Assembly: GCA_904394215.1 (NCBI GenBank)
Contig: CAJFNF010000025.1
Location: forward strand, 1 to 32,930
From: an uncultured Faecalibacterium sp.
GTDB lineage: Bacteria > Bacillota > Clostridia > Oscillospirales > Ruminococcaceae
Direction of reading: 5' to 3'
DNA length: 32,930 nucleotides
Part shown: piece after piece, positions 1-32,930 of the stretch
Position numbering within the stretch: the first letter of the stretch is position 1
Layout: each line of letters begins with the position of its first letter
Notes under the pieces: model-generated
What the model saw: only the letters and a program-made list of their open reading frames with translations
What the model was told of the DNA's origin: nothing
Database searches by the model: none
Made by a program: the position numbers and the translations under genes

Positions 1-420
1 CTGTTTCGTCCACTGGACGCGGTCGCTGTGTTTGCCTCTTGCGCTTAGCCGATTTTTGCGGCGCGCCGCAGCGGGCGCTTGCAAAAACCGGAGCGCTGCG
101 CCAAGCACGCCTCGCTGCATCGTCCGCAGGACGCGCTTCGGCGTGCTTGCCTAAAAAATGCAGATACACCTGGCCCGTGTAAACCACCAGCACTCTAAAA
201 CGGCGGCGGCATTTTTCTTAACGGCCTTTGAAACGCTGCTCTGATTCTAGACCTGTGGTCGCTGCACGCTCCCACGAGACGTCCTGGGGGCTCCGCAAAC
301 TTTTGTGTGACTACTATGCCGCACGGCATCAACTTCTCACCACCGGCTCCGCCGTGCAGCGTAAGGGGCAGCGGCGCAGCGAAGGGCGAGGGCGGGCCGG
401 GGGCACTAGACAACAAAGAA
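1..420. other. Non-genic left end with strong palindromes
   Basis: No gene is supported here. Two large foldable units are visible. In the first, GCGCT (41-45), CCG (49-51) and TTTTTGC (53-59) pair with GCAAAAA (81-87), CGG (89-91) and AGCGC (92-96). In the second, CAAGCACGCC (102-111) pairs with GGCGTGCTTG (140-149) and encloses a CGTCC/GGACG hairpin (121-133). A minus-strand frame is open from about 193 to the window edge, but it lacks a recognisable ribosome site and its product is rich in Ala and Arg. The palindromes argue for a structured repeat or RNA instead of coding sequence. Positions 200-420 hold nothing else I can name. Confidence 0.5.
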
Positions 421-454
421 GGCGCCCGGCCGGATTGTGTGGCGGCTGGGCGCC
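409..454 (-). terminator. Candidate terminator of the sugar ABC operon
   Basis: Read on the minus strand, GGCGCCC pairs with GGGCGCC (448-454 with 421-427) and is extended inward by GCCG/CGGC after one mismatch. A T-rich run (TTCTTTGTTG) follows. It lies about 400 bp beyond the last permease stop, so the transcript would include the three 90-bp repeats. Confidence 0.5.
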
Positions 455-580
455 TGAGCGCCTTGGGAGGCGCATGCCTGGAGGAGGGGGGTATGTGTGG
501 CTTTCAAAGGTAAGGAGAGAATGGCCTTTCCAGGCAGACGCCGCCGGAACCTTTCGGAGCGCGGGCGCAGCAGAACAAAC

Positions 581-850
581 CGCGCAGGGAAAGAAGGAGC
601 AGCGTGTGTGGAGAGCCCCAACGGGGCGCGCCCACAGGGCGGGGGGAAGAGCCTCCCGCCGCTGGCGGGCCGCGCAGGGAAAGAAGGAGCAGCATGTGTG
701 GAGAGCCCCAACGGGGCGCGCCCACAGGGCGGGGGGAAGAGCCTCCCGCCGCTGGCGGGCCGCGCAGGGAAAGAAGGAGCAGTTTGCGCACAGAGCCCCA
801 CCGGGGCGATGGCGCAGCCATGGGGGAAATGCCCCCCCGCCGCTGGCGGG
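581..850 (-). repeat. Three tandem 90-bp structured repeat units
   Basis: Units lie at 581-670, 671-760 and 761-850 with an exact 90-base period. The first two are almost identical and the third has diverged. Read on the minus strand, in the direction of the upstream operon, each unit has three hairpins: CCCGCC/GGCGGG, a GCCCTGTGGGC-like stem, and GCCCC/GGGGC. A CTGCTCCTTCT tail follows, or a close variant of it. The unit nearest the permease begins directly at its TAA stop codon. The same module set recurs after the AraC gene at 5034 and, in part, at 7341 and 7524. Confidence 0.85.
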
Positions 851-851
851 G

Positions 852-1694
852 TTATTTGCCGCCGGTCATGGCGATGCCCTGGATGAACTGCTTCTGGAAC
901 AGCAGGTACAGGATGACCATGGGGACCATGGCCAGCAGGCTGCCGGCCATCAGCACCGGGAAGTTGGTGGTGAACTGGCCGTTCAGGGTGGACAGGCCGG
1001 CGGACAGGGTCATCATGTTCAGGTCGGTGTTGCAGATCAGGGGCCACATCAGGTCGGCGTAAGCGAACACCGCAGTGAAGATGGCCAGGGCCGCCATGCT
1101 GGGCCCGGTAAGGGGCAGCATGACTTTGTAGAAGGCCTGCCACTTGTTGCAGCCGTCCAGATAGGCGGCCTCGGCGATGTCGTCAGGGATGGCCAGATAG
1201 GCCTGCCGCAGGAAGAAGGTGCCGAAGGCCGACACCAAGCCCGGGAACACCAGGGCGAAAATCGAGTTGGTGAGGCCCAGCTTGGCCAGCATCAGGTACT
1301 GGGGGGTGATGAAAATCTGGCTGGGCAGCATCATCTGGATCAGGATGATGGCAAACAGGGCCTTCTTAAAGGGGAATTCCAGCTTGGCGAAGGCGTAGCC
1401 CGCCATGGAACTGAAGATCACTGCGCAGATCACCCGCAGCACAATCAGCAGGGCGGTGTTGATGTACAGGTTGACAAAGGGCAGGCTTTCCAGGGCGGTG
1501 ACGAAGTTGTCCAGATTCCAGTGGGAAGGAAGGATCTGGGGCGGGATGGCCATGCTCTCGGCCTGGGTCTTGAAACAGGTGAGGACCATCCACACAAAGG
1601 GGAAGATCATCAGAATGCTGCCCAGGATCAGGACAATGTAGGTGATGGCCCTGGCCAGCCGCTTGGAGCTCTTGAGACTTTTTGCAGTATCCAT
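852..1694 (-). CDS. Carbohydrate ABC transporter permease, MalG type
   Basis: This 280-residue inner-membrane protein is one half of the channel of a CUT1-family sugar importer. The N-terminal helix (about residues 17-37) and further hydrophobic segments fit the usual six-helix MalG fold. The EAA loop that docks on the ATPase is visible as EAAYLDGCNKWQAFYKVMLP, and length is normal for the family. The start follows GAGGTG, which overlaps the stop of the upstream permease, so the two are probably translationally coupled. The sugar cannot be told from the sequence. The gene ends GGC-AAA-TAA, and the stop codon runs straight into a GC-rich repeat. Confidence 0.9.
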   Translation of the reverse strand: MDTAKSLKSSKRLARAITYIVLILGSILMIFPFVWMVLTCFKTQAESMAIPPQILPSHWNLDNFVTALESLPFVNLYINTALLIVLRVICAVIFSSMAGYAFAKLEFPFKKALFAIILIQMMLPSQIFITPQYLMLAKLGLTNSIFALVFPGLVSAFGTFFLRQAYLAIPDDIAEAAYLDGCNKWQAFYKVMLPLTGPSMAALAIFTAVFAYADLMWPLICNTDLNMMTLSAGLSTLNGQFTTNFPVLMAGSLLAMVPMVILYLLFQKQFIQGIAMTGGK

Positions 1695-1697
1695 CTT

Positions 1698-2582
1698 TTA
1701 CACCTCGTAATTGACCCATTTCTTCTGGCCGATGAACTGGATCAGGGTCACAGCACCGATCAGCAGCACCGTCCACACCACAATGGCAGAGGCGTAGCCC
1801 TTGTCGCCGGCGATGAAGCTCTCGCGGTAGAACAGGGACATCAGGCTCTGGGCATCGTTGAGGGCGGGGTTGGCGTCGTCCACCATCATGTAGATCAGGT
1901 CAAAGACCTTCAGGGAGGACATCAGACGCATGATCAGCACCACGAACAGGGTGGGGGAGACCATAGGCAGGGTGATGCTGAAGAACTGGCGGACCTTGGA
2001 GGCGCCGTCCAGATCGGCGGCCTCGTAGAGGCTCACCGAGATGTTCTGCAGGCCTGCCAGCAGCAGGACTGCGTCGTAGCCGATGTTGCTCCAGATCTGG
2101 ACCACCGAGCAGGTGATCAGGACAATCTTGGAGTCGGTGAGCCAGCCGATGTTGGCCCCCAGCAGGGAGTTGATGATGCCGTACTGGGAGTTGAAGATCC
2201 ACTTCCACACCATGGCCACGGCGGCAGGGGCCACCACCATGGGCAGGAAGAAGATGGCACGGAAGGTGGTGCGGCCCCGGATCTTGCTGTTCAGCAGCAC
2301 CGCCACGATCAGGGCCAGGAAGATGCCCACCGGCACCGTCAGGATGCAGAAGAAAATGGTGTTGCCGGTGGCCTTCCAGAACTCGGCGTTCTGGAACATC
2401 TCCACGTAGTTGTCGATGCCCTCAAACTCGAACTCGCCGAAGGGCAGGGACTTGGAAAAACTCATGTAAATGGTCTCGATGAAGGGCCAGATGTTCAGCA
2501 CGATCAGTCCGATGACGGTGGGGGCCACCATAATCAGGCCCCACTTGGCGCCGTCCCGGCTCAGTTTGGATGTTTTTTCCAT
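1698..2582 (-). CDS. Carbohydrate ABC transporter permease, MalF type
   Basis: This 294-residue membrane protein pairs with the MalG-type permease downstream. It has an N-terminal membrane helix (LIMVAPTVIGLIVLNIWPF) and an EAA loop (EAADLDGASKVRQFFSITLP) for ATPase contact. The start at 2582 (MEKTSK) is chosen because GAGGAGG sits about eight bases upstream. A start five codons earlier would place that site inside the gene. It begins 11 bases after the stop of the substrate-binding protein gene. No ATP-binding subunit is encoded nearby, so a shared MsmK-like ATPase elsewhere is likely (inference). Confidence 0.9.
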   Translation of the reverse strand: MEKTSKLSRDGAKWGLIMVAPTVIGLIVLNIWPFIETIYMSFSKSLPFGEFEFEGIDNYVEMFQNAEFWKATGNTIFFCILTVPVGIFLALIVAVLLNSKIRGRTTFRAIFFLPMVVAPAAVAMVWKWIFNSQYGIINSLLGANIGWLTDSKIVLITCSVVQIWSNIGYDAVLLLAGLQNISVSLYEAADLDGASKVRQFFSITLPMVSPTLFVVLIMRLMSSLKVFDLIYMMVDDANPALNDAQSLMSLFYRESFIAGDKGYASAIVVWTVLLIGAVTLIQFIGQKKWVNYEV

Positions 2583-2593
2583 GGTATGCCTCC

Positions 2594-3871
2594 TCATTCG
2601 TCGCCGTAGTATTCGGCGCTGGCCGTGTCCACAATCTCCTGCATCTGCTCCAGGCCTTCATCCAGGGTCAGATCGCCGGTGTAGATTTTCAGCAGGGTGT
2701 CACTGACCGGTGTTTTCCACTCAGGCCGGGCCGCATTGTTGACACTCTGGACACAGTAGTCGAACATATCGATGAAGCAGGTGATGTTGACGGGGTACTG
2801 CTCAAAGCAGCCCACCCAGCTGTCCTCCAGGCCCACATAGGCCGGGATGGCGGCGCCGCTCTCGCCCTGGATCTGCTGGCCCTCGGCGCTGCCGAAGAAC
2901 TTCAGCACGTCCATCACCACGTCCAGGTGCTTGTTGGTCTTGGTGGTGGCGTAGGACAGGCCGTTGGAAATGGTGGCCCGGCCATCCCCGCTGAGGGGGT
3001 TGGGGCACTTGGGCAGCACGGCCACATCCCACTTGCCCACCATGTCGGGGTAGTTCTGGAGCTCGGGCAGGATGTTCCAGTCGCCTTCCAGGAACATGGC
3101 GCCCTTGCCCGAGAAGAAGGCGGTGCCGGGGCTTGTCTCGGCGAAATAGGTCTGGTTGGGGCACCAGTCGTTCTTCTGGAGCCCGATGTAAAAGTCCATG
3201 GCCATCTCGGTGGCGGGGTCGGTGAAGTTGGCCCGGGTCTTGTCCTCGGTGAGGATGCTGCCGCCGGCCTGGTAGACAAAGTTCCAGTAGCCCAGCTGGT
3301 CGTCGCCGTAGGCCATGTAGCCGTAGTAGCCGGTGGCGTCGTAGATCTTCTGGGAGGCCTCCACCAGGGTGTCCCAGGTCCAGGTGTCGTCGGGGTAGCT
3401 GACCCCGGCGGCGTCAAACATTTCCTTGTTGTAGACAAGGCCTACCGTGTCCTTGTCCTTGGGCACGGCGTAGAGCACGCCGTCCGAGCCGCTGGCGTTG
3501 GCCAGGGAAATGTCGGAAAAATGGGATTTGTCCACAATCTCGGAACAATCCACCAGTTTGTCGTTGTCGGCATATTTCAGGATCTCGTTGGTGTGCATCC
3601 AGAAAATGTCGGGGGCCTGCTTGGCCATGGTGGCAGCTTCCAGCTTGGTCCAGTATTCGTCCCAGCTGGTGACCTGGACTTCGATGGTGACTTCAGGGTG
3701 GAGGGCCGTGTAGGCATCGCACATAGCCTGCATGCCGTCCCGCTGAAAGACGTCCCAGATCTGGAAGGTCAGGTCCACGGTGCCGTCCTTGGAGCCGCCG
3801 CAGCCGGTGAGCCCCAGGGCCGCCATGGCTGCCGTGGCCGCCAGGAACGAGCGGCGAGAAATCTTCTTCAT
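2594..3871 (-). CDS. Sugar ABC transporter substrate-binding lipoprotein
   Basis: This 425-residue extracellular solute-binding protein of family 1 captures a sugar or oligosaccharide for the two downstream permeases. The N-terminus combines a twin-arginine-like stretch (SRRSFLAA, residues 5-12) with a lipobox ending at Cys24 (LTGC), so the mature protein should be lipid-anchored on the outer face. Internal features such as SWDEYWTKLEAATMAKQAPD and the GKGAMFLEGDW segment are typical of this family. The start at 3871 is supported by AAAGGAG upstream; a longer reading to 4012 would run through the regulatory palindromes. The gene is first in the operon and divergent from an AraC-type regulator, its probable controller. 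Confidence 0.92.
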   Translation of the reverse strand: MKKISRRSFLAATAAMAALGLTGCGGSKDGTVDLTFQIWDVFQRDGMQAMCDAYTALHPEVTIEVQVTSWDEYWTKLEAATMAKQAPDIFWMHTNEILKYADNDKLVDCSEIVDKSHFSDISLANASGSDGVLYAVPKDKDTVGLVYNKEMFDAAGVSYPDDTWTWDTLVEASQKIYDATGYYGYMAYGDDQLGYWNFVYQAGGSILTEDKTRANFTDPATEMAMDFYIGLQKNDWCPNQTYFAETSPGTAFFSGKGAMFLEGDWNILPELQNYPDMVGKWDVAVLPKCPNPLSGDGRATISNGLSYATTKTNKHLDVVMDVLKFFGSAEGQQIQGESGAAIPAYVGLEDSWVGCFEQYPVNITCFIDMFDYCVQSVNNAARPEWKTPVSDTLLKIYTGDLTLDEGLEQMQEIVDTASAEYYGDE

Positions 3872-3953
3872 AAGCCATCTCCTTTGGTTTGCATAAGGTA
3901 GAGGATACAGGATGGGAATGCGCCGGCCCGGGCCTGGAAATCCATGGGGCTGT

Positions 3954-3980
3954 CTATTTTCGTCATTGTAACGAAAATAG
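3954..3980. promoter_or_regulatory. Perfect 10-bp inverted repeat in operon leader
   Basis: CTATTTTCGT (3954-3963) and ACGAAAATAG (3971-3980) form a perfect inverted repeat with a 7-base spacer, between the binding-protein gene and the AraC gene. It could be an operator for the divergent regulator or a hairpin in the leader of the binding-protein mRNA. Confidence 0.6.
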
Positions 3981-3986
3981 GAACAG

Positions 3987-4018
3987 AAAATTATGCGTTG
4001 TGCACATTGCATAATTTT
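3987..4018. promoter_or_regulatory. 32-bp palindrome and ACATTGCAT direct repeats
   Basis: AAAATTATGC (3987-3996) and GCATAATTTT (4009-4018) are perfect arms centred on TGTGCACA (3999-4006), giving 28 of 32 bases symmetric. Its right half contains ACATTGCAT (4004-4012), which recurs exactly 40 bases away at 4044-4052, close to four helical turns. That spacing suits AraC-family direct-repeat sites. Its role as a binding site for the adjacent regulator is inferred. Confidence 0.6.
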
Positions 4019-4038
4019 TACTCCCTTACTGCGAAAAT

Positions 4039-4067
4039 ATTATACATTGCATCGTCGAAATTTGAAA
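4039..4067 (-). promoter_or_regulatory. Candidate promoter of the sugar ABC operon
   Basis: On the minus strand a perfect TATAAT (4044 to 4039) is preceded after 17 bases by TTTCAA (4067 to 4062), a poor -35. A weak -35 fits an activator-dependent promoter. One ACATTGCAT copy (4044-4052) abuts the -10. The implied leader is about 160 nt and contains both inverted repeats. Confidence 0.4.
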
Positions 4068-4119
4068 TGCCATTGTGCGATTTTTTATATTCCATTTTCA
4101 AGGAAAGTCAGCGTATTTG

Positions 4120-4149
4120 TTGAAATGAGGACGCATTATGGTATATAAT
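4120..4149 (+). promoter_or_regulatory. Candidate promoter of the AraC-family gene
   Basis: TTGAAA (4120-4125) and a perfect TATAAT (4144-4149) are separated by 18 bases. Transcription would start near 4156, giving a very short leader that begins at the ribosome site. Confidence 0.55.
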
Positions 4150-4169
4150 GAGGCCGGGAGGTGACCGCC

Positions 4170-5033
4170 GTGAATCGTGAAGAAAATGACAATCAGCAGC
4201 TGAAGTTTCACGTATTCCGCGACGAGCGGTTTATTGATCTGAACCTGTACCAGTTCGGGTGGGAAAAGACGGGGCCGGGCCATTCCTACGGGCCCTATGC
4301 CCGGAACCACTACCTGTTCCACTATGCCATCGCGGGCCGCGGGGTGCTGATGGCCAACGGCACCGAGTACGAGGTGACGGCGGGGCACGGGTTCCTGGTG
4401 GTGCCGGGGCAGGTGACCACCTACCAGTCGGACACCGAAGACCCCTGGGAATACACCTGGCTGGAATTTGACGGGCTGCGGGCCCACGAGAGCCTGCATC
4501 TGGCGGGGATCAGCGGCAGCCAGCCGGTATACACCCCCCGGAACGCCGAGGCGGGGCGGCAGGTGCAGGAGGAGATGCTGTACATTGTCAACCACGCCGG
4601 GGCCAGCCCGGTGCACCTGATCGCCCACGGGTTTTTGTTCCTGGACAGCCTGGTGCAGTGCTCGGCGGGGCGGCGGAACCTGGGGGAGCGGCGGATCCGG
4701 GACTTTTACGTCAAGGAGGCCCTCACCTTCATTGAGCAGAACTACCAGCGGGACATTTCGGTGGAGGAGATCGCAGCGGTCAGCGGGCTGAACCGCAGCT
4801 ATTTCGGCAAGGTGTTCCGGGACACGGTGGGGGAGAGCCCCCAGTCCTACCTGCTGCACTACCGGATGGCCCGGGCGGCCCAGCTGCTGAAGGAGACCCG
4901 GCTTTCCATCGGGGAGATTGCGGCCCAGGTGAGCTACGACAACCAGCTCCACTTTTCCCGGGCCTTCAAGAACGTCCACGGGGTGTCCCCCCGGGAGTAC
5001 CGGGCCACCCACCTGCTGGAGCCGGCCAAATAA
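4170..5033 (+). CDS. AraC-family transcriptional regulator
   Basis: This 287-residue DNA-binding regulator probably controls the divergent sugar importer. Residues of about 15-130 form an AraC-type cupin sensor (AGRGVLMANGTEYEV, then GHGFLVVPGQVTTYQ). Residues of about 190-285 hold the two helix-turn-helix motifs (ISVEEIAAVSGLNRSYFGKV and SIGEIAAQVSYDNQLHFSRA) and the closing GVSPREYR. The GTG at 4170 is preferred over GTG at 4161 because GGGAGGTGA lies just upstream at the right distance; the earlier start has no usable site. The gene ends GCC-AAA-TAA and its stop codon is the first part of a hairpin repeat. Confidence 0.9.
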   Translation: MNREENDNQQLKFHVFRDERFIDLNLYQFGWEKTGPGHSYGPYARNHYLFHYAIAGRGVLMANGTEYEVTAGHGFLVVPGQVTTYQSDTEDPWEYTWLEFDGLRAHESLHLAGISGSQPVYTPRNAEAGRQVQEEMLYIVNHAGASPVHLIAHGFLFLDSLVQCSAGRRNLGERRIRDFYVKEALTFIEQNYQRDISVEEIAAVSGLNRSYFGKVFRDTVGESPQSYLLHYRMARAAQLLKETRLSIGEIAAQVSYDNQLHFSRAFKNVHGVSPREYRATHLLEPAK

Positions 5034-5117
5034 CCCCGCCTGAGGCGGGGGGCATTTCCCCCGGCCCTGCGGGCCCGCCCCATACAGGGGCTCTTAACCG
5101 CAGACTGCTCCTTCTGG
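5031..5117 (+). repeat. Three-hairpin repeat copy starting at AraC stop
   Basis: Directly from the TAA stop come CCCCGCC/GGCGGGG (stem 1), GGCCC/GGGCC (stem 2) and CCCC/GGGG (stem 3), then an ACCGCAGACTGCTCCTTCTGG-like tail. This matches, module by module, the unit that starts on the MalG-type permease stop at 852. Stem 1 may also help stop transcription. Confidence 0.75.
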
Positions 5118-5164
5118 ATTTTCGTTGCAGAGTGTCTTTAGGTAGACAATGCCAATAGAGGAAA

Positions 5165-5280
5165 AGGGGCCCTGCTTCTCCTTCTGGATAAGAGAAACGA
5201 AAAAGCCCGGAGCCCCCGTATGGGGGCGGGCCCGCAGGGCCGGGGGAACCTCTAAAGGGCGGGTGGGTGGGTAAAAAATA
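5165..5280 (-). repeat. Partial inverted copy of the GC-hairpin repeat
   Basis: On the minus strand a CCCCCGGCCCTGCGGGCC stretch followed by CCCC/GGGG stems (about 5245 to 5205) repeats the core of the copy at 5057, in opposite orientation. It is preceded by TTACCCACCCACCC and CCCTTTAGAGG, which resemble the arms of the MITE-like element at 7299-7501. Confidence 0.6.
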
Positions 5281-5391
5281 ATCCCACCGGAAGAGCGGCA
5301 AAGCTTCCGCCACCCCATCCGCCGTGGGGCGCTGCGGTGATAGAGAAGCTGCCCGCGGGCCGCGGGGCCCGCCCGGCGCAGGCGTAAAAGA

Positions 5392-5430
5392 AAAATCCTC
5401 GCCCCAAAAGAGGAACGAGGATTTTGTTTT
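5392..5430 (+). terminator. Intrinsic terminator, possibly bidirectional
   Basis: AAAATCCTCG (5392-5401) pairs perfectly with CGAGGATTTT (5416-5425), followed by GTTTTT. The flanking A and T runs would serve both strands: the AraC gene from the left and apbE from the right. A sequence variant of the same stem is at 7620-7653. Confidence 0.75.
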
Positions 5431-5533
5431 TATCAGGCTATACAGAACGTTGCATCGCACCGGGCCGCAGGCCCAAACGTAAATGAAGATGCAGGGCCTT
5501 GCAGCGTGGATGGTACACAGTGAAAGTCTTTTG

Positions 5534-5555
5534 TTTCTTTTCTTCAGAAAAGAAA
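5534..5555. repeat. AT-rich hairpin beside the apbE stop
   Basis: TTTCTTTTCT (5534-5543) and AGAAAAGAAA (5546-5555) form a perfect 10-bp stem with a 2-base loop, nine bases beyond the apbE stop codon. It is preceded by GTGAAAGTCTTTTG, which parallels the sequence beside the hairpins at 7832-7882. No clear U-tract follows, so its role in termination is uncertain. Confidence 0.6.
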
Positions 5556-5563
5556 AGAGGGGT

Positions 5564-6712
5564 TTACTGTGCCGACTGGGCTGTCTGGGTCGATTCAGCG
5601 GTGGGGGCCGGCTGGGTCTCGTACTGGGCGAAGCCGCTGGACTTGTAGATCTGGCCGTCCTTGGTGCACCAGAGGGCCTCGACGCCGTCCAGGCTCTCGA
5701 TCAGCTCCATGCCCTGTTCCAGGGGCATGCAGAAGATGCCGGTGGACAGGCAGTCAGCCTTGCCCGAGTCGGGGCAGAGGATGGTGACCGAGCTGAAATA
5801 GTCGGCGGGCCAGAGGGTGTCGGGGTCGATGATGTGGGGGTAGCGCACCCCGTCCACCGTGTAATAGCGCTGGTAGTCGCCGCTGGTGACCAGGGCCTGG
5901 TCGTTGGTCTGGACCACGTCCAGCAGGGAAGAGGACTGGTCATACAGCATGGAATCGCTCCAGGGGCTGACCACGCCGCTGGACCAGGGCTGGCCCTGGG
6001 GCTTGGTGCCGATGGACCGGAGGTTTCCGCCCACGCTCACCGAGGCGCTGACCAGGCCCCGGGCCTTGGCGGCCTGGCAGACCTGCTCCACGGCGTAGCC
6101 CTTGCCCACGCTGCCCACGTCCAGGCGCATGTCGGGGTCAGCCAGGTAGACGGTGCCGGCCTCGTGGTCGATGATGACGTTGTTGATGTCACAGTGCTGG
6201 GCGGCGGCCTCCAGCTCTTCCTGGGTGGGAAGGGTGTTGTCGTCGTCGGAAGGGTCCACCTCGGCGGCCTCCCGGTGGTCGTGCCAGATGGACAGGACGC
6301 TGCCCATGGCCACGTTCAGTTTGCCGCCGGTGACGTCGTACATCTCCAGGGCCAGGTCCAGCATGTCGATGATTTTCTGGTCCACCTTCACCGGGGCGAT
6401 GCCGGCGTTGTCGTTGATGGTCTTGATGTTGTTGATGCCCTCGTAGTCGTTGTAGATGTCGTAGAGCTGGTGATAGGTCACCAGGTCGTTGTGGAGGGCT
6501 TCCATCTGCTGGTCAAACTCGGCCTGGTTGTCGCAGTAGGCGATGACCTGGGTCATGGTGTCAAAGACATCGAAGTAGTAGGCGGTGAACCGCTGGGCGT
6601 TGTCGCTGACGGTGCCGGAAGAGCTGCCGGACCCGGCGCAGCCGGTCAGCAGGGCGAAGCAGAGGGCCAGGCAGGCGGCCAGGGCAGCGGTGCGCTGAAG
6701 AATGGTTTTCAC
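5564..6712 (-). CDS. apbE: ApbE family FAD:protein FMN transferase
   Basis: This 382-residue lipoprotein is of the ApbE family, which attaches FMN from FAD to Thr or Ser of flavoproteins such as Rnf or Nqr subunits outside the cytoplasmic membrane. The signal peptide ends in a lipobox (LLTGC). The family's LDxGxxxKGYA nucleotide/metal motif is present at about residue 195 (LDVGSVGKGYA, with Ser where Gly is common). DCLSTGIF near residue 317 matches the C-terminal DxxST signature. The GTG start at 6712 follows AAAGGAGAGG and overlaps the stop of the upstream DUF3783 gene by four bases (GTGA), so translation is probably coupled. No Rnf or Nqr genes lie in the window. Confidence 0.9.
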   Translation of the reverse strand: MKTILQRTAALAACLALCFALLTGCAGSGSSSGTVSDNAQRFTAYYFDVFDTMTQVIAYCDNQAEFDQQMEALHNDLVTYHQLYDIYNDYEGINNIKTINDNAGIAPVKVDQKIIDMLDLALEMYDVTGGKLNVAMGSVLSIWHDHREAAEVDPSDDDNTLPTQEELEAAAQHCDINNVIIDHEAGTVYLADPDMRLDVGSVGKGYAVEQVCQAAKARGLVSASVSVGGNLRSIGTKPQGQPWSSGVVSPWSDSMLYDQSSSLLDVVQTNDQALVTSGDYQRYYTVDGVRYPHIIDPDTLWPADYFSSVTILCPDSGKADCLSTGIFCMPLEQGMELIESLDGVEALWCTKDGQIYKSSGFAQYETQPAPTAESTQTAQSAQ

Positions 6713-7113
6713 GATGCAGTACCCTCTCCTTTCCCGGCGGCCATCTGGGCCAGCAGGTCCCCGAAGACCCACTGACGGGTGGCCGGCGTCACGACGGCCC
6801 GCAGGGGGATCTGGGCCTTGGCGTTGTCCAGCAGGTCGAACAAGGTGATGGCGTCCCTGGTGCGGAAGTTGGCGGCCACCACGGCGGGGGGATAGGCCCC
6901 GGGTTCCAGGGCGAGGGTTTTGCCGGAAGCCACCGGGACCTCGCCCAGCAGCTGGGCCACCGTCTGGCCGGCCTGGTCGGGGGTGACCACCTGGACCTTC
7001 ATGCCGAAGGCGTCGGCCATGCCGTCCAGGATGCCCCGGTCGCCGGGGCCGACGTTCCAGAGCAGGACCATGGGCACGCCTGCATTCTGGTTGCGGGCAA
7101 TATGAGCTTTCAT
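6709..7113 (-). CDS. DUF3783 domain-containing protein
   Basis: This is a 134-residue soluble protein. The first half opens with a strand-rich segment (VPMVLLWNVGPGDRGILDGM), and the second half has LEPGAYPPAVVAANFRTRDA followed by FDLLDNAKAQIPLRAVVTPA. This looks like the DUF3783 family of Firmicutes, whose function is unknown. No catalytic motif is evident. It is the first gene of a two-gene unit with apbE, overlapping it by four bases, so a role in flavin transfer or in handling an ApbE substrate is possible but only inferred from context. The start at 7113 follows AGAGGT and an extended -10 promoter. Confidence 0.7.
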   Translation of the reverse strand: MKAHIARNQNAGVPMVLLWNVGPGDRGILDGMADAFGMKVQVVTPDQAGQTVAQLLGEVPVASGKTLALEPGAYPPAVVAANFRTRDAITLFDLLDNAKAQIPLRAVVTPATRQWVFGDLLAQMAAGKGEGTAS

Positions 7114-7148
7114 AGGAACTTACCTCTTTCTGATGGTGAATCGTTCAG

Positions 7149-7157
7149 AGTATACCA
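7149..7157 (-). promoter_or_regulatory. Extended -10 promoter for DUF3783-apbE
   Basis: On the minus strand TGG precedes TATACT (7154 to 7149), an extended -10 element about 36 bases before the start codon. No strong -35 is seen; TTTCTT lies 17 bases upstream. The same TGGTATACT is found before the tRNA-Thr gene. Confidence 0.55.
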
Positions 7158-7298
7158 CAAACCGTGCAGAAAAGAAACACCCAGGCAAAGCCTGGACGGT
7201 TTCGCGGATCTACGTTTGCCGCGGCCTTTTACCTTCTGAGCCCGCGAGCACTGACTGTGCCGGAGCATTTTGTCGCAAACCCATTGCGTTATTGTGGG

Positions 7299-7501
7299 AT
7301 GTTTATTTTTCATCTAAACCCGCCCTCCACCCTTTTAGCGGTCCCCCGGCCCTGCGGGCCCGCCCCGGTGGGGCTCAGGGCCGGAGACTGCTCCTTCTGG
7401 GTGAGGGAAAAGTGAAACATTCAGTCCCCCCGAAGGGGGGATGCCGCGCAGCGGCAGGGGGGACTCCGCTAAAAGGGTGGAGGGTGGGTTTAGATAAACA
7501 T
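7299..7501. repeat. MITE-like element with 36-bp terminal inverted repeats
   Basis: The left arm (7299-7341) and right arm (7466-7501) are inverted copies, both reading ATGTTTAT, CTAAACCC, CCCTCCACCC and TTTTAGCGG inward. They differ by a 7-base insertion in the left arm (7307-7313) and one mismatch. Inside are a hairpin-repeat core with the CTGCTCCTTCTGG tail (7341-7400), a CCCCCC/GGGGGG hairpin (7426-7440) and a TGCCGC/GCGGCA hairpin (7442-7456). It has no coding capacity, and I see no clear target-site duplication. Confidence 0.7.
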
Positions 7502-7523
7502 AGGCTTTAGCCTCTGGCATTGT

Positions 7524-7582
7524 CCGGGCCGCTGGGCCCGTCTGGCCGCTGCGCCCCTTGACAGGGGCTCTAAACCGCAGAC
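7524..7582 (+). repeat. Diverged copy of the GC-hairpin repeat
   Basis: A GGGCC...GGCCC-type stem and a CCCCTTGACAGGGG stem are followed by GGCTCTAAACCGCAGAC. This matches the third stem and following segment of the copy at 5031-5117. The CTCCTTCT tail is replaced by other sequence here. Confidence 0.6.
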
Positions 7583-7619
7583 GATCCCTGCTGAAATAAT
7601 AGCAATAAACGAACAACAG

Positions 7620-7653
7620 AAAATCCCCGCTCCAGGAGAGGAACGGGGGTTTT
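7620..7653. terminator. Terminator-like stem, bidirectional
   Basis: AAAATCCCCG (7620-7629) pairs with CGGGGGTTTT (7644-7653), with one T·G pair, around a 14-base loop that closely matches the loop at 5402-5415. No plus-strand gene ends just upstream, so it more likely stops transcripts coming from aroF, or is a mobile repeat module. Confidence 0.6.
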
Positions 7654-7831
7654 CTATTATAAGGATATAAAGGTGTGGGAGGATCTATATAAGGATGCAG
7701 GAGGATACCCGAAACTTTGCATCGTACCGTGCCGCAGGCACAAACGCCGACGAAGAGTCACGGAGCTGCACCGCCGGCAGAGCGTAAAGTTGGTGGGAGC
7801 AGTTGCCCGGTACAATGTGAAAAGCTTTTTG

Positions 7832-7882
7832 GTTCCTTTTTCTCGAAAAAGGAACTGCCTACTTTTTCTCCGAAAAAGTAGG
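7832..7882 (-). terminator. Tandem hairpins abutting the aroF stop codon
   Basis: GTTCCTTTTTC/GAAAAAGGAAC (7832-7855) and CCTACTTTTTC/GAAAAAGTAGG (7858-7882) are both perfect 11-bp stems with 2-3 base loops. The second touches the aroF TAA. They are probably the aroF transcript end, although no clean U-tract follows on the minus strand. Confidence 0.6.
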
Positions 7883-8896
7883 TTAGTTCCAGGTTTTGCC
7901 GAAGAAGGAGACTTCCTGTTTCAGGAAGGAGGTGAGCTCGTCGAACTGGTCGGGGGTGAGGCTCTGGGCGCCGTCACACTTGGCCTTGGCGGGGTCATTG
8001 TGGACCTCGATCATCAGGCCGTCGGCCCCCGCTGCCACCGCGGCTTTGGCCAGCTGGGGCACCATCCATGCCTTGCCGCAGGCGTGGCTGGGATCCACAA
8101 TCACCGGCAGATGGGTCATCTTGTGGAGCATCACCACCGCCGCCAGGTCCAGGGTGTTCCGCATGCTGGTCTCAAAGGTGCGGATGCCCCGCTCGCAGAG
8201 GATCACGTTCTCGTTGCCCTCCGCCATGATGTACTCGGCGCTCATCAAAAGCTCTTCCAGGGTGTTGGCCAGGCCCCGCTTGAGCAGCACAGGCTTGTTC
8301 TGGCGGCCCACCGCCTTCAGCAGCTCAAAGTTCTGCATGTTCCGGGCCCCCACCTGGATCACGTCCACGTTCTCAAACAGGGGCAGGTGCTCGGTGTTCA
8401 TGATCTCGGTGACAATGGGACTGCCGGTGGCACGGCGGGCCAGCTTGAGCAGGTCCAGCCCCTCGCTGCGCATCCCCTGGAAAGAGTAGGGGGAGGTCCG
8501 GGGCTTGAAGGCCCCGCCCCGCAGCAGGCTGGCCCCTGCCGCCTTGACCCGCTGGGCACAGTAGGTGATCTGCTCCTCGCTCTCGATGCTGCAGGGGCCC
8601 GCAATCACCGCGAAGTTCCCGCCGCCGATCTTCACCCCGTTGACGTCCACAACGGTGTCGTCGGGATGGAACTTCCGGTTGGCTTTCTTGTAAGGCTCCG
8701 ACACCCGGCGCACCGTCTCCACCACCGGGTTGGCCAGCACCCAGCTCTCGGCAATGGCCTTGGTGTCGCCGATCAGGCCCAGAATATGGGTGTCGCTGCC
8801 CTTGGAATCGTTGATCTCAAAGCCCATGTCGGTGAGCTCGTGGCAAAATTCCCGTACTTGGGCCTCAGGTGCGTCCTGTTTCAAAATGATAATCAT
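7883..8896 (-). CDS. aroF: 3-deoxy-7-phosphoheptulonate synthase (DAHP synthase)
   Basis: This 337-residue cytoplasmic enzyme condenses phosphoenolpyruvate with erythrose 4-phosphate, the first step of the shikimate pathway. Residues 1 to about 70 form the ferredoxin-like regulatory domain of the Thermotoga-type class I-beta enzymes (MIIILKQDAPEAQV...), which in that group senses aromatic amino acids. The barrel carries GPCSIES near residue 98 and FKPRTSPYSFQG near 129, both involved in phosphate and PEP binding, and a metal-ligand-type DPSHACGK. The start at 8896 follows AAAAGGAGAAG. It stands alone, divergent from the ybaK-type gene, with its own promoter and a palindrome between the promoter boxes. 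Confidence 0.95.
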   Translation of the reverse strand: MIIILKQDAPEAQVREFCHELTDMGFEINDSKGSDTHILGLIGDTKAIAESWVLANPVVETVRRVSEPYKKANRKFHPDDTVVDVNGVKIGGGNFAVIAGPCSIESEEQITYCAQRVKAAGASLLRGGAFKPRTSPYSFQGMRSEGLDLLKLARRATGSPIVTEIMNTEHLPLFENVDVIQVGARNMQNFELLKAVGRQNKPVLLKRGLANTLEELLMSAEYIMAEGNENVILCERGIRTFETSMRNTLDLAAVVMLHKMTHLPVIVDPSHACGKAWMVPQLAKAAVAAGADGLMIEVHNDPAKAKCDGAQSLTPDQFDELTSFLKQEVSFFGKTWN

Positions 8897-8955
8897 AGCG
8901 GTGCTTCTCCTTTTCCTTCACACGGTTTTGATTCACTGTACTGAATTGTAGCCAT

Positions 8956-8984
8956 ACTATATCACTTCAGGACACTGAAGTCAA
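8956..8984 (-). promoter_or_regulatory. aroF promoter with palindromic operator in the spacer
   Basis: On the minus strand TTGACT (8984 to 8979) and TATAGT (8961 to 8956) are 17 bases apart. The spacer holds ACTTCAG (8964-8970) and CTGAAGT (8975-8981), a perfect 7-bp inverted repeat around GACA. A repressor bound there would block RNA polymerase. The factor is unknown. Confidence 0.65.
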
Positions 8985-9049
8985 GAGGGCAAAATCAAAA
9001 ATTTTTCACCCCGGGCCTGCCCCCGTGGGTGTTCTTCGGGGGGAAAATG

Positions 9050-9058
9050 TGGTAAAAT
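9050..9058 (+). promoter_or_regulatory. Extended -10 promoter for the ybaK-type gene
   Basis: TGG followed by TAAAAT (9053-9058) fits an extended -10 element about 75 bases before the start codon. No convincing -35 box is present. Confidence 0.4.
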
Positions 9059-9132
9059 ACAATTAAAAGGCCCCAAAGGCCTGAGAGGCCGCCCGGCGGC
9101 CCGGAATGAAAGACAGAGGGAAGTAAGGAAAG

Positions 9133-9627
9133 ATGGCAAAAGAAGCCAAGACAAACGCCATGCGGATGCTGGAAAAAGCAAAGGTGGCCTACACCGCCCA
9201 CGAGTACCCCCACGAAGAAGGGGTGGCTGTGGACGGCGTGACGGTGGCCCAGAGCATGGGGGAGGATCCGGCCTGTGTGTTCAAGACCCTGGTGACCCAG
9301 GGTGCCAGCCGGAACTATTTTGTGTTCGTGATCCCGGTGGCGGCCGAGCTGGACTTGAAGGCGGCGGCCCGCAGCGTGGGAGAAAAGAGCGTGGCCATGA
9401 TCCACGTGGCCGACATCAACAAGGTCACCGGCTACATCCGGGGCGGATGCAGCCCGGTGGGGATGAAAAAGCTGTATACCACCGTCTTTGACCAGAGCGT
9501 CCTGGACCAGGAAAAAGTCTATGTGTCCGCGGGGCGGATCGGGCTGCAGATTTGCTGCGCCCCCGCCGACCTGATCCGGGCCGCAAAGGCCAAAACCGCC
9601 CCCATCACCCATCAGGCAGCAGAATAA
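9133..9627 (+). CDS. ybaK: YbaK-type Cys-tRNA(Pro) deacylase
   Basis: This 164-residue cytoplasmic protein matches the YbaK/EbsC trans-editing family, which hydrolyses Cys mischarged on tRNA-Pro. Family features are the opening TNAMRMLEKAKVAYTAHEY, the lysine-containing VFKTLVTQG segment (the conserved Lys being essential in the family), and the C-terminal GGCSPVGMKK...VYVSAGRIGLQICCAPADL. Length is normal. An AAGGAAAG ribosome site precedes the ATG, with GAGGG further upstream. It is monocistronic and divergent from aroF. Confidence 0.9.
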   Translation: MAKEAKTNAMRMLEKAKVAYTAHEYPHEEGVAVDGVTVAQSMGEDPACVFKTLVTQGASRNYFVFVIPVAAELDLKAAARSVGEKSVAMIHVADINKVTGYIRGGCSPVGMKKLYTTVFDQSVLDQEKVYVSAGRIGLQICCAPADLIRAAKAKTAPITHQAAE

Positions 9628-9744
9628 GAGCGATTTTTATTTGACGGCAGTTTGTTTAAAAAACGAAAGTGACACCCCCCGGCAGGCTGTGGTAAGAAAG
9701 AAGTCGTACTATTATAGGTTTACGTGGGAAATTTGCACAAAACT

Positions 9745-9762
9745 TTCCGAATGTGCTCGGAA
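9745..9762. promoter_or_regulatory. CCGAA-containing palindrome upstream of purE
   Basis: TTCCGA (9745-9750) and TCGGAA (9757-9762) form a perfect inverted repeat with a 6-base spacer, about 40 bases before the candidate -35 box. The CCGAA core recalls the Bacillus PurR box, but the half-site spacing is much tighter, so the identity of any binding protein is unknown. Confidence 0.35.
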
Positions 9763-9799
9763 CAGGTAAAACACAAGGGAGAATTTGTGTAAAATCCCT

Positions 9800-9827
9800 T
9801 TGCAAAGGCGGCGGTTTGCCGTACACT
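9800..9827 (+). promoter_or_regulatory. Candidate promoter of the purine operon leader
   Basis: TTGCAA (9800-9805) and TACACT (9822-9827) are 16 bases apart (17 if TTTGCA is taken), with transcription starting near 9834. It is placed correctly for the structured leader that follows. Confidence 0.45.
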
Positions 9828-9833
9828 GTAGAC

Positions 9834-10078
9834 AGGAAAGGGCGCCGCCCGGCGCTCTGACAGCAAATGACAGGCGCCCGCCACAGGGCGCCGGGGACGG
9901 ACGGAAACGATGAACTTTCAGACAAGGAAGATGGCCGGGGCCCGGGGCGGATGGATGCTGCCGGGGTACCCCAATGGATTCAGCCGGCGGATGCCGAGTG
10001 CTCCCGCCGTGTTTCGTCGTACCGTCATGGATACAAAGTAAGGCCGTGGTGTAGCCGCATCACAGCCTTTTTTGTTTT
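9834..10078 (+). ncRNA. Candidate structured purE leader RNA
   Basis: Visible structure: stem GGGCGCC/GGCGCTC (9840-9857); TGACAG direct repeats (9858 and 9868); a perfect stem GGCGCCC/GGGCGCC (9873-9892); then a long-range stem in which GACGG, ACG and GAAAC (9896-9908) pair with GTTTC, CGT and CCGTC (10011-10026), giving 13 pairs and enclosing about 100 nt. An intrinsic terminator ends it 50 bases before purE. This is the layout of a transcription attenuator or riboswitch, or of a separate small RNA. I could not match the purine, ZTP or PRPP riboswitch cores. Function as a purine sensor is inferred only from position. Confidence 0.45.
10041..10078 (+). terminator. Intrinsic terminator upstream of purE
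   Basis: AGGC and GTGGTG (10041-10051) pair with CATCAC and GCCT (10058-10068) with one internal mismatch, followed by six T residues, G, then four more T. It lies inside the purine operon leader, so it either ends a separate small RNA or is a regulated attenuator. Confidence 0.75.
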
Positions 10079-10126
10079 GCTGGGGGCTTCGGCCCGTTTT
10101 TCTGGATAAGGATGGAGGAAAAGCGT

Positions 10127-10627
10127 ATGATTCGTAAAGTAGCCGTGATTATGGGTTCCGACAGCGACTGGCCGGTGGTCAAGGGCGCCTGCAGCCAGCT
10201 GAAAGACCTGGGCATCCCCTTTGAGGCCCACATCCTGTCGGCCCACCGCACCCCCGCCGAGGCGGCCGCCTTTGCCCGCCAGGCCAAGGAAAATGGCTTC
10301 GGCGTGATCCTGTGCGCCGCCGGCATGGCCGCCCACCTGGCCGGCGCCTTTGCCGCCAACACCACCCTGCCGGTGATCGGCATCCCCATGAAGGGGGGCG
10401 CCATGGACGGCCTGGACGCCCTGCTGGCCACCGTCCAGATGCCCAGCGGCATCCCGGTGGCAACGGTGGCCCTGAACGGCTCCAAGAACGCCGCCTGGCT
10501 GGCCGCCGAGATCCTGGCCCTGTCGGATGAGGCCCTGGCCGCCCGCCTGGAGGAAGAGCGGGCCAAGATGGGCAAGGCCATCGCCGCCAAGGAAGAAAAG
10601 CTCCAGCAGGAAGTGGCCGCCCTGTAA
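10127..10627 (+). CDS. purE: 5-(carboxyamino)imidazole ribonucleotide mutase PurE
   Basis: This 166-residue cytoplasmic enzyme converts N5-CAIR to CAIR (class I) in IMP synthesis. MGSDSDW (residues 9-15) and SAHRTP (38-43) are the PurE nucleotide and active-site motifs, and VQMPSGIPVATVALNG follows later. The usual GGAAHLPG loop reads GMAAHLAG here. No purK is seen in the window, so the source of N5-CAIR, or direct use of CO2, is open. The start at 10127 (MIRKVAV) follows GGAGGAAAAG; an earlier in-frame codon at 10112 would overlap that site. It is the first gene of the purine operon. Confidence 0.95.
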   Translation: MIRKVAVIMGSDSDWPVVKGACSQLKDLGIPFEAHILSAHRTPAEAAAFARQAKENGFGVILCAAGMAAHLAGAFAANTTLPVIGIPMKGGAMDGLDALLATVQMPSGIPVATVALNGSKNAAWLAAEILALSDEALAARLEEERAKMGKAIAAKEEKLQQEVAAL

Positions 10628-10678
10628 GGCAGGCCCCACACCACGAAGGAAGAAACAAACAAGCTAGAAGGAGTCAGA

Positions 10679-12151
10679 ATGTCTGATTTTGCTTACCCTC
10701 TCCACGAGGAGTGCGGTGTCTTCGGCATCTACGACAAAGCCGGCACCGAGGATGTGTCCATGGCCGTGTATTCGGCCCTGTATGCCCTGCAGCACCGGGG
10801 CCAGGAGAGCTGCGGCATGGCCATCAACGAGGACGGCGTCATCACCGGCCACCGGGACCTGGGTCTGGTGAACGAGGTGTTCACCCCCGAGGTGATGGCC
10901 TCGATGCGCAAGCCTGAGGCCCACATGGCCACCGGCCATGTGCGGTACGCCACCGCCGGCAGCCGGGTGCGGGCCAACGCCCAGCCCATGATCGTCCGCC
11001 ACGGCCGGGGCACCATGGCCCTGTGCCACAACGGCAACCTGACCAACGCGGTCCAGCTGCGGAACGCCCTGGAAAACGACGGGGCCATCTTCCACGGCTC
11101 CTCCGACACCGAGGTGATCTGCTACCTGCTGACCCGCAACCGCCTGAAACACAAGAGCATCGAGCAGGCTGTGTCCGCCACCATGGACCAGCTGGAGGGC
11201 GCCTACAGCCTGGTGATCATGTCTTCCACCAAGCTGATCGCCGTCCGGGACCCCCGGGGCTACCGGCCCCTGTGCATCGGCACCCTGCCGGGGGGCGGCT
11301 ACGTCTTCGCCAGCGAGAGCTGCGCCCTGGACGCAGTGGGCGCAGCCCATCTGCGGGACGTGGCCCCCGGCGAGATCGTGGTGGCCGACGCCGACGGCCT
11401 GCGGAGCATCCAGGACCACTGCGGCACCCAGCCCCGCCAGATGTGCGTCTTTGAATACATCTACTTTGCCCGGCCCGACAGCGTCATCGAGGGCTGCTCG
11501 GTCCACGAGGCCCGGGTGCAGGCCGGCCGGTTCCTGGCCCAGGAGCACCCGGTGGAGGCCGACGTGGTGATCGGCGTCCCCGACTCGGGCCTGGACGCCG
11601 CCCTGGGCTATGCCATGGAAAGCGGCATCCCCTACGGCATCGGCTTCATCAAGAACAAATACATCGGCCGCACCTTCATCCAGGGCAGCCAGAAACAGCG
11701 GGAAAACAGCGTCCGCATCAAGCTGAACGTCATCGCCAGCACGGTGCGGGACAAGCGGGTGGTGCTGATTGACGACTCCATCGTCCGGGGCACCACCTCG
11801 GCCCGGATCATCAAGCTGCTGCGGGACGCCGGCGCCAGGGAAGTCCACTTCCGGGTTTCGGCACCCCCCTTCAAGTACCCCTGCTACTTCGGCACCGACA
11901 TCCCCGACCAGAAACTGCTGGTGGCCACCGGACGGACGGTGGACCAGATCAATGAGATCATCGGCGCCGACACCCTGGGTTACCTGTCCACCGAACATGT
12001 GGTCCAGCTGGCCAAAGGGGCCGGCTGCGGCTTCTGCACCGCCTGCTTCACCGGCCAGTACGCCGTCAAGCCCGACGTGGTGCTCTCGACCGATATCCAT
12101 GACCGTCCCCTGCGGGAGCGTCCCAAGGGAGCCAAAAAGTTAGGAGAGTAA
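10679..12151 (+). CDS. purF: Amidophosphoribosyltransferase PurF
   Basis: This 490-residue enzyme transfers the glutamine amide nitrogen to PRPP, the committed step of purine synthesis. The N-terminal 11 residues are a propeptide whose removal exposes Cys12 ([10 protein letters not shown]), the glutaminase nucleophile. RGQESCGMA and the CHNGNLTNA segment belong to the Ntn-hydrolase domain. The PRPP loop is [17 protein letters not shown] at about residues 361-377. Cysteines at [14 protein letters not shown] and [11 protein letters not shown] match the 4Fe-4S ligands of the Bacillus-type oxygen-sensitive enzyme. GAAGGAG precedes the ATG, and purM starts four bases after the stop. Confidence 0.97.
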
Positions 12152-12155
12152 AACG

Positions 12156-13202
12156 ATGGAAAAGAGCTATTCTGAAAGCTACAAGGCAGCCGGCGTTGAC
12201 ATCACCGCGGGCTATCGGTCGGTGGAGCTGATGAAACAGTACGTCAGCCGCACCATGAATGAGCACTGCATCGGCGGCCTGGGCGGCTTCGGCGGCCTGT
12301 TCGAGCTGGACTGCACCGGCATCAGCCACCCCGTGCTGATCTCGGGCACCGACGGCGTGGGCACCAAGCTGAAGATCGCCATGCTGATGGACAAGCACGA
12401 CACCGTGGGCATTGACTGCGTGGCCATGTGCGTCAACGACGTCATCTGCGCCGGCGCCAAGCCCCTGGTGTTCCTGGATTACATCGCCTGCGGCAAGAAC
12501 GTCCCCGAGAAGATCGCCGACCTGGTGAAGGGCGTGGCCGAGGGCTGCGTCCAGGCCGGCGCCGCCCTAGTGGGCGGCGAGACCGCCGAGATGCCCGGCT
12601 TCTACCCCGAGGACGAGTACGACCTGGCCGGCTTTACGGTGGGCGTGGTGGACAAGAGCAAGATCCTGGACAACAACACCATGGTCCCCGGGGACGTGAT
12701 CCTGGCCCTGCCTTCCTCCGGCGTCCACTCCAACGGCTTCTCCCTGGTGCGCAAGGTCTTTGACCTGGAAAACCACCCCGAAGTCCTGAAAGAGACCCCC
12801 GCCGAGCTGGGCGGCAAGACCCTGGGCGAGGCCCTGCTGGCCCCCACCAAGATCTACGTCAAGCCGGTGCTGGCTGTGCTGGAGCAGGTGGCCGTCCGGG
12901 GCATCTCCCACATCACCGGCGGCGGCTTCTATGAGAACATCCCCCGCAGCCTCAAGAAGGGCTGCTGCGCCAAGATCAAGAAGTCCGATGTCCGGACCCC
13001 CGGCCTGTTCAGCCTGCTGCAGAAGGCCGGCAACATCCCCGAGCGGGATATGTTCAACACCTTCAACATGGGCGTGGGCATGGTGCTGACGGTGCCCGCC
13101 GACCAGGCCGACCAGGCCCTGGAAATCCTCCACGCCAATGGTGAGCCCGACGCCTACCGTCTGGGCGTCATCGCAGAGGGCGAGGGGGTTGAACTGTGGT
13201 AA
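12156..13202 (+). CDS. purM: Phosphoribosylformylglycinamidine cyclo-ligase PurM
   Basis: This 348-residue AIR synthetase closes the imidazole ring with ATP. Family motifs are [13 protein letters not shown] (about residues 63-75), the [10 protein letters not shown] segment, [10 protein letters not shown], and [12 protein letters not shown] in the C-terminal half. Length is typical for bacterial PurM. AGGAGAGTAA, which contains the purF stop codon, serves as ribosome site. Its last 7 bases overlap the GTG start of purN. Confidence 0.97.
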
Positions 13203-13792
13203 AGATCGCAGTACTGGTGTCGGGCGGCGGCACCAACCTCCAGGCCCTGCTGGACAGCGAGGCCCGCGGGGAAAACCCCAACGGCAAGATTACCCTGGTG
13301 GTGGCCTCGAAACCCGGGGTCTACGCCCTGGAGCGGGCCGAAAAGGCCGGGGTGGAGCACTGTGTGGTCCGCCGGAAAGATTACGCCTCTTCCGAGGACT
13401 TTGACGCCGCCCTGCTGGAGGTGCTCAAGAGCCACGACATCGGGCTGGTGGTGCTGGCAGGTTTCCTGTCGGTGCTGGGTCCCAGCGTGGTGGCAGCCTA
13501 CCCCCGCCGGATCCTGAACGTCCACCCCGCCCTGATCCCCTCCTTCTGCGGGCCGGGCATGTACGGGCTGCGGCCCCATCAGGCCGCCCTGGCCCGGGGC
13601 TGCAAGGTCACCGGCGCCACCGTCCACTTTGTCAACGAGGAGTGCGACGGCGGGCCCATCCTGCTGCAGAAGGCGGTGGACATCCTCCCCGGCGACACCC
13701 CCGAGGTGCTGCAGAAGCGGGTGATGGAACAGGCCGAGTGGAAGCTGCTGCCCAGGGCTGTGGCCATGGTGTGCAGCGGCGAGATTGTGTGA
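13196..13792 (+). CDS. purN: Phosphoribosylglycinamide formyltransferase PurN
   Basis: This 198-residue enzyme formylates GAR with 10-formyl-tetrahydrofolate. Visible are the N-terminal phosphate-binding [14 protein letters not shown], the catalytic Asn and His in [11 protein letters not shown], and the catalytic Asp in [19 protein letters not shown] replaces the more common FKGxxAxG but is a known clostridial form. It starts with GTG at 13196, overlapping the purM stop by 7 bases, with GAGGGGG upstream, so translation is probably coupled to purM. Confidence 0.95.
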
Positions 13793-13811
13793 GGACAGGA
13801 GGAACCCGCAA

Positions 13812-14582
13812 ATGGAAAAGATTGACCTGAACGCCTATCTGGCATCCAACGAATACCCCGGCCGGGGCATTGCAGTGGCCATGGCCCCCGACGGCCGCCA
13901 GATGTTTATCGGCTATTTCATCATGGGCCGCAGCGCCAACAGCCGCAACCGCGTGTTTGACCCGCTGCCCGACCGGGGCGGCATCTGCACCATGGCCGCC
14001 GACCCCGCCAAGCTGGAAGACCCCAGCCTGATCATCTATAACCCGGTGCTGACCCTGGGCTCCACCCACATCGTCACCAACGGCGACCAGACCGACACCA
14101 TCTTTGACGGCATGTGCCATGGCCAGAGCTTTGCAGACGCTTTGCGCACCCGCACCTTTGAGCCGGACGGCCCCAACTGGACCCCCCGCATTTCCGCGGT
14201 GGTCTACGCCGACGGCAGCTACCAGATGAGCATCCTCAAGTCGGCCGACGGCAACGGGGACAGCGTCCAGCGGTATTTCTTTGATTACCCCCAGCCGGTG
14301 GCAGGGGAGGGCCATTTCATCAGCACCTACAAGTGCAACGGCAATCCCATCCCCAGCTTTGAGGGCGAGCCCCTGCGGTTTGCCTGCCCCCGGACGGTGG
14401 GCGACTTTGCCAAGGGGCTGTGGACCAGCCTGAACGAGGACAACAAGGTGAGCCTGTTTGCCCGGGTCATCGACCTGGAGAGCGGCGAGACCGGCGACAT
14501 CATCTACAACAAGTACCAGGCTGTGGAAAGCAGCATGGAGGACCCCCAGGAGCCTGACCTGCTGCCTGAGGAGAAAGAGTGA
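13812..14582 (+). CDS. purO: IMP cyclohydrolase, archaeal PurO type
   Basis: This 256-residue protein is homologous to the archaeal PurO IMP cyclohydrolase family, which closes FAICAR to IMP without the MGS-fold domain of PurH. Family-like stretches are YPGRGIAVAMAPDGRQMFIG, GRSANSRNRVF, HIVTNGDQTDTIFDGM and FEPDGPNWTPRISAV. It is longer than the roughly 200-residue archaeal proteins. The start at 13812 (MEKIDL) follows ACAGGAGGAA. The next gene supplies the AICAR transformylase, so together they replace bifunctional PurH. The acidic tail (EDPQEPDLLPEEKE) is not part of the core fold. Confidence 0.85.
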   Translation: MEKIDLNAYLASNEYPGRGIAVAMAPDGRQMFIGYFIMGRSANSRNRVFDPLPDRGGICTMAADPAKLEDPSLIIYNPVLTLGSTHIVTNGDQTDTIFDGMCHGQSFADALRTRTFEPDGPNWTPRISAVVYADGSYQMSILKSADGNGDSVQRYFFDYPQPVAGEGHFISTYKCNGNPIPSFEGEPLRFACPRTVGDFAKGLWTSLNEDNKVSLFARVIDLESGETGDIIYNKYQAVESSMEDPQEPDLLPEEKE

Positions 14583-14666
14583 GCCCGGCTGCAAAACCGG
14601 TGCATGAGGAAGGGCCCCGGGCCGCTGGCCGGGGGCCGATGGATGGAACAACGTGGAGGTACTGCG

Positions 14667-15848
14667 ATGAATGAACTTGCTCTGAAGTATGGCTGCAACC
14701 CCAACCAGAAGCCCAGCCGCATTTATATGGAAAACGGCGGCGACCTGCCGGTCACCGTCCTGAACGGCAAGCCCGGCTATATCAACTTCCTGGACGCCCT
14801 CAACTCGATCCAGCTGGTGTTCGAGCTCAAGAAGGCCCTGGGCCTGCCGGCAGCCGCCTCCTTCAAGCACGTGTCCCCGGCGGGCGCCGCCCTGGGCCTG
14901 CCCCTGACCGACGTGGAGCGGATGATGTACCACATCGACCCTGAGATGGAGCTGTCCCCCCTGGCCTGCGCCTATGCCCGGGCCCGCGGCGCAGACCGGA
15001 TGTCCTCCTTCGGCGACTGGATCGCCCTGAGCGAGGTCTGCGACGTGCCCACCGCCCAGCTGATCAAGCACGAGGTGTCGGACGGCATCATCGCCCCGGG
15101 CTATGAGCCCGAGGCCCTGGCCATCCTGGCCAGCAAGAAGAAGGGCAACTACAATGTGGTTGCCATCGACCCGGCCTACCGCCCCGCCCCCATCGAGCGC
15201 AAGCAGGTCTACGGCATCACCTTTGAGCAGGGCCGCAACGAGCTGGAGATCAACGCCGACACCATGCTGAACAATTTCGTCACCGAGAACAAGACGGTGA
15301 CCGAGGAGCAGAAGCGGGACCTGATCATCAGCCTGATCACCCTGAAGTACACCCAGTCCAACAGCGTCTGCTACGTCACCGGCGGCCAGACCATCGGCGT
15401 GGGCGCCGGCCAGCAGAGCCGGATCCACTGCACCCGCCTGGCCGGCCAGAAGGCCGACAACTGGCAGCTGCGCCACATGGACAAGGTGCTGAACCTGCCC
15501 TTCCGGGACGACGTCACCAAGCCCAACCGGGACAACGCCATTGATGTGTATATCGGCGACACCCCCGAGGACGTCATCGGCGATGACGTCTGGGCCGAGA
15601 CCTTCACCCGCCAGCCCGAGCCCCTGACCGCAGCGGAGAAGAAGGAGTACCTGAGCCACGTCACCGGCGTCTGCCTGGGCTCCGACGCCTTCTTCCCCTT
15701 CGGCGACAACATCGAGCGGGCACGCCGCAGCGGCGTCACCGCCATTGTCCAGCCCGGCGGCTCCATCCGGGACCAGCAGGTCATCGACACCTGCAACAAG
15801 TACGGCATCGCCATGGCATTCTGCGGCGTGCGCCTGTTCCATCACTGA
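14667..15848 (+). CDS. Stand-alone AICAR formyltransferase (PurH C-terminal domain)
   Basis: This 393-residue protein corresponds to the AICAR transformylase half of PurH and lacks the N-terminal cyclohydrolase domain. It formylates AICAR with 10-formyl-tetrahydrofolate. Recognisable are LKYGCNPNQKPSRIY (PurH: RYGxNPHQ), the catalytic Lys-His pair in SFKHVSPAGAA, TLKYTQSNSVCY, GVGAGQQSRIHCTRLA, SDAFFPFGDNIERA and IVQPGGSIRDQQVI. The ATG at 14667 follows GTGGAGG; an earlier in-frame codon at 14604 has no such site. The cyclohydrolase step is covered by the upstream purO-type gene. It is usually annotated purH, which could mislead about its activity. Confidence 0.93.
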   Translation: MNELALKYGCNPNQKPSRIYMENGGDLPVTVLNGKPGYINFLDALNSIQLVFELKKALGLPAAASFKHVSPAGAALGLPLTDVERMMYHIDPEMELSPLACAYARARGADRMSSFGDWIALSEVCDVPTAQLIKHEVSDGIIAPGYEPEALAILASKKKGNYNVVAIDPAYRPAPIERKQVYGITFEQGRNELEINADTMLNNFVTENKTVTEEQKRDLIISLITLKYTQSNSVCYVTGGQTIGVGAGQQSRIHCTRLAGQKADNWQLRHMDKVLNLPFRDDVTKPNRDNAIDVYIGDTPEDVIGDDVWAETFTRQPEPLTAAEKKEYLSHVTGVCLGSDAFFPFGDNIERARRSGVTAIVQPGGSIRDQQVIDTCNKYGIAMAFCGVRLFHH

Positions 15849-15869
15849 TCCAAAAGGGAGGCAGCTGTG

Positions 15870-17165
15870 ATGAAAATTCTGGTAGTGGGCGGCGGCGGCC
15901 GGGAACACGCCATCATCCGGGCCCTGAAAAAGAGCCCCGCGTGCGGCGAGATCTGGTGCGCCCCCGGCAACGGCGGCATCGGCTATGATGCCAAGTGCAA
16001 GGACATCAAGGCCACCGACGTGGAGGCCATGGTGGCCTTCGCCAAGGAAGAGGCCTTCGACTATGTGGTGGTGGCCCAGGATGACCCCCTGGCCCTGGGC
16101 ATGGTGGATGCCCTGGCAGCGGTGGGCATCCCCGCCTTTGGCCCCGACAAGGCCGCGGCCCGGATCGAGGCCTCCAAGGTCTTTTCCAAGAACCTGATGA
16201 AGAAATACGGCATCCCCACCGCCGATTATGAGACCTTCAGCGACCCCGCCAAGGTGATGGACTACATCCGGGCCAAGAACAAGTACCCGGTGGTCATCAA
16301 GGCCGACGGCCTGGCCCTGGGCAAGGGGGTCCTGATCTGTGAGGACGAGGCCCAGGCCGAGGCCGGGGTCAAGGAGATCATGCTGGACAAGAAGTTCGGC
16401 GCTTCGGGCAACCAGGTGGTGGTGGAGGAATTCCTCACCGGCCCCGAGGTCAGCGTCCTCAGCTTCACCGACGGCAAGGTGGTGAAACCCATGGTGTCCT
16501 CCATGGACCACAAGCGGGCAGAGGACAACGACACCGGCCTCAACACCGGCGGCATGGGCACCATCGCCCCCAACCCCTACTACACCCCCGCAGTGGCCGA
16601 CCGGTGCATGAAGGAGATCTTCCTGCCCACCATCCAGGCCATGGCGGCCGAGGGCTGCCCCTTCAAGGGCTGCCTGTACTTCGGCCTGATGATCACCCCC
16701 GACGGCCCCAAGGTCATCGAGTACAACTGCCGGTTCGGCGACCCTGAGGCCCAGGTGGTGCTGCCCTTGCTGGAGAGCGACCTGCTCACCGTTATGACCG
16801 CCTGCACCAACGGCACCCTGGCCGACACCGAGGTCAAGTTCAGCAGCGGCGCCGCCGCCTGCGTGATCCTGGCTTCGGGTGGCTACCCGGTCCAGTATGA
16901 GAAGGGCAAGGAGATCACCGGCCTCACTGAAGGCCAGCTGCCCGGGGTGGCCGACGTCACCGTCTACCACGCCGGCACCGCCGTCAAGGGCGGCAAGCTG
17001 GTGACCGCCGGCGGCCGTGTGCTGGGGGTCACCGCCACCGCAGGCGACCTGCCCGCAGCCCTGGCCAAGGCCTACCAGGCCGCCGACCAGATCCACTTTG
17101 ACAAGCTCCACCGCCGCAGCGACATCGGCCGCCGGGCCCTCCAGGCCCTCCAGGCCCAAAAGTAA
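15870..17165 (+). CDS. purD: Phosphoribosylamine-glycine ligase PurD
   Basis: This 431-residue ATP-grasp enzyme joins phosphoribosylamine and glycine to GAR. The N-domain opens KILVVGGGGREHAI and has APGNGG. The ATP-grasp core shows VIKADGLALGKGV, NTGGMGTIAPNPYY and VIEYNCRFGDPEAQVVLPLL. Length is standard. GGGAGG lies upstream of the ATG at 15870, and a GTG immediately before it is a less likely start. It sits 21 bases after the AICAR transformylase gene. Confidence 0.97.
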   Translation: MKILVVGGGGREHAIIRALKKSPACGEIWCAPGNGGIGYDAKCKDIKATDVEAMVAFAKEEAFDYVVVAQDDPLALGMVDALAAVGIPAFGPDKAAARIEASKVFSKNLMKKYGIPTADYETFSDPAKVMDYIRAKNKYPVVIKADGLALGKGVLICEDEAQAEAGVKEIMLDKKFGASGNQVVVEEFLTGPEVSVLSFTDGKVVKPMVSSMDHKRAEDNDTGLNTGGMGTIAPNPYYTPAVADRCMKEIFLPTIQAMAAEGCPFKGCLYFGLMITPDGPKVIEYNCRFGDPEAQVVLPLLESDLLTVMTACTNGTLADTEVKFSSGAAACVILASGGYPVQYEKGKEITGLTEGQLPGVADVTVYHAGTAVKGGKLVTAGGRVLGVTATAGDLPAALAKAYQAADQIHFDKLHRRSDIGRRALQALQAQK

Positions 17166-17243
17166 CCACCCCGCGGCAGGGAAGTACCATGCAGACAGGC
17201 CCCCGGCGGGGCCTTGCAGATAGAGATTTGAGGAGATGAGCCC

Positions 17244-20200
17244 ATGGTTTACAGAATCTATGTGGAAAAAAAGCCGGGCTTCGACGGCGAGGTGCGCCAG
17301 CTCCAGAACGAGCTGAGCACCCTGCTGGGCATCCGCAGCCTCACCGGCCTGCGGCTGCTCAACCGCTACGACGTCGAGGGCATTTCGGAGCAGCTGTTCC
17401 AGCAGTGCGCCAGCACCGTGTTTAGCGAGCCCCCTGTGGACAACACCTATGACACCCTGCCTGAACATGCAGGGGCCGCCTTCGCCGTGGAGTACCTGCC
17501 CGGCCAGTTTGACCAGCGGGCTGATTCGGCTGCCGAGTGCATCCAGCTGATCAGCCAGGGCGAGCGCCCCCTGGTGCGCTCGGCCAAGGTCTACCTGCTG
17601 GAAGGCAATGTCAGCGGGGAAGAGCTGGAAGAGATCAAGAAATACGTCATCAACCCGGTGGAGGCCCGTGAGGCTTCCCTGGACACCAAACAGACCCTCC
17701 AGATGACCTATGCGGTGCCCGCCGCTGTGGCCACCCTCACCGGCTTCAACGAGCTGGACGAGGCAGGCCTCCACGCCTTCATCCAGGAGAAGGGCCTGGC
17801 CATGGACTATGGCGACATCAAGTTCTGCCAGGACTACTTCAAGAGCGAAGGCCGCGAGCCCACCATCACCGAGATCAAGATGATCGACACCTACTGGTCG
17901 GACCACTGCCGCCACACCACCTTCGGCACCATCCTGGACGACGTCCAGATCGACGACGAGGTGGTCCAGGCCGCCTTTGACCGGTACATGGCCCTGCGGC
18001 AGGAGACCGGCCGCACCCAGAAACCCCGCTGCCTGATGGATGTGGCCACCATCGGCGCCAAGGCCCTGAAAAAAGAGGGCATCCTGAAGAACCTGGACGA
18101 GAGCGACGAGATCAACGCCTGCACCGTCAAGATCAAGTGCGACGTGGACGGCGAGGACCAGGACTGGCTGTTCCTGTTCAAGAACGAGACCCACAACCAC
18201 CCCACCGAGATCGAGCCCTTCGGCGGCGCAGCCACCTGCATCGGCGGCGCCATCCGTGACCCCCTGTCCGGCCGCAGCTATGTCTACCAGGCCATGCGTG
18301 TCACCGGCGCCGGTGACCCCCTGGTGCCGGTCAGCGAGACCCTGCCCGGCAAGCTGCCCCAGCGCAAGCTGGTGACCACCGCCGCCGCAGGCTATTCCTC
18401 CTACGGCAACCAGATCGGCCTGGCCACCGGCCAGGTGGATGAGATCTACCATCCCGGCTATGTGGCCAAGCGGATGGAGATCGGCGCTGTTGTAGGCGCC
18501 ACCCCCGCCAGCCATGTCCGCCGCGAGTGCCCCGCCCCCGGGGACAAGATCGTCCTGCTGGGCGGCCGCACCGGCCGCGACGGCATCGGCGGCGCCACCG
18601 GCTCCTCCAAGGCCCACAACCACGAGAGCCTGGAGAGCTGCGGCGCCGAGGTCCAGAAGGGCAACGCCCCCATCGAGCGCAAGCTGCAGCGGCTGTTCCG
18701 CCGGGAGGATGCCTGCCGGATGATCAAGCGCTGCAACGACTTTGGCGCCGGCGGCGTGTCGGTGGCCATCGGCGAGCTGGCCGACGGCCTGTACATCGAC
18801 CTGAACAAGGTCACCAAGAAGTATGAGGGCCTGGACGGCACCGAGCTGGCCATCAGCGAGAGCCAGGAGCGGATGGCCGTGGCCCTGGCCCCCGAGGACG
18901 TGGACAAGTTCATCGCCCTGGCCGCCCAGGAGAACCTGGAGGCCACCGTGGTGGCCACCGTCACCGAGGAAAAGCGGCTCAAGATGGTGTGGAACGGCAC
19001 CGCCATCGTGGACATCAGCCGGGAGTTCCTGAACTCCAACGGCGCCGAGAAGCACCAGAAGGTCCATGTGGAGCGGGGCACCGTCTGGCAGCCCCAGTGG
19101 GCCGGCAAGACCTTCGCCGACCAGATGAAGAGCATGGTGGGCGACCTGAACGTCTGCAGCAAGAAGGGCCTCAGCGAGCGGTTCGACTCCACCATCGGCG
19201 CCGCCACCGTCCTGATGCCCTTCGGCGGCGTCTACCAGCTGACCCCCCAGATGGCCATGGTGGCCAAACTGCCGGTGGATGGCGAAACCACCACCTGCTC
19301 GGGCATGGCCTGGGGCTACAACCCCTACCTGATGAGCGCCGACCAGTACAAGGGCGCCATGCTGTCGGTGGTGGACAGCGTCACCAAGCTGGTGGCCGCC
19401 GGCTTCCGGTATGAGGACGCCTACCTGACCTTCCAGGAGTACTTCGAGCGGCTGGGCGACAAGCCCGAGCGCTGGGGCAAGCCCCTGGCCGCCCTGCTGG
19501 GCGCCCTGGATGCCCAGATGGGCCTGGGCATCGGCGCCATCGGCGGCAAGGACAGCATGTCCGGATCCTTCGAGGACCTGGATGTGCCTCCCACTCTGGT
19601 GTCCTTTGCCACCGCCATCGGCAAGACCAACCGTGTGGTGTCCACCGAGTTCAAGAAGAGCCACAGCTCGGTGGTGCTGCTGCGCCCCTTCTACAAAGAG
19701 GACGGCATCACCCCCAACTTTGAATCCCTGAAGGCCAACTACTACATCACCGAACAGCTGATCAAGAAGGGCGTCGTCCTGTCTGCATCGGCTGTGGGCT
19801 ACGGCGGCGTGGCCGAGGCCCTGTTCAAGATGTGCCTGGGCAACCATGTGGGCTTTGAGATGATCGCCGACATGACCCCCGAGGAACTGTTCGAGCCCGC
19901 CTACGGCTCCCTGGTGCTGGAAATTGCCAGCGGCGCCCCCGCCGGCAAGCTGCTGGGCGTCACCGTCCACGACTACACCTTCACCGCCTGCGGCGAGACC
20001 CTGGATATGCCCGCCCTGCAGGAGGTGTGGGAGTCCAAGCTGGAGCCGGTGTACCCCTACCGCAAGGCAGGCCCCACCGTGGAGGCTGTCAACGGCAAGA
20101 TTAATCCCCCCGCCGCACCCAAGATCGGCGTGGCCAAGCCCAAGGTCATCATCCCGGTGTTCCCCGGCACCAACTGCGAGTATGACACCGCCAAGGCCTT

Positions 20201-20936
20201 CCGGGCCGCCGGCGCCGACCCCGAGATCCTGGTGATCCGCAACCTGACCCCCGCCGACGTCACCGCCAGCTGCGAGGCCCTGGTGAAGGCCATCGACGCC
20301 TCCCAGATCGTCATGCTGCCCGGCGGCTTCTCGGGCGGCGACGAGCCGGACGGCAGCGCCAAGTTCATCGCTTCCTTCTTCCGTTCTCCCGCCGTCACCG
20401 AGGCGGTGCGCCGCCTGCTGTTCCAGCGGGACGGCCTGATGCTGGGCATCTGCAACGGCTTCCAGGCCCTGATCAAGCTGGGCCTGGTGCCCTACGGCGA
20501 CATCCGGCCCATCACGGCGGAAGACCCCACCCTGACCTTCAACACCATCGGCCGCCATCAGAGCATGCTGGTCCGCACCCGCATCGCCTCCACCGGCAGC
20601 CCCTGGCTCAGCCGCTGCGACGCCAGCGAGGAGTACCTGGTGCCCATCAGCCACGGCGAGGGCCGCTTTGTGGCGCCCCAGGCTGTGCTGGACCAGCTGG
20701 TGGCCAACGGCCAGGTAGCCACCCAGTATGTGGACCTGGAGGGCCATCCCACCATGGACCTGCGCTACAACCCCAACGGCTCGATGCTGGCCATCGAGGG
20801 CATCACCAGCCCCGACGGCCGGATCCTGGGCAAGATGGGCCACTCCGAGCGCCGGGGCGACCGCCTGTACCAGAACGTCACCGGCGAGAAGTTCCAGCCC
20901 ATCTTCGAGGGCGGCGTGGATTACTTCCGCCTGTAA
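17244..20936 (+). CDS. purL: Phosphoribosylformylglycinamidine synthase, single chain
   Basis: This 1230-residue enzyme amidates FGAR to FGAM with glutamine and ATP. It is the one-chain clostridial clade, in which PurS-like, PurL and PurQ parts are fused. An N-terminal linker region is followed by the first synthetase repeat with DHCRHTTF (about residue 220) and the HNHPTEIEPFGGAATCIGG segment (about 316). The glutaminase begins near residue 966 (FPGTNCEYDTAKAF), with nucleophile Cys1070 in GICNGFQ and partners His1200 and Glu1202 in GHSER. No frameshift is visible. TTGAGGAGATGA precedes the ATG. No separate purS or purQ is needed. Confidence 0.97.
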   Translation: MVYRIYVEKKPGFDGEVRQLQNELSTLLGIRSLTGLRLLNRYDVEGISEQLFQQCASTVFSEPPVDNTYDTLPEHAGAAFAVEYLPGQFDQRADSAAECIQLISQGERPLVRSAKVYLLEGNVSGEELEEIKKYVINPVEAREASLDTKQTLQMTYAVPAAVATLTGFNELDEAGLHAFIQEKGLAMDYGDIKFCQDYFKSEGREPTITEIKMIDTYWSDHCRHTTFGTILDDVQIDDEVVQAAFDRYMALRQETGRTQKPRCLMDVATIGAKALKKEGILKNLDESDEINACTVKIKCDVDGEDQDWLFLFKNETHNHPTEIEPFGGAATCIGGAIRDPLSGRSYVYQAMRVTGAGDPLVPVSETLPGKLPQRKLVTTAAAGYSSYGNQIGLATGQVDEIYHPGYVAKRMEIGAVVGATPASHVRRECPAPGDKIVLLGGRTGRDGIGGATGSSKAHNHESLESCGAEVQKGNAPIERKLQRLFRREDACRMIKRCNDFGAGGVSVAIGELADGLYIDLNKVTKKYEGLDGTELAISESQERMAVALAPEDVDKFIALAAQENLEATVVATVTEEKRLKMVWNGTAIVDISREFLNSNGAEKHQKVHVERGTVWQPQWAGKTFADQMKSMVGDLNVCSKKGLSERFDSTIGAATVLMPFGGVYQLTPQMAMVAKLPVDGETTTCSGMAWGYNPYLMSADQYKGAMLSVVDSVTKLVAAGFRYEDAYLTFQEYFERLGDKPERWGKPLAALLGALDAQMGLGIGAIGGKDSMSGSFEDLDVPPTLVSFATAIGKTNRVVSTEFKKSHSSVVLLRPFYKEDGITPNFESLKANYYITEQLIKKGVVLSASAVGYGGVAEALFKMCLGNHVGFEMIADMTPEELFEPAYGSLVLEIASGAPAGKLLGVTVHDYTFTACGETLDMPALQEVWESKLEPVYPYRKAGPTVEAVNGKINPPAAPKIGVAKPKVIIPVFPGTNCEYDTAKAFRAAGADPEILVIRNLTPADVTASCEALVKAIDASQIVMLPGGFSGGDEPDGSAKFIASFFRSPAVTEAVRRLLFQRDGLMLGICNGFQALIKLGLVPYGDIRPITAEDPTLTFNTIGRHQSMLVRTRIASTGSPWLSRCDASEEYLVPISHGEGRFVAPQAVLDQLVANGQVATQYVDLEGHPTMDLRYNPNGSMLAIEGITSPDGRILGKMGHSERRGDRLYQNVTGEKFQPIFEGGVDYFRL

Positions 20937-20955
20937 CAGATAGGAGAAAAAGCCA

Positions 20956-22401
20956 ATGTCTCAGCATGACCGCTATATCAGTCCTTTTTCCACCCGCTAT
21001 GCCTCGGACGAGATGCAGTACATCTTCTCGGAGGACAACAAGTTCCGCACCTGGCGGCGCCTGTGGGTGGCCCTGGCCCGGGCCGAGATGAACCAGGGCC
21101 TGGACAACATCACCCCCGCCATGGTGGCTGAGCTGGAAGCCCACGTGGACGACATCAACTATGATGTGGCCTCCGCCCGTGAAAAGCTGGTGCGCCACGA
21201 CGTCATGAGCCACGTCTACGCCTATGGCCAGCAGTGCCCCCAGGCCGCCGGCATCATCCACCTGGGCGCCACCAGCTGCTATGTGGGCGACAACACCGAC
21301 ATCATCATCATGCGCCAGGGCCTGGAACTGGTGCGCAAAAAGCTGGTGGGCGTGCTGGCCAAGCTGGCCCGCTTCGCCAAGACCTACAAGGATATGCCCT
21401 GCATGGCCTACACCCACGGCCAGCCCGCCCAGCCCACCACCGTGGGCAAGCGGGCCACCCTGTGGGCCAACGAGCTGGTGATGGACCTGGGCGAGATCGA
21501 CCACCGCCTGGAGACCCTCCAGCTCCGGGGCGTCAAGGGCACCACCGGCACCCAGGCCAGCTTCATGGAGCTGTTCAAGGGGGACGCCGACAAGATCCGC
21601 GCCGTGGACGCCGAGATCGCCAAGGAGATGGGCTTTGACCCGGGGGCAGTGATCCCCGTGTCGGGCCAGACCTACAGCCGCAAGGTGGACGCCTTCATCC
21701 TCAACGCCCTGGCCGGCATCGGCCAGAGCTGCATGAAGTTCGCCACCGACCTGCGCCTGCTGGCCAACTTCAAGGAGATGGAAGAGCCCTTCGAGAAGAA
21801 CCAGATCGGTTCTTCCGCCATGCCCTACAAGCGCAACCCCATGCGCTGCGAGCGGATCTGCGCCCTGGCCCGGTACCTGATGGTGGACGTGCTGAACCCC
21901 AGCTTCACCGCCGGCACCCAGTGGTTTGAGCGGACCCTGGACGACAGCGCCAACAAGCGGATCGCCATGGCCGAGGGCTTCCTGGCCGCCGACGCCATCC
22001 TGAACATCATGCTGAACGTCACCGACGGCCTGGTGGTGTACCCCAAAGTCATCCGCAGCCGCCTGATGGCCGAGCTGCCCTTCATGGCCAGCGAGAACAT
22101 CATGATGCAGGCAGTGGAAAAGGGCGGCAACCGCCAGGAGCTCCACGAGCGGCTGCGCCAGCACGCCATCGCCGCCGGCAAGCAGGTCAAGGAAGAGGGC
22201 CTGCCCAACGACATGGTGGACCGGATTGCCGGCGACCCGGCCTTTGGCCTGACCCGCGAGGAGATCCAGGCCGGCCTGATCCCCGAGAACTTTGTGGGCC
22301 GCGCCCCCCAGCAGGTGGAGGAGTTCCTGGCCAACGTCCTGCAGCCCATCTTCAACAAGTACCCTGAGGCCCTGGATCAGAACGCCGACCTGAGCGTCTG
22401 A
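20956..22401 (+). CDS. purB: Adenylosuccinate lyase PurB
   Basis: This 481-residue enzyme of the fumarase/aspartase superfamily splits SAICAR to AICAR and adenylosuccinate to AMP, releasing fumarate. The superfamily signature appears as SSAMPYKRNPMRCE near residue 286, with IHLGATSCYVGDNTD and YTHGQPAQPTTVGKR further upstream. TAGGAG lies ahead of the ATG, 19 bases after the purL stop. It is the last gene of the purine operon and is followed by a strong stem. No purC is present, so its SAICAR substrate must come from an enzyme encoded elsewhere. Confidence 0.96.
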   Translation: MSQHDRYISPFSTRYASDEMQYIFSEDNKFRTWRRLWVALARAEMNQGLDNITPAMVAELEAHVDDINYDVASAREKLVRHDVMSHVYAYGQQCPQAAGIIHLGATSCYVGDNTDIIIMRQGLELVRKKLVGVLAKLARFAKTYKDMPCMAYTHGQPAQPTTVGKRATLWANELVMDLGEIDHRLETLQLRGVKGTTGTQASFMELFKGDADKIRAVDAEIAKEMGFDPGAVIPVSGQTYSRKVDAFILNALAGIGQSCMKFATDLRLLANFKEMEEPFEKNQIGSSAMPYKRNPMRCERICALARYLMVDVLNPSFTAGTQWFERTLDDSANKRIAMAEGFLAADAILNIMLNVTDGLVVYPKVIRSRLMAELPFMASENIMMQAVEKGGNRQELHERLRQHAIAAGKQVKEEGLPNDMVDRIAGDPAFGLTREEIQAGLIPENFVGRAPQQVEEFLANVLQPIFNKYPEALDQNADLSV

Positions 22402-22431
22402 TCCCCCTGCGCCTTTCCATCAGACACAAGC

Positions 22432-22478
22432 AAGACCCCCGGACTGGCAGCCATGCCGGCCCGGGGGTCTTGGCTTTA
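22432..22478 (+). terminator. Terminator of the purine operon
   Basis: AAGACCCCCGG (22432-22442) pairs perfectly with CCGGGGGTCTT (22461-22471), followed only by GGCTTTAT. The stem is strong and the U-tract poor. It also lies just beyond the stop of the minus-strand small frame. Confidence 0.65.
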
Positions 22479-22568
22479 TGGAATGTGCGTGATCAGCCAG
22501 TCCAGACTATACAGGTAGAAAAACCAATAGATTTGGATGGCCTGAAGCATGGCGGCGGCCAGATACAT
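22476..22568 (-). CDS. Possible 30-residue hydrophobic peptide
   Basis: The frame would encode a 30-residue, almost wholly hydrophobic peptide rich in Tyr and Trp (MYLAAAMLQAIQIYWFFYLY, then SLDWLITHIP), enough for one membrane helix. Support comes from a strong ribosome site, ACGGAGGA, eight bases before the ATG, and a TTGACT box further upstream. It is divergent from a small XRE regulator. I recognise no family. A membrane-acting toxin-like or regulatory peptide is possible, but it could also be spurious. Confidence 0.4.
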   Translation of the reverse strand: MYLAAAMLQAIQIYWFFYLYSLDWLITHIP

Positions 22569-22634
22569 GGTGGAATCCTCCGTTGATGAATGTGCATGCC
22601 GGCTGATGCATTGATTCCAGTACAGATATTTACG

Positions 22635-22671
22635 AAAGTCAATAGTAAAGATTTGTATTAAACTATACTTT
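22635..22671. promoter_or_regulatory. Imperfect inverted repeat between divergent small genes
   Basis: AAAGT and ATAGT (22635-22639, 22642-22646) are mirrored by ACTAT and ACTTT (22662-22671), with a 2-base offset. It lies just before the XRE gene and overlaps a TATACT box, as expected for an autoregulatory operator. Confidence 0.35.
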
Positions 22672-22698
22672 GTCCATCCAAAGAAAAGGGGGATGGAC

Positions 22699-22908
22699 AT
22701 GGATTACATCAAGCGGATGCGGGACCTGCGGGAGGACCGGGACAAGACCCAGCAGGAGATTGCCCGGGTGCTGGGCACCTCCCAGACCATGTATGCCCGG
22801 TATGAGCGGGGGGCCAACGAGCTGCCCATCCGCCATCTGGTCACCCTGTGCAGGTATTACGGGGTCAGCGCGGACTATCTGCTGGGGCTGAAAGACGAAA
22901 TGTATTGA
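22699..22908 (+). CDS. Small XRE-family helix-turn-helix regulator
   Basis: This 69-residue protein is made almost entirely of a Cro/C1-type DNA-binding domain. TQQEIARVLGTSQTMYARYE is the helix-turn-helix, and LVTLCRYYGVSADYLLGL is the usual closing segment. There is no ligand or oligomerisation domain. The ATG at 22699 is preferred because AAAAGGGGG lies about six bases upstream, whereas the ATG at 22693 is nearly on top of it. Its targets are unknown; the divergent hydrophobic-peptide frame and its own promoter are the nearest candidates. Confidence 0.85.
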   Translation: MDYIKRMRDLREDRDKTQQEIARVLGTSQTMYARYERGANELPIRHLVTLCRYYGVSADYLLGLKDEMY

Positions 22909-22928
22909 TTCCCAAACGGCGCAAAATA

Positions 22929-22937
22929 TGGTACAAT
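22929..22937 (+). promoter_or_regulatory. Extended -10 promoter for rsuA
   Basis: TGG followed by TACAAT (22932-22937) is an extended -10 element about 75 bases upstream of rsuA. The same ATGGTACAATAG is found before the ECF sigma gene at 30815. No good -35 is seen at the standard distance. Confidence 0.5.
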
Positions 22938-23011
22938 AGAAAACAACAGAAAGACAGAAGCAGCCGCTGCGGCGGCGCCGGGCCGGTGCCCGGGACAGGA
23001 GGGGATAAGAG

Positions 23012-23716
23012 ATGCGTCTGGATAAGTACATGGCCGAATCGGCCCAGTGCACCCGCAGCGAAAGCCGGGAGCTGATCCGCAGCGGGCGGGTCACCGTCAA
23101 CGGGGCGGTGTGCAAGCGCCCCGACCAGCAGGTCAGCGAGGTGGACGACATCTGCCTGGACGGCCGCAGCAGCACCCACCAGGATTTTGTCTACCTGATG
23201 CTGAACAAGCCCCAGGGGGTGGTCAGCGCCTCCACCGACCGCCACGACACCACGGTAGTGGACCTGGTCCAGGCCGCTTACCCACGGCGGGAGCTGTTCC
23301 CGGCGGGGCGGCTGGACAAAACCAGCACCGGCTTTGTGCTGATCACCGACGACGGGGCCTTCGCCCACGACATCCTGGCCCCCAAGCGCCACGTGCCCAA
23401 GACCTACCGGGTCACCCTGGACACCCCCCTCACCGCCGGGATGGCCGCCGGCTTTGCCGCCGGGGTCACCCTGGCCGACGGCACCAAACTGTCCCCCGCC
23501 GAGGTCACCGCCCTGTCGGATGACGGGCGCACCGTCCGGGTGGTGCTGCACCAGGGGGTGTACCACCAGATCAAGCGGATGTTCGGGGTGTACGGCGCCG
23601 GGGTGGACGCCCTCCACCGGGAATCCATCGGCGGCGTACCCCTGGACCAGGCCCTGGCCCCCGGCCAGTGGCGGGAGCTGACGGGGGAGGAAGTGGCCCG
23701 GATCGCCGGCCGGTGA
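23012..23716 (+). CDS. rsuA: 16S rRNA pseudouridine(516) synthase RsuA
   Basis: This 234-residue RNA-modifying enzyme has an N-terminal S4 RNA-binding domain (MRLDKYMAES...LIRSGRVTVNG) and an RsuA-type catalytic domain. The nucleophilic aspartate is Asp102 in GRLDKTSTG, the same position as in Escherichia coli RsuA. LNKPQGVVSA, KTYRVTLDTP and VYHQIKRMFG are further family motifs. RsuA acts on uridine 516 of 16S rRNA; the closely related RluB, RluE and RluF are alternatives, but length and overall match favour RsuA. GACAGGAGGGG precedes the ATG. Confidence 0.88.
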   Translation: MRLDKYMAESAQCTRSESRELIRSGRVTVNGAVCKRPDQQVSEVDDICLDGRSSTHQDFVYLMLNKPQGVVSASTDRHDTTVVDLVQAAYPRRELFPAGRLDKTSTGFVLITDDGAFAHDILAPKRHVPKTYRVTLDTPLTAGMAAGFAAGVTLADGTKLSPAEVTALSDDGRTVRVVLHQGVYHQIKRMFGVYGAGVDALHRESIGGVPLDQALAPGQWRELTGEEVARIAGR

Positions 23717-23826
23717 GGCCCGGCTTTTCACCAGACTTTCAAACAAGCATCACATTTTCACGATAAAATAGAGGGCAGAATCACGCTTTCAGGTGGTTTT
23801 TGGCCCGAAAAATGCCCTTGGAGATA

Positions 23827-23862
23827 ATTTCACCAAGAGAAACCAATCTTTTTTGGTGAAAT
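23827..23862. promoter_or_regulatory. 36-bp inverted repeat ahead of the PucR/CdaR-type gene
   Basis: ATTTCACCAA (23827-23836) and TTGGTGAAAT (23853-23862) are perfect 10-bp arms separated by 16 bases, ending three bases before the -35 box. This is a good candidate operator, perhaps for the downstream regulator itself. Confidence 0.6.
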
Positions 23863-23865
23863 ATG

Positions 23866-23894
23866 TTGCAAAAGTAAATTCTTTTGTGTAAAAT
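23866..23894 (+). promoter_or_regulatory. Promoter of the PucR/CdaR-type regulator
   Basis: TTGCAA (23866-23871) and TAAAAT (23889-23894) are separated by 17 bases. Transcription would start near 23901, giving a leader of about 80 nt. Confidence 0.7.
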
Positions 23895-23979
23895 ATAGAT
23901 TGTAGTGCGGCGAAATTGTGGAAATATGCCAATCCGATGTTCCCGGGCCCGCACAATCGAGGAAAAGGGGTATGCGTTT

Positions 23980-25065
23980 ATGGCCAACAGAGTATTTCAG
24001 AGCGTGATCTACCAGATGAAGGACGCGATTGACCGCGTAGTGGGTGTGGTGGATGAGACCGGCGCCGTCATCGCCTGCTCTGAGCTGAATTTGATCGGCG
24101 AGGTGCAGGAGGACTTTGTGGCCGAGCGTGTGTCCGGCAAGGACAGCTTTGCCCGGGGCGGCTACAGCTATCAGCAGTTCTCCAGCGTCAAGCACAACGA
24201 CTATGCTGTCTTTGTGGAGGGCGTCGACGAGACGGCGGCCCAGTTTGCGGCGGTGCTGGCCATCAGCCTGCAGAGCATCAAGCAGTACCACGACGAGAAG
24301 TTCGACAAGGCCAACTTCATCAAGAACGTGGTGCTGGACAACATCCTGCCCGGCGACATCTACGCCAAGGCGCGGGAACTTCACTTTGCCACCGATGTGT
24401 CCCGGGTGGTGTTTATCGTCCGGGTGGTGTCGGGGGGCGACATTTCTGCCTATGACGTGGTGAGCAGCCTGTTCCCCGACAAGCAGAAGGACTTCGTGTT
24501 CAACATCAGCGAGACCGACACCGTTCTGGTCAAGGAGATCCGCAAGGGCATCGACCGCACCGATATGGAAAAGCTGGCCGCCAGCATTGTGGACACCCTG
24601 TCGGGCGAGCACTACATCAAGGCTGTGGTGGGCATCGGCACCCCCATCTCCAACGTGAAGGATCTGGCCACCAGCTTCAAGGAAGCCCAGATCGCCATGG
24701 AGGTCAGCAAGGTGTTCGACACCGAAAAGCAGATCATCCGCTACGACAACCTGGGCATCGCCCGCCTGATTTACCAGCTGCCCACCACCGTCTGCGAGAT
24801 GTTCCTGAAGGAAGTGTTCAAACAGGGCAGCATCGAGAGCCTGGACCAGGAGACCCTGTTCACCATCCAGCGGTTCTTCGAGAACAACCTGAACGTGTCC
24901 GAGACCAGCCGCGGCCTGTTTGTCCACCGGAACACCCTGGTGTACCGGCTGGAAAAGATCAAGAAGCTCACCGGTCTGGACCTGCGGGAATTCGACGACG
25001 CCATCGTGTTCAAGGTAGCGCTGATGGTCAAGAAGTACCTGTCCAACAACCCGGCCAAATATTAA
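23980..25065 (+). CDS. PucR/CdaR-family transcriptional regulator
   Basis: This 361-residue regulator has a C-terminal PucR-type helix-turn-helix (about residues 300-355: NLNVSETSRGLFVHRNTLVY, then RLEKIKKLTGLDLREFDDAI). The middle shows a GGDEF-like CdaR domain (VVGIGTPISNVKDLATSFKE), and the N-terminus reads like a small sensor (VVGVVDETGAVIACSE). Relatives respond to sugar diacids or purine breakdown, but no catabolic genes lie nearby, so the ligand is unknown. ATG 23980 is chosen because GAGGAAAAGGGG lies upstream. It forms a single-gene unit between its own promoter and a clear terminator. Confidence 0.82.
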   Translation: MANRVFQSVIYQMKDAIDRVVGVVDETGAVIACSELNLIGEVQEDFVAERVSGKDSFARGGYSYQQFSSVKHNDYAVFVEGVDETAAQFAAVLAISLQSIKQYHDEKFDKANFIKNVVLDNILPGDIYAKARELHFATDVSRVVFIVRVVSGGDISAYDVVSSLFPDKQKDFVFNISETDTVLVKEIRKGIDRTDMEKLAASIVDTLSGEHYIKAVVGIGTPISNVKDLATSFKEAQIAMEVSKVFDTEKQIIRYDNLGIARLIYQLPTTVCEMFLKEVFKQGSIESLDQETLFTIQRFFENNLNVSETSRGLFVHRNTLVYRLEKIKKLTGLDLREFDDAIVFKVALMVKKYLSNNPAKY

Positions 25066-25111
25066 GAAGCCGGGCGGGGTTTGCCCTCTCGGCAGGATGC
25101 CCCGCCGCCAT

Positions 25112-25138
25112 GCCGGCCGCAAGGCCGGCCTTGTTTTT
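25112..25138 (+). terminator. Terminator with GCAA tetraloop
   Basis: GCCGGCC (25112-25118) and GGCCGGC (25123-25129) flank a GCAA loop, followed by CTTGTTTTT. It is a textbook intrinsic terminator for the PucR/CdaR-type gene. Confidence 0.85.
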
Positions 25139-25188
25139 GACTGCCTGCGGGCAGAAACTGGAATTTGAAAAAACGGAGACGTAGAGCC

Positions 25189-25893
25189 ATGCCAGATATA
25201 CCAATGGTGAATTTTGAACACGTATCCATGGAATACAAGAAGGGCGGCCGCCTGGCCCTGGAGGACATCAACTTCAAGGCCGATCCCGGCGAGTTCGTCT
25301 TCCTGCTGGGCCACTCGGGCGCAGGCAAATCCACCCTGCTCAAGCTGATCCTGCGGGAGATCCTGCCCACCGAGGGCAAGGTGTATGTGAACGGCAACGA
25401 CATAGCCGCCCTCAAGCGGCGGAAAATCCCCTACATACGCCGCCAGATGGGGATCATCTTCCAGGATTTCCGGCTGATCCCCAGCATGACCGTCTACGAA
25501 AACGTGGCCTTTGCCATGCATGTCACCAACATCGCCAAGAAAGAGATTGACGAGCGGGTGCCCTATATGCTGGAGCTGGTCCACCTGGCCGACAAGGCCA
25601 AGTGCTACCCCGACTACCTGTCGGGCGGCGAACAGCAGCGGGTGGCGGTGGCCCGGGCCCTGGTCCACGCCCCCAAGCTGGTGATCGCCGACGAGCCCAC
25701 CGGCAACATCGACCCCGAGCTGAGCCTGGAGATGATGGAGCTGCTGGAGCAGGTCAGCAAGACCGGCATCACGGTGCTGGTGGTCACCCACGAGCACGAG
25801 CTGGTCCACCGGTTCCACCAGCGGGTGGTCACATTGAATCACGGCAGGATCGTCTCGGATGTGCCTGCTGGGCGTGAGGAGGCACTGCTGTGA
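25189..25893 (+). CDS. ftsE: Cell division ATP-binding protein FtsE
   Basis: This 234-residue ATPase partners with FtsX at the division site to control peptidoglycan hydrolases. Walker A is GHSGAGKST (about residues 42-50), the signature motif LSGGEQQR (about 144-151), and Walker B LVIADEPTGNID; the Q-loop IFQDFRLIP is FtsE-like. The ATG at 25189 follows GGAG at about ten bases; an earlier start at 25165 would add a basic, non-conserved extension. Its TGA overlaps the ftsX GTG by four bases. Confidence 0.95.
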   Translation: MPDIPMVNFEHVSMEYKKGGRLALEDINFKADPGEFVFLLGHSGAGKSTLLKLILREILPTEGKVYVNGNDIAALKRRKIPYIRRQMGIIFQDFRLIPSMTVYENVAFAMHVTNIAKKEIDERVPYMLELVHLADKAKCYPDYLSGGEQQRVAVARALVHAPKLVIADEPTGNIDPELSLEMMELLEQVSKTGITVLVVTHEHELVHRFHQRVVTLNHGRIVSDVPAGREEALL

Positions 25894-26795
25894 AACTGTC
25901 AACCTTTGGATTTTTGACCGGCCGCGGCCTGCGGAACCTGGGGACCCACTGGGCCATGACCATTGCCTGCGTGGCCTCCCTGGCGGTCTGCATGAGCCTG
26001 AACACCCTGGCCAGTCTGGTGGAAGTAAACGTGGACAGCATGGTGGGCTACCTGGGCCGCCAGAACGAGACGGTGGTCTTTCTGGACCCCGCCTGCGACG
26101 ATGAAACCGCCGCAGCGGTGGGCCAGCAGATTTCGGCCATCAGCGGGGTGACCAACGTCAGCTATATGTCCAAGCAGGACGTGCTGAACACCTACGAGAG
26201 CTACATGGAGGAATATGCGGCCCTCTGGGATGAATTTGAAAACGACAACCCCTTCAAGGCCAACTACCGGGTGACGGTGGGCAACCTGAGCCAGCTGAGC
26301 AGCATCAGCACCCAGCTGGAACAGATCCCCGGCGTGGTGAAGGTCACCGCCCCGGTGGAGATGGGCAGTATCTTTGTCCAGATCCAGCAGGGGGTCACGC
26401 GGATGGGCCGGGCCTTTGTGCTGGTGCTGATGGTGGTCAGCATCATCACGGTGGGCAGCACCATCCGGCTCAGCGTCTTTGCCCGCCGGCGGGAGATTGA
26501 GATCATGAAATACGTGGGCGCCACCAACCGGCTGGTGACCCTGCCCTTCCTGGTGGAGGGCCTGGCCATGGGCCTGATTTCGGGCATCATCTCGGCCAGC
26601 TGCGTCCTGGCCCTCTATGACTACATGATCCAGGCCGCCGACGGCTTGAGCGGCGTGTGGCAGGTTCTGGTGGGCACCTCCCTGGTGCCCTTGGATGCCG
26701 TCTGGTCCACCGTGCTCTTCTACAGCGTGGCCGGCGGCGCCCTGGTGGGCGGCCTGGGCAGCCTGTTCTCGATCCGCAAGCATCTGAACGTATGA
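25890..26795 (+). CDS. ftsX: Cell division protein FtsX
   Basis: This 301-residue four-helix membrane protein is of the FtsX type. It has a first helix near residues 20-43, a large extracellular loop (about 50-170) that in relatives binds and activates coiled-coil hydrolases, and three C-terminal helices (about 174-195, 220-245, 268-292). RRREIEIMKYVGATNRLVTLPFLVEG is the conserved intracellular segment. GTG 25890 overlaps the ftsE stop (GTGA), with GAGGAGG upstream, so translation is coupled. The following M23 gene probably encodes the hydrolase it controls. Confidence 0.93.
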   Translation: MKLSTFGFLTGRGLRNLGTHWAMTIACVASLAVCMSLNTLASLVEVNVDSMVGYLGRQNETVVFLDPACDDETAAAVGQQISAISGVTNVSYMSKQDVLNTYESYMEEYAALWDEFENDNPFKANYRVTVGNLSQLSSISTQLEQIPGVVKVTAPVEMGSIFVQIQQGVTRMGRAFVLVLMVVSIITVGSTIRLSVFARRREIEIMKYVGATNRLVTLPFLVEGLAMGLISGIISASCVLALYDYMIQAADGLSGVWQVLVGTSLVPLDAVWSTVLFYSVAGGALVGGLGSLFSIRKHLNV

Positions 26796-26829
26796 CAGCG
26801 GGCGGTTGGACCACAAAGGAGGGGCACCG

Positions 26830-28098
26830 GTGAAAACAGCGAAACATGCGAGCAAGACAAGGCTGTGGGTGAAACTGCGGCGGACGGTGAGCCTGCTGCT
26901 GGCGGGGCTGTGCCTGATGACGGCGGTCAGCGCCATGCCGCGGGCCCTTTCGGCCACCAGCATGTCCGACCTGCAGAAAAAGCTGGAACAGATCCAGTCC
27001 AGCATGAACCAGCACAAGCAGGAGCTGGCCGACGCCAAAAAGCGGGAGAGCGCCGCAGCGGCCCTGGAAGAGGAGCTGCGGGAGCAGGTCAGCGTGATCC
27101 AGAGCCAGATTGCGGTGCTGAAAGGCGAGATCGCCAATGTCCAGAACGCCATCGGCCAGAAGGAACAGCAGATCACCGCCAAACAGGCCGAGATCGACCA
27201 GAAAGAGCTGGACATCGAGAACCAGTGGGCCGACTTCAAGACCTTCATGGGGGCCATGCAGGAGCTGCGGGAAGGCGGCAGCGTGGCCATGCTGTCGGCG
27301 GTCACCGACCTGTACCAGCTGCTGACCTTCAATGAGATGATGCAGGATATCTCGGTGAAAGAGACCTCCATGCTGGACGCCCTGGAGGCGGCCAAGGAAG
27401 AGCTGGAAAACGACCACAAACAGCTGGAAAGCGAAAAGGCCTCCCTGGAAACCCAGAAGGCCAACCTGGACGCCAAAAACTACCAGATGCAGTCCAAGCA
27501 GAGCGAGCTGAATTCCAGCATCGCCCAGGCCAAGCTGACCCAGGACGAGGCGGCTGCCGCCCAGAAGGAAGCCCAGGAGGCCATCGAGTCGGATGAGATG
27601 GACTACGAGGCCGTCCAGCAGCAGATCCAGGCCATCATCTCGGCGGCGGCTTCCAGCCAGAGCCAGCTGAGCTTCACCGGCTTCATCTGCCCCCTCAAGA
27701 GCTACAGCCGGATTTCCAGCGAGTACGGCTACCGCACCAACCCGGTGACCGGCGTCTATAAACTCCACGGCGGCATCGACTTTGCCGCCCCTGCCGGCAC
27801 CCCCATCTACGCGGCCGCCGGCGGCTATGTGTCGGTGGCAGGGTGGAGCACCGGCGGCTACGGCAACTATGTGGTGATCTACCACGGCACCATGAACGAC
27901 GGCAAGGCCTATTCCACCCTGTACGGCCACATGAGCCGGATTGCCGCCAAGCAGGGTACATATGTGAAACAGGGCGACATCATCGGCTACGTGGGCTCCA
28001 CCGGCAACTCCACCGGCAACCACCTCCACCTGGAGGTGTGGCAGGGCAAGAGCAATGCCGGCCGGGTCAACCCCCGCAGCTATGTCCCCATTGGATGA
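26830..28098 (+). CDS. Coiled-coil M23 peptidoglycan hydrolase (EnvC/PcsB-like)
   Basis: This 422-residue exported protein has a signal peptide (about residues 1-43, RRTVSLLLAGLCLMTAVSA), a long coiled coil (about 45-270, rich in Glu, Gln, Lys and Ala) and a C-terminal LytM/M23 domain. The zinc ligands appear intact, with HGGID at residue 313 and HLHLEV near 398. This suggests an active endopeptidase, unlike the degenerate EnvC activators. The position right after ftsEX fits a hydrolase gated by FtsX. GTG 26830 follows AAAGGAGGGG; an earlier TTG at 26806 would lie upstream of that site. Confidence 0.92.
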   Translation: MKTAKHASKTRLWVKLRRTVSLLLAGLCLMTAVSAMPRALSATSMSDLQKKLEQIQSSMNQHKQELADAKKRESAAAALEEELREQVSVIQSQIAVLKGEIANVQNAIGQKEQQITAKQAEIDQKELDIENQWADFKTFMGAMQELREGGSVAMLSAVTDLYQLLTFNEMMQDISVKETSMLDALEAAKEELENDHKQLESEKASLETQKANLDAKNYQMQSKQSELNSSIAQAKLTQDEAAAAQKEAQEAIESDEMDYEAVQQQIQAIISAAASSQSQLSFTGFICPLKSYSRISSEYGYRTNPVTGVYKLHGGIDFAAPAGTPIYAAAGGYVSVAGWSTGGYGNYVVIYHGTMNDGKAYSTLYGHMSRIAAKQGTYVKQGDIIGYVGSTGNSTGNHLHLEVWQGKSNAGRVNPRSYVPIG

Positions 28099-28128
28099 TC
28101 CATCTACGCAGAGAGGCGGTATGAAAGT

Positions 28129-28236
28129 ATGAAAACCGATAAGCACAAACGCTTTCAGCGGGCAGCGTGCGTGGTCCTGGCAGGGCTGCTGGCACTGTCT
28201 TTGCTGGGCAGCACCATTCTGATGCTGCTGGGCTGA
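28129..28236 (+). CDS. 35-residue single-pass membrane peptide
   Basis: An uninterrupted 36-codon frame encodes a basic head (MKTDKHKRFQR) followed by one membrane helix (AACVVLAGLLALSLLGSTIL). GAGAGGCGG lies upstream, and the stop is 12 bases before the S41 protease start, so it sits in the run of the operon with the same spacing pattern as real genes. I recognise no family. It may be an accessory of the FtsEX-hydrolase or S41 protease system. An out-of-phase ATG at 28121 opens a three-codon frame only. Confidence 0.6.
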   Translation: MKTDKHKRFQRAACVVLAGLLALSLLGSTILMLLG

Positions 28237-28248
28237 TAGGAGGCACCG

Positions 28249-29616
28249 ATGAACAAGAAGATCTCGGTCGGGATGATGCTGACCGTTGTCATCCTGGCCA
28301 TGACCGTGACTTTCTCGGTCACCATGCTGTTGGCCATGCGTCTGTTTGACAGCACCGTCAGCAACGTCAAGGAAAAAGAGAGCATGTACAGCAAGATTTC
28401 CGAGCTGGACCGCTACGTCCGCAGCAACGACTACTACACCATCGACGAGTCGGTGCTGTATGACACCATTGCCTCGGGCTATCTGCTGGGCACCGGCGAC
28501 CGGTACGCCCGGTACTACACCGCCCAGGCCTACACCGAGCTGCTGGACGTCCAGAACGGCGTCCTGATGGGCATCGGCGTGGAGCTGGCCCAGGACCAGA
28601 CCGGCTACGCCAAGGTGCTGAAGGTCTATGACGGCTCCCCGGCCCAGGAGGCCGGCATCACCGCCGGCAACTACATCACCGCCATCGACGGGGAAGATGT
28701 CAAGACCATCAGCGGCGCCGAGGCCATCCAGGCCCGGCTCCGGGGCGAGGCGGGCACCACTGTCAACCTCACCTGGCTGGATTCTGAATCCACCGAGCAG
28801 ACCCTGGACCTGACCCGTTCCGGCTACATCACCACCACCGTGGACTACCAGATGACCGCCGGCAATGTGGGCTACATCAAGATCCGGCAGTTTGATTCCA
28901 CCACCCTCAGCGAGCTGGATTACGCCATCCGCAGCCTGCGCAGCGCCGGCGCCGCCAGCCTGATCTTTGACCTGCGGGACAACGCCGGCGGCCTGCTGGA
29001 CGCCGCCCTCAACTGCATCGACCTGGTCTGCCCCGAGGGCACCATCGCCTGGGCCGAGTCCAAAGACGGCACCCAGGAGGTGCTGGGCACCAGCAGCGGG
29101 GACAGCGTGGTGGATCTGCCCATGGTGTGCCTGGTGAACGGCAACACCGCCAGCGCCGCCGAGCTGTTTGCCAGCTGCCTGCGGAACATGAGCGGCGCCC
29201 GCCTGGTGGGCACCACCACCTACGGCAAGGGCACCATCCAGAGCAGCCCCCAGCGCCTCAGCGACGGCAGCGCCGTGGTGGTGACGGTGGCCCGCCTGAT
29301 CACCTCGGACGGCACTTGCTTTGACGGCACCGGCCTGACGGTGGACGTGGAGCGGGCCCTGTCCGCCGATGAGCAGGGGGCCTACTACGACTTCACCCTG
29401 GACACCGACCCCCAGGTCCAGCGGGCGGTCAGCACGGCCCAGACCATGACCGGCAGCGCCACTGTGGGCGGCGTCAATGCCGCTTCCAGCGAGGCCGCCT
29501 CTTCAGAGGCCGCTTCCAGCGAGGCCCCGGCCCCCGAGGCCCGGGCTGAGGAAGATACGGCCGCCGACAGCACGGCTGCAGACAGCGCCGCTGCCTCCAG
29601 CCAGCCTGCAGCCTGA
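28249..29616 (+). CDS. S41 family C-terminal processing peptidase
   Basis: This 455-residue membrane-anchored protease of the CtpA/CtpB type has an N-terminal anchor helix (residues of about 7-30). A PDZ domain follows (about 100-185; GVLMGIGVELAQD...GSPAQEAGI). The catalytic serine is Ser302 in GNTASAAEL and the lysine is Lys327 in TYGKGTIQ, 25 residues apart as usual. The last 50 residues are low complexity, with AASSEA-type repeats and Asp/Ala/Thr runs, probably a flexible tail. The ribosome site TAGGAGGCACC overlaps the end of the small membrane peptide gene. Relatives cleave peptidoglycan hydrolases or sporulation factors, so the neighbouring M23 protein is a plausible substrate. Confidence 0.93.
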   Translation: MNKKISVGMMLTVVILAMTVTFSVTMLLAMRLFDSTVSNVKEKESMYSKISELDRYVRSNDYYTIDESVLYDTIASGYLLGTGDRYARYYTAQAYTELLDVQNGVLMGIGVELAQDQTGYAKVLKVYDGSPAQEAGITAGNYITAIDGEDVKTISGAEAIQARLRGEAGTTVNLTWLDSESTEQTLDLTRSGYITTTVDYQMTAGNVGYIKIRQFDSTTLSELDYAIRSLRSAGAASLIFDLRDNAGGLLDAALNCIDLVCPEGTIAWAESKDGTQEVLGTSSGDSVVDLPMVCLVNGNTASAAELFASCLRNMSGARLVGTTTYGKGTIQSSPQRLSDGSAVVVTVARLITSDGTCFDGTGLTVDVERALSADEQGAYYDFTLDTDPQVQRAVSTAQTMTGSATVGGVNAASSEAASSEAASSEAPAPEARAEEDTAADSTAADSAAASSQPAA

Positions 29617-29644
29617 TATTACCCCCAGCCAACCAAGGAACCCC

Positions 29645-29677
29645 AAGACCCCCGGCCCTTTTGCCGGAGGTCTTTTT
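29645..29677 (+). terminator. Terminator of the ftsEX-hydrolase-S41 cluster
   Basis: AAGACC and CCGGC (29645-29656) pair with GCCGG and GGTCTT (29663-29674) with one mismatch, followed by further T residues. It lies 29 bases after the S41 stop. Confidence 0.8.
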
Positions 29678-29702
29678 GTGGATTTGAGAGAGAGGAACTG
29701 CT

Positions 29703-30566
29703 ATGGAGCTCACCGACCTTGCCACCATCCGCGCCCTGTGCGAAAAATACGATTTTGCCCTGTCCAAGGGCTTCGGGCAGAATTTCATCATCAACCCGGG
29801 GGTCCCCACCAAGATTGTGGACGCCGCCGGCATCGACCGCAGCTACGGCGTCATCGAGATCGGCCCCGGCATCGGGGTCCTCACCAAGGAGATGGCCAAA
29901 CGGGCCGGCAAGGTGGTGGCCATCGAGGTGGACAAGCGGCTGCCCCCGGTGCTGGCAGAGACCCTGGCCGGCTTTGACAACGTGAAGGTGATCCTGCAGG
30001 ACGTGCTGAAAACCGACCTGCGGGCCCTGGTGGAGCAGGAATTCCCCGGCATGCCGGTGGCGGTCTGCGCCAACCTGCCCTATTACATCACCAGCCCCAT
30101 CATCATGAAGCTGCTGGAAGACAAGCTGCCGGTGGACAATATCACGGTGATGGTCCAGAAAGAGGCCGCCGAGCGGCTGGCCGCCCTGCCCGGCACCCGG
30201 GAGAGCGGCGCGGTGAGCTGCGCGGTGCGGTACTTTGCCAACCCCCGGATGATGTTCACCGTCCAGGCCGGCAGCTTTTACCCCGCCCCCAAGGTCACCA
30301 GCGCGGTGGTGCGGATGGAGATCCGCCCCACCCCTGCGGTCCAGGTGCCGGACGAGAAGGCCTATTTCGCCCTGGTGCGGGCCGCCTTTGGCCAGCGCCG
30401 CAAGACCGCCGCCAACTCCATCGCCGCCGGGCTGAAACTGCCCCGGCCCCAGGTGGCCGCCGCCCTGGAAGCCGCCGGCCTGGACCCCCGGGTCCGGCCC
30501 GAGCAGCTGACGTTGGAGGACTTTGCCGCCCTGGACGCCGCCTTGCGGCAGGGGGCGGAGGCGTAA
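29703..30566 (+). CDS. rsmA: 16S rRNA dimethyladenosine transferase RsmA (KsgA)
   Basis: This 287-residue methyltransferase dimethylates two adjacent adenosines near the 3' end of 16S rRNA using SAM. The SAM site is VIEIGPGIGVLT (about residues 50-61), and the catalytic motif is NLPYYIT starting at Asn124. GQNFI near the N-terminus and FYPAPKVTSAVV are KsgA hallmarks. The C-terminal small helical domain is complete. GAGAGAGGAAC lies before the ATG. Confidence 0.96.
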   Translation: MELTDLATIRALCEKYDFALSKGFGQNFIINPGVPTKIVDAAGIDRSYGVIEIGPGIGVLTKEMAKRAGKVVAIEVDKRLPPVLAETLAGFDNVKVILQDVLKTDLRALVEQEFPGMPVAVCANLPYYITSPIIMKLLEDKLPVDNITVMVQKEAAERLAALPGTRESGAVSCAVRYFANPRMMFTVQAGSFYPAPKVTSAVVRMEIRPTPAVQVPDEKAYFALVRAAFGQRRKTAANSIAAGLKLPRPQVAAALEAAGLDPRVRPEQLTLEDFAALDAALRQGAEA

Positions 30567-30573
30567 ATTTGCC

Positions 30574-30602
30574 TTGCCAAACTACACCGGGTGTGGTATA
30601 CT
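30574..30602 (+). promoter_or_regulatory. Promoter of tRNA-Thr
   Basis: TTGCCA (30574-30579) and TATACT (30597-30602) are 17 bases apart, with TGG just before the -10 (extended -10). Transcription would start near 30609, about 12 bases before the tRNA. Confidence 0.8.
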
Positions 30603-30620
30603 CTCTTTGTATTCACGTTT

Positions 30621-30695
30621 GCTGGTGTGGCGCAATGGCAGCGCAACTGATTTGTAATCAGTGGGTTGCAGGTTCAACTCCTGTCACCAGCTCCA
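30621..30695 (+). tRNA. tRNA-Thr (anticodon TGT)
   Basis: The cloverleaf is complete: acceptor GCTGGTG/CACCAGC, D-stem GCGC/GCGC, anticodon stem ACTGA/TCAGT with loop TTTGTAA (anticodon TGT), T-stem GCAGG/CCTGT with loop TTCAACT. The discriminator is T at 30692, and CCA is encoded at 30693-30695. It reads ACA and, by wobble, other Thr codons. Confidence 0.97.
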
Positions 30696-30701
30696 GAGAT
30701 G

Positions 30702-30735
30702 GCCTCACAACGGAAAGGTTGTGGGGCTTTTTCTT
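30702..30735 (+). terminator. Terminator of tRNA-Thr
   Basis: GCCTCACAAC (30702-30711) pairs with GTTGTGGGGC (30718-30727), with one T·G pair, followed by TTTTTCTT. Confidence 0.88.
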
Positions 30736-30795
30736 ATCCAGAAAAGCCCTGGCAGCCCTTCCAGTTGTTTTCAGGGGCCGGGCGGGGAAACAGCC

Positions 30796-30824
30796 TTTTG
30801 TTTTCTCCGGCATCATGGTACAAT
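30796..30824 (+). promoter_or_regulatory. Promoter of the ECF sigma operon
   Basis: TACAAT (30819-30824) with TGG before it is an extended -10, and TTTTGT (30796-30801) lies 17 bases upstream as a weak -35. The leader to the start codon is about 140 nt and GC-rich, with a CCCGGGC-type fold near 30851-30866. Confidence 0.55.
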
Positions 30825-30972
30825 AGGGACACAGGAAAGAGAAGAACAGGCCCGGGCCCATGCCCGGCGCCATCCAAATAGAAGGAAACAAAGCCGGCGG
30901 AGGGATGCAATATTTGCCAGGGGCAAAACGTATCTCAGGTGAAAGGACCTGCAAGCCGGTAAAGGAGCAGCT

Positions 30973-31461
30973 ATGTGGCGGATCAGTCAACAGGAATTGT
31001 TCCACCTGGCGGTGGAGAAATACAGCGATACCGTGTACCGTGCGGCGGTGCATCATTGCAGCAGCACCTCAGACGCCGAGGATGTGGTTCAGGACGTGTT
31101 CGAGAAGCTGCTGCGGTACCGCGGCAGCTTTTCCAGCGAGGAGCACCTGAAGGCCTGGCTGCTGCGGGTGACCATCAACCGGTGCCACGACCTGACGCGG
31201 GCGGCCAGCCAGAAGGATGTTCCCCTGGACGAGACCATGCCGGCGCCGGCCGCTGCCGATGGCAGCGTGCTGGATGCAGTGCGCGCCCTGCCCGAACATT
31301 ACCGCAATGCCGTCTATCTGCACTACTACGAGGGTTATACGGCGGCGGAGATCGGGCGCCTGGTGGGCGCCCCCACCAACACGGTGCTGAGCTGGCTGCA
31401 CCGGGCGCGGGCCCTTCTACATACCATGCTGGAGGAGGATATCGAGGATGAAATGGTTTGA
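30973..31461 (+). CDS. ECF-type RNA polymerase sigma factor
   Basis: This 162-residue group 4 sigma factor directs RNA polymerase to a small regulon. Region 2 spans about residues 8-75 (YSDTVYRAAVHHCSSTSDAE, then DVVQDVFEKLLRY), including the -10-recognition helices. Region 4 spans about 100-155 (LPEHYRNAVYLHYYEGYTAA, then EIGRLVGAPTNTVLSWLHRA) for the -35. AAGGAGC precedes the ATG. The last 14 bases overlap the start of the DUF4349 gene, whose product is the likely anti-sigma or sensor. Target promoters are unknown. Confidence 0.92.
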   Translation: MWRISQQELFHLAVEKYSDTVYRAAVHHCSSTSDAEDVVQDVFEKLLRYRGSFSSEEHLKAWLLRVTINRCHDLTRAASQKDVPLDETMPAPAAADGSVLDAVRALPEHYRNAVYLHYYEGYTAAEIGRLVGAPTNTVLSWLHRARALLHTMLEEDIEDEMV

Positions 31462-32473
31462 ATATCAGATGGAGGTGGACCAGCTTAAGGCCCCTGAGGA
31501 CCTGAAAGCCCGTCTGCTGGCCATGGAACCCAAACCGGACCAATCCCCCAAAGGAAAAGAAACAAAAAAAGCCAGGGCCATCCCTTTCCCCCACTGGAAG
31601 CGGTGGGCGGCAGCCGCCGCGGCCTGTGTGGCGGTGGCCTTTGTGGGCAGCCAGGTCTTGCAGACCGGGGGCCTGGCCGTGGGGGGCGCCGGGGCGGCGT
31701 CCTCCGCAGCCCTGGCCAGCGTGCCCCAGACTGCCAGCCTCTATGCCGCCCAGGACAACAGCCTGGAAGCAGGCGCAGCCACCCGCAGCGCCGCCGGCAG
31801 CAGCAGTACATCGGTGGCAGGGGACAAGATCCTCTACACCGCATCCCTGACCCTGGAGACCAGGGATTACGACGCAGCCCGCTCCGGCCTGGAACAGGCC
31901 CTGGCCGACGCCGGGGGCTGGATGGAGAGCAGCAGCGAGTCCAGTGACAGCGGGGAATCCCGCACCCTGTCCCTGACCCTGCGGGTGCCGGAGGAAAACT
32001 ACCAGAGCTTTCTGACGGCGGCGGGCCAGACCGGCAGCCTGGTGAACCGCAGCGAATACGCCGACGACGTCACCGCCAGCTACACCGACGTGGAGGGACG
32101 CATCGCTAACCTGGAGGGCCAGCGGGACCGGCTGCGGGAGCTGCAGGCCGGCGCCGAGACCCTGTCCGACCTGCTGGACATCGAGGCCCAGCTGTCCGAC
32201 GTCCAGTATCAGCTGGAAAGCTGGCAGAGCCAGCTGGACTGGTACGATGACCAGATCGCCAGCTGCACCGTCACCGTCACCCTGCGGGAAGTGGACTTCC
32301 CGGCAGGCTCCGGCTTCGTGAGCCGCCTGGCCAGCGCCTTTGGCCAGGGATGGGACAACTTCGTGGGCGGCCTGGCCGCCATCGCTGTGGTACTGGCAGG
32401 CCTGTGGCCGGTGGTGGTGCTGGTGATCCTGGCCATCGCCGTGGTGGCGGCAGTGCGCCGGCGCCGCAGGTAA
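31448..32473 (+). CDS. DUF4349 membrane protein, putative anti-sigma factor
   Basis: This 341-residue protein has a short cytoplasmic N-terminus (about 1-48), a membrane helix (about 50-68, WAAAAAACVAVAFVGSQVL), and a Ser/Ala-rich linker. The extracellular DUF4349 domain follows (about 125-300: YTASLTLETRDYDAARSGLE, LRVPEENYQSFL), containing a coiled coil (about 215-265). A C-terminal helix ends in a run of arginines. It starts inside the sigma gene (14-base overlap) with GGAGGAGG upstream. That layout and the cytoplasmic tail suggest it holds the sigma factor at the membrane, as inferred for similar pairs. No zinc-binding anti-sigma motif is present. Confidence 0.85.
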   Translation: MKWFEYQMEVDQLKAPEDLKARLLAMEPKPDQSPKGKETKKARAIPFPHWKRWAAAAAACVAVAFVGSQVLQTGGLAVGGAGAASSAALASVPQTASLYAAQDNSLEAGAATRSAAGSSSTSVAGDKILYTASLTLETRDYDAARSGLEQALADAGGWMESSSESSDSGESRTLSLTLRVPEENYQSFLTAAGQTGSLVNRSEYADDVTASYTDVEGRIANLEGQRDRLRELQAGAETLSDLLDIEAQLSDVQYQLESWQSQLDWYDDQIASCTVTVTLREVDFPAGSGFVSRLASAFGQGWDNFVGGLAAIAVVLAGLWPVVVLVILAIAVVAAVRRRRR

Positions 32474-32504
32474 GCCTTCCGGAAAGGCTTCTGGATTTTT
32501 TGTA
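32472..32504 (+). terminator. Terminator after the DUF4349 gene
   Basis: AAGCCTT and AAGGCTT flank a short loop, starting inside the TAA stop, followed by CTGGATTTTTT. A second AT-rich stem, GGATTTTTT/AAAAAATCC, overlaps it. Confidence 0.65.
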
Positions 32505-32525
32505 CAAAAAAATCCCGGAAAACTA

Positions 32526-32554
32526 TTGACATTGAACCAGCCCTGTGGTATTAT
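32526..32554 (+). promoter_or_regulatory. Strong promoter of initiator tRNA
   Basis: A perfect TTGACA (32526-32531) and TATTAT (32549-32554) are 17 bases apart, with TGG before the -10; a TATAAT at 32552-32557 overlaps. The leader of about 65 nt contains a GAGGAGC/GCTCCTC hairpin (32583-32616). Confidence 0.85.
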
Positions 32555-32624
32555 AATGGAGCACCAAGCGAAACGACATCGCGAGGAGCACGAGGGAGAG
32601 AGCGAAAAAGCTCCTCTGAAATAT

Positions 32625-32701
<77 letters not shown>

Positions 32702-32704
32702 CCA

Positions 32705-32738
32705 AACACCTGTTGGCAGACGCCGACAGGTGTTTTTC
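32705..32738 (+). terminator. Terminator of initiator tRNA
   Basis: AACACCTGTTGGC (32705-32717) pairs along its whole length with GCCGACAGGTGTT (32722-32734), one T·G pair included, and is followed by a T run. Confidence 0.92.
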
Positions 32739-32763
32739 TTTGTGTCCACAGCCCTTCGGCGCG

Positions 32764-32795
32764 AAAAAACAGAGCCTGCCGCCCGGCAGGCTCTG
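32764..32795 (-). terminator. Minus-strand terminator beyond the transposase fragment
   Basis: CAGAGCCTGCC (32770-32780) and GGCAGGCTCTG (32785-32795) form a perfect 11-bp stem. On the minus strand TTTTTTCG follows, so it stops transcripts entering from the right edge, in the direction of the transposase gene. Confidence 0.8.
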
Positions 32796-32823
32796 AACCG
32801 CCCCATATTGTGCGGACAGTACA
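32794..32823 (-). mobile_element. Candidate terminal region of an IS3-family element
   Basis: Past the transposase stop, the minus strand reads TGTACTGTCCGCACAATA then TGGGGCGGTTCA, in the place and style of an IS3-family end, which usually lies a few tens of bases after the transposase gene. The other end is outside the window, so the inverted repeat cannot be confirmed. Confidence 0.4.
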
Positions 32824-32857
32824 AAAAAGAAGCCTGCAAGGGGTAGAAGTAAACGAA

Positions 32858-32930
32858 TCAAAGACTGGCCTGGCGAAGCGAGAGCGGAGCCAGGCCAGTC
32901 TTTGTCTGGAGCCGCTCGTGGTTATAGAAG
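32858..32930 (-). CDS. IS3-family transposase, C-terminal end (partial)
   Basis: Only the last 23 codons and the stop lie in the window. The minus-strand frame reads FYNHERLQTKTGLAPLS then LRQASL and TGA (32860 to 32858). The YNHERLQ...LAPLxLR pattern is the characteristic C-terminus of the rve integrase domain in IS3-family OrfB transposases. The gene continues past the right edge. Its final codons are built from a 15-bp perfect inverted repeat (32860-32874 with 32889-32903), which is unusual for coding sequence. Confidence 0.7.
   Translation of the reverse strand, partial: FYNHERLQTKTGLAPLSLRQASL

Follow-up and report, generated by a model that had tools for sequence, protein, structure and literature searches.

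The window, by which we mean the whole stretch of 32,930 nt that was analysed, is part of a 2.42-Mb draft genome and contains a row of purine-synthesis genes which, from their sequences, we take to be purE, purF, purM, purN and further genes up to purH. Among the matches listed, the closest named PurE proteins are those of an uncultured Faecalibacterium sp. and of Faecalibacterium sp. An122 (95% identity, records of the genome itself being possibly excluded). PurE matches were obtained in all 31 genomes of the same genus and in 87 of 100 genomes of the same family. The segment upstream of purE (9834-10078) is probably transcribed as the leader of this gene; its features, together with those of the adjoining DNA, are collected in Table 1.

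Table 1. Features of the purE leader and its surroundings (positions in the window).
Feature	Position	Strand	Description and basis
Operator-like palindrome AAGTCGTACT	9701..9710	.	Possible regulator site upstream of the promoter; pattern counts
Probable promoter	9800..9827	+	TTGCAA (9800-9805), 16-nt spacer, TACACT (9822-9827); from sequence, presumed start near 9834
Two GC hairpins	9839-9858 and 9873-9892	+	8 bp and 7 bp; folding; not conserved, missing in several of ten subclade leaders
Putative ribosome binding site of leader ORF	9898..9909	+	Weak, GGACGG type; short match to AGGAGG only
13-pair long stem	9900-9914/10013-10026	+	ORF start region with ORF 3' part; folding
Leader ORF	9910..10041	+	43 codons, MNFQTRKMAGARGGWMLPGYPNGFSRRMPSAPAVFRRTVMDTK; stop TAA 10039-10041
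Intrinsic terminator	10040..10073	+	Stem 10040-10052/10057-10069, loop 10053-10056, six-T run 10068-10073
Pause-like motif GG-N6-TGYA, GGCCGTGGTGTA	10042..10053	+	Terminator 5' arm plus first loop base; putative function
purE	10127..10627	+	First gene of the purine-synthesis row; ORF list

The promoter-like site that an earlier reading, made from the letters of the window (the sequence-only reading), had placed before this leader is confirmed in part: the motif is visible and its surroundings (9780-9833) are conserved in some relatives, with 93-94% identity in four of them, but it was not called by a consensus promoter scan. It is unlikely that purE has a promoter of its own downstream of the terminator: strict promoter-like matches occur in the interval between the two in 4 of 159 leaders, and in the window the sole match there is weak and overlaps the start codon. 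Upstream of the promoter, the pattern of the palindrome AAGTCGTACT was found in front of purE in 30 of the 31 regions from the genus (mean 2.8, maximum 7 in shuffled sequences) and in 10 of the 82 family regions, which is not above the shuffled value of 7.9. Related forms are present in 11 of 28 guaB upstream regions (2.7 after shuffling) and in 0 of 28 purA upstream regions, and the palindrome is considered as a candidate operator of a purine regulon. Two more inverted repeats lie 5' of the promoter, at 9745-9762 (TTCCGAATGTGCTCGGAA) and 9771-9790 (ACACAAGGGAGAATTTGTGT).

The classic terminator described earlier is present and is conserved in the genus, the ATG of purE (10127) following 53 nt past its T-run. 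Searches at the DNA level matched 28 of the 31 same-genus genomes (E ≤ 0.01), with every best match spanning at least query positions 262-297 and the closer ones also spanning the promoter region (query 1-54); the remaining three genomes have variant terminator stems. Stem and loop are invariant in the ten leaders of the subclade alignment (A1, the window being counted in). When 61 genomes were searched, matches with E ≤ 1 were obtained in 51, nearly all of them due to chance, the terminators of genomes G018 and G012 being of use. A second terminator match in genome G062 was rejected as an ordinary gene-end terminator, located 3' of an ORF that presumably encodes a DegV-like protein. In the window, the main terminator is followed at 10079-10100 by another hairpin, which is weak, carries a TTCG loop and a T-run, and by eye is also present in the nearest relatives; it would escape masking by a ribosome standing at the stop codon of the leader ORF.

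This ORF, which went unnoticed in the sequence-only reading, ends on the terminator: the last two bases of its TAA are the first two bases of the terminator stem. Its start ATG is kept unchanged in all ten subclade leaders, and a purine-rich stretch similar to the putative ribosome binding site precedes the start codon across the ten members. The peptide of the window corresponds to no Pfam or NCBIfam family, as is the case for all six leader peptides tried, and the peptides are divergent among relatives. Nine same-genus ORF pairs, taken together, gave pN 0.16, pS 0.24 and a dN/dS of 0.63, a value that indicates mild purifying selection; for two genomes of the genus (G066, G070), no start could be assigned by the start-calling rule of this pair comparison. 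Indel lengths within the ORF were not enriched for multiples of three (33 of 146, counted on crude pairwise alignments of overlapping pairs), an outcome that lends no support to coding and counts against it. We infer that the ORF is translated.

Recurrence of this arrangement was evaluated using the following rule: a short ORF with a Shine-Dalgarno match of at least 4, whose stop codon is located at -12 to +2 of the terminator stem. Expected values were derived from dinucleotide shuffles of the 250 nt 5' of the stem, and counts are given relative to leaders in which a terminator was called, those lacking one being excluded (14 of 82 in the family, 22 of 86 in the order, 31 of 80 among named genomes). 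Leaders bearing a riboswitch (28) were separated by Rfam matches and by a sequence pattern. The arrangement was found in 26 of 31 leaders of the genus (7.4 ± 2.6 after shuffling), 50 of 66 of the family (7.2 ± 1.7) and 21 of the 38 riboswitch-free leaders of the order (3.6 ± 2.1), a set that contains a few same-family genomes. The count in named genomes was 29 of 49 (3.7 ± 1.4), this set being the best 80 of more, overlapping the genus and family sets and thus not independent of them. With a stricter rule (match of at least 5, ATG or GTG start), counts were 19/31 in the genus and 35/66 in the family against 1.1 and 1.2 in shuffles, and 15/38 in the order, 20/49 in named genomes and 1/28 in riboswitch-bearing leaders against 0.3, 0.7 and 0.1. 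Stop codons cluster at -12 to -1 relative to the stem, with group medians of -1, -7, -5 and -3. A leader-ORF attenuator layout thus recurs before the purine operon, and this recurrence is real.

Beyond the order (presumably Oscillospirales in GTDB terms), a purE match was present in 52 of 59 genomes from other orders of the class, and 28 loci were examined. An ORF followed by a terminator was called in 2 of these 28, both doubtful and one lying next to a ZTP-like pattern, so the device looks confined to this order. The sequence of the window is equally consistent with a short transcript that has its own promoter and terminator, that is to say a stand-alone small gene or RNA which ends at an ordinary terminator and does not control purE. 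Such a gene is very unlikely: many genomes of the order share the layout in front of purE, with a median distance of 37-49 nt from terminator to first aligned PurE codon, strict promoter-like sites in that interval are as rare as stated above, and the divergent peptides matched no family in the six cases tried. A 6S-like RNA, which the sequence-only reading had offered as its main alternative, is rejected in so far as the leader would be the 6S RNA of this genome, since the 6S model (RF00013) matches the genome once and elsewhere (G000:C26:14117-14321, 61.2 bits).

The structural elements of the 5' part were recovered as previously described, namely the two GC hairpins joined by two copies of TGACAG (9858-9863 and 9868-9873) and the 13-pair long-range stem. 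On these elements, together with the promoter-like site and the terminator, the sequence-only reading had founded its proposal of a ligand-controlled attenuator, i.e. an unclassified ligand-binding leader RNA (riboswitch). The attenuator part of the proposal is supported by the layout, and its claim that the leader is without the core of a purine, ZTP or PRPP riboswitch agrees with Rfam: there was no match in the leader of the window at gathering scores, and a search of 9620-10140 with E up to 10 gave three matches, all implausible. A predicted stable fold, a location before purE and the ZTP riboswitches found there in other families can be cited in favour of a ligand-binding RNA, but its 5' structure is variable. 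The 245-nt fold is weakly above chance in stability (z -1.81, with 7 of 200 shuffles as good), the first hairpin is missing in 4 and the second in 5 of the ten subclade leaders (by eye), and the middle of the leader aligns only in the nearest same-genus genomes in DNA searches. In the ten-leader alignment, 82% of the cells of the 13-pair stem are paired; the five pairs at its outer end (GACGG/CCGTC) are for the most part retained, and 7 of the 10 leaders have three inner pairs disrupted. The covariation that was to be looked for in relatives did not appear: compensatory changes are found in 0 pairs of the long stem, a single double change affects the second hairpin, and in the RNAalifold consensus 2 of 41 pairs are doubly changed, with an unfavourable covariation term (+1.08). 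Since it is the ORF layout which is conserved instead, we consider a riboswitch in this leader as highly improbable.

Genuine riboswitches are nevertheless found at this gene in relatives. Rfam was searched with 60 of the 82 family leaders and 40 of the 86 order leaders. The ZTP riboswitch (RF01750) precedes purE in 17 of the 40 order loci, all outside the family, and in 2 of the 60 family loci (0/20, 0/20 and 2/20), i.e. in 19 of 100 purE loci of family and order (L149, L175 and 17 of L290-L333); a purine riboswitch was found at a single order locus (L315). Among the 28 riboswitch-bearing purE leaders, which are also terminated by a hairpin, the ORF layout was called in 1, as expected by chance (1.3 ± 1.0). 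From the counts of ZTP riboswitches and leader ORFs it follows, at the level of sequence comparison, that two kinds of device alternate at purE, an aptamer or a leader ORF.

As the stop codon of the ORF touches the terminator, it is probably a ribosome that sets the purine operon on or off, and a transcription attenuator based on masking of the terminator by this ribosome is our preferred reading, which we hold to be probable. RNA polymerase would start near 9834, transcribe the ORF and then meet the strong terminator. A ribosome following closely and located at the stop codon would cover the 5' arm of the terminator, the hairpin could not form and transcription would continue into purE; with no ribosome at the stop codon in time, transcription would end and the operon would be off. 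In E. coli, about 90% of transcripts were terminated when the stop codon lay 28 bp upstream of a terminator, and fewer than 10% when this distance was 5 bp (PMC4824070); the median stop offsets of the relatives fall within this masking range. In B. subtilis, RNA polymerase outruns the ribosomes (runaway transcription; PMC9226507), and close coupling in this phylum is therefore not assured.

Pairing tests were performed on 126 leaders (z-scores) and 111 leaders (cognate pairing) that were left once near-identical peptides and short ORFs had been removed. An antiterminator formed by the 5' arm of the terminator and the 3' part of the ORF was not detectable: mean z was +0.27, 2 of 126 leaders were below -2, and the arm pairs worse with its own ORF 3' part than with foreign ones (cognate residual +0.69 kcal/mol). 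The likeliest mode of action is consequently that a ribosome standing at the ORF stop codon masks the terminator directly. Although a leader peptide and a terminator are present, as in amino-acid attenuation of the classical trp type with its antiterminator and regulatory codons, this type is very improbable, the least so favoured of the explanations considered being this one. Besides the missing antiterminator helix (z and cognate tests), no run of one residue was seen by eye in the peptide of the window or in common among the peptides, a serine-rich one in genome G125 being a single case, and purE is not an amino-acid gene.

The same tests bear on a version of this attenuator with a different sensor, in which purE would follow the rate of ribosome initiation on the ORF (ribosome supply, ppGpp). 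This capacity sensor would include a timing gate, since transcription of the ORF 3' part would lead to closure of the ORF start region. Pairing between start region and ORF 3' part is above that of shuffles (mean z -0.84, s.e. 0.11; 22 of 126 leaders below -2), the own partner is favoured over others by -2.04 ± 0.31 kcal/mol (p 3e-9, n 111), and the predicted openness of the start site decreases from 0.43 to 0.33 on adding the last 60 nt, compared with 0.36-0.38 if these are shuffled. However, an upstream control stretch also gave a small cognate effect (-0.78 ± 0.28, p 0.02), just 1-2 leaders had their cognate partner ranked first among the 111, and the leader of the window is without effect (residual +1.7), its long stem not covarying. 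Control by translation capacity is thus regarded as unlikely.

Within the masking attenuator, we favour as the signal, more speculatively, a delay of the polymerase at pause-like sites with a purine as next nucleotide. At low ATP or GTP, the polymerase would be slowed at such sites and the ribosome would gain time. The resulting purine-nucleotide sensor, devoid of an aptamer and composed of pausing at GG-N6-TGY-purine, ATP/GTP-dependent escape and a trailing ribosome that masks the terminator, is proposed tentatively as a possible arrangement. An EM motif search of the ORF region, run with no shuffled control, returned GG-N5-GTGYA-N-CC. The form GG-N6-TGYA was found 5' of the stem in 31 of 75 family leaders (5.9 ± 2.3 in shuffles) and in 21 of 31 genus leaders (3.4 ± 1.7). 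Of the variants at the last position (+1), TGYG occurred in 20, TGYC in 11 and TGYT in 4 of the 75 family leaders, against 6.6, 5.2 and 6.2 in shuffles, and none of the three was above shuffles in the 31 genus leaders. The register is blurred in the family (GG-N5-TGYA in 23/75 vs 5.5, GG-N7-TGYA in 15/75 vs 5.7), and the motif is also present 250-400 nt before the stem (18/31 in the genus, 7/75 in the family). Within the terminator 5' arm extended by 6 nt, it is found in 23 of the 31 leaders of the genus and in 14 of the 75 of the family; in the window, the ORF is free of GG-N6-TGYR and the terminator arm alone carries a copy (GGCCGTGGTGTA). The bacterial (E. coli) pause consensus is given in PMC9291695 as G-10 Y-1 G+1, with G+1 weighing most. 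The motif corresponds to the G-10...Y-1 part of this consensus, but its +1 is a purine, mostly A, instead of G.

Part of these observations can also be accounted for by the nascent peptide, again as another sensor within this attenuator: a leader peptide of the form G-[hydrophobic/H]-x-[A/V]-[small] would arrest the ribosome upon a purine-related metabolite, arrest upstream of the terminator switching the operon off and its absence leaving it on. After removal of near-identical peptides and short ORFs, 138 and 133 leaders were available for the peptide motif. The pattern G-[IHLVTRMFPK]-x-[AV]-[STAPCYFV], which was drawn up once the EM motif had been seen, is present in 58 of 133 non-redundant leader peptides (12.2 ± 3.0 in shuffles), and the likelihood of the peptide EM motif was 255 against 137-149 for five shuffles; a frame control, in which frames 1 and 2 exceeded frame 0, was discarded, its background having been taken from frame 0. 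The nucleotide motif itself prefers frame 0 of the ORF (74, 20 and 28 of 122 matches in frames 0, 1 and 2). On the other hand, third codon bases in the motif are more constrained than the codon usage of these ORFs would predict (T in 48 of 58 vs 19, A in 40 of 58 vs 15), which a peptide signal does not need, and the motif is therefore at least partly a nucleic-acid signal, although the frame preference and the enriched pattern would also suit a role of the peptide. The motif is moreover altered in the subclade of the window (AVFRRTV/GLCRTV), its distance to the stop codon ranges from 5 to 37 codons and the peptides diverge elsewhere, so that a peptide sensor appears distinctly unlikely. Sensing of fMet or 10-formyl-THF through initiation on the ORF was also considered and rejected by reasoning, its sign being wrong in comparison with the ZTP riboswitch.

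The ribosome-masking attenuator resembles the UTP-sensing pyrE and pyrBI attenuators of E. coli, in which a ribosome trails a paused RNA polymerase and masks the terminator. Shared with them are a short ORF (translated there, putatively so here) that ends at or in an intrinsic terminator, a location before nucleotide-synthesis genes, the lack of an antiterminator (none was detected here) and, as we would expect here, control through the closeness of ribosome and polymerase. The present case differs in concerning purine genes and Bacillota, and in having a GG-N6-TGY-purine pause-like motif, no U-rich pause tract having been noticed. With the ZTP riboswitch it has in common the gene, the place and an end in a terminator, whereas the window is devoid of an aptamer and control would be exerted by an ORF. 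Attenuators of the trp and his type likewise combine leader peptide and terminator, but here there is neither an antiterminator nor a common run of regulatory codons. The pyrBI attenuator is mentioned in PMC4824070, and ribosome-mediated attenuators of Bacillota, such as bmrCD and vmlR, are dealt with in PMC4191407 and PMC9226507. In the latter two, as presumably here, events of a leader ribosome govern an intrinsic terminator; they sense antibiotics, whereas the operon considered here is a housekeeping biosynthetic one and no alternative helix was found.

Among the titles listed by searches of the open-licence literature, none was on leader-ORF attenuation of purE or of the purine operon, 'purE' also matching the word 'pure'. 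Papers on the purine repressor of S. aureus (PMC13170274) and on the pur operon of B. subtilis (PMC4223553) concern other matters, judging by their titles. A leader-ORF attenuator before purE is accordingly undescribed among the titles listed, while belonging to a known kind of device. It would represent an unrecognised and widespread means by which gut bacteria belonging to this order regulate their purine synthesis, a means that trades places at purE with the ZTP riboswitch, and its short ORFs are new to the curated family libraries (six peptides tried). It also makes a debated question testable, namely whether the ribosome is close enough to the polymerase in this branch of the Bacillota, given the runaway transcription of B. 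subtilis. A purine sensor without aptamer would, if true, be the purine mirror image of pyrBI that replaces the ZTP riboswitch in this section of the order; transcription and translation would then have to be closely coupled in these Bacillota.

Other purine genes of the genus were inspected by eye, and the ORF-plus-terminator leader was not seen upstream of guaB (28 genus regions) or in the purA regions listed. In both guaB loci given to Rfam (L373, L352), the IMPDH RNA (RF02994) is located upstream of the gene. A leader element containing CCCGGGCAAGGTGCACGGAAAAGGC, for which no Rfam match was obtained at gathering score in six purA loci searched, is strongly conserved roughly 30-70 nt before purA: of the 28 regions upstream of this gene in the genus, 27 have it, including that of L401 (G000:C5).
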